Assembly (NCBI RefSeq): GCF_030291135.1
Contig: NZ_CP127409.1
Coordinates: forward strand, 2,418,001-2,482,000
Reading direction: 5' to 3'
DNA length: 64,000 bases
From: Rhodanobacter thiooxydans
Lineage (GTDB): Bacteria; Pseudomonadota; Gammaproteobacteria; Xanthomonadales; Rhodanobacteraceae
Both the position numbers and the translations under genes were made by a program. The notes below the pieces were generated by a model. The model ran no database searches. It was not told the origin of the DNA and worked only from the letters and a program-made list of their open reading frames with translations. Positions 1 to 64,000 of this stretch are shown in pieces (position 1 is the first letter of the stretch; each line of letters starts with the position of its first letter).

Positions 1-494
1 GCCTGCACGCTGGCGCCGTCGGAGTTGCTGATGCCGGCATGCGCACGGCCGGCGTCCTCGATGGCGATGCCCAGCGCGATCGCCTGCGCGGTGTCGATGT
101 CCCACGGATGCCACAGGTCGAGGTCGGGGAATGCCGTGGCCATGCGCGCCGCGTCGGCCAGCCCGGCGGCGGGGTCTTCCTCGGTGTAGCGGGCGATCGC
201 GCAGGCCTGCTCCAGTGTGGCCTGGATCGAATCGGGGTGGAGGTCGGCGGTGCTGGCCGAGCCCTTGCGCTGGCCGAAGTACACGGTAAGGCCGAAACCG
301 CGGTCGCGGGTGTGCTCCACCGTCTCCACTTCGCCCAGGCGCACGTTCACACTCAAGCCCGTGTCGATGCTCGCCGCCACCTCGGCCTGGCTGGCGCCGG
401 CGGCGCGGGCGCGGCGGATCACGTCCTCGGCCAGCCCGGCGAGGCGGTCGAGTTCGTGCGGGCTGGGGTCCGGGCTGATGGCAACTTCGCTCAC
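1..494 (-). CDS. pmbA: PmbA/TldE metalloprotease-family subunit, N-terminal part
   Basis: The gene is cut by the left border; about 164 N-terminal residues are visible. Reading inward from a GTG at 494, the protein has the PmbA/TldE pattern: a helical start, then a stretch around residues 45-75 (VRLGEVETVEHTRDRGFGLTVYFG) that corresponds to the substrate-cleft strands of the family. AGGAAAG lies 6 bases before the GTG and supports this start. PmbA (TldE) is the catalytically inactive partner of TldD in a heterodimeric protease that trims modified peptides and helps degrade CcdA-type antitoxins in enterobacteria. The partner tldD lies 2.8 kb away on the same strand, which fits. The C-terminus and any downstream gene are outside the window. 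Confidence 0.85.
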   Translation of the reverse strand, partial: MSEVAISPDPSPHELDRLAGLAEDVIRRARAAGASQAEVAASIDTGLSVNVRLGEVETVEHTRDRGFGLTVYFGQRKGSASTADLHPDSIQATLEQACAIARYTEEDPAAGLADAARMATAFPDLDLWHPWDIDTAQAIALGIAIEDAGRAHAGISNSDGASVQ

Positions 495-599
495 GTCGGG
501 CTTTCCTGGGAATTAGGCGGGTAGAATAGGCGGTTCGCAGCCGCTGGCACCCGACATGGGGCCACGGCGACGAAATGAAAAGAGCTGCGGAGAACGCCC

Positions 600-845
600 A
601 TGCAACCCACCGCCGGCATCTATCGCCACTACAAGGGCCAGCGCTACCGCGTGCTGGGCACCGCCCGCCACAGCGAAACCATGGAGCCGCTGGTGGTCTA
701 CCAGGCGCTCTACGGCGACCACGGCCTGTGGGTGCGTCCCGCAGCGATGTTCAGCGAGACCATCGAACTGGACGGTGAACCGATCGCCCGCTTCGCGCTG
801 GAGCAGGCCGAAGCCATCAGCAACGACGATACACACAGCGGCTGA
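600..845 (+). CDS. DUF1653 domain protein
   Basis: An 81-residue cytosolic protein that is almost entirely a DUF1653 domain. The pattern GIYRHYKGQRYRVLG, then TMEPLVVYQALYGDHGLWVRP and MFSETIELDGE is typical of the family. GGAG lies 7 bases before the ATG. The family has no established function; its small beta-barrel-like fold is often predicted to bind nucleic acid or ligand, but nothing in the sequence proves this. It runs divergently from pmbA and is followed 44 bases later by darP on the same strand, so the two may be co-transcribed. Longer in-frame readings exist in other frames but show no family resemblance. Confidence 0.85.
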   Translation: MQPTAGIYRHYKGQRYRVLGTARHSETMEPLVVYQALYGDHGLWVRPAAMFSETIELDGEPIARFALEQAEAISNDDTHSG

Positions 846-889
846 TCACCCAGCACAAGATCCGCGCACCACAACTGGAATTGAAACCC

Positions 890-1444
890 GTGAGCCCGAG
901 CCGCAGCCGCAACCAGACCGAACTCGACGACGGGGACTATGGCCCCAGCCGTACCCAGCAGCGCCGCGAGGCACTCGCCGTGCTGGTGCTGGCGCAGCAA
1001 CTGGTCGACCTGCAACCGAGCCGGCTGGCCAAGCTCGCGCTGCCGGATGACGTACGCCACGAGATCGACATCACCCGCCGCATGACCGCCCACGGCGCAA
1101 AGAAGCGCCAGCTCGCCTTCCTCGCCAAGGTGATGCGCCGCTACGGCGACGACGACTTCGCCGCGGTACGTGCCGAACTCGGCGAGAACCGCGAGAAGCA
1201 GCGCCAGGAAACCGCCGCGATGCACCGGCTCGAAGCGATGCGCGATCGGCTGATCGCCGAGGACGAGGCAGCATTGTCGGAACTGATCGCCGAGCATCCG
1301 CAGGTCGACCGCCAGCATCTGCGCTCGCTGGTGCGGCAGGCACGCATCGAGAAGGACACGCCGAACAAGCCGCCGCGGGCATACCGGGAGATCTTTCAAC
1401 TGTTGAAGGATCTGGCTCAGGCAGGCGAATCGGCCGAAGGCTGA
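890..1444 (+). CDS. darP: Ribosome biogenesis factor DarP (YjgA/DUF615)
   Basis: This 184-residue protein matches the YjgA family in length (183 in E. coli) and in sequence: an acidic, disordered N-terminus, a helical core, and the conserved GAKKRQLAFLAKVMRR segment near residue 70. YjgA binds late 50S precursors near the peptidyl transferase centre and helps the large subunit mature. A TTG at 881 is in frame, but the GGAA at 877-880 abuts it; the GTG at 890 has that GGAA 9 bases upstream and is preferred. The protein is rich in Arg, Gln and Glu, as expected for an RNA-associated factor. It lies behind the DUF1653 gene and is followed by a 339-bp spacer carrying two repeat elements. Confidence 0.9.
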   Translation: MSPSRSRNQTELDDGDYGPSRTQQRREALAVLVLAQQLVDLQPSRLAKLALPDDVRHEIDITRRMTAHGAKKRQLAFLAKVMRRYGDDDFAAVRAELGENREKQRQETAAMHRLEAMRDRLIAEDEAALSELIAEHPQVDRQHLRSLVRQARIEKDTPNKPPRAYREIFQLLKDLAQAGESAEG

Positions 1445-1508
1445 GCGATTCGCGGCACGGTCTGTTACGGAAGGCACGTGCATAACATCTGGACTCTTCA
1501 CCGTCGTC

Positions 1509-1528
1509 ATTCCGGCGAAGGCCGGAAT
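1509..1528. repeat. REP-like palindrome ATTCCGGC-GAAG-GCCGGAAT
   Basis: Perfect 8-bp arms around a GAAG loop. The flanking GTCGTC and the core match the element at 63112-63139, where the arms extend to 12 bp. It lies in the 1445-1783 spacer, for which I see no gene. Confidence 0.7.
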
Positions 1529-1554
1529 CGCACTTGCTGTTGTCGCCCGAGAGC

Positions 1555-1648
1555 AAGAGCTTTCGTCTGCCTGCGGCAGCCGAGGTACTTCTCTTTTACT
1601 TGTCCAAAAGAGAAGTACCTCGCCCTCCGAAGGAGGACGAAAGCTCTT
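1555..1648. repeat. 94-bp MITE-like element with terminal inverted repeats
   Basis: The outer 13-bp arms (AAGAGCTTTCGTC at 1555 and its exact complement at 1636) enclose a second perfect palindrome: 16-bp arms at 1582-1597 and 1606-1621 around an 8-base loop. The same terminal sequence and the same kind of inner hairpin (CTTTTCTCT/AGAGAAAAG) occur at both ends of the 618-bp element at 11763-12380. No coding potential of its own. It fits a non-autonomous mobile or hairpin repeat family; no direct target duplication was identified. Confidence 0.65.
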
Positions 1649-1783
1649 CGCTCTGCTCTGATAATCAGGCAACCAAACACCGCACTCATGGTCAGCGAAC
1701 CCGTCATCATATGGACGTCCATTCGATTTCAATGAGCATCCATAACCGCTACACCACCGCCGCTCATTCTCATCACCGTATAC

Positions 1784-3169
1784 TCAGATCGCCAGCCACA
1801 CGTAGCAGTAGAGCGTGTTGTTGTCCTTGGCGTTGCGCCCTGCGCCGTCGACGTCGTGCACGCGTCCGCTGAAACGGTTGAAGTAGGTGTATTCCAGGCC
1901 CAGGCGCACGTTGGCCCAGGGCTCGTGCCACGAGCTGGACTGGCCGAACGGGCTGTAGTCGAGTTCGATGCTTTCGCCCTGGGTGTTCGGCGAGCCGTCG
2001 TTGCCGTAGAGCGTGACGTCCTTGCTGCCGTTGTAGACGAACGACGCCAGGGTCACGCCGTAGGTGTGGCGGTACCAGTAGCTTCCCTTGAGGTTGAGCG
2101 ACTGCAGGGTGTTGTGCAGGTTGTCTGATCCGCCGCCGCCCCAGGTGGCGTCCAGCTTCTGGCTCTCGTGGACGTACAGCCCGTCGACGGTGATGACGTG
2201 GTCGCCGTTGGCGTATATGTAGCTGGAATCCACGCCGAAGTCGCGGAACCGGTCAGTCGGCCCGGGCAGCGCCACCGCGTCACCGATGTCGTTGGTGCCG
2301 ACCTGCCCGCGGCGCATGTTCAGCATGAAGCCGCCGACGGAGAAGCTGCCGGTAGGCAGGTTCCAGGTGTAGGCCACGCGCGCATACGGCGTGACCCCGC
2401 TCAGGCGGCCGTCGTAGCCGGCGTTGACGTGGCGCAGGAAGGACGGTGACAGCGAGCGGTAACCGCCGGCTTCGAAGTACCAGGCGCCGTCCAGTTGCAT
2501 GTAGGCGCTGGCACCCACCACCTGCGCAGCCAGGCCGCCGAGCAGCATAGGCTGGGCCGGTGCCCCGGGGGCCAGGTCGGCCGACATGTAGGGGTACTTC
2601 CACGCCGGTGCAGTGTTGAACACATCGCTGACGGTGGGGTTGTTGTTGAGCGAGATGCCCCAGATGCCGCTATGGCTGCCGTGGCTGAACATGCGCGCGT
2701 AGCGCCAGTCCATGTTGTCCCAGCCGAGCAGGCCGCCGTTCTCGGAGTAGGTCGCCTGGGCGAACACGCCCATGTGCTCGCTCAGTCGCCCGGCCAGAAA
2801 CACCGAGGCCTGCTGCAGCTCGGTGTTGTTGTTGGTGCCGAAACCCTTGGCCGGAGCTTCCGTCTGGGCTTTCTGCGTGTGCGTGAAGGACTCCACCAGC
2901 ATCGCCGAAAGCGGGATGTCGGTCTGGTCGCCGACCTTCATGGTGTAGCCCATCAGCTTGAACTGGCGCCCGAACTGGGTGAGTTCCGGCCCGAAGCCGC
3001 CTACATGGCAGGCCACGCAGGGCTGCTGGGTCTGTCGTGCGTACGAAGGCACCGCCGATGCCAGGGTAGGTATGCCCAACCACGCGAGCGCGACCAGCGC
3101 GATCCACCGCGGCGGTCGGGACAAGGCGGCGAACCAGCTCGAAACAAGGCTATTCCGGCGAGTATCCAT
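1784..3169 (-). CDS. Exported monoheme cytochrome with C-terminal presumed beta-barrel (Cyc2-like?)
   Basis: A 461-residue protein starting at the ATG at 3169, with GGAG 7 bases upstream; a GTG at 3184 and an ATG at 3175 are in frame but poorly spaced. Residues 1-39 form a signal peptide with a hydrophobic core at 22-36 and an ASA cleavage site. A single c-heme motif, CVACH, occupies 51-55 and is followed by a conserved FGRQFKLMGY segment (66-75). The remaining roughly 380 residues alternate polar and hydrophobic stretches rich in Tyr, Gly, Asn and Trp, as expected of an outer-membrane barrel. Short N-terminal cytochrome plus porin is the layout of Cyc2-type fused cytochrome-porins, which move electrons across the outer membrane. 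That assignment is inferred from layout and motif. An uncharacterised cytochrome family with the same leader is the alternative. A perfect FNR-type box lies 73 bases upstream. Confidence 0.6.
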   Translation of the reverse strand: MDTRRNSLVSSWFAALSRPPRWIALVALAWLGIPTLASAVPSYARQTQQPCVACHVGGFGPELTQFGRQFKLMGYTMKVGDQTDIPLSAMLVESFTHTQKAQTEAPAKGFGTNNNTELQQASVFLAGRLSEHMGVFAQATYSENGGLLGWDNMDWRYARMFSHGSHSGIWGISLNNNPTVSDVFNTAPAWKYPYMSADLAPGAPAQPMLLGGLAAQVVGASAYMQLDGAWYFEAGGYRSLSPSFLRHVNAGYDGRLSGVTPYARVAYTWNLPTGSFSVGGFMLNMRRGQVGTNDIGDAVALPGPTDRFRDFGVDSSYIYANGDHVITVDGLYVHESQKLDATWGGGGSDNLHNTLQSLNLKGSYWYRHTYGVTLASFVYNGSKDVTLYGNDGSPNTQGESIELDYSPFGQSSSWHEPWANVRLGLEYTYFNRFSGRVHDVDGAGRNAKDNNTLYCYVWLAI

Positions 3170-3242
3170 GTACATGCTCCCCACGATTCCAGCGTGATGA
3201 CTGGGTGTGGGTGCAGTCTTGGCCTAGCGGATGCGCCGGATA

Positions 3243-3256
3243 TTGATTCCGATCAA
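3243..3256 (-). promoter_or_regulatory. FNR/Anr/Dnr-type binding site
   Basis: TTGAT-TCCG-ATCAA is a perfect match to the FNR/Anr half-site consensus with the correct 4-base spacer. It ends 73 bases before the start of the cytochrome-barrel gene and lies between that gene and the end of tldD, so the cytochrome gene is the only sensible target. A class II FNR promoter would need a -10 near 3221-3216, where only a weak AAGACT is seen. This suggests induction at low oxygen or by NO, but transcription was not measured. Confidence 0.7.
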
Positions 3257-3332
3257 AAGCAGGCCTTCCGGCACTGGTGCGGAATGTCGCAGCCTGGTGA
3301 TACCCGACACGTGTTGCCGTTCCCGGCGACGC

Positions 3333-4772
3333 TCAGGACGCGGTGCCGCCGACCGTCATCGAGTCGATCTTCAGCGTCGGCTGGCCCACGCCGACCGGCA
3401 CGCTCTGGCCGTCCTTGCCGCACACTCCCACGCCTTCGTCCAGCGCCAGGTCGTTGCCGATCATCGAGACGCGGTTGAGTACCTCGGGGCCGCTGCCGAT
3501 CAGGGTGGCGCCCTTCACCGGGCGGGTGATCTTCCCGTCCTCGATCAGGTACGCCTCGGAGGCAGAGAAGGTGAACTTGCCATTGGTGATGTCGACCTGG
3601 CCGCCGCCGAAGTTCGGCGCGTACAGACCCTTCTTCACCGAGCGGATGATTTCCTGCGGGTCGTGCGAGCCGGCCAGCATGTAGGTGTTGGTCATGCGCG
3701 GCATCGGCAGTGCGGTGAAGGATTCGCGGCGGCCGTTGCCGGTGGGGGCCATGCCCATCAGGCGGGCGTTGAGCTTGTCCTGCATGTAGCCCTTGAGGAT
3801 GCCGTCCTCGATCAGCGTGGTGCACTCGGTGGGCGTGCCTTCGTCATCGATGCTGAGCGAGCCGCGGCGGCCGGCAAGGGTGCCGTCGTCGACGATGGTG
3901 ACGCCCTTCGCCGCCACGCGCTGACCGATGCGGCCGGAGAACGCGGAGCTGCCCTTGCGGTTGAAGTCGCCTTCCAGGCCGTGGCCGATCGCCTCGTGCA
4001 GCAGCACGCCGGGCCAGCCGGGGCCGAGCACCACGGTCATCTGGCCGGCGGGCGCGTCGACCGAATCCAGGTTCACCAGCGCCTGGCGCACCGCCTCGTC
4101 GGCGAAGCGCAACGCGCGACCGTTCTCGATCAGCTCGCGGTAGCCGTAGCGGCCGCCGCCGCCGGAATAACCCTGCTCGCGACGACCGTTCGCCTCGGCG
4201 ATCACCTGCACGTTGATGCGCACCAGCGGGCGCACATCGGCGGCCAGGGTGCCGTCGGAGGCGGCGATCAGGATGGTGTCGATGGTGGCAGCCAGGCTGA
4301 CGATGACCTGCCTGATGCGCGGGTCGCGCGAGCGCGCGTACGCGTCGACTTCGCGCAGCAGCGCGATCTTGTCGGGGTTGGGCAGGCTCTCGACCGGGTC
4401 GAGCGCGGGATACAGCGCACGCACGCCGTTCAGCGCCAGCGGCTTGCCGGCGCCCTGCCCGTCGCGGGCGATCGCGCGGGCGGCTTTCGACGCCTCCAGC
4501 AGCTGCGGCAACACGATCTCGTCGGAATAGGCGAAGCCGGTTTTCTCGCCGGACATCGCGCGCACGCCCACGCCCTGCTCGATCGAGTGGCTGCCGTCCT
4601 TGACGATGCCCTCCTCCAGCGTCCACGACTCGCTGCGCGAATGCTGGAAGTACAAGTCGGCGGCGTCGATCGCGGGGCCCATCAGCTGGGCGAACACGCG
4701 GTCGAGGTCGCCGGTGGCGATGCCGCCGGGGGCCAGCAGCTTGCTTTCGGCGAGGGCGATCAATGAATCCAT
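3333..4772 (-). CDS. tldD: Metalloprotease TldD
   Basis: TldD is the catalytic subunit of the TldD/TldE (PmbA) heterodimer, a cytosolic zinc protease that removes leader or N-terminal residues from peptides. The zinc motif HEAIGH followed by GLEGD is present near residue 255, and the family segments [13 protein letters not shown] and [17 protein letters not shown] are intact near the N-terminus. From the ATG at 4772 the protein has 479 residues, close to the 481 of E. coli. An upstream ATG at 4814 adds 14 residues without family counterpart, and neither start has a strong ribosome-binding site. The gene follows yhdP by about 60 bases in the conserved order rng-yhdP-tldD, and its partner pmbA is nearby. 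Confidence 0.93.
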
Positions 4773-4833
4773 GGGTATCAGCTTGCCTGCAGTCGAACCG
4801 GGACTATCCCACATGGGGCTGGCACCGGCGGCT

Positions 4834-7800
4834 TTAAAGCTTGGCGGCAGGCGGCGGAACCGAGCTTGACGCGGCCGGCAACGCGGCGCTGCCGGCGGCT
4901 GCCGGCAGGCCGAGCACCGGCGCAGGCGTCGCGCTACCAGTGGCGGCGGGCCGGCTGCCGGCGGGGTTGAGCAAGGGTGCTGCCGGCGCGGGCGTGCTGC
5001 CGCGCTTCTCGACCAGGGTGATCACCGGGTCGTCCCAGCTGCCGGTGATGCGGTAGCGCGCGCTGGCGGCCTGGTTGAGGCCGCGGCCGAGGATGCCCTG
5101 CACGGCGAAGCCGGCCGCCGCACCGACCGGGCCGCCGACCACCGCACCGACCAGCGGCAGGCTGTTGCCGACGTGCGGCACCACCACCATCTGCTGGTCG
5201 TAGTCACGCGCGCGCAGGCCGGTGCGACCGTTGACGCGGATGTTGGCAGCCGGGCCGATGATCGACAGGTTGTCGGTGATGGCGTTGCCGTTGGCCAGCG
5301 TGAAGTCGCCGCTGATCGAGTCGAACGCCAGCCCCTTGCCGAACACGTCGCCGAAGTCCAGGGTGAGCCGGCGCGGCAGTTCGGCCAGCGAGACCAGACC
5401 GAGCAGCCGCCCCACGCCGGGCGAGGTCGCCTCGGGGATGCGGCCGTCGTTGACCTGGATGCTGAGGGTGCCGTCCATGGTGGCCAGCGCCAGCCCGCTG
5501 GGTGCGCCGGGCCAGCTGGCGTCGAGCTGGTCGCGCGTCTTGCCGCCGTTGACCAGCCCGTCGAAACCGAGTGCGCCCAGCATCGCGCCGAGATCCTCGG
5601 CGGCGAAGCTGATCTTCATGTGCGTGCGGCTGTTGCTGGCGTTGCCGTTCCAGTCGCCGCTGCCGGTGATCTGTACGCGGCTGGACAGCGCGCGCAGTTG
5701 TTCGATGTGCAGACCTTCCGCGGTCGGCCAGGTTTCCAGGCGCGCTTCGCCAAGCTTGGCGTCGCCCATGCGCAGGTCGCCCACCCACACGTGGAACGGC
5801 GGCAGCGCCGCCGGGTTGATCCCGGTGTTGGCCGGGTCGGGCGCCGGCAGGGCCGGCGTCGCGACCGCCGGCACCGCGGCACCGGCGGCCTTTTTCGGAT
5901 GGCTGGCGGCATCGGCGGCAGGATCCTTCGGCCAGTACAGCCGCTGCAGCCGTGCGGTGATGCCGCGCTTGTCCAGCTCCTGCGTCGGGATGCCGTAGTT
6001 GCCGAGCATCGCCGGGCCGTCCACGTCCACGCTCAGCAGGCCCGGCTGCGGCATGGCGTGCAGCTTCAGCGCGCCCAGCTCGCGGCCGAACCATTCGGCC
6101 TGGTCGGTGCTGACGTCGAGGCTTTCCAGCCCTGGCCCGCCGCTGCCGCTGCCGGCCGCCACGTGCTGCACCCAGCCGGTGACGTCGAGCCGGCTGGCAT
6201 GGCCGCGGATACGCAGGTTGCGCGCCGGCAACTCCTCGGGCATCTGGTTGCCGAAGGCGAGGGTGCCGGCCAGCGGCTGCTGTTCGCCATTGGCCAGGCG
6301 CAGGTAGCCGCGCATCGCGTCGCCCAGGCCGAGCCGCAGCTCGCTGCCTTCGATCGGCAGGCTCATGGTCAGGTGCAGCGGCAGGCTGGCGGCGGCCGGC
6401 TTGTGCAGTGGCTCGGGCAGCTCCAGCGTGATGCCGTTCAGTGGCGAGTCGACGCTGAGGGTCTGCGCCAGCGCGTCGCGGCCCGGTACGTGCGCGATGG
6501 TGAAGCCGATGTCGAACGCGCTGCGCCCGTCGCCCAGCTTGCCGACCCAGTCCAGCGTCGGGTAATCCTGCACCAGCTCGGCCAGGCGGTAGTTGCCGTG
6601 CAACTGCGCCGACAGCACGGTGGCCGGGTCGCTGTTGGCCCCGGCGATCGCCAGTCGCAGGGTCGACGGCTGGCCGCGGAAACCGGCGTCCAGCGGGCCG
6701 GCCTGCATGCCGTGCAGGTCGAACGTCAGCGGGCCGTTGAGCTTGTCCAGCTGGAGTTTCCACGCCGGCGCGCTGAGGTCGGCGTCCTTCAGCCGGGCCA
6801 CGCCATCCAGCCGCGGCGCGCCGGCACCCTCCCTCAAGGGCAGCGTCAGATGGAAGCCGAAGCTGCCGCTGCCGCCCAGCTTCAGCTTGGCCAGAGTGTC
6901 GGCCTGGTGGCTGGCGATCGGGCTCTTGCGCGCAAATTCCATCAGGCTGGCGCCGCTGCCGTTGCCCTGCACGTTGAGGTCGAGCAGCGCATCGTGGAAA
7001 TCCGGGATCAGGGCGACCGCCTTGTCCGCCGCCACCCCGAGCGAGTGCCCGCCGCTGGCCTCGACCAGCATGCCGTTGCCGACGAAGCTGGCCACCGCGC
7101 TGACGCCTTCGGCGCGCGGCCAATCCGTGCCGTAGTCGAGGGTGAGATCGCTGATCACCGCGCGCGCCTCGAAGCGCCCTTCGTTGTGCCGGAACGGCCA
7201 GTCGCGCAGGTCGCCGCGCAGCAGCACGTCAGCCTGGTCGAGACGGCCGGCCACCAGGGCGCGGTCGAGCCAGGCGATGGTGCCGGGCGACATCGCATCC
7301 ACCGGCCAGAACAGCTTGGCGGCAGCCACGTCGGCATGTTCCAGCCTGGCGTATATGTCCATGAACGGGGCGCCGCCCTGCGACGGCAGCACCAGTTCGC
7401 CGCGGGCCTGGCCGGCATAGCCGGCGCCGGCGAAATCCAGCGCGTCGACGCCGATGTGCCAGTCGCCGTCCTGCGGCCAGAACGCCAGCGTGCCGGCCAG
7501 CGACGACATCACGAACGGCTGGCGGAAGGTGTGCGGGAAGGCCAGCGTGGTGGCCTGGGCGGGCAGTTCCAGCGACAGCGCCTCGGCGTCGCCACGCAAC
7601 TCGCCGTGCAGGCTGCTTACGCCTGGCAGCTTGCCGACCGGGTCGATGCCCAGGCCGCTGAACGCCAGCTCGACCGAGTGCAGGCCCTCGGCACGATTCC
7701 AGTGCAGTGCGAGCCGGTCCAGCTCACCGCGTGGATGGCCACTGCCCAGCCACTGCGCCAGGGTCGGCGCCAGTGACGGCTTCAGCGCCAGCCACGGCAG

Positions 7801-8841
7801 CAGCGGCGCCAGTTGCAGCTTGCTCGCGGCCACGTCCGCGCTGACGTTGTCCGTGCCCGGCTGATGCAGGTTCAGCGCCAGCGCGCTGCCGTCGTCGCCG
7901 GCCCAGCGCAGGTCGTAACCGTCATCGACATGGCGCACGCCGGCCAGCCCATGCAGCGACGCCACGCTGGCCTTGCCGCCGGCAGGCGCGGTCACCGTCA
8001 GCGTGTCCAGGTCGAAACGGATCAGGCTGCGACTCAGCTGGCCCTTGCGCCAGTCGAGCCACGCGCTCAGCTGGCCGCTGCCATGGTCGACCGTATAGCC
8101 GCCCATGTCGACGCCATCCAGCAGCGGCTTCAGCTCGGCGCCACCCACGCTGACCCACACCTGGCCCGCGCTGCCGTCATCGCGGAAACGGCCGGCGGTG
8201 CGCACCGCGGCGCTCACCCCGTCGCGCCGCAGCACGCCGCCGAAGCGGATCTGGCTGCCCTGGTGGCTCAGCCGCAGCTGTTTCGACAGCAGCGTGTAGC
8301 GCTTGCCCAGGGTGGCGTCGGTGACCACCACGCGCAGGTCCTCCAGCCACAGGTCGGCCGACAGCCGGCCCGGCGACAGCGGCTGGCGAGCGCTGCCGCC
8401 GGCCACGCCGATGCCATTGACGTGCCAGCCGGCGGCGTCGCGCAGCAGGTCCAGTTGCAGGCCGCGCACGTGCAGGTTGAGCAGGTGCCGCGACGGCAGC
8501 AGCCAGCCGCCGAAGTCGAGTTTCAGTTCCGACTCGGGCAGCTGCAGTACGGCGCCACTCTCGCCAGCCGCTGCGCCGATGGTCACCCCGTGCATCACGA
8601 ACACCGGACCGGAGCCGGTCCAGTGCCCCTCCATCGAGGCGAAGCTGACCGGCCGCTGCAGCCGCGTGCTGAGCTGCGCGGCCACCCAGTCCGGATGCCG
8701 CGCCAGCAGTGGCAGCAGCAGCTGGGCCAGCGCCGCGACGACGGCAAGCAGGATCAGCGCGACCCCGGCAACCCAGCCCGATGCGCGGGCGCAACGATGC
8801 AGCCGTCGCTGCCACGACGCGTTCACGCGCGACGCCCCCAC
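4834..8841 (-). CDS. yhdP: YhdP, AsmA-like phospholipid transport protein
   Basis: A 1335-residue envelope protein of the AsmA-like/TamB-related group (YhdP, TIGR02099 type). An N-terminal anchor helix (about residues 20-50) is followed by a long periplasmic part of repeated beta-strand segments and a C-terminal DUF3971/AsmA-like region; the last 60 residues are Ala/Pro-rich. In E. coli YhdP works with TamB and YdbH in carrying phospholipids from inner to outer membrane. The first GTG (8841) has little ribosome-binding sequence. A second GTG at 8826, behind GGGGGC, is equally plausible and would shorten the protein by 5 residues. It starts 21 bases after the end of rng and precedes tldD, a conserved arrangement. 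Length is close to the 1266 of E. coli. Confidence 0.9.
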
Positions 8842-8862
8842 TCGGATCTGCGGCCGCCGGAT

Positions 8863-10341
8863 TTACAGCAAGACGACATCAAACTGTTCCTGCGAATAAT
8901 GCTCTTCGGCCTGGAAGCGTATGCTCTTGGAGATGAACTCTTCCAGTTCCGCGACCGCGCTGGATTCCTCCTCCAGGATCCGGTTGACCACCGCCGGGCT
9001 GGCCATCACCAGCAGCTTCTGCGCGTTGAACTGGCGCACCGCGCGGGTGATCTCGCGGAAGATCTCGTAGGTCACCGTCTCGGCGGTCTTCAGCACGCCG
9101 CGGCCATTGCAGGTGGCGCACGGCTCGCACAACTGTCGGGCCAGGCTTTCGGTGGTGCGCTTGCGGGTCATCTCGACCAGGCCGAGCGCCGACATCGGGT
9201 ACACCGTGGTCTTGGCGTGGTCGCGCGCCAGCCCCTTGCCGAGCATGCGCAACACCTGCCGCTTGTGCTCCTCGTCGCTCATGTCGATGAAGTCGATGAT
9301 GATGATGCCGCCCAGGTTGCGCAGGCGCAGCTGGCGCGCCGCCGCCTGCGCCGCCTCCAGGTTGGTGCGGTAGACGGTTTCCTCCAGGTTGCGCGTGCCG
9401 AGGTAGGCGCCGGTGTTGACGTCGATGGTGGTCATCGCCTCGGTCTGGTCGACGATCAGGTAACCACCCGACTTCAGCGGCACCTCCTTCTTCAGCGCGC
9501 GCTGCATCTCGTCCTCGACGCCGTACAGGTCGAAGATCGGCCGCTCGCCGTCGTAGTGCTCGATGCGGTCGTCCAGGTTCGGCATGAACTTGTGCACGAA
9601 CTTGACCACCTTCTCGAAGGTGTCGCGCGAATCCACCCGCACCTTCTCGATGTCCTCGTTGAGCATGTCGCGCAGGCTGCGCAGCGGCAGCGACAATTCC
9701 TCGTACACGCGCTCGCCAATTTTCGCCCTGGCGATGTTCTCCTGCACCACCCGCCACACCTTGCCCAGGTAGGTCACGTCGAACGCCAGCGACTCGGCGC
9801 TCTGGCCCTCGGCATTGGTGCGCACGATGTAGCCCAGCGAAGTGTCGCCGACCAGCGGGGTCAGCACGTCGCGCAAGCGCTGGCGTTCGGCCTCGTCCTC
9901 GATGCGCGCGGAGATGCCCAGCGTGCGCGCATACGGCAGCAGCACCAGGTAGCGCGAGGGAATCGACAGGTGCGCCGACAGCCGCGCGCCCTTGGTGCTG
10001 ATCGGGTCCTTCACCACCTGCACCACGATCTCCTGGCCTTCGTGCACCAGCTCGCTGATCGAAGGGATGTGGCCATTGCCGTTGCCGTTCGATTCGGCGC
10101 CTTCGGGCGGCAGCGGTCGCACGATGTCCGAAGCATGCAGGAACGCCGCACGCTCCAGCCCGATCTCCACGAACACCGCCTGCATGCCCGGCATCACCCG
10201 TTGCACGCGGCCCTTGTAGATATTGCCGACATAGCCACGCCGGGACGCCCGCTCGACGTGCACCTCCTGCAACATGCCGTTCTCGACCACCCCGACCCGC
10301 GTCTCGCGCGGGGTCACGTTGATCAGGATCTCTTCGCTCAC
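8863..10341 (-). CDS. rng: Ribonuclease G
   Basis: RNase G is a cytosolic endonuclease that matures the 5' end of 16S rRNA and cleaves some mRNAs. The GTG at 10341 gives the conserved start SEEILINVTPRET and a protein of 492 residues (489 in E. coli). Upstream in-frame ATGs give no family sequence. GGGGGAG lies 6-7 bases before the GTG. An S1 domain occupies about residues 38-120. The catalytic acidic segments are present as IDVNTGAYLGTRN and IIIDFIDMSDEEHK, and a CEPCATCNGRG zinc-link motif follows near residue 400. The C-terminal RNase E scaffold is absent, which separates RNase G from RNase E. It heads rng-yhdP-tldD, with its own promoter at 10367-10395. Confidence 0.95.
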   Translation of the reverse strand: MSEEILINVTPRETRVGVVENGMLQEVHVERASRRGYVGNIYKGRVQRVMPGMQAVFVEIGLERAAFLHASDIVRPLPPEGAESNGNGNGHIPSISELVHEGQEIVVQVVKDPISTKGARLSAHLSIPSRYLVLLPYARTLGISARIEDEAERQRLRDVLTPLVGDTSLGYIVRTNAEGQSAESLAFDVTYLGKVWRVVQENIARAKIGERVYEELSLPLRSLRDMLNEDIEKVRVDSRDTFEKVVKFVHKFMPNLDDRIEHYDGERPIFDLYGVEDEMQRALKKEVPLKSGGYLIVDQTEAMTTIDVNTGAYLGTRNLEETVYRTNLEAAQAAARQLRLRNLGGIIIIDFIDMSDEEHKRQVLRMLGKGLARDHAKTTVYPMSALGLVEMTRKRTTESLARQLCEPCATCNGRGVLKTAETVTYEIFREITRAVRQFNAQKLLVMASPAVVNRILEEESSAVAELEEFISKSIRFQAEEHYSQEQFDVVLL

Positions 10342-10366
10342 CGCATACTCCCCCGGACAGATGATC

Positions 10367-10395
10367 TTTATAGCGGTGCGGCCACGGACTGTCGA
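10367..10395 (-). promoter_or_regulatory. Promoter of rng
   Basis: TCGACA, 17 bases, TATAAA: five of six consensus bases in each box. It lies 25 bases before the chosen GTG of rng, giving a short leader of about 20 bases. Placed by eye. Confidence 0.65.
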
Positions 10396-10498
10396 TGAAC
10401 CATGGCATGGAATCCTCACTCCGGCGCCGGATGACGCAAAATGGGCACCGGGGCGCGACACGGGTCGCCGCCCGACGAACCACCCTGGAGCCGAACGC

Positions 10499-11191
10499 AT
10501 GACGACGCCCACCCTGCTGGCCTGGAGCGGCGGCAAGGACTGCCTGCTGGCCCTGCAGCGGCTGCAGGCCGACCCGCAGTGGCAGGTGGCCGGCCTGCTC
10601 ACCACGGTCAACCGCAACTACCAGCGCGTGGCCATGCATGGCACCCCACGCGAGGTGCTGCAGGCACAGGCCGCTGCGCTGGGCCTGCCGCTGCTGGAGG
10701 TGATGCTGGACTGGCCCGGCAGCAACGAAGCCTACGAGGCGGCCCACGCGCAGGCCCTGGTCGAGGCGCGCATGCGCTGGCCGGGCATCCGCCACTGTGC
10801 GTTCGGCGACCTGTTTCTGGAGGACGTGCGCGACTACCGGGTGCGTCAGCTCGGCCGCGAGAACTGGCGCGCGGTGTTCCCGCTGTGGGGCGAGGACACC
10901 GCCGCGCTGTCGCGCCGCTTTGTCGGCGAAGGTCACCGTGCAGTGCTGTGCTGCGTGGATACCCAGCAGCTCGACGCGGACTTTTGCGGCCGCGACTACG
11001 ATGCCGCCCTGCTCGACACGCTGCCGGCCGGCGTCGACCCCTGCGGCGAACGCGGCGAATTCCACACGCTGAGCTACGCCGGGCCGCTGTTCCGCCAGCC
11101 GCTGAAACTGCGCCGCGGCGAATCGGTGCTGCGCGACGGTCGCTTCCAGTTCACCGATTTCCTGCTGGACGCACATGCCGCGGCGAGCTGA
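10499..11191 (+). CDS. Dph6-like ATP-pyrophosphatase (adenine nucleotide alpha hydrolase)
   Basis: A 230-residue cytosolic protein of the N-type ATP pyrophosphatase superfamily (COG2102, diphthine-ammonia ligase related). The PP-loop SGGKD is at residues 10-14. The family segment FGDLFLEDVRDYR and the C-terminal CGERGEFHTLSYAGPLF are present. Eukaryotic and archaeal Dph6 amidates diphthine on EF-2, but bacteria make no diphthamide, so the bacterial substrate is unknown; amidation or adenylation of another acid is a guess. The ATG at 10499 gives the family start; a longer in-frame opening to 10274 runs back over the rng promoter and is rejected. It overlaps the following mug-like gene by 17 bases, which suggests translational coupling. 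Confidence 0.85.
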   Translation: MTTPTLLAWSGGKDCLLALQRLQADPQWQVAGLLTTVNRNYQRVAMHGTPREVLQAQAAALGLPLLEVMLDWPGSNEAYEAAHAQALVEARMRWPGIRHCAFGDLFLEDVRDYRVRQLGRENWRAVFPLWGEDTAALSRRFVGEGHRAVLCCVDTQQLDADFCGRDYDAALLDTLPAGVDPCGERGEFHTLSYAGPLFRQPLKLRRGESVLRDGRFQFTDFLLDAHAAAS

Positions 11192-11696
11192 TCGCCCGAT
11201 CCTGCCCGACCTGCTGCAGCCCGGGCTGGCCGTGGTGTTCTGCGGCACCGCCGCAGGCAGGCGCTCGGCCGCCGAGCGCGCCTACTACGCCCACCCCGGC
11301 AACCTGTTCTGGCGCGCGCTGCATGCGTCCGGCCTTACGCCGCGCCTGCTCGCACCGGCGGAGTTTCCGCTGTTGCCGCAGTTCGGCATCGGCCTCACCG
11401 ACCTGGCCAAGCGCCACAGCGGCAACGACAACGAGCTGCCGCCCGAGGCGTTCGATGCGCCCGCCCTGTTCGCCCGGATCGAACGCCACGCTCCACGCCT
11501 GCTCGCCTTCACCAGCAAGAACGCGGCACGCAGCGCACTCGGCCATGCGGTCGGCTATGGCCTGCAAGAAGAAACCCTCGGCAGCACGCGGCTGTTCGTG
11601 CTGCCCTCGCCCTCCGGGCAAGCGCGCGGGCATTGGGACCTGGCGCCATGGCAGGCACTGGGCGAGCTGTACCACACCGCCCGAGCGAGCGTGTAG
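11175..11696 (+). CDS. mug: Mug/TDG-family mismatch-specific DNA glycosylase
   Basis: A 173-residue protein with the Mug/TDG uracil-DNA glycosylase layout: a first motif after a hydrophobic strand (AVVFCGTAAG, 18-28), the AHPGNLFWRAL segment, a central GIGLTDLAKR, and the second motif LPSPSGQ near residue 143. The family excises uracil or thymine opposite guanine. Motif 1 reads GTAAG where E. coli Mug and human TDG have GINPG. The catalytic Asn is therefore replaced, so activity or substrate may differ. The gene starts inside the upstream pyrophosphatase gene and ends before a large palindromic element. Confidence 0.82.
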   Translation: MPRRADRPILPDLLQPGLAVVFCGTAAGRRSAAERAYYAHPGNLFWRALHASGLTPRLLAPAEFPLLPQFGIGLTDLAKRHSGNDNELPPEAFDAPALFARIERHAPRLLAFTSKNAARSALGHAVGYGLQEETLGSTRLFVLPSPSGQARGHWDLAPWQALGELYHTARASV

Positions 11697-11762
11697 GAGT
11701 CGCACCTTGTCCGCAAGGGACTTTCCTCGGTCGTGCGCAATGCTCTTGCCGCCTTCAAAGCG

Positions 11763-12380
11763 AAGAGCTTTCACCCTCCTTCGGAGAGCGAGTCACTTTT
11801 CTCTGGGTGGCCAGAGAAAAGTAACCAAAAGAGAGGCCACCCCGATGGCGCGCCCTGCGGGCATCCTGCCCTCCGGGTGCGCGGGTAGGCTACGGGGGTT
11901 CGCCGACAGGGCTCCTGCCCTGACGTCGAACTGGCTCGCATCCCTGCGAGCCACCCCTGCGGGGCCTTTCCTTCGCCCACCCGCCGCGCCATAGGGGCCC
12001 CGGGTAGAGCAGCGCGCTCCCAGCGCGCACTCTTCAGAAGAGCAAGAGCAAGAGCGAAGCCACAGCAAAGCGCCGCTTTGTTGTGGCTTCGCTCTTCAGC
12101 TTCATCACCGAGTGCGGGCCAGGATGGCCCGCTGCTCTACCCGGGGTCCCTTGTGCGGCGGTGAGTCGGGGCCGACAGGCCGCGCAGCGGGCGTTGCCAG
12201 GGATGGCAACGCCTTTTCGCGCGGGCACGATGCCCGCTCGAAAAGCCCGGCCCCGACTCACGGACTTGCCGGGCAGGAGCCCGGCAAGCGCCAAGCGGGG
12301 TGCTCTTTCTCTTTGGTTACTTTCTCTTTGAGCAAGCAAAGAGAAAGTAACTCGGCTGCCAAAGGCAGACGAAAGCTCTT
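11763..12380. repeat. 618-bp MITE-like composite palindromic element
   Basis: This element fills most of the 757-bp spacer between mug and the cytochrome operon. Its ends are AAGAGCTTTC (11763) and GAAAGCTCTT (12371), the same termini as the 94-bp element at 1555. Just inside each end is a hairpin: 12-bp arms at 11795/11811 and 15-bp arms at 12316/12337. Nested in the middle are 21-bp arms at 11994-12014 and 12130-12150 (one mismatch) enclosing 22-bp arms at 12051-12072 and 12074-12095 (one mismatch, 1-base loop). Short readings through it resemble no protein I can name and are read as repeat translations. No transposase is seen. Confidence 0.6.
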
Positions 12381-12453
12381 GGCTCCGAAAACGCTCGCCC
12401 CAAACAAAGCAAAAGCATCGCGCACAGCGTGCGCTCCACACGCGAAGCCAGAG

Positions 12454-13743
12454 TCAGTCGATCGGCGTATGCCGGTACGTGCTGACCGCTTCTGCGCGCA
12501 CGATCGAGGCCTTGTTCGACCACGCGCGACGGATGTAGGTGACCACCGCCGCCACCTCGCCATCGCTCAGCTGCTGCGCGAACGGCGGCATCGAGTACGG
12601 TCGCTGGTTGGCCGCGGTGACCGGCGTGAAGCCGCCAAGCAACACCATGCGGGTTGCGTTGATGCCGGTCGGCTCGGTCACCGAGGAGTTGCCGTCCAGC
12701 GGCGGATAGATCCCGGCGACGCCCTCGCCACGCTTGCCATGGCATGCGGCGCAATGCTTCGCGTAAACCTTCTCGCCCTGTGTGGTCAGTGCCCTGGTGT
12801 CGAACGGTGAGGATGGCTCCGCCACGGGCGCCCGCGGCGGCAGCGACTGCAGGTAGCTGGCGACCGCGTGCAGGTCGGCGTCGGTCATGTGCTGGGTGCT
12901 GCCGGACACCACCGCCGCCATCGGGCCGAACGCGGCGCCCTTCGCCGACTGGCCGGTCTTCAGCAGGTCGACGATGTCCTGCGTGCTCCAGCCTTCCAGG
13001 CCGCCGTTCCTGCCGGTGCTGAGGTCGGGCGCGTACCAGTTCTGCATCGGGATCTGGCCGCCGCTGAGATGCACGTCCTGCGGCGTGCCGCCGAGCGTGT
13101 CGCGCGCGGCGTGGCATTCGTTGCAATGGCCCAGTCCCTGCACCAGGTAGGCGCCGCGGTTCCACTCGGCCGACTGCGCCGGGTCGGGCTTGAACTCGCC
13201 TTCGCGGAAGTACAGCGCGCGCCAGGCCTTCAGGCTGTTGCGCACGCTGTACGGGAACGCCAGCGCGGGCGCCACCGCCGGCTGGTGCACCGGCGCCAGC
13301 GACTGCAGCCAGGCGAAGATCGCCAGCGCATCGTCGTGGCTCACCTTGGTATACGAGGTGTACGAGAACGCCGGATACAGCAGTTCGCCATGACGGCCCT
13401 TGCCGCTGTGCAGCGCCTGCCAGAAATCCTCGAAGCTCCAGTCGCCCAGGCCGGTCGCGCGATCGGGCGTGATGTTCGGCACCGGGATGTTGCCGAACGG
13501 CGTGGCGAGCGCCCTCCCGCCGGCGTAGCGCGCGCCGCCCTGGGCGGTATGGCAGCCGGCGCAGTCGCCGACCGTGGCCAGGTACTCGCCCTTCGCGATC
13601 AGCGCCGGATCGCGCAGGCTGGCCGCCGCGACCTTGCTCGCGGCCGGCGGCGTCGGCTGGCTGCGGCCGCCGAACAGCAACCAGCCCAGCGCCAGCACCA
13701 CCAGCAGTGCCACCGACGGCAGCAGCCAGCGCAACCATTTCAT
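12454..13743 (-). CDS. Triheme c-type cytochrome, alcohol/gluconate dehydrogenase cytochrome-subunit type
   Basis: A 429-residue periplasmic protein held by an uncleaved-looking N-terminal helix (residues 7-25). It has three c-heme sites: CAGCH at 61-65, CNECH at 207-211 and CAACH at 331-335. This is the pattern of the membrane-bound cytochrome subunit of alcohol, aldehyde or gluconate 2-dehydrogenases, which pass electrons from a PQQ or flavin subunit to ubiquinone or a terminal oxidase. No dehydrogenase subunit is encoded beside it. The ATG at 13743 overlaps the stop of the upstream diheme cytochrome gene (ATGA), so the two are translationally coupled. After its stop come a short GCGCAC/GTGCGC hairpin and the 618-bp palindromic element. 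Confidence 0.88.
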   Translation of the reverse strand: MKWLRWLLPSVALLVVLALGWLLFGGRSQPTPPAASKVAAASLRDPALIAKGEYLATVGDCAGCHTAQGGARYAGGRALATPFGNIPVPNITPDRATGLGDWSFEDFWQALHSGKGRHGELLYPAFSYTSYTKVSHDDALAIFAWLQSLAPVHQPAVAPALAFPYSVRNSLKAWRALYFREGEFKPDPAQSAEWNRGAYLVQGLGHCNECHAARDTLGGTPQDVHLSGGQIPMQNWYAPDLSTGRNGGLEGWSTQDIVDLLKTGQSAKGAAFGPMAAVVSGSTQHMTDADLHAVASYLQSLPPRAPVAEPSSPFDTRALTTQGEKVYAKHCAACHGKRGEGVAGIYPPLDGNSSVTEPTGINATRMVLLGGFTPVTAANQRPYSMPPFAQQLSDGEVAAVVTYIRRAWSNKASIVRAEAVSTYRHTPID

Positions 13744-14498
13744 GACGGGTCTCCCGTCGCACCCAGCACGCCGCAGGCCAGCGGCGGTTTCACCGAACCG
13801 GCCGACTGCGCGTGCGTGTCGGCCGGCAACTGGCGACTGGCCAGCGCAGCGGCCACCGCGGTGATGTCCGACTCGGCCAGCCGGCTCGCCACCTCGGCCA
13901 TGCAGTCCGGCGCTACCGTGGCGCGGGTATGCGTGCGCCACGAGCCCAGCTGCGCGCTGATGTAGTCGTACGGCAGGCCGACCAGCCCCGGCGTGGACGG
14001 CTCCACCCCGGTGAGCTGGCTGCCGTGGCAGCTGCTGCAGGCGGGAATCTTGCGTGCCGGATCGCCCTTGCCGATCAGCTCCTCGCCGCGCGCAAGCGTG
14101 GCGGCGGACACCGGCGGCAGCGGCGAGCGGGCGTACGGCACCTGCTGCGCCGCGAAGTAGTCGGCAATCTCGCGCATGTACGCAGGCGGCAGCTGGCGCA
14201 CGGTGTATTCCATCGGTGCGTACTTGCGCAGGCCGTTCTGGAAATCCTGCAGCTGGCGCGCGAGGTAGGCTGCCGGCTTGCCGGCCAGGCGCGGGAAATA
14301 ACCGCTGCCGGGGGTGCCTTCGCCATGCACACCGTGGCAGGTGGTACAGGCGGCGATGCGTTGCTGCAGGGTATCGGGAATCGGCGGCGTGTCGGCCGTA
14401 TCGGCGGCACGGGTGGGAGTGCCGAACAACAGCGTGGTCACCAGCAGGATCGCGACACCGAAGGAGCGGACGGGACAGGAGCGGGCGTTCGTCATCAT
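13740..14498 (-). CDS. Diheme cytochrome c4-like protein
   Basis: A 252-residue exported protein: hydrophobic signal segment at about 13-25 ending in ATRA-type residues near 31, then two cytochrome c domains with CTTCH at 51-55 and CSSCH at 154-158. This is the tandem layout of cytochrome c4, a periplasmic electron shuttle to cbb3-type and other terminal oxidases. The start is the first of two adjacent ATGs (14498, 14495); the reading frame runs further upstream to 14606, but that part has no signal-like sequence and overlaps the divergent amidase promoter region. It shares an ATGA junction with the downstream triheme cytochrome, forming a two-gene electron-transfer operon. Confidence 0.85.
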   Translation of the reverse strand: MMTNARSCPVRSFGVAILLVTTLLFGTPTRAADTADTPPIPDTLQQRIAACTTCHGVHGEGTPGSGYFPRLAGKPAAYLARQLQDFQNGLRKYAPMEYTVRQLPPAYMREIADYFAAQQVPYARSPLPPVSAATLARGEELIGKGDPARKIPACSSCHGSQLTGVEPSTPGLVGLPYDYISAQLGSWRTHTRATVAPDCMAEVASRLAESDITAVAAALASRQLPADTHAQSAGSVKPPLACGVLGATGDPS

Positions 14499-14597
14499 CC
14501 GGGGATTGTACTCTGGCAACCACCGCACGCCGGCCACGCTGGCGCTAAGCTTGGCCGGCACGACCGCGTGCCGCGCTCGCCATACCGGGGGATCATC

Positions 14598-16205
14598 GTG
14601 AATCAATCAGCCGTCCAGCTCGCCGCCTTCATCGCCACCTTGCTTGCCAGCCCGGCATGGGCCGCCCAGGCCACCGCGCCGGATGTCGCCTACGCCTCGA
14701 TCACGCAGCTGCAGCAGCGCATGGATGCCGGCACGCTGGACAGCCACCGATTGGCCGGGCAGTTGCTCGATCGCATTCGGCGGATCGACCAGTCCGGCCC
14801 GACCCTGCGCGCGGTGATCGAGACCAACCCCGATGCGCTCCAACTGGCTGGCGCGCTCGACGCGAAACGCACAAAGAGCCACGGCCCGCTGTACAGCATC
14901 CCGGTGCTGCTGAAGGACAACATCGATACCGGCGACCGCATGCTCACTACCGCCGGCTCGCTGGCGCTGGCCGACGCGCCGGCGCCGCGCGACGCCGGCC
15001 TGGTCGAGCGGCTGCGCAAGGGCGGCGTGCTGGTACTGGGCAAGACCAACCTGAGCGAATGGGCCAACTTCCGCTCCAACCACGCCAGCAGCGGCTGGAG
15101 CGGACGCGGCGGGCAGACCAAGAACCCCTACGTGCTCGACCGCAACCCCTGCGGCTCCAGCGCCGGCTCGGCCGCCGCCGTGGCAGCCGGACTGGTCACC
15201 GTGGCGATCGGCAGCGAGACCGACGGCTCGATCATCTGCCCCGCCGCGATGAACGGCATCGTCGGCATCAAGCCCACCCTGGGCCTGGTCAGCCGCAGCG
15301 GCATCGTGCCGATCAGCCACAGCCAGGACACCGCCGGCCCGATGGCGCGCAGCGTGGCCGACGCCGCCGCCCTGCTCAGCGTGATCGCCGGCAGCGACCC
15401 GCGCGACCCGGCCACCGCCGAGGCGGACAAGCACGCCACCGACTACACCCGCTTCCTCGATCCAAACGGACTGAAAGGCAAGCGCATCGGCGTGGTGCGC
15501 CAGCTCGCCGGCGCCGAGCCGAACGCCGACCGCGTGCTCGACGAATCCATCGCGCTGATGAAGGCACAGGGCGCGATTATCGTCGACCCGGTCACGCTGC
15601 CGCACCTGGCCGAACTGGGCAAGCCGGAGATCACCGTGCTGCTGTACGACTTCAAGCACGACATCAACGCCTACCTGGCCGGCCGCCGCGGCCTCAAGGT
15701 GAAGACGCTGGCCGACCTGATCGCGTTCAACCAGGCGCATGCCGGCAGGGAGATGGACTGGTTCGGCCAGGAGCTGTTCGAGCAGGCCGAGACGAAGGGG
15801 CCGCTCAGCGACAAGGCGTATACGGAAGCGCTGGCGCTGGCGAAGCGCCTGTCAGGGCCGCAGGGCATCGACGCGGCGCTGAAGTCGCAGCACCTGGACG
15901 CCCTGCTGGCACCATCGTGGGGGCCGGCCTTCATGACCGATCCGGTGCTCGGCGACCACATCGTCAGCGGCGACCCCACCGTGGGCGGCGCCTCGCAGCC
16001 GGCAGCGGTGGCCGGCTATCCCTCGATCACCGTGCCGGCCGGCTTCGCCCACGGCCTGCCGGTCGGCATCGTGTTGTTCGGCGCGAAGTGGAGCGAACCG
16101 ACGCTGATCTCGATCGCCTATGGCTTCGAACAACACGCAAAGGCATGGCAGCCGCCGCAGTTTCTCGACACGGTCGGCGGCAAACCCGTGGCGGCCACAC
16201 GCTGA
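14598..16205 (+). CDS. Exported amidase (amidase signature family)
   Basis: A 535-residue enzyme with a signal peptide (core about 7-20, AWA cleavage near 23) followed by an amidase-signature domain. The Ser-cisSer-Lys triad can be placed as Lys106 (VLLKDN), Ser187 (CGSSAGS) and Ser211 (DGSIICPA); the 24-residue spacing between the serines matches the family. It should hydrolyse amide bonds in the periplasm or outside the cell, but the substrate cannot be read from sequence. The GTG at 14598 is preceded by GGGG 7 bases upstream; earlier in-frame codons would lose the signal peptide. It is transcribed divergently from the cytochrome operon with about 100 bases between, and ends in a strong terminator shared with the convergent DAHP synthase gene. 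Confidence 0.9.
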
Positions 16206-16211
16206 GACCGC

Positions 16212-16244
16212 AACGAAAAGGCGGCCATCGGCCGCCTTTTCGTT
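16212..16244. terminator. Bidirectional terminator between amidase and DAHP synthase
   Basis: AACGAAAAGGCGGCC-ATC-GGCCGCCTTTTCGTT: 15-bp perfect arms, a 3-base loop, and A/T-rich ends giving a T-run on both strands. It lies 6 bases after the amidase stop and 24 bases after the convergent gene's stop. Confidence 0.85.
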
Positions 16245-16268
16245 ACGCGGCTGCCGGATCCGGCGTGA

Positions 16269-17639
16269 TCAAGCCCGGCCGCTGGCCGACTTGCGCACGA
16301 TCAGCATCGCCAGCTCCAGCGACTGCTCGTAGTTCAGGCGCGGATCGACCATCGACTTGTAGGCACGATCGAGGTCGCTTTCGGACAGGTCGCGGGCGCC
16401 GCCCATGCATTCGGTGACGTCCTCGCCGGTCAGTTCCAGATGCACGCCGCCGAGCCGGGTGCCGGCCGCCGCGTGGATGTCGAACGCCTGCTCCAGCTCG
16501 CCGCGGATGTTGTCGAAGCGGCGGGTCTTGTGGCCGTTCGAGGTGCTCTCGGTGTTGCCATGCATCGGATCGGCCACCCACAGCACGCGCCGGCCCTCAC
16601 GCTTCACCGCGTCCAGCAGCGGCGGCAACGCGGCCGCGACCTTCGCATTGCCCATACGGTGGATCAGGGTCAGCCGGCCCGGCTCGTCGTCCGGATTCAG
16701 CGCATCGATCAGCGGCAGCAACTGCCCGGGCGTCACCGAGGGGCCGACCTTCACCGCCACCGGATTGCGGATGCCGCGGAAATACTCCACGTGCGCGCCG
16801 TCCAGCGCCGCCGTGCGCATGCCGATCCACGGGAAGTGGGTGGACAGGTTGAACCAGCCGGGATGGCGCGGCACCTGGCGGGTCAGCGCCTGCTCGTAGT
16901 GCAGCAGCAGTGCCTCGTGCGAGGTGAAGAAATCCACCTTGGAGAAACCGGCGATCGGGCCGGCCAGGGTTTCCATGAAACGCAGCGAGTCACCGATGGC
17001 GGCGACCATCTGGCGGTACTCGGCAGCGAGTGGTGAATGCTCGACCCAGGCCAGGTCCCAGTATTCCGGATGGTGCAGGTCGGCGAAGCCGCCGTCGATC
17101 AGCGCGCGCACGAAGTTCATGGTCAGCGCGGAATGCGCATGCGCCTGGATCAGCCGTTGCGGATCCGGACGACGCGCCTCGGCGGTGAATGCCGGGCTGT
17201 TGACCACGTCGCCGCGAAAGCTCGGCAGCGTCACGCCATCATGCGTCTCGGTGTCGGCCGAACGCGGCTTGGCGTACTGCCCGGCGAAACGACCCACCCG
17301 CAGCACCGGCTTCTTCAGTCCATGCACCAGCACCAGGCTCATCTGCAGCAGCACCTTCAGCCGGTTCGAGATCACCGGGCTGGTGCAGTCGGCGAAGCTC
17401 TCCGCGCAGTCGCCGCCCTGCAGCAGGAAACGGCTGCCCTCCTGCGCCTCGGCCAGTGCCTGCTTCAGCGCCAGCACTTCCCACGAGGTCACCAGCGGCG
17501 GCAACTGCGCAAGCTGGGCGCCGGCGGCGGCCAGTTCGACCGCATCATCGTAATGCGGCTGCTGCAGCGCCACGCGCCGCTGCCACGAATCGGGGGCCCA
17601 GTCGGCGGGGGCACGGAAGTTCGACATGGCGGGATTCAT
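16269..17639 (-). CDS. 3-deoxy-7-phosphoheptulonate synthase, class II
   Basis: Catalyses the first step of the shikimate pathway, joining phosphoenolpyruvate and erythrose 4-phosphate. The 456-residue protein is the plant-like class II type: DSWQRRVALQQPHY start, FLLQGGDCAESF, GRFAGQYAKPRS, the WVADPMHGNTESTSNGHKTR segment with metal- and substrate-binding residues, and HLELTGEDVTEC near the C-terminus. Class II enzymes are unrelated in sequence to E. coli AroFGH. The ATG at 17639 has AGGA 7 bases upstream; the long in-frame extension to 18062 lies over dsbB and is not coding. It starts 29 bases after dsbB and is probably co-transcribed with it. Confidence 0.95.
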   Translation of the reverse strand: MNPAMSNFRAPADWAPDSWQRRVALQQPHYDDAVELAAAGAQLAQLPPLVTSWEVLALKQALAEAQEGSRFLLQGGDCAESFADCTSPVISNRLKVLLQMSLVLVHGLKKPVLRVGRFAGQYAKPRSADTETHDGVTLPSFRGDVVNSPAFTAEARRPDPQRLIQAHAHSALTMNFVRALIDGGFADLHHPEYWDLAWVEHSPLAAEYRQMVAAIGDSLRFMETLAGPIAGFSKVDFFTSHEALLLHYEQALTRQVPRHPGWFNLSTHFPWIGMRTAALDGAHVEYFRGIRNPVAVKVGPSVTPGQLLPLIDALNPDDEPGRLTLIHRMGNAKVAAALPPLLDAVKREGRRVLWVADPMHGNTESTSNGHKTRRFDNIRGELEQAFDIHAAAGTRLGGVHLELTGEDVTECMGGARDLSESDLDRAYKSMVDPRLNYEQSLELAMLIVRKSASGRA

Positions 17640-17668
17640 CGCGCGGTCCTGGATGGCAACCCGGGGCT

Positions 17669-18172
17669 TCACTTTGCCGGAGACCGGCGCCGTGCCGCCG
17701 CGATCGCCAGCACGGCCAGCGCGACGTACCACAGCAGGGTCCAGGCCGGCATCGGCAGGCCGAGGATCGGCTCGACCTTGGCGCATTCGCCCGAACCGGT
17801 GAAGACCAGCTTCAGCATCCTGGAGAACGGGAACGCGTCCAGCATGTAACCGAGGCCGGGACCGCAGGAAGGCACCTGGTCGGCCGGCAGGGTCTGCAGC
17901 CAGAGGTGGCGACCGGCGGTGACGATGCCACCCACCGCGCCGACCAGCACCAGCCCCGCATAGGCCCAGCGAACGTTGCCGCGCGGCGCGTGCAGGCCAC
18001 CCAGCAGGAAGAACAGCGCCATGAACAGGAACGCGATGCGCTGGAAGACGCACAGCGGGCACGGTGTCATGCCCAGCCCGTATTCGGCGTACAAGGCAAA
18101 GCCGAGCAGGCCTGCGCAGAGCAGAAAGCCGACGAGGTAACTGACACGGTACGACCAGTGGAATGGATTCAT
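17669..18172 (-). CDS. dsbB: Disulfide bond formation protein DsbB
   Basis: DsbB is an inner-membrane protein that reoxidises DsbA and passes electrons to ubiquinone. The 167-residue protein from the ATG at 18172 has four hydrophobic segments (about 11-29, 43-60, 68-86, 143-160). It carries both cysteine pairs: Cys38/Cys41 in PCPLC in the first periplasmic loop and Cys103/Cys130 in the second. Arg45 just after the first pair matches the conserved quinone-site arginine. The reading frame extends to 18268, but those codons overlap the promoter and have no family match. It heads a pair with the DAHP synthase gene 29 bases downstream, an association with no obvious functional link. Confidence 0.93.
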   Translation of the reverse strand: MNPFHWSYRVSYLVGFLLCAGLLGFALYAEYGLGMTPCPLCVFQRIAFLFMALFFLLGGLHAPRGNVRWAYAGLVLVGAVGGIVTAGRHLWLQTLPADQVPSCGPGLGYMLDAFPFSRMLKLVFTGSGECAKVEPILGLPMPAWTLLWYVALAVLAIAAARRRSPAK

Positions 18173-18200
18173 GATGGATTGTTGCGTTGCGGAACCCGTG

Positions 18201-18229
18201 ACATTACCGCTTCGCCGGGACGCTGTCAG
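18201..18229 (-). promoter_or_regulatory. Promoter of dsbB/DAHP synthase
   Basis: CTGACA, 17 bases, TAATGT, with the -10 ending 28 bases before the dsbB ATG. The -35 matches five of six consensus bases, the -10 three of six. Placed by eye. Confidence 0.45.
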
Positions 18230-18275
18230 CAGGCACAGGCCATCAGGCCGCAAGGTGCGGGGCGACAAGGCCCAC

Positions 18276-18319
18276 AGACGCGAAAACCCGGCAGGTTACC
18301 CGGCCGGGTTTTCGTGTCT
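18276..18319 (-). terminator. Terminator of the alpha ribosomal operon
   Basis: 17-bp arms (AGACGCGAAAACCCGGC and its complement with one mismatch) around a 10-base loop, starting 41 bases after the rplQ stop. The CGGGTTTTCG arms give a T-run on either strand, so it can end transcription leaving rplQ. Confidence 0.8.
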
Positions 18320-18360
18320 GGACGTCTGCACATCCGGGCGGACCGGTCGCGGCTCCCGCC

Positions 18361-18744
18361 TTATTCGGCGTCGACGGCCTCGACCTGCGGGCGACCGACC
18401 AGCTCGACGTACGCCATCGGCGCGTTGTCGCCGTCGCGGAAGCCGCACTTCAGGATGCGCAGGTAGCCGCCGGGGCGTTCCTTGTAGCGCGGGCCCAGCT
18501 CGACGAACAGCTTGCCCACCGCTTCCTTGTCGCGCAGGCGCGAGAAGGCGAGGCGGCGATTGGCCACGCCATCGGTCTTGGCCAGGGTGATCAGCGGCTC
18601 GGCCACGCGGCGAAGTTCCTTCGCCTTCGGCAGGGTGGTGCGGATCAGCTCGTGCTTGAACAGCGACGAAGCCATGTTCTTGAACATCGCCTCGCGGTGG
18701 CTGCTGGTCCGGTTGAACTTGCGTCCGGATTTCATGTGGCGCAT
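18361..18744 (-). CDS. rplQ: 50S ribosomal protein L17
   Basis: L17 binds 23S rRNA near the exit of the peptide tunnel. The 127-residue product opens with [21 protein letters not shown], the near-invariant L17 start, and matches the family length. It is the last gene of the alpha operon and is followed by a strong terminator. The 299-bp gap to rpoA is unusual: the two are normally a few tens of bases apart. A second promoter or processing site may lie in that gap. Confidence 0.98.
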
Positions 18745-18852
18745 GACGAAACTCTCTCTGGTCTGTTGTTATGAAAAACCGGCACCTGTGTCCGGCTTCC
18801 CGCGGTTGCCCGCTGTTCCAGGCCCTCTCAAAACGGGCTCTGGTGAGACGTG

Positions 18853-18868
18853 CGGCCATGAATGGCCG
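18853..18868. repeat. Miniature palindrome CGGCCAT-GA-ATGGCCG in the rpoA-rplQ spacer
   Basis: Perfect 7-bp arms in the middle of the 299-bp spacer between rpoA and rplQ. It belongs to the CATNNATG-centred hairpins seen in many spacers here. The rest of the spacer (18745-19043) holds other short hairpins (for example 18971-18977 with 18992-18998) and no open reading frame I can support. Confidence 0.6.
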
Positions 18869-19007
18869 TCTGATGCTTTGGCGACCAGAGGTCGCTTGGA
18901 AGGCCAAACCGGCCTTCCATCGGGCAGTCAAGGCGACTGCTCCAAATTCGCAGCCCGGGGGCGGCGAGCCCGGCGGAACGGCCAGATGGCGTCCGCCGGT
19001 TCGTGAC

Positions 19008-19037
19008 TGCGGCGGCGATCGGAAGATCGCCGCCGCA
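19008..19037 (-). terminator. Stem-loop directly after rpoA
   Basis: Perfect 13-bp arms TGCGGCGGCGATC/GATCGCCGCCGCA around a 4-base loop, beginning 6 bases after the rpoA stop. It lacks a U-run, so it may be a pause, a processing site or an mRNA 3'-end protector rather than a true terminator. Confidence 0.55.
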
Positions 19038-19043
19038 ACAACA

Positions 19044-20042
19044 TCAACCCAGCTGCATGCCGTGCGACAGGCCCGGCGGCGGCCAGTTCTCAAGTTTCAT
19101 GCCGAGTGCGAGACCACGCCCGCCCAGCACGTCCTTGATTTCGGTCAGCGACTTCTTGCCAAGATTCGGCGTCTTCAGCAGCTCGACCTCGGTCTTCTGC
19201 ACCAGGTCGCCGATGTAGTAGATGCTCTCGGCCTTCAGGCAGTTCGCCGAACGCACGGTGAGCTCCAGATCGTCGATCGGGCGCAGCAGCAGCGGATCGA
19301 AACCGCTCTTCTCCGCCTTGTCGGTGGCGCTCTCGCGACGCGAGAAGTCACCGAACACGGACAGCTGGTCGTTGATGATCTCGGCGGCCTTGCGCACAGC
19401 GTCCTCGGCGCCGATGGTGCCGTTGGTCTCGATGTCCAGCACCAGCTTGTCGAGGTTGGTGCGCTGCTCGACGCGAGCGGCGTCCACTTCGTAGGCCACG
19501 CGCAGCACCGGCGCGAACGACGCGTCCAGCTGCAGGCGACCGATCGGACGCGCTTCGTCGTCCGGATGCTGGCGCGCGCTGGCCGGCTGGTAGCCGACGC
19601 CGCGACGCACCTTCAGGCGCATGTTGAGCGCGATGTCCTTGGTCAGGTGGCAGATCACGTGCTCGGGGTTGATGATCTCCACCGAGTGGTCGACGACGAT
19701 GTCGCCGGCCGTGACCACGCCCTTGCCCTTCTTGGACAGGGTCAGGGTGACCTCATCGCCACTGTGCTGACGGATCGCCACGTCCTTGAGGTTCAGCAGG
19801 ACTTCGATCACGTCCTCCTGCAGGCCTTCCAGGGTGGTGTACTCGTGCAGCACGCCATCGATTTCGACCTCGACGATGGCGCTACCGGGGATCGAGGAGA
19901 GCAGCACGCGACGCAGCGCGTTGCCCAGGGTGTGGCCAAAGCCACGCTCGAGCGGCTCGACCACCACCTTGGCGCGGTTGGCCCCGAGCTGTTCGACGCT
20001 GAGGCCACGCGGCCGCAGCACACTAGTTGACGAAACTGCCAT
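19044..20042 (-). CDS. rpoA: RNA polymerase alpha subunit
   Basis: The 332-residue subunit has the N-terminal assembly domain ([26 protein letters not shown] near residue 30) that dimerises and nucleates polymerase assembly. After a linker near 235-250 comes the C-terminal domain, with the helix-hairpin-helix segment [37 protein letters not shown] that binds UP elements and activators. Length matches the family (329 in E. coli). It is the fourth gene of the alpha operon, 17 bases after rpsD. The start at 20042 reads [12 protein letters not shown], as in relatives. Confidence 0.98.
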
Positions 20043-20059
20043 GCAGAGCTCCGGTAAAA

Positions 20060-20686
20060 TTACTTCGAGTAAAGCTCGACGATCAGGGCTTCATTGATGT
20101 CGGACGGCAGATCACCGCGATCCGGCACCGACTTGAACGTGCCTTCAAACTTCTTGGCGTCGACTTCGACCCAGATCGGGCGCAGATCCATGGTGTCGAA
20201 CACGGTCGCCGCTTCCTGCACGCGCAACTGGGTGCGTGCGCGCTCGGTCAGCGCGATAGCGTCGCCCGGGCGAACCTGGTACGAAGGAATGTTCACCTTC
20301 TTGCCGTTCACCAGGATCGCCTTGTGGGCGACCAGCTGGCGGGCCTGGGCGCGGGTGACCGCAAAGCCCATGCGATAGACGACGTTGTCCAGGCGGCTTT
20401 CAAGCAGGCGCAGCAGGTTCTCGCCGGTGTTGCCCTTGAGGGTCGACGCCTTGGCGTAGTAGTTGCTGAACTGGCGCTCGAGCACACCATAGATACGCTT
20501 GACCTTCTGCTTCTCACGCAGCTGCACGGCGTAGTCGGACATGCGCATGCGCTTGTTCGCGCCATGCTGGCCGGGCTTGTTTTCCAGCTTGCACTTGGAA
20601 TCCAGCGCACGCGCCGGGCTCTTCAGGCTGAGATCTGCACCCTCACGACGGGCGAGCTTGCAGGTAGCTCCACGATAACGGGCCAT
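20060..20686 (-). CDS. rpsD: 30S ribosomal protein S4
   Basis: S4 nucleates 30S assembly on the 5' domain of 16S rRNA. In E. coli it is also the translational repressor of the alpha operon. The 208-residue protein begins [19 protein letters not shown] and contains the S4 RNA-binding domain at about 98-160 ([39 protein letters not shown]). It starts 11 bases after rpsK. No S4-binding pseudoknot could be confirmed by eye in the rpsM leader, so autoregulation here is only assumed. Confidence 0.98.
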
Positions 20687-20697
20687 GGGTATGCTCC

Positions 20698-21084
20698 TTA
20701 GACTCGACGCTTCTTGGGGGGACGGCAGCCGTTGTGCGGAATCGGCGTGACATCGATGATGTTGAGCACCTTGTAGCCCAACGCGTTCAGTGAACGCACG
20801 GCCGACTCGCGACCCGGGCCCGGGCCCTTGATGCGCACTTCGACCGTCTTTACGCCGTAGTCACCTGCAGCGCGGCCGGCTTTCTCGGCGGCTACCTGGG
20901 CAGCGAACGGGGTCGACTTGCGCGAACCGCGGAAACCCGCGCCGCCGGCGGTCGCCCACGACAGGGCATTGCCCTGGCGATCGGTGATGGTGACGATGGT
21001 GTTGTTGAAGGAGGCCTGCACGTGGGCCACGGCATCCGTGACAACGCGCTTGATCTTCTTCTTGGTTTTAACCGGCTTAGCCAT
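20698..21084 (-). CDS. rpsK: 30S ribosomal protein S11
   Basis: S11 sits in the platform of the small subunit near the mRNA exit site. The 128-residue protein has a Lys-rich N-terminus ([15 protein letters not shown]), the central [37 protein letters not shown], and the invariant C-terminal [20 protein letters not shown]. Length and sequence are standard. It follows rpsM after an 84-base spacer containing a hairpin element closely similar to the one between fusA and tuf1. Confidence 0.98.
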
Positions 21085-21098
21085 AATTTTTGAGGCTC

Positions 21099-21169
21099 TT
21101 GGTAATCAGTGCAACCATGGATGGTCGCTTTTTGATCTTCGCGATCAGGGATGATCGCACTGGTTCAAT
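21099..21169. repeat. Two-armed hairpin element in the rpsM-rpsK spacer
   Basis: Imperfect outer arms (TTGGTAATCAGTGC at 21099 and GCACTGGTTCAATT at 21156) enclose ACCATGGATGGT and then CGCTTTTTGATCTTCGCGATC. The last part and the overall layout repeat in the tuf1-fusA spacer at 34110-34177, in the same orientation. Confidence 0.6.
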
Positions 21170-21525
21170 TACTTCTTGATCGCGCGACGGGGACCCTTGC
21201 GGGTACGTGCGTTGGTGCGCGTGCGCTGACCGCGCACCGGCAGGCCACGACGATGGCGCAGGCCACGGTAGCAACCCAGATCCATCAGGCGCTTGATGGC
21301 CATGCCCACCTCGCGGCGAAGATCGCCTTCGACGGTATACTTGGCGATTTCGTGGCGGATCTTCTCCACCTCGCCTTCACTGAGGGACTTGATCTGGGTG
21401 GTGGGAACCACGCCAGCATCCACGCAGACCTTCCTGGCCCGGCTGCGGCCGATACCGTAAATGCTCTGCAGACCGACCCAGACATGCTTCTGGACCGGCA
21501 AATTGACACCCGCGATGCGCGCCAT
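21169..21525 (-). CDS. rpsM: 30S ribosomal protein S13
   Basis: S13 is in the head of the small subunit, contacts the P-site tRNA and forms inter-subunit bridges with L5. The 118-residue protein begins [30 protein letters not shown] and ends with the basic [28 protein letters not shown] tail, all standard. It is the first gene of the alpha operon. The 135 bases between it and secY hold a plausible promoter, but no rpmJ gene, although rpmJ occupies this position in E. coli. Confidence 0.98.
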
Positions 21526-21567
21526 GATGTACTTTCTCCGATGCGTTTCTTGCGCGGTAAACGCGCA

Positions 21568-21595
21568 ATTCTAACCTGAATTACCCTGACTGGAA
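21568..21595 (-). promoter_or_regulatory. Possible promoter of the alpha operon
   Basis: TTCCAG, 16 bases, TAGAAT, about 43 bases before the rpsM ATG and within the secY-rpsM gap. A short TGCGCG/CGCGCA-type hairpin follows the -10. The boxes are moderate matches and read-through from the spc operon is also likely. Confidence 0.4.
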
Positions 21596-21660
21596 AGCCC
21601 TGCGACACCAAGGTGTCGCCAGCTTCCGACTTCGACCAACTACTCTCGCCCCAGCAGCCA

Positions 21661-22983
21661 CTAGTTGCGACGGAGATTGGCCTTCTTGAGCAGACTTTCG
21701 TACTGGTGACTGACCAGGTGCGCCTGTACCTGCGCCGTGAAGTCCATCACCACCACCACCACGATCAGCAGCGACGTGCCACCGAAATAGAACGGTACGT
21801 GCCAGGCGCTCTGCATGAACGACGGCACCAGACAGACCAGCACCAGGTACAGCGCACCGACACCGGTCAGACGCGTCATTACCGCATCGATGTAGCTGGC
21901 CGTGGCCTTGCCCGGGCGAATGCCTGGAATCAGCGCACCCGACCGCTTGAGGTTGTCCGCGGTCTCGTCGGCGTTGAACACGATCGCCGTGTAGAAGAAC
22001 GCGAAACCGATCACCAATACCGAAAACACGGTTTCATACAACGGATTGCCCGGGCTCAGCGCCTGGGTCAGATCCTGCAGCCAGCGCGACTGCTGGCCAG
22101 TGCTGAACCAGCTCACCGCGGTCGCCGGGAACATCAGCAGACTGGAAGCGAAGATCGGCGGAATCACGCCCGACATGTTGATCTTCAGCGGCAGGTTGGA
22201 ACTCTGGTTCATGTAGGCCTTCTGCCCACCAGAACGCCGCGCGTAGTTCACCGTGATGCGCCGCTGGGCGCGCTCCATGAACACCACGAAGGCAGTCACC
22301 AGCAGCGCCAGGCCAAACACCATCAGCAACTTGATCAGCGACAATTCACCGTTGCTGGCCATGCCCAGAGTGTGCACCACCGCCCCCGGCAGACCGGCGA
22401 CGATACCGGCGAAGATCAGCAGCGAGATGCCGTTGCCGATGCCGCGCTCGGTCATCTGCTCGCCCAGCCACATCAGGAACATGGTGCCGGCGGTAAGCCC
22501 GACCACGGAGGAGAAGACGAAGCCGAAGCCCGGCGTATAGACCACCGGTGCACCACCGGCAGCCACCTGCCCCTGCAACGCCACCGCAATGCCGAACGAC
22601 TGGAACGCCGCCAAAGCCACCGTGGCATAGCGCGTATACATCGTCATCTTGCGCTTGCCGGCCTCGCCTTCCTTGCGCAGGCTCTGCAGACTCGGCACCA
22701 CCGCGCCCATCATCTGGAACACGATCGATGCCGAGATGTACGGGATCACGCCCAGCGCGAATACCGAGAAGCGCGCCAGCGCACCACCCGAGAACATGTT
22801 GAACATGTCCATCAGGCCGTTGCCGTTGACCAGGTTGGTCATCGCCTCCGGATTGACGCCCGGAACCGGAATGAACGAACCGAGCCGGAACACCACCAGC
22901 GCACCGATCACGAAGAAGATGCGTTGGCGAAGCTCCGTCAGCTTGCCGAGCTTGCCGAGTGCATTGCCCTTGGCTGCTGCCAC
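21661..22983 (-). CDS. secY: Protein translocase subunit SecY
   Basis: SecY forms the protein-conducting channel of the inner membrane with SecE and SecG. The 440-residue protein has the usual ten membrane segments. The family markers [21 protein letters not shown] near the start, the plug region [26 protein letters not shown], and [28 protein letters not shown] near residue 345 are present. It ends the spc operon 4 bases after rplO. Its partner SecE is encoded in the same window at 49671-50066. Confidence 0.98.
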
Positions 22984-22987
22984 CTGA

Positions 22988-23419
22988 TTACTCCACGCTG
23001 CCGCCGGCAGCCTCGATGGCTGCCTTGGCGCCGGCGGTAGCCAGCAGACCGGACAACTTCACCGCGCGACCGATTTCACCCTTGAGGACAACCTTGACCT
23101 TCTTCGCGCGGCTGTTGATCAGGCCAGCCTGATGCAGCGCCACGACGTCGATCACGTCACCCTTGAGCTGGGCCAGCTGATACAGGAACACTTCCTGGCT
23201 CTCGGCCTGCTTCTTCGAGCGGAAACCGATCTTCGGCATCCGGCGATTCAGCGGCATCTGGCCGCCCTCGAAGCCGTACTTGTGGGTACCACCCGCGCGG
23301 GCATGCTGACCTTTGTGGCCGCGACCGGCAGTCTTGCCCATGCCCGAACCGATACCGCGACCGACGCGTAGACGCGTCTTGTGCGAACCGGCGGCCGGCT
23401 TGATGTCATTCAGACGCAT
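22988..23419 (-). CDS. rplO: 50S ribosomal protein L15
   Basis: L15 is a late-assembling 23S rRNA-binding protein. The 143-residue product starts [38 protein letters not shown], the glycine/arginine-rich extension that threads into the rRNA, followed by the globular C-terminal part. Length is standard. It lies between rpmD (5 bases upstream) and secY (4 bases downstream). Confidence 0.98.
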
Positions 23420-23424
23420 GATGC

Positions 23425-23625
23425 TTACTCCTCGACCCGGACCAGGTAATAGACCGTGTTGATCAGGCCACGCACCTGCGGGCTGTCCTTCAGTTCACGG
23501 ACGTCGTTGATCTTGCCCAGACCCAGCGCCTTGACACTGAGACGGTGACGCGCCTGCACGCCACGCAGGCCTTTGACCAGGCGCACGCGCACGGTCTTGT
23601 CGGCGGATTGCTGAGACTTAGCCAT
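23425..23625 (-). CDS. rpmD: 50S ribosomal protein L30
   Basis: The 66-residue L30 starts at the ATG at 23625 ([19 protein letters not shown]), inside the last codons of rpsE, with an 8-base overlap that points to translational coupling. An upstream in-frame ATG at 23685 would add 20 residues without family match. The core [44 protein letters not shown] is canonical. Confidence 0.96.
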
Positions 23626-24127
23626 TGCCGAGCACCTCATCCAGGGTCTTGCCACGCTTGGCGGCGATCTTCTTGGGCGAGGCAACTGCCTGCAGGCCCT
23701 TGATGGTCGCGCGCACCAGGTTGATCGGGTTGCGCGAGCCGACCGCCTTGGCCAGCACGTTCTTCACGCCAACCACTTCCAGCACGGCACGCATGGCGCC
23801 GCCGGCAATCACGCCGGTACCCTCGGAAGCCGGCTGCATGTAGACGCGCGCCGCACCGTGGTTGGCCTTAATGGCGTACCACAGGGTGCCGTTGTTCAGC
23901 TCGATGTTCACCATCTGGCGGCGGGCACGCTCCATGGCCTTGGAGATGGCCACCGGCACTTCACGCGCCTTGCCATAGCCGAAGCCGACCTTGCCCTCGC
24001 CGTCACCGACCACGGTCAGCGCGGTGAAGCTCATCTGGCGGCCACCCTTGACGGTCTTGGCCACGCGGTTGACGGCGATCAGCTTCTCGAGCAAGCCGTC
24101 CGAATTTTCGCGATCGTTAGAAGACAT
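23618..24127 (-). CDS. rpsE: 30S ribosomal protein S5
   Basis: S5 lies at the mRNA entry site and influences accuracy and helicase activity. The 169-residue protein has the double-stranded RNA-binding S5 domain ([43 protein letters not shown]) and the C-terminal domain with [11 protein letters not shown]. The ATG at 24127 is chosen because GGAAAAG precedes it; an in-frame ATG at 24139 would add 4 residues. The 108-base gap before it, after rplR, contains a short CCCGG/CCGGG hairpin. Confidence 0.97.
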
Positions 24128-24235
24128 GTTCTTTTCCATGTGCCCGGCAAGACCGGGACTTTTACTTGCGGCTGAGCCGCTTGGAGTTGTAGGTGACGCG
24201 ACGGAAATCAGGACGATGTCCCGACCCGGTGTTAC

Positions 24236-24589
24236 TTAGAATTTCAGGCCCGCTTCGCGTGCAGCATCGGCCAGCGCCTTGATGCGACCGTGATAGCGGA
24301 AGCCGGAACGATCGAATGCAACGGCTTCGATACCCGCCGCCATCGCGCGCTCGGCGACTGCCTTGCCCACAGCCGCCGCAGCGGTCAGGTTCTTGGTGCC
24401 CTTGAGGCCCTCGGCGACCGACTTCTGCACGGTGGAGGCAGCTGCCACCACATTTAGGCCGGAGGCATCGAACACCTGCGCGTAGATGTGCTGACCGGTG
24501 CGATGCACCGACAGACGCGCCACGGCCAGCTTGCGGATGTGGCTGCGGGTGGACTTGGCGCGGCGCAGGCGATTTTCGTTCTTGTTCAT
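24236..24589 (-). CDS. rplR: 50S ribosomal protein L18
   Basis: L18 binds 5S rRNA together with L5 and L25 in the central protuberance. The 117-residue protein has the expected [39 protein letters not shown] start and [24 protein letters not shown] end. Two adjacent ATGs (24592, 24589) are possible; GGAG lies 8 bases from the second, which is preferred. Confidence 0.97.
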
Positions 24590-24642
24590 CATGATGTCTC
24601 CAGAAAGCGGATTGGCTGGTATGAGCGGCTCTTTTGAAGAGT

Positions 24643-24660
24643 CCGGCCATGGATGGCCGG
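24643..24660. repeat. Miniature palindrome CCGGCCAT-GG-ATGGCCGG
   Basis: A perfect 18-base palindrome in the 91-base spacer between rplF and rplR, preceded by a GAGCGGCTCTTTTGAAGAG-type hairpin. Another member of the CATNNATG-centred set. Confidence 0.65.
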
Positions 24661-24680
24661 TCTTCGCGGAGGGACCCGCA

Positions 24681-25208
24681 TCAAGCCTTCTTGGCTTCCT
24701 TCAAGGTGATCTTCTCGCCGGCATAACGCACGCCCTTGCCCTTGTAGGGCTCCGGCGGACGGAAGCCGCGAATCTTGGCTGCAACCTGGCCCACCGCCTG
24801 CTTGTCCGCGCCCTTGATCAGGATCTCGGTCTGCGACGGGGTTTCGATGCTGATGCCTTCCGGCGCATCGAACACCACCGGGTGGGAGAAACCCAGGCTC
24901 AAGTTCAGCGACTTGCCCTGCATCGAGGCGCGGTAACCGACGCCGACCAGCTCGAGCTTGCGCTCGTAACCGCCGAATACACCGGTGACCATGTTGGACA
25001 GCAGCGCGCGGGCGGTACCGCCGAACTTGTCGTCGGCGCCGTCGACGAGACTGACGTTCGCCACGCCATTGTCCACGGCGATGCTGACACCCGGCAGGTG
25101 ATGCACGGACAGCGTACCCTTCGGGCCCTTCACGGAGATACCGTCGTTACCGACCGTCAGCTCGACACCCTTGGGCAGGGAAATGGGTTGTTTGGCAACA
25201 CGTGACAT
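24681..25208 (-). CDS. rplF: 50S ribosomal protein L6
   Basis: L6 binds the sarcin-ricin loop region near the factor-binding site of the large subunit. The 175-residue protein shows the two-domain L6 layout and the C-terminal signature [19 protein letters not shown]. Start at 25208 reads [15 protein letters not shown]. It lies 11 bases after rpsH. Confidence 0.98.
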
Positions 25209-25219
25209 CGACAGACTCC

Positions 25220-25615
25220 TTATGCCACTTGGCCGATGACTTCGCCGCCCAGACCCTTGGCGCGGGCCTGCGCGTCGGTCAGCAGACCGGCGGAAGTCGA
25301 AATGATCGAGATACCCAGGCCACCCAGGATCTTCGGCAGCTCGTCCTTGCCGCGATAGACGCGCAGGCCGGAGCGGCTGACACGGGAAATGCGCTCGATG
25401 GCCGGCTGGCCCTCGAAATACTTGAGCTTGATCTCGAGCACCGGCTTGCCTTCCTCGGCGGAAGTCTTGGCGTCGAGGATGTAGCCCTCGTTCTTGAGAA
25501 GGTTGGCGATCGCCAACTTCAGTTTCGACGACGGCATACGCACGGTCGGCTTGCCCATGGCCTGGGCATTGCGGACGCGCGTGAACAGATCGGCGATGGG
25601 ATCAGTCATGCTCAT
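25220..25615 (-). CDS. rpsH: 30S ribosomal protein S8
   Basis: S8 binds the central domain of 16S rRNA and is the translational repressor of the spc operon in E. coli. The 131-residue protein starts at the ATG at 25615 ([18 protein letters not shown]), with AAGGA 8 bases upstream; a frame extension to 25663 has no family match. The C-terminal [31 protein letters not shown] matches the S8 signature. The 223-base spacer to rpsN is long for this operon and shows no gene. Confidence 0.97.
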
Positions 25616-25838
25616 GAAAACATCCTTCAGAGTGCACCGATATCCGATAAAACCGGAAATCAATCAGATTGTGAGCTGCCATGGACAGCAGCCTGCCTTG
25701 CGCAGACCGCTGACTATATCAGCAATTTCAGGTTTTAGCGAATTTCGATGCGATAAGTCGCATCAGCGGCTGCCTGGCGGCAGCTCGGTGAGTCGCTCGC
25801 GGCACATGCGTGCCTCGAAACAACTCCGGCTTGGGTAA

Positions 25839-26144
25839 TTACCAGCTTGCCTTGCGCAGACCCGGCACGTCGCCGCGCATGGTCGCTTCACGCAGCTTGT
25901 TGCGACCCAGGCCGAACTTGGCGTAGACGGCACGCGGGCGACCGGTCAACGCGCAGCGGGTGCGCTGGCGCACCGGGCTGGCATCGCGCGGCAACTTCTG
26001 CAGTTTGGACTGGGCGGCCATCTTCTCCTCGTAGGAGGCGCTGGGGCTCAGCACGATCGCCTTCAGCTCGGCACGCCTGGTGGCGAACTTCTGGACGAGT
26101 TTGGTCCGCTTGATGTCGCGGTTGACCATCGAGGTCTTTGCCAT
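25839..26144 (-). CDS. rpsN: 30S ribosomal protein S14
   Basis: S14 is in the head of the 30S subunit and is needed for late assembly. At 101 residues this is the long, zinc-free type: [24 protein letters not shown] start and [39 protein letters not shown] end, with no CXXC pairs. It follows rplE after 18 bases and precedes rpsH after an unusually long spacer. Confidence 0.98.
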
Positions 26145-26162
26145 GGGTATCTCTCGCGTCTA

Positions 26163-26702
26163 TCAGTTGCGGAACGGGAAGCTGAACGCGGCCAGCAGGG
26201 CCTTCGCTTCTTCGTCGGTCTTGGCGGTGGTGGTGATGGAGATATCCATGCCACGCAACGCATCGACCTGGTCGAAGTCGATCTCAGGGAAAATGATCTG
26301 TTCCTTGATACCGAAGTTGTAGTTGCCACGGCCGTCGAAGGCCTTGCCCGAAACACCGCGGAAGTCGCGCACGCGCGGCAGCGAGATGTTGATCAGGCGA
26401 TCGAGGAACTCGAACATCTGTGCACGGCGCAGGGTGACCTTGCAGCCGATCGGCCAGCCGTCGCGGATCTTGAACGAGGCCACGGAGACGCGGGCCTTGG
26501 TCGTGATCGGCTTCTGGCCGGAGATCTTGGCCATGTCGGCCACGGCGTTCTCGAGCACCTTTTTGTTGCCCGCAGCTTCACCCACGCCCATGTTCAGCGT
26601 GATCTTGGTGATGCGGGGAACCTGCATCACGTTCTGGTAGCCGAACTGCTCGGTGAGCTTCGGCACTACCTGCTCTTTGTAGAAATTTTCAAGGCGGGTC
26701 AT
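26163..26702 (-). CDS. rplE: 50S ribosomal protein L5
   Basis: L5 carries 5S rRNA into the large subunit and contacts S13 and the P-site tRNA. The 179-residue product has the family start [28 protein letters not shown], the [30 protein letters not shown] segment, and a C-terminal [24 protein letters not shown]. Standard length; spaced 12 bases after rplX. Confidence 0.98.
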
Positions 26703-26714
26703 GATCGTGATTCC

Positions 26715-27029
26715 TTACGCGTCCACGACCTCGCCAGTCGAACGGAACACGCGGACCTTGCGCCCATCAGCGAGCGTTTTGGTGCCGACGCGTTCACCCT
26801 TGTTCGTGGCGGGGTTGAACAGCTGCACATTGGAGAGATGGATCGAGGCTTCACGCTCGACGATGCCGCCAGCCTGGTTGGCCTGGGGGTTCGGCTTGGT
26901 GTGGCGCTTGACCAGATTCACGTTGGAGACGAACACGCGCTCGCCTGCAACACGCAGCACATCGCCGCGCTGACCCTTGTTCTTGCCGGTGATCACGAGG
27001 ACCTGATCACCCTTGCGGATACGGTTCAT
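26715..27029 (-). CDS. rplX: 50S ribosomal protein L24
   Basis: L24 is one of the two initiator proteins of 50S assembly. The 104-residue protein begins [27 protein letters not shown], the KOW motif, and continues with [27 protein letters not shown]. It lies 14 bases after rplN and 12 bases before rplE. Confidence 0.98.
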
Positions 27030-27043
27030 TGTCTTGACTCCGC

Positions 27044-27412
27044 TCAGAGCACTTCGGGCGCAAGCGAGACGATCTTCATGAACTTCTCGCTGCGCAGCTC
27101 GCGGGTAACCGGCCCGAAAATACGGGTGCCGATCGGCTCGAGCTTGTTGTTGAGGAGCACCGCTGCATTGCCGTCGAAACGGATCAGCGAGCCATCGGGA
27201 CGACGCACACCCTTGGCGGTACGTACCACCACGGCGTTGTAAACCTCGCCCTTCTTCACCTTGCCGCGGGGAATCGCATCCTTCACGGTGACCTTGATCA
27301 CGTCACCGATCGCGGCGTAACGGCGCTTGGAGCCGCCGAGCACCTTGATGCACATCAGTTCCTTCGCGCCGCTGTTGTCTGCTGCGGAAAGCGTGCTTTG
27401 CATCTGGATCAT
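27044..27412 (-). CDS. rplN: 50S ribosomal protein L14
   Basis: L14 contacts 16S rRNA across the subunit interface and is the docking site of the silencing factor RsfS. The 122-residue protein starts [33 protein letters not shown] and contains the signature [30 protein letters not shown]. It is the first gene of the spc group, only 14 bases after rpsQ, so the S10 and spc groups are probably one transcript here. Confidence 0.98.
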
Positions 27413-27426
27413 GTCTGCACCCTCCC

Positions 27427-27687
27427 TTAGACGTTGGCGCGCGTGATGATTTCAACCACGCGGTGATGTTTGGTCTTGGACAACGGACGGCACTCCGCGA
27501 TACGCACGAGGTCGCCCTCGTTGGCACCCAGGTCGTCCTGCGCATGCAGCTTGGTCGACCGGCGGATGATCTTGCCGAGCAGCCAGTGCTGCTCCTGGCG
27601 CTCGACCAGGACGGTGACCGTCTTGTCCATCTTGTTGCTGGTGACGCGGCCCTCGAGGGTGCGCGTCTGCTTCTTGTTGTCGCTCAT
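27427..27687 (-). CDS. rpsQ: 30S ribosomal protein S17
   Basis: S17 is a primary 16S rRNA-binding protein with an OB fold. The 86-residue product has the family core [44 protein letters not shown] and [16 protein letters not shown]. It is the last S10-group gene, 12 bases after rpmC. Confidence 0.98.
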
Positions 27688-27699
27688 GTCGGCCGTCCC

Positions 27700-27885
27700 T
27701 TACTTCTTGCCGCCGAGCACGAACTTCGTGCGGGCGATGTCACGCCGAACGCGGCGGAGCTGGTGCGGCTGAGTGAGCTGGCCGGAACCCTTTTGCATGC
27801 GCAGGTTGAACTGCTCCTTGCGCAGGTCCAGCAGGTGCTGCTGCAGCTCTTCGGCCGACTGGTTGTTGATATCTTTGCTGGCCAT
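27700..27885 (-). CDS. rpmC: 50S ribosomal protein L29
   Basis: The 61-residue L29 starts at the ATG at 27885, which overlaps the TGA of rplP by one base; a GTG one codon upstream would also be in frame. The two-helix family pattern SAEELQQHLLDLRKEQFNLRMQKGSGQLTQPHQLRRVRRDIARTKFVL is intact. L29 sits at the tunnel exit beside L23 and contacts SRP and trigger factor. Confidence 0.96.
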   Translation of the reverse strand: MASKDINNQSAEELQQHLLDLRKEQFNLRMQKGSGQLTQPHQLRRVRRDIARTKFVLGGKK

Positions 27886-28298
27886 CACATCACCGCCCGG
27901 GTCACGAACTGGGTCTGCACCGAGAGCTTGGCGGCGGCCAGGCGGAACGCCTCGCGCGCCGTCGGCTCGTCGACGCCCTCGATTTCATAGAGCATGCGGC
28001 CGGGCTGGATCGGAGCGACCCAGAACTCGACGCCGCCCTTGCCCGCGCCCATGCGGACTTCGATCGGCTTCTTGGTGATCGGCTTGTCCGGGAACACGCG
28101 GATCCACAACTTGCCGCCACGCTTGACGAAGCGGGTGATGCAACGACGGGCCGCCTCGATCTGGCGCGCGGTGAGCGCACCATGCGTGGTCGCCTTCAGG
28201 CCGTACTCGCCAAAGCTGACGAGGTTGGAGCACTGGGCCAGGCCATCGTTACGGCCCTTGAACTGCTTGCGGTACTTGGTTCGCTTGGGTTGCAACAT
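27885..28298 (-). CDS. rplP: 50S ribosomal protein L16
   Basis: L16 helps form the A-site region and is needed for peptidyl-transferase activity. The 137-residue product begins [21 protein letters not shown] and contains [27 protein letters not shown] and [25 protein letters not shown], both diagnostic. It lies 11 bases after rpsC. Confidence 0.98.
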
Positions 28299-28309
28299 GG
28301 CAACTCTCC

Positions 28310-29065
28310 TTACTTCGCCGACCGCTCGCGACGGCCTTCGCCATCACGACGCGGTTCACGATCACGACGGCCTTCGCCACCCTCGCGGCGCGACGGCGCC
28401 GGCGACTCGTCCTTCGACTCCTGGCCAATCTGGGTCAGGTCGAAGATCTCGCCCTTGTTGACCCACACCTTGATGCCGATGATGCCGTAGGTGGTGCTCG
28501 CCTCGGCAAAACCGTAGTCGATGTCGGCACGCAGCGTGTGCAGCGGCACGCGACCTTCGCGGGCCCACTCGGAACGGGCGATCTCGGCGCCGTTCAGGCG
28601 GCCGGACACGTTGATCTTGATGCCCAGCGCGCCCAGGCGCATCGCGTTGCCGACCGAGCGCTTCATCGCGCGACGGAACATGATGCGGCGCTCCAGCTGC
28701 TGCGCGATCGACTCGGCCACCAGCTGCGCGTCAATCTCCGGCTTGCGCACTTCGTTGACGTTGATGTGCGTCGGGACGCCCATCATGTCGCTGACTTCCT
28801 TGCGCAGCTTCTCGATATCCTCGCCCTTCTTGCCGATCACCACGCCCGGGCGGGCAGTGTGGATCGTCACGCGCGCGGTCTTGGCCGGGCGCTCGATCTG
28901 GATCTTCGAGATGCCGGCGGCAGCCAGCTTCTTCTTCAGCATGTCGCGGACCTTGATATCGGCCACGAGATACTTGGCGTAATCGCCCTTGTTGGCGAAC
29001 CACTTCGAGTTCCAGTCCTTGGCAATGCCGAGGCGGATACCGGTGGGATGAACTTTATGACCCAT
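28310..29065 (-). CDS. rpsC: 30S ribosomal protein S3
   Basis: S3 lines the mRNA entry channel. The 251-residue protein has [24 protein letters not shown], the KH domain with [18 protein letters not shown] near residue 65, and the C-terminal S3 domain with [30 protein letters not shown]. The tail after about residue 218 is an Arg/Glu/Asp-rich low-complexity extension ([16 protein letters not shown]), longer than in E. coli (233 residues). Confidence 0.98.
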
Positions 29066-29080
29066 CGTCTATGTCCCCGG

Positions 29081-29416
29081 TCAGTTACCAACAACCACAG
29101 TGATGTGGCTGGTGCGCTTGAGAATGCGCGAACCGCGGCCTTTGGCGCGGGCATACATGCGCTTCATCGCCGGACCTTCGTCGACGAAGATGCTGGCCAC
29201 CTTCAGCTCGTCGACATCCGCGCCGAGATTGTTCTCGGCGTTGGCGACGGCCGACAGCAGCACCTTGCGGACAAGGTGCGCGGCCTTCTTGTTGGTGTAG
29301 GTGAGCACGTCGCTGGCCCGGCCCACGGGAAGACCGCGGACCAGATCAGCCACCAGGCGTGCCTTTTGCGCCGAGATGCGGGCGCCGCGCAGGATCGCTT
29401 TGGCTTCAGTGCTCAT
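29081..29416 (-). CDS. rplV: 50S ribosomal protein L22
   Basis: L22 reaches into the peptide exit tunnel, and changes in its loop give macrolide resistance. The 111-residue protein begins [46 protein letters not shown] and ends with [22 protein letters not shown], the tunnel loop, without any visible deletion. The ATG at 29416 shares a base with the rpsS stop; a GTG one codon upstream is also in frame. Confidence 0.97.
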
Positions 29417-29688
29417 CACTTGCCCTTCTTGTCGCCGACATGGCCTTTGAACGTACGGGTCACCGCGAACTCGCCGAGCTTGTGCCCGACCATGTTCTCG
29501 TTGATCAGGACGGGCACGTGCTGGCGGCCGTTGTGGATGGCGATGGTCAAGCCGACCATTTCCGGCAGGATCATCGAGCGGCGCGACCAGGTCTTGATCG
29601 GGCGCTTGTTGTTGGCGGAAACCGCAGCTTCCACCTTCTTCGCGAGGTGAAGGTCGACGAACGGACCTTTCTTCAGAGAACGCGGCAT
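29416..29688 (-). CDS. rpsS: 30S ribosomal protein S19
   Basis: S19 pairs with S13 in the head of the 30S subunit. The 90-residue protein reads [22 protein letters not shown] and [39 protein letters not shown], standard for the family. Twelve bases separate it from rplB, and its stop overlaps the start of rplV. Confidence 0.98.
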
Positions 29689-29700
29689 GTCGGCTTCCTG

Positions 29701-30525
29701 TTACTTGGTACGACGACGCACGATGAACTGCTGCGTGCGCTTGTTGTTACGGGTCTTGTAACCCTTGGCCGGCGTGCCCCACGGGCTGACCGGATGACGA
29801 CCGCCAGAAGTCTTGCCTTCACCACCACCGTGCGGGTGGTCGACCGGGTTCATCACCACGCCGCGAACGGTCGGGCGAATGCCTACCCAGCGCTTGGCGC
29901 CGGCCTTGCCCAGCTTCTTCAGGCTGTGCTCGCCGTTGCCGACTTCGCCGATGGTGGCGCGGCAATCGACCGAGACGCGGCGCATCTCGCCGGAGCGCAG
30001 ACGCAGCGTGGCGTAACCGGACTCGCGGGCGACCAGCTGCACCGAGGCACCAGCGCTGCGGGCGATCTGCGCGCCCTTGCCGGGGCGCAGCTCGATGCAA
30101 TGGATCGTGCTGCCCATCGGAATGTTGCGCAGCTGCAGGCAGTTGCCGGCCTTGATCGGCGCATCGCGGCCGGATACCAGACGATCGTCCACCTGCACGC
30201 CCTTCGGCGCGATGATGTAACGACGCTCACCGTCGGCGTAGCACAGCAGCGCGATGTGCGCAGTGCGGTTCGGATCGTATTCGATGCGCTCGACGCGGGC
30301 GGCAATGCCTTCCTTGTCGCGCTTGAAATCGATGATGCGGTAATGCTGCTTGTGACCGCCACCGCGATGACGCACGGTGATGCGACCGTGGTGATTGCGA
30401 CCACCGGTACGGGACTGCGACTCGGTCAACGCCGCGTACGGCGCGCCCTTGTACAGGCCTTCCGTCTTGACGCTGACTGCGTCGCGACGACCCGGCGAGG
30501 TCGGCTTGTGGTTGATTAGTGCCAT
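29701..30525 (-). CDS. rplB: 50S ribosomal protein L2
   Basis: L2 is required for subunit association and lies close to the peptidyl-transferase centre. The 274-residue product contains [28 protein letters not shown], the central RNA-binding domain and the C-terminal [38 protein letters not shown], which holds the conserved histidine (HPHGGGEG). Confidence 0.98.
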
Positions 30526-30542
30526 CTCTCAGAACTCCTGGC

Positions 30543-30836
30543 TCAGGCCTTGGCGGACACGTCGATGGTCTGACCATCGGCGAGGCGCACATAGGCCTTG
30601 CGCTTGCCCTGGCGGCTGCCAGCGCGTTGACGGAAGGCTTTGACCTTGCCTTTGGTGTTGACGAGGTTCACCTGTTCGACCTTGACGTCGAACAGCTTCT
30701 CCACGGCAGCGCGGACATCGGCCTTGGTCGCTGCAGGGGCGACCACGAATACATACTGGTTATGCTCGGCCAAGCGCGCCGATTTCTCGGAGATGTGCGG
30801 TGCGCGCAGCGTGTCGAGAATGCGTTCGTTGTTCAT
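30543..30836 (-). CDS. rplW: 50S ribosomal protein L23
   Basis: L23 is at the tunnel exit and is the main docking site of trigger factor and SRP. The 97-residue protein starts at the ATG at 30836, which overlaps the rplD stop (ATGA). The core [59 protein letters not shown] is canonical. Confidence 0.97.
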
Positions 30837-31435
30837 GCCAGCCACTCCTCGACCTTCTTCACGGCGTCAACCGTCATCACCACATGGTCGGAACCGACCA
30901 GGCTGACCGGGTTCAGCGCCATCACGTCCAGCACATGGATATACGGGATGTTGCGGGCAGCCAGGAACACCGCCTCGGAGGCGTCTTCCGACACCAGCAG
31001 CACGCGACCGGAAACGTCCAGCTCGGCCAGCTTGGCCACCATCGCGGAGGTCTTCGGCGACTCGATGCCGAAGCTCTCGACCACCTTCAGGCGGCCCTGG
31101 CGGGCCAGCTCGGAGAAGATCGAGCGGATCGCGACGCGGTATGCCTTGCGGTTGACCTTCTGCTCGTAGCTGCGCGGCTTGGCGGCAAACGTGACACCAC
31201 CGCCGACGAAGATCGGCGCACGGTAGTCACCGTGACGGGCGCCACCACCCTTCTGCTTCTTGAACTTCTTGGTGGTGCCGGACATCTCGCCACGCGACAG
31301 CTGCGCCTTGGTACCGGCGCGACCGGCCGCCTGGTAGGCAACCACAACCTGATGAACCAGGGCCTTCTTGTACTCGCCGCCGAACACTTCGTCCGACACG
31401 CTGAGCGGCTTGGCGCCAATGACATTCAATTCCAT
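30833..31435 (-). CDS. rplD: 50S ribosomal protein L4
   Basis: L4 lines the peptide tunnel. In E. coli it also represses its own S10 operon by causing termination in the leader, and an attenuator-like hairpin is present in the rpsJ leader here. The 200-residue product starts at 31435 ([19 protein letters not shown]), with GGAGAG upstream; the tunnel loop [33 protein letters not shown] is intact. A frame extension to 31450 overlaps rplC. Confidence 0.97.
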
Positions 31436-31446
31436 GGCGACTCTCC

Positions 31447-32088
31447 TCAACCCTTGGTCGTCGGGCGGATGATGACGTCGCCACCGGTTGCACCCGGCAC
31501 CGCGCCCTTCACCGCAATCAGGTGACGCTCGGCGTCGACCTTGACCACTTCCAGCCCTTGCGCCGAACGGCGCACGGCACCCATGTGACCGGCCATCTTC
31601 TTGCCCGGAAACACGCGACCCGGCGTCTGGCGCTGACCGATGGAGCCCGGTGCGCGATGCGACAGCGAGTTACCGTGGGTGGCGTCACCCATCTTGAAGT
31701 TCCAGCGCTTGATGGTGCCCTGGAAGCCCTTGCCCTTGGACACGCCGGCGACATCGACGATCTGGCCGACGGAGAACACGTCGTCTGCCTTGATCTCGGC
31801 GCCCACTTCGTACTTGCCGAGATCCTCGGCAGCCACGCGGAATTCCCACAGACCACGACCCGGCTCAACCTTGGCCTTCGCGTAGTGGCCCTTCAGCGGC
31901 TGCGTCAGCAGATTCGCGCGCTTGCTGCCCGCGGAAACCTGGACGGCGCTGTAGCCATCATTATCATCCGTCTTCACCTGGGTCACGCGGTTCGGCGTCG
32001 CTTCAATCAGCGTCACCGGAATCGAGCGGCCATCTTCAGTGAAGAGTCGGCTCATGCCGCATTTGCGGCCAACCAATCCGATACTCAT
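31447..32088 (-). CDS. rplC: 50S ribosomal protein L3
   Basis: L3 is an early-assembling protein that reaches the peptidyl-transferase centre and is methylated on a Gln in E. coli. The 213-residue product starts at the ATG at 32088 ([20 protein letters not shown]). The loop with the candidate methylated Gln ([28 protein letters not shown]) is present. A longer frame to 32112 enters rpsJ. Confidence 0.97.
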
Positions 32089-32108
32089 CTTCGTATCCTG
32101 TCTGTCGC

Positions 32109-32420
32109 TCAACCGAGCTTGATCTGAACATCGACGCCAGCGGCGAGATCAAGCTTCATGAGCGCGTCCACGGTCTTGTCGTTCGGGTCGACGATATCGA
32201 GCACACGCTTGTGGGTACGGGTCTCGTACTGGTCGCGTGCATCCTTGTCGACGTGCGGCGACGTCAGAATGGTGTAACGCTCGATCTTGGTCGGAAGCGG
32301 AATCGGGCCGAGTACCGTGGCACCCGTGCGCTTTGCCGTCTCGACGATCTCGCTGGCAGAGCGGTCGATCAGTCGATGATCGTACGCTTTCAGCCGAATC
32401 CGAATCTTCTGGTTCGCCAT
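32109..32420 (-). CDS. rpsJ: 30S ribosomal protein S10 (NusE)
   Basis: S10 is a 30S head protein and, as NusE, part of antitermination complexes with NusB and a link to NusG. The 103-residue protein starts at 32420 ([34 protein letters not shown]), with AGGAC upstream, and ends in [12 protein letters not shown]. It is the first gene of the S10 operon and is preceded by a roughly 300-base leader with an attenuator-like hairpin. Confidence 0.98.
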
Positions 32421-32533
32421 AACCGTGTCCTGTTGTCTAAAGAACGTCATGTGAAACGAAGCGGCTTCTCACCGCCCCGCACTACCTTTTGCCACTGCAT
32501 CGGCGCCGCGCGGTGAACTGCGTGACCCCTCTG

Positions 32534-32569
32534 AAAAACGCCAGGCGAGCAACGGTACGCTCGCCTGGC
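32534..32569 (-). terminator. Attenuator-like hairpin in the S10 leader
   Basis: On the transcribed strand, GCCAGGCGAGC pairs perfectly with GCTCGCCTGGC across an 8-base loop and is followed by GTTTTTC, the layout of an intrinsic terminator. It lies about 155 bases after the proposed start of transcription and 114 bases before rpsJ. That position fits L4-type leader attenuation as known in E. coli; no L4 contact site was identified. Confidence 0.7.
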
Positions 32570-32730
32570 ACAATCCGGAATCTCGCGCAAAACGACGTGT
32601 CGACAGGGCTTGCCCTGTGATCACGTCAACTTGCGAGGGCCTATCCTCGGCCAGCGAACTCGAAGCACATCCTGCGCCTCATTTCGCGGTAGGTCGGCCA
32701 AAACATGTCTGGCCGACGAGTGAGCTGCCA

Positions 32731-32759
32731 AGTGTACCGACAAAACTTCAATTAGTGAA
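32731..32759 (-). promoter_or_regulatory. Promoter of the S10 operon
   Basis: TTCACT, 17 bases, TACACT, each with four of six consensus bases. It lies about 310 bases upstream of rpsJ in the 472-base gap after tuf1. Apart from this promoter, the attenuator and the tuf1 stem-loop, that gap shows only a TCGGCC/GGCCGA pair (32694-32717) and a motif shared with the rpsL upstream region (32668-32686). Confidence 0.55.
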
Positions 32760-32861
32760 GGGGGTATAAACGCACCCTGCCAAACCGTTTCGTTCAGCAG
32801 AGCCGTCCCTGGCCCGACCCGACGTTGACCGGTGCGGCAGCACTCGGTTCAACGGCGGGAA

Positions 32862-32888
32862 TTATTGCGGCACGAAGTGCCGCAATAA
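32862..32888 (-). terminator. Stem-loop after tuf1
   Basis: Perfect 12-bp arms TTATTGCGGCAC/GTGCCGCAATAA around GAA, starting 4 bases after the tuf1 stop. The arms end in A/T bases but no long U-run follows on the transcribed strand. Confidence 0.65.
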
Positions 32889-32892
32889 CCTT

Positions 32893-34083
32893 TTACTTGA
32901 TGACCTTGGCCACTACGCCGGCGCCGACGGTGCGGCCGCCTTCGCGAATGGCGAAACGCAGGCCTTCGTCCATCGCGATCGGGTGGATCAGGCTCACCAC
33001 CATCTTCACGTTGTCGCCCGGCATCACCATTTCCACGCCTTCCGGCAGCTGGCAGGCGCCGGTCACGTCGGTCGTGCGGAAATAGAACTGCGGACGGTAA
33101 CCCTTGAAGAACGGCGTATGACGGCCACCCTCGTCCTTCGACAGCACGTAGACTTCGGCTTCGAAATCGGTGTGCGGGGTGATCGTGCCCGGCTTGGCCA
33201 GCACCTGGCCACGCTCCACGTCGTCACGCTTCAGGCCGCGCAGCAGCAGACCGGCATTGTCGCCCGCCTGACCCTGGTCCAGCAGCTTGCGGAACATTTC
33301 CACGCCGGTCACGGTCGTCTTCTGCGTGTCGCGGATGCCGACCACTTCGATTTCGTCACCGACCTTGATGATTCCGCGCTCGATACGACCGGTCACCACG
33401 GTACCGCGGCCCGAGATCGAGAACACGTCTTCCACCGGCATCAGGAACGGCTTGTCGATCGCACGTACCGGCTCCGGGATGTAGCTGTCCAGCGCGTCCA
33501 CCAGCTTGATGATCGCCGGCACGCCGATCTCGCTCTGATCACCTTCCAGCGCCTTCAGCGCCGAACCGTGGATGATCGGCGTGTCGTCGCCCGGGAAGTC
33601 GTACTTGCTGAGCAACTCGCGCACTTCCATCTCGACCAGCTCGAGCAGCTCGGCGTCGTCGACCATGTCCGCCTTGTTCAGGAACACCACGATGTACGGC
33701 ACGCCGACCTGACGGCTCAGCAGGATGTGCTCGCGCGTCTGCGGCATCGGGCCATCGGCGGCCGAGCACACCAGGATCGCGCCGTCCATCTGCGCCGCAC
33801 CGGTGATCATGTTCTTCACGTAGTCGGCATGGCCCGGGCAGTCCACGTGCGCGTAGTGGCGGATCGGCGACTCGTATTCCACGTGCGCCGTCGAGATCGT
33901 GATGCCGCGCGCCTTCTCTTCCGGCGCCGCGTCGATCGCGCTGTAATCCTTGAACTCGCCACCGAAGCGCTCCGCGCCGACCTTCGTCAGCGCTGCCGTC
34001 AGCGTCGTCTTGCCGTGATCCACGTGACCAATCGTGCCGACGTTGACATGCGGCTTGGTGCGTTCGAATTTACCCTTTGCCAT
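32893..34083 (-). CDS. tuf: Elongation factor Tu (copy 1, str operon)
   Basis: EF-Tu carries aminoacyl-tRNA to the ribosome as a GTPase. The 396-residue protein has G1 GHVDHGKT at 19-26, DCPGHADY (G3) near residue 80 and NKADMVDD (G4) near 135, followed by the two beta-barrel domains. It is the last gene of rpsL-rpsG-fusA-tuf. A second copy at 50327-51517 encodes an identical protein. I found only two base differences between the genes, both silent and both near the 3' end (32914 and 32947), and identity stops abruptly at the gene borders. Confidence 0.98.
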
Positions 34084-34109
34084 GACCCTGACCTCTAGAA
34101 AGAACTTGG

Positions 34110-34177
34110 TTAATTAGTGCGGCCATGAAAGGCCGCTTTTTGATCTACGCGATCCAGGAACCGATCGCACTAATTAA
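34110..34177. repeat. Two-armed hairpin element in the fusA-tuf1 spacer
   Basis: Perfect 12-bp arms TTAATTAGTGCG (34110) and CGCACTAATTAA (34166) enclose GCGGCC-ATGAAA-GGCCGC followed by TTTTTGATCTACGCGATC. The inner part matches the rpsM-rpsK spacer element at 21099-21169. Confidence 0.65.
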
Positions 34178-34197
34178 GCGTGGAAAAGCTGGCCCTG

Positions 34198-36315
<2,118 letters not shown>

Positions 36316-36386
36316 GGTGTTTACCTGTGCCGGGCTGCCTGCCCTGGATTCACGCAGCCGTCCGGGCTGCTGCATTTATGAAAAGT

Positions 36387-36430
36387 CCGGCATGGGTGCC
36401 GGGTTCTTCTTTGCCGCCTGGACGGCGGCA
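36387..36430. repeat. Paired stem-loops in the rpsG-fusA spacer
   Basis: CCGGCA-TGGG-TGCCGG (36387-36402) is followed by TGCCGCC-TGGAC-GGCGGCA (36412-36430). Both are perfect small palindromes lying between rpsG and fusA. Confidence 0.6.
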
Positions 36431-36485
36431 TGAATACTGCTGGTTTGTTCTTCGCCGTCAGGAACGACGACAAAGACAAAAACCA

Positions 36486-36953
36486 TTACCAGCGGTAGTG
36501 CGAGAAGGCCTTGTTGGCTTCCGCCATGCGATGCGTCTCTTCGCGCTTCTTGGCGGCGCCACCGCGGCTCTCGGAAGCCTCCAGCAACTCGGCGGCCAGC
36601 TTGCGCGGCATCGAGGTCTCGCCACGCTTGCGGGCAGCGTCGATGACCCAGCGCATCGCCAGCGCCATGCGGCGACCCGGACGCACTTCGACCGGCACCT
36701 GATAGGTGGCGCCACCGACGCGGCGGGATTTCACCTCGACTGCCGGAGCGATGTTGTTGAGTGCCTTCTCGACCAAGGCCACCGGCTCGGCATTCTTCTC
36801 GCCAATGTGCTGCAGCGCACCGTAGACGATGCTCTCGGCGACCGACTTCTTGCCGCTCTTCATCACCATGTTGATGAAGCGGGCGATCAGCTGGCTGCCA
36901 TGCTTGGGATCCGGCAGGACCAGACGGGCGGGATGTGAACCTTTACGCGACAT
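36486..36953 (-). CDS. rpsG: 30S ribosomal protein S7
   Basis: S7 organises the 3' domain of 16S rRNA and, in E. coli, represses the str operon by binding the rpsL-rpsG spacer. The 155-residue protein begins [47 protein letters not shown] and ends [15 protein letters not shown]. The 77-base spacer to rpsL holds two adjacent hairpins, which might include such a site, but this was not shown. Confidence 0.98.
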
Positions 36954-36974
36954 GTTTTTCGTCCGTTATTTTTG

Positions 36975-37014
36975 CGGGCATTCCTGCCCGTCGGAAAAAC
37001 GGCCACCCTGGCCG
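36975..37014. repeat. Paired stem-loops in the rpsL-rpsG spacer
   Basis: CGGGCA-TTCC-TGCCCG (36975-36990) and CGGCCA-CCC-TGGCCG (37000-37014), separated by GTCGGAAAAA-type sequence. In E. coli the S7 repressor site lies in this same spacer; whether these hairpins serve that role is unknown. Confidence 0.6.
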
Positions 37015-37030
37015 CACTCTTCAATTGAGA

Positions 37031-37405
<375 letters not shown>

Positions 37406-37482
37406 GCGAAGCTGTTCCTGAAAACCTGATTCTAAAAACATTAAAGGCAGCCCGAATAAGCTCGGTCTGCCAAGAAGCGGGA

Positions 37483-37511
37483 ATTTAACATGAGCAGCCC
37501 GCCATAGGCAA
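37483..37511 (-). promoter_or_regulatory. Promoter of rpsL-rpsG-fusA-tuf1
   Basis: TTGCCT, 17 bases, TTAAAT, about 78 bases before the rpsL ATG, in the 192-base gap after rpoC. A 20-base motif at 37549-37568 just upstream is nearly repeated in the S10 leader at 32668-32686. Placed by eye. Confidence 0.55.
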
Positions 37512-37597
37512 GCCAACGCTCAGCCGTCCTGGACCCGAACACGAGATGCATCCCTGCACCTCATTTCGTATGTCAGCGAGCAATGCCCCGAACGGGT

Positions 37598-41812
<4,215 letters not shown>

Positions 41813-41888
41813 TTGAGTCTCCGGTCGGAGCAAATTCTTGGGTCGAGGTCCGCGGTTCGAACAGGATCAGGCTTGAGGGATCCGGACC

Positions 41889-41924
41889 GGGATTCGGGAC
41901 CTGCTGTTGCAGATCCCGAATCCC
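41889..41924. repeat. GGGATTCGGGA palindrome between rpoB and rpoC
   Basis: Perfect 11-bp arms (41889-41899 and 41914-41924) around a 14-base loop; a further CCCGAATCCC follows. It is related to the repeats at 46214-46270 and 50236-50320. Confidence 0.65.
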
Positions 41925-41943
41925 GAGGCCCGAATCCCGTCGA

Positions 41944-46104
<4,161 letters not shown>

Positions 46105-46213
46105 GATCGGTAGCGCCTCGGTTCGCAGTGACGCCGGTGGTGCACGCACCGGCTGAATGAAAAAACTGTATTTGCCGGATGGCCAAGGCCATCCGGGCGG
46201 GGATGCGGGAATC

Positions 46214-46270
46214 GAGAATAGGGAATCGGCAAAGCCCGAAGGCCGGTGCTGCTGACGATTCCCTATTCTC
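46214..46270. repeat. GAGAATAGGGAATCG palindrome between rplL and rpoB
   Basis: Perfect 15-bp arms at 46214-46228 and 46256-46270 with a 27-base loop, flanked by further GGGAATCG/ATTCCCCATTCCC copies. Same family as 50236-50320. Confidence 0.7.
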
Positions 46271-46297
46271 CATTCCCCATTCCCGTTCAAACGGGCA

Positions 46298-46325
46298 AAG
46301 CCCGGGGGCTTTCGCCCCCAGGCTT
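46298..46325 (-). terminator. Stem-loop between rplL and rpoB
   Basis: AAGCCTGGGGGC-GAAA-GCCCCCGGGCTT, 12-bp arms with one G-T pair, 41 bases after the rplL stop. In E. coli a partial terminator at this place lowers rpoBC expression relative to rplJL. No U-run follows, so its strength is uncertain. Confidence 0.6.
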
Positions 46326-46366
46326 GCTTGACGCTAGATCAAACTGACGGCGCGCAAGGGCGCCGA

Positions 46367-46735
46367 TTACTTCAGTTCGACCGTGGCGCCGGCAGCTTCG
46401 AGGTCCTTCTTGAACTTCTCGGCGTCTTCCTTCGACACGGCTTCCTTCAGGACGCCACCGGCCTCGGTGAGGTCCTTGGCTTCCTTCAGGCCCAGGCCGG
46501 TGATCGCGCGGACAGCCTTGATCACGTCGACCTTCTTGGCGCCGGCGGTCTTCAGGATGACGTCGAACTCGGTCTGCGCTTCGGCAACCGGGGCAGCAGC
46601 GGCCGGGCCGGCCACGGCAACCGGAGCGGCGGCGGTCACGCCAAACTTCTCTTCGATGGCCTTCACCAGGTCCATCACTTCCATCAGCGACTTGGCGGCG
46701 ACGGCTTCAACGATCTGTTCGTTGGTCAGGGACAT
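46367..46735 (-). CDS. rplL: 50S ribosomal protein L7/L12
   Basis: L7/L12 forms the stalk that recruits translation GTPases. The 122-residue protein has the N-terminal dimerisation part ([33 protein letters not shown]), an Ala/Pro-rich hinge at 34-52, and the C-terminal domain [38 protein letters not shown]. It lies 46 bases after rplJ. Confidence 0.98.
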
Positions 46736-46781
46736 TTTGTTTTACCTCTGGAAATGGATTCGGTTTGTAAGACGAAAGAAC

Positions 46782-47315
46782 TCAGGCGGGCTCGGCTTCG
46801 GCCGGTGCTTCGGCAGCGACTTCGCCACCACCCTGCTGATCGGCCACGGCCTTGATCACGCGGGCGAACATCGTGGCCGGCTCGGCCAGCACACGGGCCA
46901 GCATGGCCAGCGCCTGTTCGCGGGTCGGCAGCGAGGCCAGCACGTCGACGTGCTCGGCCGGAAGCAGCTTGCCTTCCACCGAGACGAGCTTCGCCTTCAG
47001 CTTGTCGTTGCCCTTGGCGAATTCCTTGATCAGACGCCCGGCGGCACCGGGTTCTTCCGTCGAGAATGCGTACAGCAGCGGACCGACCAGGGCGTCCTTG
47101 ACGACCTCGAATTCGGTACCAGCCACGGCGCGCGACGCCAGCGTGTTCTTGACAACTCGCAAGTACACACCGGATTCGCGGGCCTTCTTGCGCATCGCGG
47201 TCATCTGAGCGACCGTGGTGCCCGCATACTCGGCAGCGACCAGGGAGTGAGCCTTCGCGGCAACTTCTGCCAGTTCTGCGACTACTTCTTGCTTCTGAGA
47301 CAGATTGAGAGCCAT
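46782..47315 (-). CDS. rplJ: 50S ribosomal protein L10
   Basis: L10 anchors L7/L12 dimers to the ribosome, and in complex with L12 represses its own mRNA by binding the leader. The 177-residue protein starts at the ATG at 47315 ([24 protein letters not shown]), with GGAGGAG 5 bases upstream. The frame extension to 47642 is leader RNA, not protein. The C-terminal helix ([17 protein letters not shown]) is slightly extended and Ala/Glu-rich. Confidence 0.97.
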
Positions 47316-47447
47316 TGCACTCCTCCAAATGAACTCCGCTTGCGGCTCCTGCCGCTTGCGGTCCTGGGCGACGCCATCCGTGACGTCGGGGACGCTACGC
47401 GTCCCGGGTGTTGGCCTTTCCAGAACAAATCGAACGATTCCAGAAGG

Positions 47448-47580
47448 GGCAGCACCATCTGCGCAGGCCGGATTTGCGAGAAACCCGATTAAGCGATCCC
47501 GTTGGCGACGCGGCGATTCCATGCCAAAACCGAGCTCCCTGCCCGTCGTCGTCGCGCGTTGATCGCGCCTGCGGTCTTTG
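47448..47580 (-). promoter_or_regulatory. L10 (rplJ) leader regulatory RNA
   Basis: The 350-base gap between rplA and rplJ carries the conserved parts of the gammaproteobacterial L10 leader: CAAAGACCGCAGGCGCGATC (47561-47580), CGCTTAATCGGG in the middle, and GCCTGCGCAGATGGTGCTGC (47449-47468). Together these form the arms that L10(L12)4 binds to repress translation of rplJL. The element ends about 130 bases before the rplJ start. The limits are approximate. Confidence 0.8.
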
Positions 47581-47665
47581 ACAGCGGTCCCGACTTTCCT
47601 GCGAAGGTCGGAACTGCCCTCAAAAACTGCCCGCACCGGCACCAGGCCAGTACGGGACTTGATTC

Positions 47666-48373
47666 TTACTTCGCGGAGATGGCCAGCGACGAGGTATCAA
47701 CGGCAACGCCGACGCCCATCGTGCTGGACAACGCCACTTTCTGCAGGAACTGGCCCTTCGCGGTGGCCGGCTTGGCCTTCAGCAGGTCGGCGATCAGCGT
47801 GTTGAGGTTGTCCGCCAGCTGGGCGGCCTCGAAGCTGGCCTTGCCGATGGTGGCGTGGATGATGCCCGCCTTGTCGTTGCGGAACTTCACCTGGCCGGCC
47901 TTGGCGTTCTTCACCGCGGTAGCGACGTCGGCGGTGACCGAGCCATCCTTCGGGTTCGGCATCAGGCCGCGCGGGCCGAGCAGCTGGCCCAGCTTGCCGA
48001 CCACGCGCATCGCGTCCGGCGTGGCGATCACGCGACCGAAGTCGAGATCACCGCCCTGCATGCGCTCGGCTAGGTCGTCCATGCCGACAGCATCGGCGCC
48101 GGCAGCCTTGGCTGCCTCGGCCTTCTCGCCCGGCGGGCAGAACACGGCCACCTTGACGGTCTTGCCGGTGCCATGCGGCAGCAGCGAGGAACCGCGCACG
48201 CCCTGGTCGGACTTCTTCGCGTCGATGCCCAGACGCACGGCCACGTCCACCGACTCGGCGAACTTCGCCTTGGCGTTGTCCTTGACGATCTTCAGGGCTT
48301 CTTCCAGGCCATAGAACTTGCCCGGCTGCACCGCGGCCTGCGCCGACTTCATACGTTTCGTGAGCTTTGCCAT
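47666..48373 (-). CDS. rplA: 50S ribosomal protein L1
   Basis: L1 forms the mobile stalk that moves E-site tRNA and represses the L11-L1 operon in E. coli. The 235-residue protein begins [31 protein letters not shown] and has the signature [23 protein letters not shown] near residue 125. It starts 3 bases after rplK, consistent with tight coupling. Confidence 0.98.
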
Positions 48374-48376
48374 GTC

Positions 48377-48805
48377 TTAACCCTCCACCACAAGGCCCAT
48401 GCTGCGGGCGCTACCGGCAATGGTGCGCACCGCGGCGTCGAGATCGGCAGCCGTCAGATCCGGCTCCTTCTGCTTGGCAATGTCTTCCAGCTGCTTGCGG
48501 GTGACCTTGCCCACCTTGTCGGTGTTCGGCTTCTGCGAACCCTTGGCGACGCCGGTGGCCTTCTTCAGAAGGATCGTGGCGGGCGGGGTCTTGGTGATGA
48601 AGGTGAAGCTGCGGTCGGAGTACGCGGTGATGATGGTCGGAATCGGCAGACCCGGCTCCAGCTTCTGCGTGGCGGCATTGAACGCCTTGCAGAACTCCAT
48701 GATGTTCAGGCCGCGCTGGCCGAGGGCGGGGCCCACCGGCGGCGACGGGTTGGCCTGACCGGCCTTGACCTGCAGTTTGATGTAACCGACAACTTTCTTT
48801 GCCAT
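48377..48805 (-). CDS. rplK: 50S ribosomal protein L11
   Basis: L11 makes up the base of the factor-binding stalk and activates RelA. The 142-residue protein has the Pro-rich N-terminal domain ([33 protein letters not shown]) and the C-terminal rRNA-binding domain. It is the first gene of rplKAJL; a promoter is placed 130-160 bases upstream. Confidence 0.98.
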
Positions 48806-48938
48806 GGGATTTTCCTCGCGAGTTCAGGCGCCTTGCGGCTCCTCGCTGTTCACCGTTCCGTGGATGGAAGGAAGATCTGCCTCGTGCAGATCCGAAACGC
48901 AGGCACGCCGGGCCAAAAAGACCCCGCGTGAACCGCGC

Positions 48939-48967
48939 AGTATAGAGATTTACCGGATCATCAGCAA
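48939..48967 (-). promoter_or_regulatory. Promoter of rplKAJL-rpoBC
   Basis: TTGCTG, 17 bases, TATACT (five of six in the -10), followed by a GCGCGG discriminator. It lies in the 297-base gap between nusG and rplK, giving a leader of about 125 bases. Confidence 0.6.
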
Positions 48968-49038
48968 GCCCCGTGCCAGTTGCGGCACCTGGGGGAAATC
49001 AAAAGCGGAGCGGATCGGGTTGGTCGGAGTCCACTCTC

Positions 49039-49052
49039 CCCCGCAGGCGGGG
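49039..49052. repeat. CCCCGC-AG-GCGGGG hairpin after nusG
   Basis: Small palindrome within ACTCTCCCCCGCAGGCGGGG, 51 bases after the nusG stop. It may be a REP-type repeat and could also help end or process the nusG transcript. No U-run follows. Confidence 0.45.
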
Positions 49053-49102
49053 AAGGGCGAAGGTGCCGAGCGGGTTCGCTTCGGGCAACCTTCTCCCTGG
49101 AC

Positions 49103-49663
49103 TCAGGCCTTTTCGACCTGGCCGAACTCCAGTTCTACCGGGGTGGAGCGGCCGAAGATCAGTACCGCCACGCGCAGGCGACTCTTCTCGTAGTTGACTT
49201 CCTCGACCACGCCGTTGAAATCGTTGAACGGGCCCTCGGTGACGCGCACCATCTCACCCGGCTCGAACAGCACCTTGGGCTTGGGTTTCTCGACACCCTC
49301 GCGCACGCGACTGAGGATGGCGTCGGCCTCGCTGTCCTTGATTGGCAGCGGGCGGTCGGCGGTGCCGCCGATGAACCCCATCACCTTCGGGGTTTCCTTG
49401 ATCAGATGCCAGCATTCGTCGTCGATCCGGGGCGACTTGCCCTCGGTGTTCGTCTCGATCTGCACCAGCACGTAGCCAGGGAAGAACTTGCGATCGCTGC
49501 GGCGCTTCTGGCCACCGCGCATCTCGATCACTTCCTCGGTCGGCACCAGCACTTCGCCGAACTTCTCTTCCATCGCGGCACGCTTGACGCGCTCCTCGAG
49601 GGAACGCTTCACCTGGTTCTCGAAGCCCGAATAGGCGTGCACCACGTACCAGCGCTTGCTCAT
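49103..49663 (-). CDS. nusG: Transcription termination/antitermination factor NusG
   Basis: NusG binds RNA polymerase, suppresses pausing, and links it to Rho or to S10. The 186-residue protein starts at the ATG at 49663 ([26 protein letters not shown]), 7 bases after secE and behind GAGGTGAG; a GTG at 49669 is a weaker choice. The NGN domain covers about 1-115 and the KOW domain 130-186 ([31 protein letters not shown]). Confidence 0.97.
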
Positions 49664-49670
49664 GCTCACC

Positions 49671-50066
49671 TCAGCTACCCAGCTTCAGCAGCCAGTCGAG
49701 AATGACCGACTTCAGGATCAGGTCGATAAGACCTAGCAGCAACGACAGCACGATCACCACCAGGATGATGATGCCGGTCGTCTTGATCGTCTCGTCGCGA
49801 GTCGGCCAGACCACCTTGCGCATCTCGAACTGCGACTCGGCGATGAAATTCCGCACCCGCCGGCCCAGCGCGGTGAACGCGGCGATCGCCAGCGCCACCA
49901 CAAATGCGGCCAGCACGCCCAGCAGGCGTACCGACGAGGAAATGCTGCCGTCCCGACCGAACCAGGAATAGGCGAAGATACCGGCAGCCAGCACCAGACC
50001 CGCCAGTACCAGCTTGCCGATGTCGGCGGCGTTCGTGCCCTTGGGCTGTTCTGCCTTGGTATTCAT
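49671..50066 (-). CDS. secE: Protein translocase subunit SecE
   Basis: SecE clamps the two halves of SecY. At 131 residues this is the three-helix gammaproteobacterial type: membrane segments at about 17-35, 47-66 and 96-122, with the conserved amphipathic [21 protein letters not shown] before the last. It precedes nusG by 7 bases and follows tRNA-Trp by 81 bases, the usual order. Confidence 0.96.
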
Positions 50067-50147
50067 GTACTAGCGACTCGGTGTCAGCAGCATGCCGTGC
50101 CTTGCGGCCGGCCCTGCCATCGTCACCCGTCTCGGTCCTCGGGGAAG

Positions 50148-50223
<76 letters not shown>

Positions 50224-50235
50224 AAAACGGAAATT

Positions 50236-50320
50236 GGGAATAGAGAATCGGGAATGGTAACCGATCTGGAGCGTGTCGTGCTTCGCTCCAGCGATTCCCG
50301 ATTCCCGACTCTCTATTCCC
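50236..50320. repeat. GGGAATAGAGAATCGGGAAT long palindrome between tuf2 and tRNA-Trp
   Basis: 20-base arms at 50236-50255 and 50301-50320 with one mismatch; an inner TGGAGC/GCTCCA pair (50267, 50285) closes the loop. Ends 6 bases before the tuf2 stop. Same family as the repeats at 46214-46270 and 41889-41924. Confidence 0.75.
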
Positions 50321-50326
50321 GGTGTA

Positions 50327-51517
50327 TTACTTGATGACCTTGGCCACCACGCCGGCGCCGACGGTGCGGCCGCCTTCGCGGATGGCGAAACGCAGGCCTT
50401 CGTCCATCGCGATCGGGTGGATCAGGCTCACCACCATCTTCACGTTGTCGCCCGGCATCACCATTTCCACGCCTTCCGGCAGCTGGCAGGCGCCGGTCAC
50501 GTCGGTCGTGCGGAAATAGAACTGCGGACGGTAACCCTTGAAGAACGGCGTATGACGGCCACCCTCGTCCTTCGACAGCACGTAGACTTCGGCTTCGAAA
50601 TCGGTGTGCGGGGTGATCGTGCCCGGCTTGGCCAGCACCTGGCCACGCTCCACGTCGTCACGCTTCAGGCCGCGCAGCAGCAGACCGGCATTGTCGCCCG
50701 CCTGACCCTGGTCCAGCAGCTTGCGGAACATTTCCACGCCGGTCACGGTCGTCTTCTGCGTGTCGCGGATGCCGACCACTTCGATTTCGTCACCGACCTT
50801 GATGATTCCGCGCTCGATACGACCGGTCACCACGGTACCGCGGCCCGAGATCGAGAACACGTCTTCCACCGGCATCAGGAACGGCTTGTCGATCGCACGT
50901 ACCGGCTCCGGGATGTAGCTGTCCAGCGCGTCCACCAGCTTGATGATCGCCGGCACGCCGATCTCGCTCTGATCACCTTCCAGCGCCTTCAGCGCCGAAC
51001 CGTGGATGATCGGCGTGTCGTCGCCCGGGAAGTCGTACTTGCTGAGCAACTCGCGCACTTCCATCTCGACCAGCTCGAGCAGCTCGGCGTCGTCGACCAT
51101 GTCCGCCTTGTTCAGGAACACCACGATGTACGGCACGCCGACCTGACGGCTCAGCAGGATGTGCTCGCGCGTCTGCGGCATCGGGCCATCGGCGGCCGAG
51201 CACACCAGGATCGCGCCGTCCATCTGCGCCGCACCGGTGATCATGTTCTTCACGTAGTCGGCATGGCCCGGGCAGTCCACGTGCGCGTAGTGGCGGATCG
51301 GCGACTCGTATTCCACGTGCGCCGTCGAGATCGTGATGCCGCGCGCCTTCTCTTCCGGCGCCGCGTCGATCGCGCTGTAATCCTTGAACTCGCCACCGAA
51401 GCGCTCCGCGCCGACCTTCGTCAGCGCTGCCGTCAGCGTCGTCTTGCCGTGATCCACGTGACCAATCGTGCCGACGTTGACATGCGGCTTGGTGCGTTCG
51501 AATTTACCCTTTGCCAT
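50327..51517 (-). CDS. tuf: Elongation factor Tu (copy 2, tRNA-tuf operon)
   Basis: Encodes a 396-residue EF-Tu identical in sequence to copy 1, with all GTPase motifs (GHVDHGKT at 19-26, [13 protein letters not shown]). It lies in the conserved tRNA-Tyr-Gly-Thr-tuf-tRNA-Trp order. DNA identity with tuf1 covers the reading frame but stops at the ATG and the stop codon, the mark of ongoing gene conversion. A long palindromic repeat follows directly. Confidence 0.98.
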
Positions 51518-51591
51518 GCGCGCTAAACCCCGATGGAGTCAATGAATTGAGAAAACGCCCGTTTCAGGGCCGGCCATGACGGCCGAATGAG

Positions 51592-51667
<76 letters not shown>

Positions 51668-51676
51668 AAAGTTTTA

Positions 51677-51720
51677 GCCATCCTCCATGATGGCAAAGAA
51701 CAAACCAGCATCCATGCTGG
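51677..51720. repeat. Paired stem-loops between tRNA-Gly and tRNA-Thr
   Basis: GCCATC-CTCCAT-GATGGC (51677-51694) and CCAGCAT-CC-ATGCTGG (51705-51720). The second has the CATCCATG centre also seen at 55526-55543. The remainder of the spacer shows nothing else. Confidence 0.6.
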
Positions 51721-51789
51721 ACAATTCAAAAAAGCGTCGATCTATGCAACGACTGCTTCGATCGATGGCACTGGACACTTGTAGCGCAA

Positions 51790-51863
51790 TGGAGCGGAAG
51801 GCGGGAATCGAACCCGCGTAATCAGTTTGGAAAACTGATGTTCTACCATTGAACTACTCCCGC
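51790..51863 (-). tRNA. tRNA-Gly (TCC)
   Basis: 74 bases including CCA. Acceptor GCGGGAG/CTTCCGC with one G-U pair, D-arm AGTTCAATGGTAGAAC, anticodon loop TTTCCAA, T-loop TTCGATT. Confidence 0.97.
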
Positions 51864-51925
51864 CCTGCGCGGAACTCCTGCTCCTGGTCGCGCCACTTTC
51901 GCGTCGCGGGTGTCACTTGAAATGC

Positions 51926-52011
51926 TGGTGGAGGGAGGTGGATTCGAACCACCGAAGGCGTAAGCCAGCAGATTTACAGTCTGCCCCCGTTGGCCGCTTG
52001 GGTATCCCTCC
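51926..52011 (-). tRNA. tRNA-Tyr (GTA)
   Basis: 86 bases including CCA, with the long variable arm of tyrosine tRNAs. Acceptor GGAGGGA/TCCCTCC, anticodon loop CTGTAAA, T-loop TTCGAAT. It is the first intact tRNA of the cluster; a truncated copy lies upstream at 52142-52207. Confidence 0.97.
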
Positions 52012-52071
52012 AGAATCTTTTTCGAACTTTACTTGTCGCGTGATGCCTGCGTCCGGGAGGTGGATGACTCC

Positions 52072-52140
52072 GGGCATCCTGCCCTTCGTCTCTTCGGGGC
52101 CAGCCCTGCGGGCTGTTCAAATTCGTTCCAGACGAATTTG
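52072..52140. repeat. tRNA-linked triple stem-loop repeat
   Basis: Three hairpins in a row: GGGCA-TCC-TGCCC (52072-52084), AGCCC-TGC-GGGCT (52102-52114) and CAAATTCGT-TCCAG-ACGAATTTG (52118-52140). It lies between intact tRNA-Tyr and its truncated copy and abuts the break point of the copy. Confidence 0.6.
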
Positions 52141-52141
52141 T

Positions 52142-52207
52142 CGAACCACCAGAGGCACAAGCCGGCAGATTTACAGCCTGCCACGTTGGCCGCTTGGATA
52201 TCTGTCC
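52142..52207 (-). pseudogene. Truncated tRNA-Tyr copy
   Basis: Read on the minus strand, 52207-52142 aligns with tRNA-Tyr from the acceptor 5' strand to the start of the T-arm: ATATCCAAGCGGCCAACG, anticodon loop CTGTAAATCTGCCGGCTT, then GCCTCTGGTGGTTCGA. The 5' acceptor strand has become GGACAGA, a few bases are lost after the D-arm, and the 3' acceptor strand and CCA are missing; the sequence breaks into the adjacent stem-loop repeat. It cannot fold as a charged tRNA. It lies directly behind the promoter at 52222-52250, so it is probably transcribed. Confidence 0.8.
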
Positions 52208-52221
52208 AACAAAGAACGCGT

Positions 52222-52250
52222 ATTGTGTGGATCGGACCCCGAACTGTCAA
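52222..52250 (-). promoter_or_regulatory. Promoter of the tRNA-Tyr-Gly-Thr-tuf2 operon
   Basis: Consensus TTGACA, 17 bases, CACAAT, followed by ACGCG as a GC-rich discriminator typical of stringently controlled stable-RNA promoters. Predicted transcription start is about 8 bases before the truncated tRNA-Tyr. Confidence 0.75.
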
Positions 52251-52301
52251 CACCTTGCGGCAGCGATTCCACCCCAGCGAGCGATGTTTCCGCAGATATC
52301 G

Positions 52302-52790
52302 TCAGTCCAGCGAAGCTGCACGCAAGTCGACCAGTTGCTCAATGCCCTTGGACAATTCCAGCAGCTGTTTCGCCTGCGCCTGCAGCCGTCGCTCGTTGTC
52401 GTCGCGCGGCTCCCAGCGCGGCACCGGGGTGGGTTTGCCGTCCGGGCTGTCCAGCGCCACGAAGACCATCACGCAACTGGTCGCCAGGCGCTGCTCGTCC
52501 TTGCGCAGGTCGCGCGCCAGCACGTCGACCGCCAGGTGCATGCTGCTGGTGCCGGTATGGATCAGGCGCGCCCGCACCGTGACCAGGTCGCCGATCAGGA
52601 TCGGCGCCACGAACTGGATGCCGCTGACCGAGGCGGTGACGCAATACGCCCCGCTCCAGCCCACCGCGCAGGCATAACCGGCCTGGTCGATCCACTTCAT
52701 CGCCATGCCGCCATGCACCTTGCCGCCGAAGTTGACATCGGTGGGCTGGGCGAGGAAGCGGAACGTCACTTCGTGCTGTTTTCCGGGCAT
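52302..52790 (-). CDS. Acyl-CoA thioesterase, YciA-like hotdog family
   Basis: A 162-residue cytosolic hotdog-fold protein. The pattern FRFLAQPTDVNFGGKVHGGMAMKWIDQAGYACA contains the conserved Asn/Gly turn and the catalytic Asp of the helix in YciA/BACH-type acyl-CoA hydrolases. The family hydrolyses acyl-CoAs of varied chain length; the substrate here is not determined. The ATG at 52790 has AGGTG 8 bases upstream; the frame to 52853 has no family match. It is the last gene behind ychF, 139 bases downstream of it. Confidence 0.87.
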   Translation of the reverse strand: MPGKQHEVTFRFLAQPTDVNFGGKVHGGMAMKWIDQAGYACAVGWSGAYCVTASVSGIQFVAPILIGDLVTVRARLIHTGTSSMHLAVDVLARDLRKDEQRLATSCVMVFVALDSPDGKPTPVPRWEPRDDNERRLQAQAKQLLELSKGIEQLVDLRAASLD

Positions 52791-52929
52791 CGGCTGGCAC
52801 CTGTCGACGAGATGTCGGGTTCGCATTATGCCCTGACCCGGAAGGCGATCCACGCCGGCGCGTCAGGCCCCGCCCGATGCCGCCAGCGCCCTGCTCCGAA
52901 ACCGCCGGCACCAGTCGCGGCGAGGTCGC

Positions 52930-54018
52930 TCAGACGTTGAACAGGAAATGCAGCACATCGCCGTCCTTGACGATGTATTCCTTGCCTTCCTTGCGCAGCC
53001 GGCCGGCCGCGGCGGCGCCGGCTTCGCCCTTGTACTGGATGAAGTCGTCGTAGCCGATCGTCTCGGCGCGGATGAAACCCTTCTCGAAATCGCTGTGGAT
53101 CACACCCGCCGCCTGCGGCGCGCTGGAGCCGCGGCGCAGCTGCCACGCACGCACTTCCTTCACGCCGGCGGTGAAATAGGTCTGCAGGTCGAGCAGCTTG
53201 TAGCCGGCGCGGATCACCCGGTTCAGGCCCGGCTCGTCCAGGCCCATGTCCTTCAGGAACTCGTCGCGGTCGGCCTCGTCGAGCTGCGCCAGTTCCTCCT
53301 CGATCGCCGCACACACCGGCACCACCTCGGCCCCCTCGGCAACGGCGCGTGCGCGCACGACGTCGAGCAGCGGATTGTTCTCGAAGCCGTCGTCGGCGAC
53401 GTTGGCGATGTACATCAGCGGCTTCAGGGTGAGCAGGAACAGATCGCGCACCAGCGCCTTCTCTTCCTCGTCCAGACCCAGGCTGCGCGCCGACCTGCCC
53501 TCGTTGAGGCCGGCGGACAATTTCTGCAGCACCGGCTTGCGTGCCAGCGCTTCCTTGTCGTTCGCCTTGGCCGCGCGCTCGGCACGGTTCAGCGCCTTGT
53601 CCACCGACTCCAGGTCGGCCAGCGCCAGCTCGGTGTCGATCGTCTCGATGTCGGAGATCGGGTCGACCTTGCCGGCCACGTGGATCACGTCGCCCTCGAA
53701 GCAGCGCACCACGTGGGCGATCGCGTCCACCTCGCGGATGTGCGCCAGAAACTTGTTGCCCAGGCCTTCGCCCTTCGAGGCGCCGGCGACCAGGCCGGCA
53801 ATGTCGACGAACTCCACCGCAGTCGGCACCACTTTTTGCGGATTGACGATGGCCGCCAGCGCGTTGAGTCGCGGATCCGGCACCGGCACCACGCCGACGT
53901 TCGGCTCGATCGTGCAGAACGGGAAATTCGCCGCGGCGATGCCCGCCTTGGTCAGCGCGTTGAACAGGGTGGACTTGCCGACGTTGGGCAGTCCGACGAT
54001 GCCGCATTTGATGCCCAT
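52930..54018 (-). CDS. ychF: Redox-regulated ATPase YchF (OLA1 family)
   Basis: YchF is a cytosolic Obg-related P-loop protein that prefers ATP to GTP, binds ribosomes, and dampens the oxidative stress response in E. coli. The 362-residue product from the ATG at 54018 has G1 GLPNVGKS at 9-16, a coiled-coil insertion near 130-200, and a C-terminal TGS domain ending [11 protein letters not shown]. An extension to 54099 runs into a repeat. It follows pth, as in most gammaproteobacteria. Confidence 0.96.
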
Positions 54019-54048
54019 GGATAACTCCGAGGTATGTGCTGTTCCGGG

Positions 54049-54128
54049 CGTCATTCCCACAAAAGCGGGAATCATTGAGCTGCTGCATGCCCCGAGCAAA
54101 ATGGGTTCCCGCTTGCGCGGGAATGACG
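54049..54128. repeat. Two-unit REP element (BIME-like) between pth and ychF
   Basis: Outer arms CGTCATTCCC (54049) and GGGAATGACG (54119) flank two units: ATTCCC-8 bases-GGGAAT (54053-54072) and TTCCCGC-TTGC-GCGGGAA (54106-54123). Related in sequence to the elements at 1509 and 63112. Confidence 0.7.
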
Positions 54129-54132
54129 GCCG

Positions 54133-54717
54133 CTACGTTCCAGACGCTGTATGTAGTTGTTGCATCGCCTTGTCGAACTGGCCGTCCACCGCCAGCGGCA
54201 GCACGTCCAGCGCGCGGGCGATGCCATCGAGGATCGCATCCTCGTCCGCAGCCGAAGGCCGGCCCAGCACCCACGGCGTGACCTGGTCGCGGTGGCCGGG
54301 ATGGCCGATACCCACGCGCAGGCGATGGAACCTGCCGTGGCCGAGGTGGGCCATGATGTCGCGCAGGCCGTTCTGGCCGCCGTGGCCGCCGTCGAACTTC
54401 AGGCGCACGGTGCCGGGCGGCAGGTCCAGGTCGTCATGCGCGACCAGGCACTGCTCCGGCTCGATCTTGTAATAGCGCAGCGCCGAAACCACGGCGATGC
54501 CGCTCTTGTTCATGAAGGTGGCCGGCTTCAGCAGCCACACCGGTTCGCCGCCGAGGCGCACGCGGCAGGCTTCGCCGTGCAGCTTGCCGTCGAAGGCGAA
54601 GCGCTCGCCCTGCCCGCTGGCGAGGGCATCAACTAGCCAGAACCCGGCGTTGTGCCGGGTTCGGAGGTATTCGGCGCCGGGGTTGCCCAGCCCGACGATG
54701 AGTCGCAAACCAGCCAT
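54133..54717 (-). CDS. pth: Peptidyl-tRNA hydrolase
   Basis: Pth releases tRNA from peptidyl-tRNAs dropped by the ribosome. The 194-residue protein starts MAGLRLIVGLGNPGAEYLRTRHNAGFWLVDALA; His22 matches catalytic His20 of E. coli and Asn12 matches Asn10. KPATFMNKSG and VAHDDLDLPPGTVRLKFDGGHGGQNGLRDI are intact. It lies 54 bases after rplY. Confidence 0.97.
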   Translation of the reverse strand: MAGLRLIVGLGNPGAEYLRTRHNAGFWLVDALASGQGERFAFDGKLHGEACRVRLGGEPVWLLKPATFMNKSGIAVVSALRYYKIEPEQCLVAHDDLDLPPGTVRLKFDGGHGGQNGLRDIMAHLGHGRFHRLRVGIGHPGHRDQVTPWVLGRPSAADEDAILDGIARALDVLPLAVDGQFDKAMQQLHTASGT

Positions 54718-54771
54718 GCGGACAAGCAGCAGTGACGACCCGCGCTCCAGCGGAACGCGGGTCGACGCGGC

Positions 54772-55443
54772 TTACTTCTTGTCGTCCTTCTTGGCCGGCG
54801 CGGCGGCGGCCGGAGCCGCAGCCGGCGCGGCAGCCTCAGCCGCCGGCGCTTCCTCGACCTCTTCCTGCACCGTGTTGGCCGTGACCACCGCGGTGTCGTG
54901 GCCTTCGCCGCCATGCAGCGCGACCAGCTCGACGTTCTTCGGCAGCTTCAGCTGCGACAGATGGATGATGTCGCCGGGCTTCAGGTCGGCCAGGTCCAGT
55001 TCGATGGACTCGGGCAGATCCTTCGGCAGGCAGGTGATTTCCACTTCCGTCAGGTTATGCGAGATCACCACACCGGAGGTCTTCGCAGCCGCGGACTTCT
55101 CCTTGTTCAGGAAGTGCAGCGGCACGTTGACGCGGATCGCTTCCTTCTCGTTCACGCGCAGGAAGTCCATGTGCATCATCAGCTGCTTGAACGGATGCTT
55201 CTGCCAGTCACGCACCAGCACCTTCTGCACCTTGCCATCGACATTCAGGTCGAGCACCGAGGAGAAGAACCACTCGTTCTTGGCGGCGAGCAGGATGGTG
55301 TTGTGCTCGATCTGGATGCTTTCCGGCGCCTGGCCGGCACCGTAGACGACGGCCGGCACGAAGCTCGCATGACGCAGGCGGCGGCTCGCACCTTTCCCCT
55401 CGTCCTTGCGGCTTTGCGCCTTGATTTCATGAGTCTTGGACAT
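54772..55443 (-). CDS. rplY: 50S ribosomal protein L25 (general stress protein CTC type)
   Basis: L25 binds 5S rRNA. The 223-residue protein is the long CTC type: an N-terminal L25 domain (about 5-95, MSKTHEIKAQSRKDEGKGASRRLRHASFVPAVVYG) and a C-terminal TL5-like beta domain, then an Ala/Glu-rich tail of about 40 residues ending in Lys/Asp. The ATG at 55443 is chosen; the frame to 55569 runs through spacer hairpins. Order prs-rplY-pth-ychF is conserved. Confidence 0.96.
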   Translation of the reverse strand: MSKTHEIKAQSRKDEGKGASRRLRHASFVPAVVYGAGQAPESIQIEHNTILLAAKNEWFFSSVLDLNVDGKVQKVLVRDWQKHPFKQLMMHMDFLRVNEKEAIRVNVPLHFLNKEKSAAAKTSGVVISHNLTEVEITCLPKDLPESIELDLADLKPGDIIHLSQLKLPKNVELVALHGGEGHDTAVVTANTVQEEVEEAPAAEAAAPAAAPAAAAPAKKDDKK

Positions 55444-55525
55444 TTCGTTACTACCTTGGTTTTTGAAGAACCGCCTCGCGGCGATTTCGTGACTTTTCCG
55501 CGACCAGAAAAGCCGGTTACTTCCA

Positions 55526-55578
55526 CGCGGCATCCATGCCGCGAAAAGCCGAACATCAAGACCGCCCATCCTGGGCGG
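55526..55578. repeat. Paired stem-loops in the prs-rplY spacer
   Basis: CGCGGCAT-CC-ATGCCGCG (55526-55543) and CCGCCCA-TCC-TGGGCGG (55562-55578), both perfect, in the 147-base gap between prs and rplY. Further members of the spacer hairpin set. Confidence 0.65.
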
Positions 55579-55590
55579 ACTTTCAAATTC

Positions 55591-56550
55591 TCAATCCACG
55601 TACAGCGAACTCACCGACTCACCGAAGGCGATGCGGCGAATGGTTTCGGCCAGCAGCTCGGCGACCGAGAGCTGGCGGATCTTGGCACAGGCCCGCACTT
55701 CCGGGCGCAGCGGCAAGGTATTGGTGACCACCAGCTGGTCGAGATGCGAATTCTCGAGGTTGCTGATCGCCGGGCCGGACAGCACCGGGTGCACGCAGTA
55801 GGCGACGACCTTGCGCGCGCCGCGATCCTTCAACGCAGCGGCAGCCGCGCACAGGGTGCCGGCGGTATCGACGATGTCGTCGACCATCACGCAGGTCTTG
55901 CCGTCCACGTCACCGATGATGTTCATCACGGTGGAGACGTTCGCGCGCGGCCGACGCTTGTCGATGATCGCCAGGTCGGCATCGTCCAGCCGCTTGGCGA
56001 TCGCGCGTGCGCGCACCACGCCACCCACGTCCGGGCTGACCACGATCAGGTCGTCCATGCTGTGGTTGCGCCAGATATCGGCCAGCAGCACCGGCGAGGC
56101 GTAGACGTTGTCGACCGGGATGTCGAAGAAACCCTGGATCTGATCGGCGTGCAGGTCGACCGTCAGCACCCGGTCGACGCCGGCGGCGCCGATCATCCTG
56201 GCGGCCAGTTTGGCGGTGATCGGCACGCGCGCCGAGCGCGGCCGGCGATCCTGCCGGGCATAGCCGAAGTACGGGATCACCGCGGTGACGCTGGCCGCCG
56301 AGGCGCGCTTCAGCGCATCAGTCAGCGCCAGCAGCTCGAACAGGTTGACCGCGCTGGGCGCGCCGGTCGGCTGGATCACGAACACTTCCTGCTTGCGGAC
56401 GTTTTCCTCGATCTCGATCTGCACTTCGCCGTCGCTGAACGTGCCGACCAGCGCCTTGCCCAGCGGCACGCCCAGGCGATGGGCGACGTCCTCGGCCAGG
56501 GCGCGATGCGCGTTCCCGGTAAACAGCATCATCGGGGTGGACGTGTCCAC
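55591..56550 (-). CDS. prs: Ribose-phosphate pyrophosphokinase
   Basis: Makes PRPP from ribose 5-phosphate and ATP for nucleotide, NAD, His and Trp synthesis. The 319-residue product starts at a GTG (56550) with AGGT 6-7 bases upstream, and has [19 protein letters not shown], the ATP loop [29 protein letters not shown] and the PRPP loop [12 protein letters not shown]. Length matches the family (315 in E. coli). It lies 33 bases after tRNA-Gln. Confidence 0.97.
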
Positions 56551-56583
56551 AGTGGTTACCTCGAAAACTTGGCCATCATGAAA

Positions 56584-56660
56584 TGGCTGGGGCGGCAGGA
56601 TTCGAACCTGCGAATGCGGGAATCAAAATCCCGTGCCTTAACCAGCTTGGCGACGCCCCA
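56584..56660 (-). tRNA. tRNA-Gln (TTG)
   Basis: 77 bases including CCA. Acceptor TGGGGCG/CGCCCCA, D-arm CGCCAAGCTGGTTAAGGC, anticodon loop TTTTGAT, T-loop TTCGAAT. Between ispE and prs, a conserved place in related genomes. Confidence 0.97.
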
Positions 56661-56708
56661 GTGATATTTGTGTATCTGCTGTACCTGATCCGACCCTGCC
56701 GCCAACCG

Positions 56709-57596
56709 TTACGCCGCGCCCCGATGGCGCGCCGCTGCCTCGTGCAGGGGCGACATGTCGACACCGCTGGCCACATGCGCCGTGAATGCCGCCGGACATT
56801 GCCGGGCCACCGCCTGCGCCCGCTCCAGCGAACGCAGCTCCAGGAACACGCAACCGCCGCTGCCGGAAAGCCGCGCCTGACCGAAACCGCCCAGCCAGTC
56901 CAGCGCCGCGGCCACCCGCGGGTGCCGCGCGCGCACCACCGGCGCGAAGGCGTTTTCCGTCGTTTCACCGGAAGCAAAGGATGAAATTGTCGCCCGCGGC
57001 GCATTTCGTGTCAATTCAGGCGCTTGAAACAGCGCGGCGGTCGGCACCGGCTCGTGCGGGTCGAGCACCACGTAATGACGCGGCGGCAGCGCCAGCGGAC
57101 TGAGCTGCTCGCCGACGCCTTCGGCCCACGCCGAACGGCCGCGCACGAACACCGGCACATCGGCACCGAGCTGGCGCCCCAGTTCCGCCAGCGCATCCTC
57201 GTCCAGGCCCAGCCGCCACTGCTGGTTCAGCGCCACCAGCACAGTGGCCGCGTCGGAACTGCCACCGCCCAGCCCGCCGCCCAGCGGGATGCGCTTGTCC
57301 ACTTCGATATCGGCGCCCAGCGGCGTGCCGGTGCGTTCCTGCAACAGCCGCGCCGCCCGCACCACCAAGTCGGCGGACTCGGGCACGCCCGGCACCTCGC
57401 GCGTGCGCCGGACCAGGCCGTCGTCGCGCACGCGCAGGCGCACCTCGTCGCCCCAGTCGAGCAGGCGGAACACCGTCTGCAGCTCGTGATAGCCGTCCGG
57501 CCGCCGGCCGGTGATGCGCAGGAACAGGTTCAACTTGGCCGGCGCCGGCCACACCGTCCATCCGCCGGGCTCAGGCGGCGGCAACGATCGGCTCAT
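56709..57596 (-). CDS. ispE: IspE alone, from internal start (alternative model)
   Basis: If translation begins at the internal ATG at 57596, the product is a 295-residue IspE (283 in E. coli), with 16 extra residues (SRSLPPPEPGGWT and following) before the family start WPAPAKLNLFL. This ATG has no good ribosome-binding site. A GTG 16 codons on, behind GCGGATGG, would give a start almost exactly like other IspE proteins. The kinase itself is certain: the GHMP motif PLGGGLGGGSSDAA and the catalytic Asp region LGADVPVFVRG are present. It phosphorylates CDP-methylerythritol on the 2-hydroxyl. Confidence 0.75.
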   Translation of the reverse strand: MSRSLPPPEPGGWTVWPAPAKLNLFLRITGRRPDGYHELQTVFRLLDWGDEVRLRVRDDGLVRRTREVPGVPESADLVVRAARLLQERTGTPLGADIEVDKRIPLGGGLGGGSSDAATVLVALNQQWRLGLDEDALAELGRQLGADVPVFVRGRSAWAEGVGEQLSPLALPPRHYVVLDPHEPVPTAALFQAPELTRNAPRATISSFASGETTENAFAPVVRARHPRVAAALDWLGGFGQARLSGSGGCVFLELRSLERAQAVARQCPAAFTAHVASGVDMSPLHEAAARHRGAA

Positions 57597-58091
57597 GAAC
57601 ACGCGCAGGTCGTCGGGAAAGCCGTTCTCGCGATCGCGCTCACGTGCGAACGCAAACGTCGGATCGTTCTTGTCGACCGTGGCAAAACCGTGCTTCGCAT
57701 AGAACGGCGCATTCCATGGCACCTCGGCCAGCGTGCCCAGGTCCATCCGCCGGTAGCCGGCCTCGCGCGCCCAGGCGCAGGCGTGCTCCACCAGGGCGGC
57801 ACCGATGCCACGCCGGCCGTATTCCGGCAGTACGTCGATCTCGGCGATGCCGATCGCGCCATCGGCCAGCTCCGTATCCAGCCAGACGAAGCCGACCGGC
57901 GCGCCCGTTCCGTCCCGCGCCACCCACACCAGGCCGCGGTCGATCGCCTGGCGCAGCAGTTCCGGCGGGATCGACACGGCCGCATAGCTGGGCCACGCCG
58001 GGTGGCCGCGGAACAGCTGCACGGCCTTGCGCTCGATCGCGCACAAGGCCTCGACCTGGCTGGGGTCGGCACGTTCGATCGGGAAGGACAT
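56709..58091 (-). CDS. ispE: Continuous GNAT acetyltransferase - IspE reading frame
   Basis: From the ATG at 58091 (GGAA 6 bases upstream) an open frame of 460 residues runs to 56709 without a stop. Residues 1-165 are a GNAT acetyltransferase: SFPIERADPSQVEALCAIE, AEIDVLPEYGRRGIGAALVEHACAWAREAGYRRMDL with the acetyl-CoA loop RRGIGA, and NAPFYAKHGF. Residues 166-460 are a complete 4-diphosphocytidyl-2-C-methyl-D-erythritol kinase of the MEP isoprenoid pathway: PAPAKLNLFLRITGRRPDGYHELQTVF, PLGGGLGGGSSDAATVL, and ARLSGSGGCVF. GNAT proteins of this kind usually end at the point where IspE begins, so a lost stop codon, a genuine fusion, or in-frame internal initiation are all possible. lolB lies 71 bases upstream. 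Confidence 0.6.
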   Translation of the reverse strand: MSFPIERADPSQVEALCAIERKAVQLFRGHPAWPSYAAVSIPPELLRQAIDRGLVWVARDGTGAPVGFVWLDTELADGAIGIAEIDVLPEYGRRGIGAALVEHACAWAREAGYRRMDLGTLAEVPWNAPFYAKHGFATVDKNDPTFAFARERDRENGFPDDLRVFMSRSLPPPEPGGWTVWPAPAKLNLFLRITGRRPDGYHELQTVFRLLDWGDEVRLRVRDDGLVRRTREVPGVPESADLVVRAARLLQERTGTPLGADIEVDKRIPLGGGLGGGSSDAATVLVALNQQWRLGLDEDALAELGRQLGADVPVFVRGRSAWAEGVGEQLSPLALPPRHYVVLDPHEPVPTAALFQAPELTRNAPRATISSFASGETTENAFAPVVRARHPRVAAALDWLGGFGQARLSGSGGCVFLELRSLERAQAVARQCPAAFTAHVASGVDMSPLHEAAARHRGAA

Positions 58092-58162
58092 GCGGGTTCC
58101 GGAATTCGCCAAGCGGCCGCGCGGCCAGCAGAGGGCGCAAAGCCTAACCCAACCGGGCGGGC

Positions 58163-58771
58163 TTACTGAAACTGCCAGGACTCGATCGACAGCTTCACCT
58201 TGTACGGTACTTTCGCGGCGAACACCTTCGTCGGCAGCGGCGGCTGGCGCGCGTCGTCCCATTCGCGGTAGTCGACCGTCCAGCCATCCTGCTGCAGCAG
58301 CGAGGGCAAGCGGTTCTCGCCGAAGCTCAGTTCGGCCGGACCGCTGTCCGCGCGCAGGCCGAGCACCCAGGCACGCAGGTCGCGCAGCGGCACTTCCCAG
58401 CCCAGTGCCTTGCGCATCAGCGCCTCGGCATCGGGGCCACGCAACGGGCCGTGCGCCATGCCTTCCAGCAGGGCGCCGTCCGGACCGCCGCTGAGGCGGA
58501 AGTTCATGCCGCTGATCGCCGGCCCGCGCAGCACGAACTCGTACTGCTCGCCGTCCTGGGTCCAGCTGAAGCTGCCGCTGCCGCCGTCCTTGCCGTTGGA
58601 AACGCCGAGCCGGCCCTGCAGCACCCAATGATCGGCCTGCGCCAGCGCCCGTTCGCGCGCGAGCTGCGCGCCGAGCAGGCCGGCGTCGCCCTTCACGCGC
58701 ACCGCCTGCGGCACGCAGGCGGCAAGCAGCAGCGGCAGGACCACGGCGGCGAAACACAGCCACCGCCTCAT
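58163..58771 (-). CDS. lolB: Outer membrane lipoprotein LolB
   Basis: LolB receives lipoproteins from LolA and inserts them in the outer membrane. The 202-residue product starts at 58771 (MRRWLCFAAVVLPLLLAAC), with the lipobox LAAC and lipidated Cys19. The barrel part has WVLQGRLGVSNGKDGGSGSFSWTQDGEQYEFVLRGP and a C-terminal DGWTVDYREWDDARQPPLPTKV, both LolB-like. Its ATG overlaps the stop of the TPR gene (ATGA), so the two are coupled. Confidence 0.92.
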   Translation of the reverse strand: MRRWLCFAAVVLPLLLAACVPQAVRVKGDAGLLGAQLARERALAQADHWVLQGRLGVSNGKDGGSGSFSWTQDGEQYEFVLRGPAISGMNFRLSGGPDGALLEGMAHGPLRGPDAEALMRKALGWEVPLRDLRAWVLGLRADSGPAELSFGENRLPSLLQQDGWTVDYREWDDARQPPLPTKVFAAKVPYKVKLSIESWQFQ

Positions 58772-60525
58772 GGATGCAACCGCTTCAGGGTTTCCTGCAA
58801 GGAGGTGTTGTGCGGGTCGAGCTTGCGCACTTCGTCGAAGACCCGCCGCGCATCCTGCTGGCGACCCTGCTTCCACAGCACCTCGCCAAGGTGCACGCCG
58901 ACGTCGGCGTCCTTGCGCGCCAGCCAGGCGCCGCGCAGGGTCTGCGCGGCCTGGTCCAGGTGGCCCAGGCGGTACTGCAGCCAGCCCCAGGAATCGGCAA
59001 TCGCCGGGTCGTCCGGCTTCGCGGCGCGGGCGGCGCGGATCAGTCGCTCGGCCTCGGGCAGGTCGCGGTTCGCATCGGCGAGGGTGAAGCCCAGCGCGTT
59101 GCTGGCATCGACGTCACCCGGCTTGAGCTTCAGCAGGTGCTGGAAGTCCTGCACTGCCTGGTCGATCTGGCCGGCTTCCGCATAGGCCAGGCCGCGGCCG
59201 TACAGCAACCCGGGATCGTCCGGCACGACTTGCAGCGCGTGGCTGAACGCAGCCTCGGCCTTCGCATAGTTCTGTTCGCGCAGATACAGCTCGGCGTCGG
59301 CCTGCCAGGCCTGGCGCAACTGCGCAGGCTGGTCGAGATAGGCCAGTTGCAGCTGCCCCAGCAATTCGTGCGCCTCGGCACGCTTGCCCTGCGTGTGCAG
59401 GATCATCGCGCTGCGCAGGTCGGCGTCGAACGCGTGCTCGTCGGTGTCGCTGACCTGGTCGTACCAGGCCAGCGCCTCGGCTTCGCGATGCTGCATCTCG
59501 GCCAGCTGGCCAAGCAGGTAGGCGCTGCTTTCGCGGATCTCGGGCGGTGCCTTCTGTAATTCCTGGTACAGCGCCGCCAGCGCCTTGCCGTCCTGTTCGT
59601 GCGCGGCCAGTCCGGCGCGCATGACGAAGACGTCGGCGTTCTGCGGACCATGCGCCAGCAGCCGGCTGGCGCCGGCGTAGTCGCCGGCCTGGCCGAGCAT
59701 GCCGGCGTAAGCCAGGCGCAGCTGGATGTTCTGCGGCTCCTTCGCCAGCGCTTTCTGCAGCAGTGCACGGGCGCCGTCGTGGTCGCCGTCTTTGAACTTC
59801 ATCTGCGCCGCCCACGCGTAGGTCTCGGCGCTCTTGAACCGTTGCATCGCGGCGTCGGCAATCTGCACGGCATAGGTGTGCCGGCCGAGCCGGTCACCCA
59901 GCTCGCTCATCGCCAGCCACGCCTGCGCGTCACCCGGCAAACGCTGCGGCGTGGCCAGCGCCTCCAGCAGGCGAGCCGCCTGGGCCTGGTCGCGGGCGCC
60001 CACCAGCACGCGGCCGAACTGCCGCCAGGCGTCCTTGTCGCCGCTGCCGATCAGAAGTTCCAGCTGGCGCCGCGCCTCGGTCGTATCGCCGCGGTCCAGC
60101 GCCAGCTGGGCCCGCGCCTGGGCCATCGCGGCGGGCCTGGCGCCCAGCGCCTGCCAGCGATCCAGTGCGCGCCGGGCGGCAGCGTCGTCATGCACGGCAA
60201 TTGCCAGCCCGGCGGCGCGCTCGGCCACCTGCGGGTCGTTGCTCAAGGCCATCGCCTTGTCGTAATGGCCGGAGGCGGCCTTCAGGTCGGTGCGGGTCAG
60301 CGCCATCTCGCCGGCCAGCAACTGCGCCAGCACGTCGTGGTCGGCGTCCGGGGTGACCACCGTCAGGTGCGCCAGCGGCTGCGGCGTGGAGACCGTTTTC
60401 GGGGTGGAACGCAGCGGCGCGCCGGCGCAGGCGGCCAGGCCCAGCGCCAGCGTCGTTACTGCCGTAAAATGCCGCAGTTGCTTGAACTTGCCTGCCCCGC
60501 TCCGCACACTACCGTCCATCCACAT
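58768..60525 (-). CDS. TPR-repeat lipoprotein
   Basis: A 585-residue exported lipoprotein: signal with lipobox LAAC at 30-33, a short disordered stretch rich in Thr/Pro, then tetratricopeptide-like repeats along the whole length (for example DLKAASGHYDKAMALSNDPQVAERAAGLA and YAKAEAAFSHALQVVPDDPGLLYGRGLAYAEAGQIDQA). TPR proteins scaffold protein complexes; this one lies upstream of lolB in many gammaproteobacteria, but its partner is unknown. The ATG at 60525 or 60519 can be used; the frame to 60900 overlaps hemA and is rejected. Confidence 0.85.
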   Translation of the reverse strand: MWMDGSVRSGAGKFKQLRHFTAVTTLALGLAACAGAPLRSTPKTVSTPQPLAHLTVVTPDADHDVLAQLLAGEMALTRTDLKAASGHYDKAMALSNDPQVAERAAGLAIAVHDDAAARRALDRWQALGARPAAMAQARAQLALDRGDTTEARRQLELLIGSGDKDAWRQFGRVLVGARDQAQAARLLEALATPQRLPGDAQAWLAMSELGDRLGRHTYAVQIADAAMQRFKSAETYAWAAQMKFKDGDHDGARALLQKALAKEPQNIQLRLAYAGMLGQAGDYAGASRLLAHGPQNADVFVMRAGLAAHEQDGKALAALYQELQKAPPEIRESSAYLLGQLAEMQHREAEALAWYDQVSDTDEHAFDADLRSAMILHTQGKRAEAHELLGQLQLAYLDQPAQLRQAWQADAELYLREQNYAKAEAAFSHALQVVPDDPGLLYGRGLAYAEAGQIDQAVQDFQHLLKLKPGDVDASNALGFTLADANRDLPEAERLIRAARAAKPDDPAIADSWGWLQYRLGHLDQAAQTLRGAWLARKDADVGVHLGEVLWKQGRQQDARRVFDEVRKLDPHNTSLQETLKRLHP

Positions 60526-60543
60526 GCCTGCTCTGGTCACCGC

Positions 60544-60580
60544 CTGGCGACGTCGCGCCAAGCTTAGCCTACGTCGCCAG
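60544..60580. promoter_or_regulatory. Inverted repeat in the divergent TPR/hemA promoter region
   Basis: Perfect 10-bp arms CTGGCGACGT (60544-60553) and ACGTCGCCAG (60571-60580) separated by 17 bases, in the 84-base gap between the TPR gene and hemA. The position suits an operator controlling one or both genes; no regulator is known to me. Confidence 0.45.
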
Positions 60581-60609
60581 CCCCCTGCCGCCGAGATGTT
60601 CCGACCACC

Positions 60610-61887
60610 ATGCCGCTGATCGCCCTCGGGCTCAATCACCTCACCGCGCCGGTCAGCCTGCGCGAGCAGGTAGCGTTCGATGCGGACGCCGCCGGCGATG
60701 CCCTGCACGAACTGGCGCGCGAGCCCGGCGTGGAGGAGGCGATGATCCTGTCCACCTGCAATCGCACCGAGCTGTATGTTGGCGTCGCGGCAGGCGCGGA
60801 GGACATCCCGCAGGCATGGCTGAATCGTCATCACCATCTGACCCCCGGCAAGCTGGATGAGTTCCTGTACCGGCACGACGAGGACGACGCGGTGCGCCAC
60901 ATGTTCCGCGTCGCCACCGGGCTGGATTCAATGGTGCTCGGCGAGCCGCAGATCCTCGGCCAGGTGAAGGACGCCTACCAGCTCGCGCGCGAGGCGCAGT
61001 CGCTGAAGGCGCCGATGGACCGCCTGCTGCAGCACACCTTCGCGGTGGCCAAGCGGGTGCGCACGGACACCCGCATCGGTGCGCACACGGTGTCGGTCGC
61101 GTTCACCGCGGTGCGCCTGGCCGAGCAGGTGTTCACCGACCTGAAGCACGCCTGCGTGCTGCTGATCGGCGCTGGCGACACCATCGAACTTGCCGCGCGG
61201 CACCTGGCCGAGAAGCAGGTGCGCCGCCTGATCGTCGCCAACCGCACGCCGGAGACCGCGCAGGAACTGGCCGGCCGCCACGGCGGCTACGCGATCGCGC
61301 TGGCCGACCTGCCGCAGCACCTGGCCGAAGCCGACATCGTGATCTCCTCCACCGCCGCGCGGCAGCCGATCGTGACCCGCGCGATGGTCGAGCAGGCGAT
61401 GGCCGCGCGCAAACGCAAGCCGATGTTCATGGTCGACATCGCGGTGCCGCGCGACATCGAGGCCGGCGTGGGCGAGTTGCCCGACGTCTACCTCTACGGC
61501 ATCGACGACCTGCGCCAGGTGATCGACGACAACCTGCGCTCGCGCGCCGCCGCCGCGCACGAGGCCGAGGCGATCATCGACCTGCAGGTGGAACGTTACA
61601 TGGGCTGGCGCCGCGCGCTGACCCTGAAGAACCCTGCGCTGGACATGCGCCAGCATGCCGAGGTCTACCGCGACGAGGTGCTGGGCAAGGCCCGCGCGAT
61701 GCTGGCCCACGGCAAGTCGCCGGACGAGGCGCTGGCCTTCCTCGCCAACACGCTGACCAACAAGCTGCTGCACCACCCCAGCGCGCGCCTGCGCGAGGCG
61801 GCGCTGAGCGGCGACCTCGACCTGCTGCACGCGGCGGGCCGGCTGTACGGGCTGGACGACGAACAGGCCGGGACGCGGGACGAATAG
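60610..61887 (+). CDS. hemA: Glutamyl-tRNA reductase
   Basis: First enzyme of the C5 pathway to tetrapyrroles, converting glutamyl-tRNA to glutamate semialdehyde with NADPH. The 425-residue protein has catalytic Cys50 in [11 protein letters not shown], the [16 protein letters not shown] segment, an NADPH-binding [13 protein letters not shown] (near residue 190), and the C-terminal dimerisation helix. It diverges from the TPR-lolB-ispE genes and leads into prfA, the common hemA-prfA pair. Confidence 0.96.
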
Positions 61888-61979
61888 CGAGGGCGGCTTG
61901 CTGCCGCCTGCCGCGCACGTCCGCAACGATGGAGCCGCGCCCGCTTCATCACCCGCCCTCTTCCATCGCCCTGCAGCCC

Positions 61980-63059
61980 ATGACCCCATCGATCCGCCGC
62001 AAGCTCGAAGCACTGGCCGAGCGCCATGAGGAAATCGGCCTGCTGCTGTCGCAGCCCGAGGTGCTCGCCGACAACACGCGCTTCCGCGAGCTGTCGCAGG
62101 AGTACGCCCAGCTCGAACCGGTCGCCGCCTCGCTGCGCGAGCACGACCAGGCCGAGCGCGAGCTGACGGAAACCCGCGCGATGCTGGACGACCCCGAGCT
62201 GCGCGAAATGGCCGGCGACGACGTGCGCCGGCTGGAGCAACGCCTGCTCGACCTGGACGGCGAACTGCAGCTCCTGCTGCTGCCGAAGGACCCGCGCGAC
62301 GAAGCCAACCTGTACCTCGAAGTGCGCGCCGGCACCGGTGGCGACGAGGCGGCGATCTTCGCCGGCGACCTGCTGCGCATGTACCTGCGCTACGCCGAAA
62401 GCCGCCGCTGGCACGTCGAGATCCTCAGCGAGCACGCCGGCGAGCACGGCGGCTACAAGGAGGTCGTGGCGCGCGTCGAGGGCAAGGGCGCGTACTCGCG
62501 GCTGAAGTTCGAATCCGGCACGCACCGCGTGCAGCGCGTGCCGGAAACCGAGTCGCAGGGGCGCATCCACACCTCGGCCGCGACCGTGGCGATCCTGCCC
62601 GAGCTGGACGAGATCGACGAGATCGAGATCAACCCGGCCGACCTCAAGGTCGATACCTTCCGCGCCTCCGGCGCCGGCGGCCAGCACGTCAACAAGACCG
62701 ACTCGGCGATCCGCATCACCCACCTGCCCACCGGCACCGTGGTGGAGTGCCAGGACGAACGCAGCCAGCACAAGAACCGCGCCCGCGCGATGAGCCTGCT
62801 CAAGGCGCGCCTGCTCGACGAGGCGCAGGGCAAGCAGAGCGCGGCGCAGGCGCAGGAACGCCGCCTGCAGGTCGGCTCCGGCGACCGCAGCCAGCGCATC
62901 CGCACCTACAACTACCCGCAGGGCCGGATCACCGACCACCGCATCAACCTCACCCTGTACCGCCTGCCCGAGATCATGCAGGGCGACCTGGGCGAACTGA
63001 TCGACACGCTGACCCGCGAGCACCAGGCCGACCAGTTGCAGGCACTTGGCGGCGCCTGA
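61980..63059 (+). CDS. prfA: Peptide chain release factor 1
   Basis: RF1 reads UAA and UAG stops. The 359-residue protein starts at the ATG at 61980 ([27 protein letters not shown]); an upstream ATG at 61929 adds 17 unrelated residues. The stop-codon tripeptide is PET (188-190), the PXT form that marks RF1 rather than RF2. The GGQ motif is at 233-235 ([18 protein letters not shown]). prmC, often next to prfA, is not present here. Confidence 0.97.
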
Positions 63060-63111
63060 ACCTTGGCGTCACGGCGTGCTGGATTACCCTGCAGTCACCC
63101 CTTGCCCCCGT

Positions 63112-63139
63112 CGTCATTCCGGCGAAGGCCGGAATGACG
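63112..63139. repeat. REP palindrome CGTCATTCCGGC-GAAG-GCCGGAATGACG
   Basis: Perfect 12-bp arms with a 4-base loop, 52 bases after prfA. Core identical to the element at 1509-1528. May also end the hemA-prfA transcript. Confidence 0.75.
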
Positions 63140-63168
63140 AGGTTGAGAAGTTTCGAGGCTGAATACCC

Positions 63169-63933
63169 ATGAGCAAGCACTACCGCAAGGCGATCGAGGC
63201 ACTGCAGCTCGACCTGGTACGGCTGCAACACGGCCTGCGCAGCAGCGGCAAGCGCCTGCTGGTGATCTTCGAAGGCCGCGACGCCGCCGGCAAGGGCGGC
63301 ACCATCAAGGCCATCACCGAGAGCCTGGATACCCGCGGCTACCGCATCGCGGCCCTGCCGAAACCGAGCGACACCGAAGCCAGCCAGTGGTACTTCCAGC
63401 GCTACGTCGCCCACCTGCCCAGCGCCGGCGAGTTCGTGCTGTTCGACCGCAGCTGGTACAACCGCGCGGTGGTGGAACCCGCGATGGGGTTCTGCAGCAG
63501 CACGCAATACGAGGCCTTCCTCGACGCCGTGCCGGCATTCGAGAAGCTGCTCACCGACGACGGCATCATCCTCATCAAGTACTGGCTGGCGGTGGACCAG
63601 GCCGAGCAGGAAAAGCGCTTCGCCGAGCGCGCCGACGACCCGCTGAAACGCTGGAAGCTGTCGCCGGTGGACCTGGTCGCGCGCCAGAAGTACGCCGAGA
63701 TGGGCCGGCTGCGCGACGTGATGATCGAGCGCACGCAGCGCGACCACGCGCCCTGGTTCGTGGTCGATTTCAACGACCAGAAGCGCGGCCGGATCAACCT
63801 GATCCGGCACCTGCTGCAGCAGGTGCCGCTGCATGAGGAAGCCGTGCCCGCGGTGAAGTTGCCGAAGCTCAAGGGCAAGCCGAAGACCGAGCACGTCACC
63901 GACCAGGCGGCGTGGGTGCCCGATACGTTCTAG
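63169..63933 (+). CDS. ppk2: Polyphosphate kinase 2 (PPK2)
   Basis: A 254-residue cytosolic kinase of the single-domain PPK2 family, which uses polyphosphate to phosphorylate nucleotides (usually GDP or ADP). Walker A is GRDAAGKGGT (36-45), Walker B the FDRSWYNRA segment near residue 100, and the lid module ERTQRDHAPWFVVDFND near 185. The family start MSKHYRKAIEALQLDLVRLQ and C-terminal RINLIRHLLQQVP are typical. Its TAG stop shares the CTAG sequence with the stop of a convergent gene at the right border. Confidence 0.93.
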   Translation: MSKHYRKAIEALQLDLVRLQHGLRSSGKRLLVIFEGRDAAGKGGTIKAITESLDTRGYRIAALPKPSDTEASQWYFQRYVAHLPSAGEFVLFDRSWYNRAVVEPAMGFCSSTQYEAFLDAVPAFEKLLTDDGIILIKYWLAVDQAEQEKRFAERADDPLKRWKLSPVDLVARQKYAEMGRLRDVMIERTQRDHAPWFVVDFNDQKRGRINLIRHLLQQVPLHEEAVPAVKLPKLKGKPKTEHVTDQAAWVPDTF

Positions 63934-64000
63934 CCGGTGTGGAAGCCGTGCAGATCCTGCTCCGGCAGGTCCTCGCGGTTGACCGCCTCGACCCGCGCTG
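63930..64000 (-). CDS. C-terminal end of an unidentified minus-strand gene
   Basis: A frame entering from the right border reads ARVEAVNREDLPEQDLHGFHTG and stops at TAG (63932-63930), sharing CTAG with the ppk2 stop. The exact fit to the end of ppk2 suggests a real convergent gene, but only 22 residues are visible and I do not recognise them. Confidence 0.4.
   Translation of the reverse strand, partial: ARVEAVNREDLPEQDLHGFHTG

Follow-up and report, generated by a model that had tools for sequence, protein, structure and literature searches.

The gene at positions 1784..3169 on the minus strand of the window (the whole 64,000-nucleotide stretch of Rhodanobacter thiooxydans DNA analysed here) presents two questions. 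What kind of protein does it encode, and does the palindrome upstream of it, which resembles the binding site of FNR/Anr-type regulators, tell under which conditions this protein is used? Cyc2 homologues are reported from many bacteria that are not known to oxidize iron, and their role there is left open as a stated question (PMC5566968, PMC8406198).

Gene and protein organization

The open reading frame delimited mechanically is 3184..1784 (minus strand); it starts with GTG 3184 and gives 466 residues. The ATG at 3169, which gives a cyc2-like protein of 461 residues, is probably the better start. A candidate ribosome-binding site, GGGGAG (3177..3182, minus strand), is located 7 bases before this ATG, and most orthologues of the genus have their start codon in the same column, as judged by eye from the upstream alignment. 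The initial annotation had placed the palindrome 73 bases upstream and a single CXXCH at residues 51-55. The distance fits ATG 3169, and the residue numbers fit the 461-residue chain, where CVACH was found.

The protein chain begins with a signal peptide (3053..3169, minus strand), assigned by eye in agreement with the initial annotation and ending ...TLASA before V45 in the 466-residue numbering. It is followed by the stretch AVPSYARQTQQPCVACHVGGFGPEL and then by about 400 more residues. The Cyc2-like signature AVPSYARQT is encoded at 3029..3055 and the heme-binding motif CVACH, the only CXXCH in the 466-residue frame, at 3005..3019 (both minus strand). A PXL motif (PEL) comes next, with five residues between it and the heme-motif His.

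The gene stands alone, flanked by a yjgA-like gene and tldD (both named by eye). In the open reading frame lists of the locus, no cytochrome gene was seen directly beside it, as had been noted earlier, and no multiheme partner cytochrome either. The interval from the yjgA-like gene to the 3' end of the cyc2-like gene contains an inverted repeat of 43 bases (1555-1648), with arms that are 86% complementary and 8 bases apart. No other copy of its 17-base core was found in the window at up to two mismatches. The repeat is located beyond the 3' end and was not adopted as part of the control of the gene.

Predicted structure

At least 582 relatives of the protein were confirmed by a scan of genome contigs. 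The best-scoring 80 were kept for analysis, and the sample therefore leans to close relatives. The AlphaFold2 model was calculated from an alignment of the mature protein with 70 of these best 80; the relatives left out by hand, mostly near-copies, were L050, L051, L053, L055, L059, L062, L069, L075, L079 and L092. The model of the 422 mature residues (pLDDT 92.3, pTM 0.90) consists of an N-terminal heme domain of about 47 residues with three short helices (2912..3052, minus strand) and a β-barrel of 16 long strands (1790..2911, minus strand), together with two strands of three residues.

Foldseek and VIA-align matched the model to 16-stranded porins, with E-values down to 1.6e-9 and Z of about 21. 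The matches include OprP (2O4V), OprO (4RJW) and 5O78 (VIA-align, Z about 21), which are templates reported for Cyc2 proteins (PMC8406198, PMC10654088). Both Cys residues and the His of CXXCH, as well as the Leu of PEL, are invariant in all 71 aligned rows. The initial annotation had recognized about 380 barrel-like residues and proposed a structure prediction as a check on them. The prediction bears this out, since the fold obtained is that of a porin with 16 strands, preceded by a heme domain, and not a non-barrel fold. The protein would be exported and inserted into the outer membrane by its barrel, and the short N-terminal domain would carry one heme c, covalently attached.

Relation to Cyc2 proteins

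No credible sequence match to the protein was found in Pfam, NCBIfam or the PDB. Among the relatives the curated families gave two stray weak matches, each in one member out of 71, and none that is credible; the family profile found no credible match in the PDB. Because no curated family matches the protein, its naming rests on motif, fold and literature. The published Cyc2 signature is AXPXFAR[Q/K][T/Y] before CXXCH, with PXL four amino acids downstream (PMC8406198). In the window protein the corresponding fragment is AVPSYARQT, with Tyr where the published consensus has Phe. Among the best 80 of at least 582 relatives, the strict signature occurs in 45 and the form with Phe or Tyr in 66, counts that are biased upward because A[VI]P[SA][YF]ARQT, one of the two search patterns of the contig scan, contained this stretch. 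PXL is located within 15 residues of CXXCH in 77 of the same best 80 of at least 582. Phe is present in the signature of several genus orthologues that were found without the signature pattern. The length and domain organization of Cyc2, with at least 365 residues in total and a 16-stranded porin, are also found in the model. The reading as a Cyc2-type outer-membrane electron conduit, put forward as a possibility in the initial annotation, mostly holds. It is supported by the predicted porin with its heme domain and by an N-terminus similar to the Cyc2 signature, from which it departs by one conservative replacement.

This kind of protein is already known, also in this bacterial family, because homologues have been reported. 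In PMC10654088, Acidithiobacillus Cyc2 is reported to be linked with a dense cluster in which Rhodanobacteraceae homologues are found, and PMC5566968 describes Cyc2 homologues in two Thiomonas strains and in a Rhodanobacter of culture KS. The nearest named relative among the best 80 of at least 582 belongs to Rhodanobacter sp. FW104-R8 and is 89% identical. A second Cyc2-like protein, 32% identical and with the strict form AVPSFARQT, is encoded in the same genome (G000:C1:2795426-2796655), where it sits among apparent cell-surface sugar genes. As it is described in PMC5566968, the KS homologue could correspond to the window protein or to this paralogue. Some match was found in 29 of 35 other genomes of the genus (short and weak only in G006) and in none of 24 sampled genomes from other families of the order.

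Conservation of the FNR-type site

The palindromic box of FNR/Anr type is located at 3243..3256 and reads TTGATTCCGATCAA on the plus strand and TTGATCGGAATCAA on the minus strand. It is the one perfect match in the window, against 0.02 expected, and also the only site in the window for the pattern TTGAYN4RTCAA. In the 3.52 Mb genome the perfect box occurs at 5 sites and the reversed pattern at none. Three of the other four perfect sites are inside apparent coding sequences (TolC-like, coq7-like and a transporter, named by eye). For this reason the perfect box taken alone is weak evidence, and it was rejected as a proof by itself.

The box becomes strong evidence because it is conserved across the genus orthologues. 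Twenty-four matches in the genus have at least 63% identity, and 21 of them were examined (L005, which is the window, to L025); L026 was dropped, its N-terminal part being masked, and G012:C46 and G024:C11 came without a locus. TTGAYN4RTCAA is found upstream in 20 of the 21 orthologues, window included, at 218-272 bases before the heme codon. The sole exception, L018, is one base off the pattern. By eye, the half-sites form the best-conserved non-coding stretch before the ribosome site in the genus alignment, and the four spacer bases vary.

Six distant relatives in the genus (L028-L033), which by eye look like members of the paralogue's group, have no box within 400 bases at up to two mismatches. 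The locus of the paralogue itself (L134) contains none at up to one mismatch, and a control common to both paralogues was rejected on this ground.

The best 80 of at least 582 relatives overlap with the genus set, some loci being from the same genomes. In 43 of these 80 the box is no more than 450 bases from the heme codon, and in none is the reversed pattern found there; first-order random copies gave the box in a mean of 0.09 of 80 and in at most 2 of 80. Hand counts from the record titles give the box for 22 of 27 loci whose label is Rhodanobacteraceae, Lysobacteraceae or one of their genera, for all five labelled Thiomonas and for none of ten with alphaproteobacterial labels. L118, which belongs to these ten, does have a site, but at 499 bases upstream it is beyond the 450-base limit.

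The relationship of the same best 80 of at least 582 relatives and the window protein was assessed with a quick, unrooted maximum-likelihood tree. Presence of the box requires 7 changes on this tree, against a mean of 27.1 when shuffled, and none of 500 shuffles was as low, a clustering that near-copies help. Thiomonas, Rhodanobacteraceae and Lysobacteraceae come together under a branch with SH-aLRT support of 96; the box is present in 43 of its 49 rows, and L097 is the one row with the box outside this clade. The 37 relatives without the box are divided into 31 outside the clade and 6 within it. Two rows of the tree are doubtful, L079 (gappy) and L081 (long branch). The box appears to follow largely one supported clade.

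Promoter geometry

In a class II FNR promoter the box is centred at -41.5 and the -10 hexamer is expected 22 bases after the box. The candidate -10 hexamer of the window gene, AAGACT (3215..3220, minus strand), is located 22 bases downstream of the box. With three of six matches to TATAAT it is weak, and better hexamers are found in many relatives. Removal of duplicates from 63 box-bearing loci left 57 distinct promoters, which are related and not independent, and every hexamer downstream of the box was scored against TATAAT at offsets 0 to 49. Hexamers with at least four of six matches were found in 18 of the 57 at offset 21, in 6 at offset 22, in 4 at offset 23 and in no more than 3 at any other offset. 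Hexamers that combine T at position 1, A at position 2 and T at position 6 number 9, 11 and 5 at offsets 21, 22 and 23, and no more than one at any other offset. In the relatives, the spacing from the box to the putative -10 element is apparently that of an FNR-activated promoter. A consensus scan for a sigma-70 promoter between 1445 and 3340 found none. The absence of a match is what one would expect with an activator in the role of the -35 element, and it counts neither for nor against such a promoter.

Genomic context and proposed electron path

The only PF01355 (HiPIP) match of the genome (G000:C1:1452912) and the only PF00127 match (2930572) have no box in the 3 kb around them at up to one mismatch, and thus no co-regulated partner was found in this genome. 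The c4/triheme pair pointed out in the initial annotation (12.3-14.6 kb) has no TTGAYN4RTCAA either, and a linked operon in this genome was rejected.

It is important to consider the neighbours of the gene in the best 80 of at least 582 relatives. A HiPIP gene is located divergently upstream in 7 of the 80 loci (Rhodanobacter B04 and B05, Dyella), and in 5 of those 7 the box is between the two genes. An azurin-type gene is found within 3 kb in 7 of the 80; in 5 of them it follows the cyc2-like gene directly, on the same strand. HiPIP and azurin are high-potential carriers. A cytochrome c group is linked in 21 of the 80 loci, 20 of which have no box within 450 bases; the linked gene is just downstream on the same strand in 19, upstream in L107, and in L118 it is a doubtful open reading frame inside the gene. 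One or two members of each neighbour group were checked by profile: HIPIP (PF01355), Copper-bind/azurin (PF00127, TIGR02695) and Cytochrom_C (PF00034). HiPIP-looking neighbours in alphaproteobacterial loci were not counted as HiPIP, as the one tested had no Pfam match.

Box-less relatives of the Zoogloea/Derxia type (for example L116:5274-7700) have a recurring row of genes on the same strand, made up of a b561-like gene (named by eye, at 9 loci), the cyc2-like gene and a gene for cytochrome c, often near response-regulator-like genes. This row may be a differently regulated version.

The reading that we favour, and consider reasonably probable as a whole, is that the gene of a Cyc2-type porin is activated by FNR/Anr at a class II site and that the protein transfers electrons through the outer membrane, with Fe(II) as the probable source and inward as the probable direction. 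As oxygen falls, an FNR-type protein would bind the box (class II, about -41.5) and the gene would be transcribed. The exported protein would receive heme in the periplasm and fold as an outer-membrane porin. The heme would then accept electrons from an external donor, most likely Fe(II), and hand them on to a small periplasmic carrier of the HiPIP, azurin or cytochrome c type, which would feed nitrite and NO reductases or a high-affinity oxidase. The path from Fe(II) to the carrier is suggested by the biochemistry of Cyc2 proteins and by the neighbours in some relatives. We infer likewise the heme attachment, the location, the activation at low oxygen, the direction, the donor and the partner. 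An isolated Rhodanobacter from culture KS is reportedly unable to oxidize Fe(II) alone (PMC11366258), which counts against the Fe(II) path.

The same FNR-controlled conduit could have a role other than Fe(II) respiration, with electrons passing outward, or coming from electrodes, humics or partner cells, at oxygen limitation; this is possible but rather unlikely. Rhodanobacter is mostly known as heterotrophic, and FNR control would suit the disposal of surplus electrons when oxygen is short. The occurrence of Cyc2 homologues in many bacteria not known to oxidize iron (PMC5566968, PMC8406198) points the same way. However, the characterized Cyc2 proteins oxidize Fe(II) (PMC8406198). Outward flow in particular is opposed by the HiPIP and azurin neighbours of some relatives, which suit inward flow, and by the fact that no multiheme partner was seen beside the gene.

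Regulators of the host genome

Four proteins of the Crp family were identified in the genome by PF00325. Three of them contain CX2CX5C with a central Cys and the recognition helix ETVSR, and the fourth is Clp-like. In an alignment of one FNR-type regulator to FNR proteins of solved structure (E 2.4e-55), four Cys are matched; the score of this regulator, 226.8, is 1.2 bits under the NCBIfam Fnr cut-off of 228 bits. The pattern TTGAYN4RTCAA is present at 22 places genome-wide, against 2 for the reversed pattern. Among the part of these 22 sites whose surroundings were inspected, the box is just upstream of a one-piece (quinol-type) norB and of hemN, and it also lies in the interval that separates an fnr gene from a divergently oriented gene for cytochrome b561. 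One more site is about 150 bases after nirK. A further site, L130:8250, precedes nadA (quinolinate synthase) by about 190 bases, which makes this gene a candidate target that was not expected. Two nirK genes score above the family cut-off (G000:C1:939452 and 2934327), each about 2 kb or less from a gene for an FNR-type regulator, and two full-length NorB matches are present.

A nirK above the cut-off is found in 20 of the 22 genus genomes with an orthologue of the cyc2-like gene and in 7 of the 14 without (p = 0.014, 36 genomes, with kinship ignored). The exceptions with an orthologue are G020, which is 82% complete, and G035, which has fragments only. For NorB the corresponding counts are 20 of 22 and 9 of 14 (p = 0.084, kinship again ignored).

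The initial reading of the palindrome as an FNR-type box is strengthened by its presence in nearly all genus orthologues, by the same box before anaerobic genes and by the FNR-type regulators encoded. That an FNR-type protein binds the box and activates the gene at low oxygen is well supported as a prediction from sequence. The gene would join the low-oxygen and denitrification regulon, because the regulator would be of FNR/Anr type and act at a class II site.

It is improbable that the box is bound by another protein of the Crp/FNR family (Clp or an NO-responsive one) or serves as a repressor site, with an expression that does not follow oxygen. The Clp-like protein would be one candidate, and FNR-type clusters also react with NO. 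However, TTGAYN4RTCAA is a consensus of FNR-like type, the FNR cysteines are present in three of the four PF00325 proteins, and no cysteine-free protein of the Dnr/NnrR type was seen among the four. The box-to--10 spacing in the relatives is apparently that of an activator. Less probable still is a protein that is a porin first, its heme domain being a gate, sensor or structural plug and its barrel passing a small anion for anaerobic life: the fold does match general and phosphate-selective porins, and passage of nitrate or nitrite would suit a denitrifier, but the heme motif is invariant in 71 of 71 rows, and the dedicated electron carriers beside the gene in some relatives would be needless for a solute porin.

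Significance of the conserved promoter

In the favoured reading, an FNR-activated Cyc2-type conduit, the kind of protein is known, and what would be new is that most of a clade has retained the FNR promoter. No report of a cyc2 gene under FNR control was found in the literature searched, which had most subscription journals outside its coverage. In the available text of PMC5506826, FNR occurs only inside a reference title.

A wider proposal is offered tentatively, as one that could well prove wrong. The proteins of Rhodanobacteraceae, Lysobacteraceae and Thiomonas may form a distinct Cyc2 subfamily, FNR-controlled since early in the clade. In bacteria that are mostly heterotrophic, the gene would then be an anaerobic-respiration gene that feeds electrons from Fe(II) or other extracellular sources to denitrification by means of HiPIP or azurin as the shuttle in the periplasm. 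Rhodanobacter is a genus of soil and groundwater and a common denitrifier of contaminated groundwater. The promoter, conserved in most of the clade, gives a hint of when the protein is used, namely when oxygen is low and nitrite and nitric oxide are being reduced. With one gene and one promoter to work on, the nitrate-dependent oxidation of Fe(II) by Rhodanobacter thereby becomes testable.

Comparison with known systems

The window protein was compared by motif, fold and literature with Acidithiobacillus ferrooxidans Cyc2, Mariprofundus Cyc2PV-1 and Leptospirillum Cyt572. It shares with them a signal peptide, a single N-terminal CXXCH with an AXPX[F/Y]ARQT-like motif before it and PXL after it, and a predicted barrel of about 375 residues and 16 strands that matches the same porin templates. 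It differs by the Tyr that replaces Phe in the signature. The gene stands alone, in contrast to the cyc2-cyc1-cup-cox-rus operon (PMC10654088). The promoter appears to be of FNR type, whereas the iron-oxidation genes of A. ferrooxidans are treated as controlled by RegB/RegA (PMC5506826). For the Cyc2-like proteins already reported from Rhodanobacteraceae and Thiomonas, an FNR site is not mentioned in the available text of PMC10654088 and PMC5566968. With norB and hemN, taken as genes activated by FNR/Anr in the same genome, the gene has in common the same box at a short distance from the start. Unlike these two, the putative target is an outer-membrane cytochrome-porin and not a reductase or a heme-synthesis gene.
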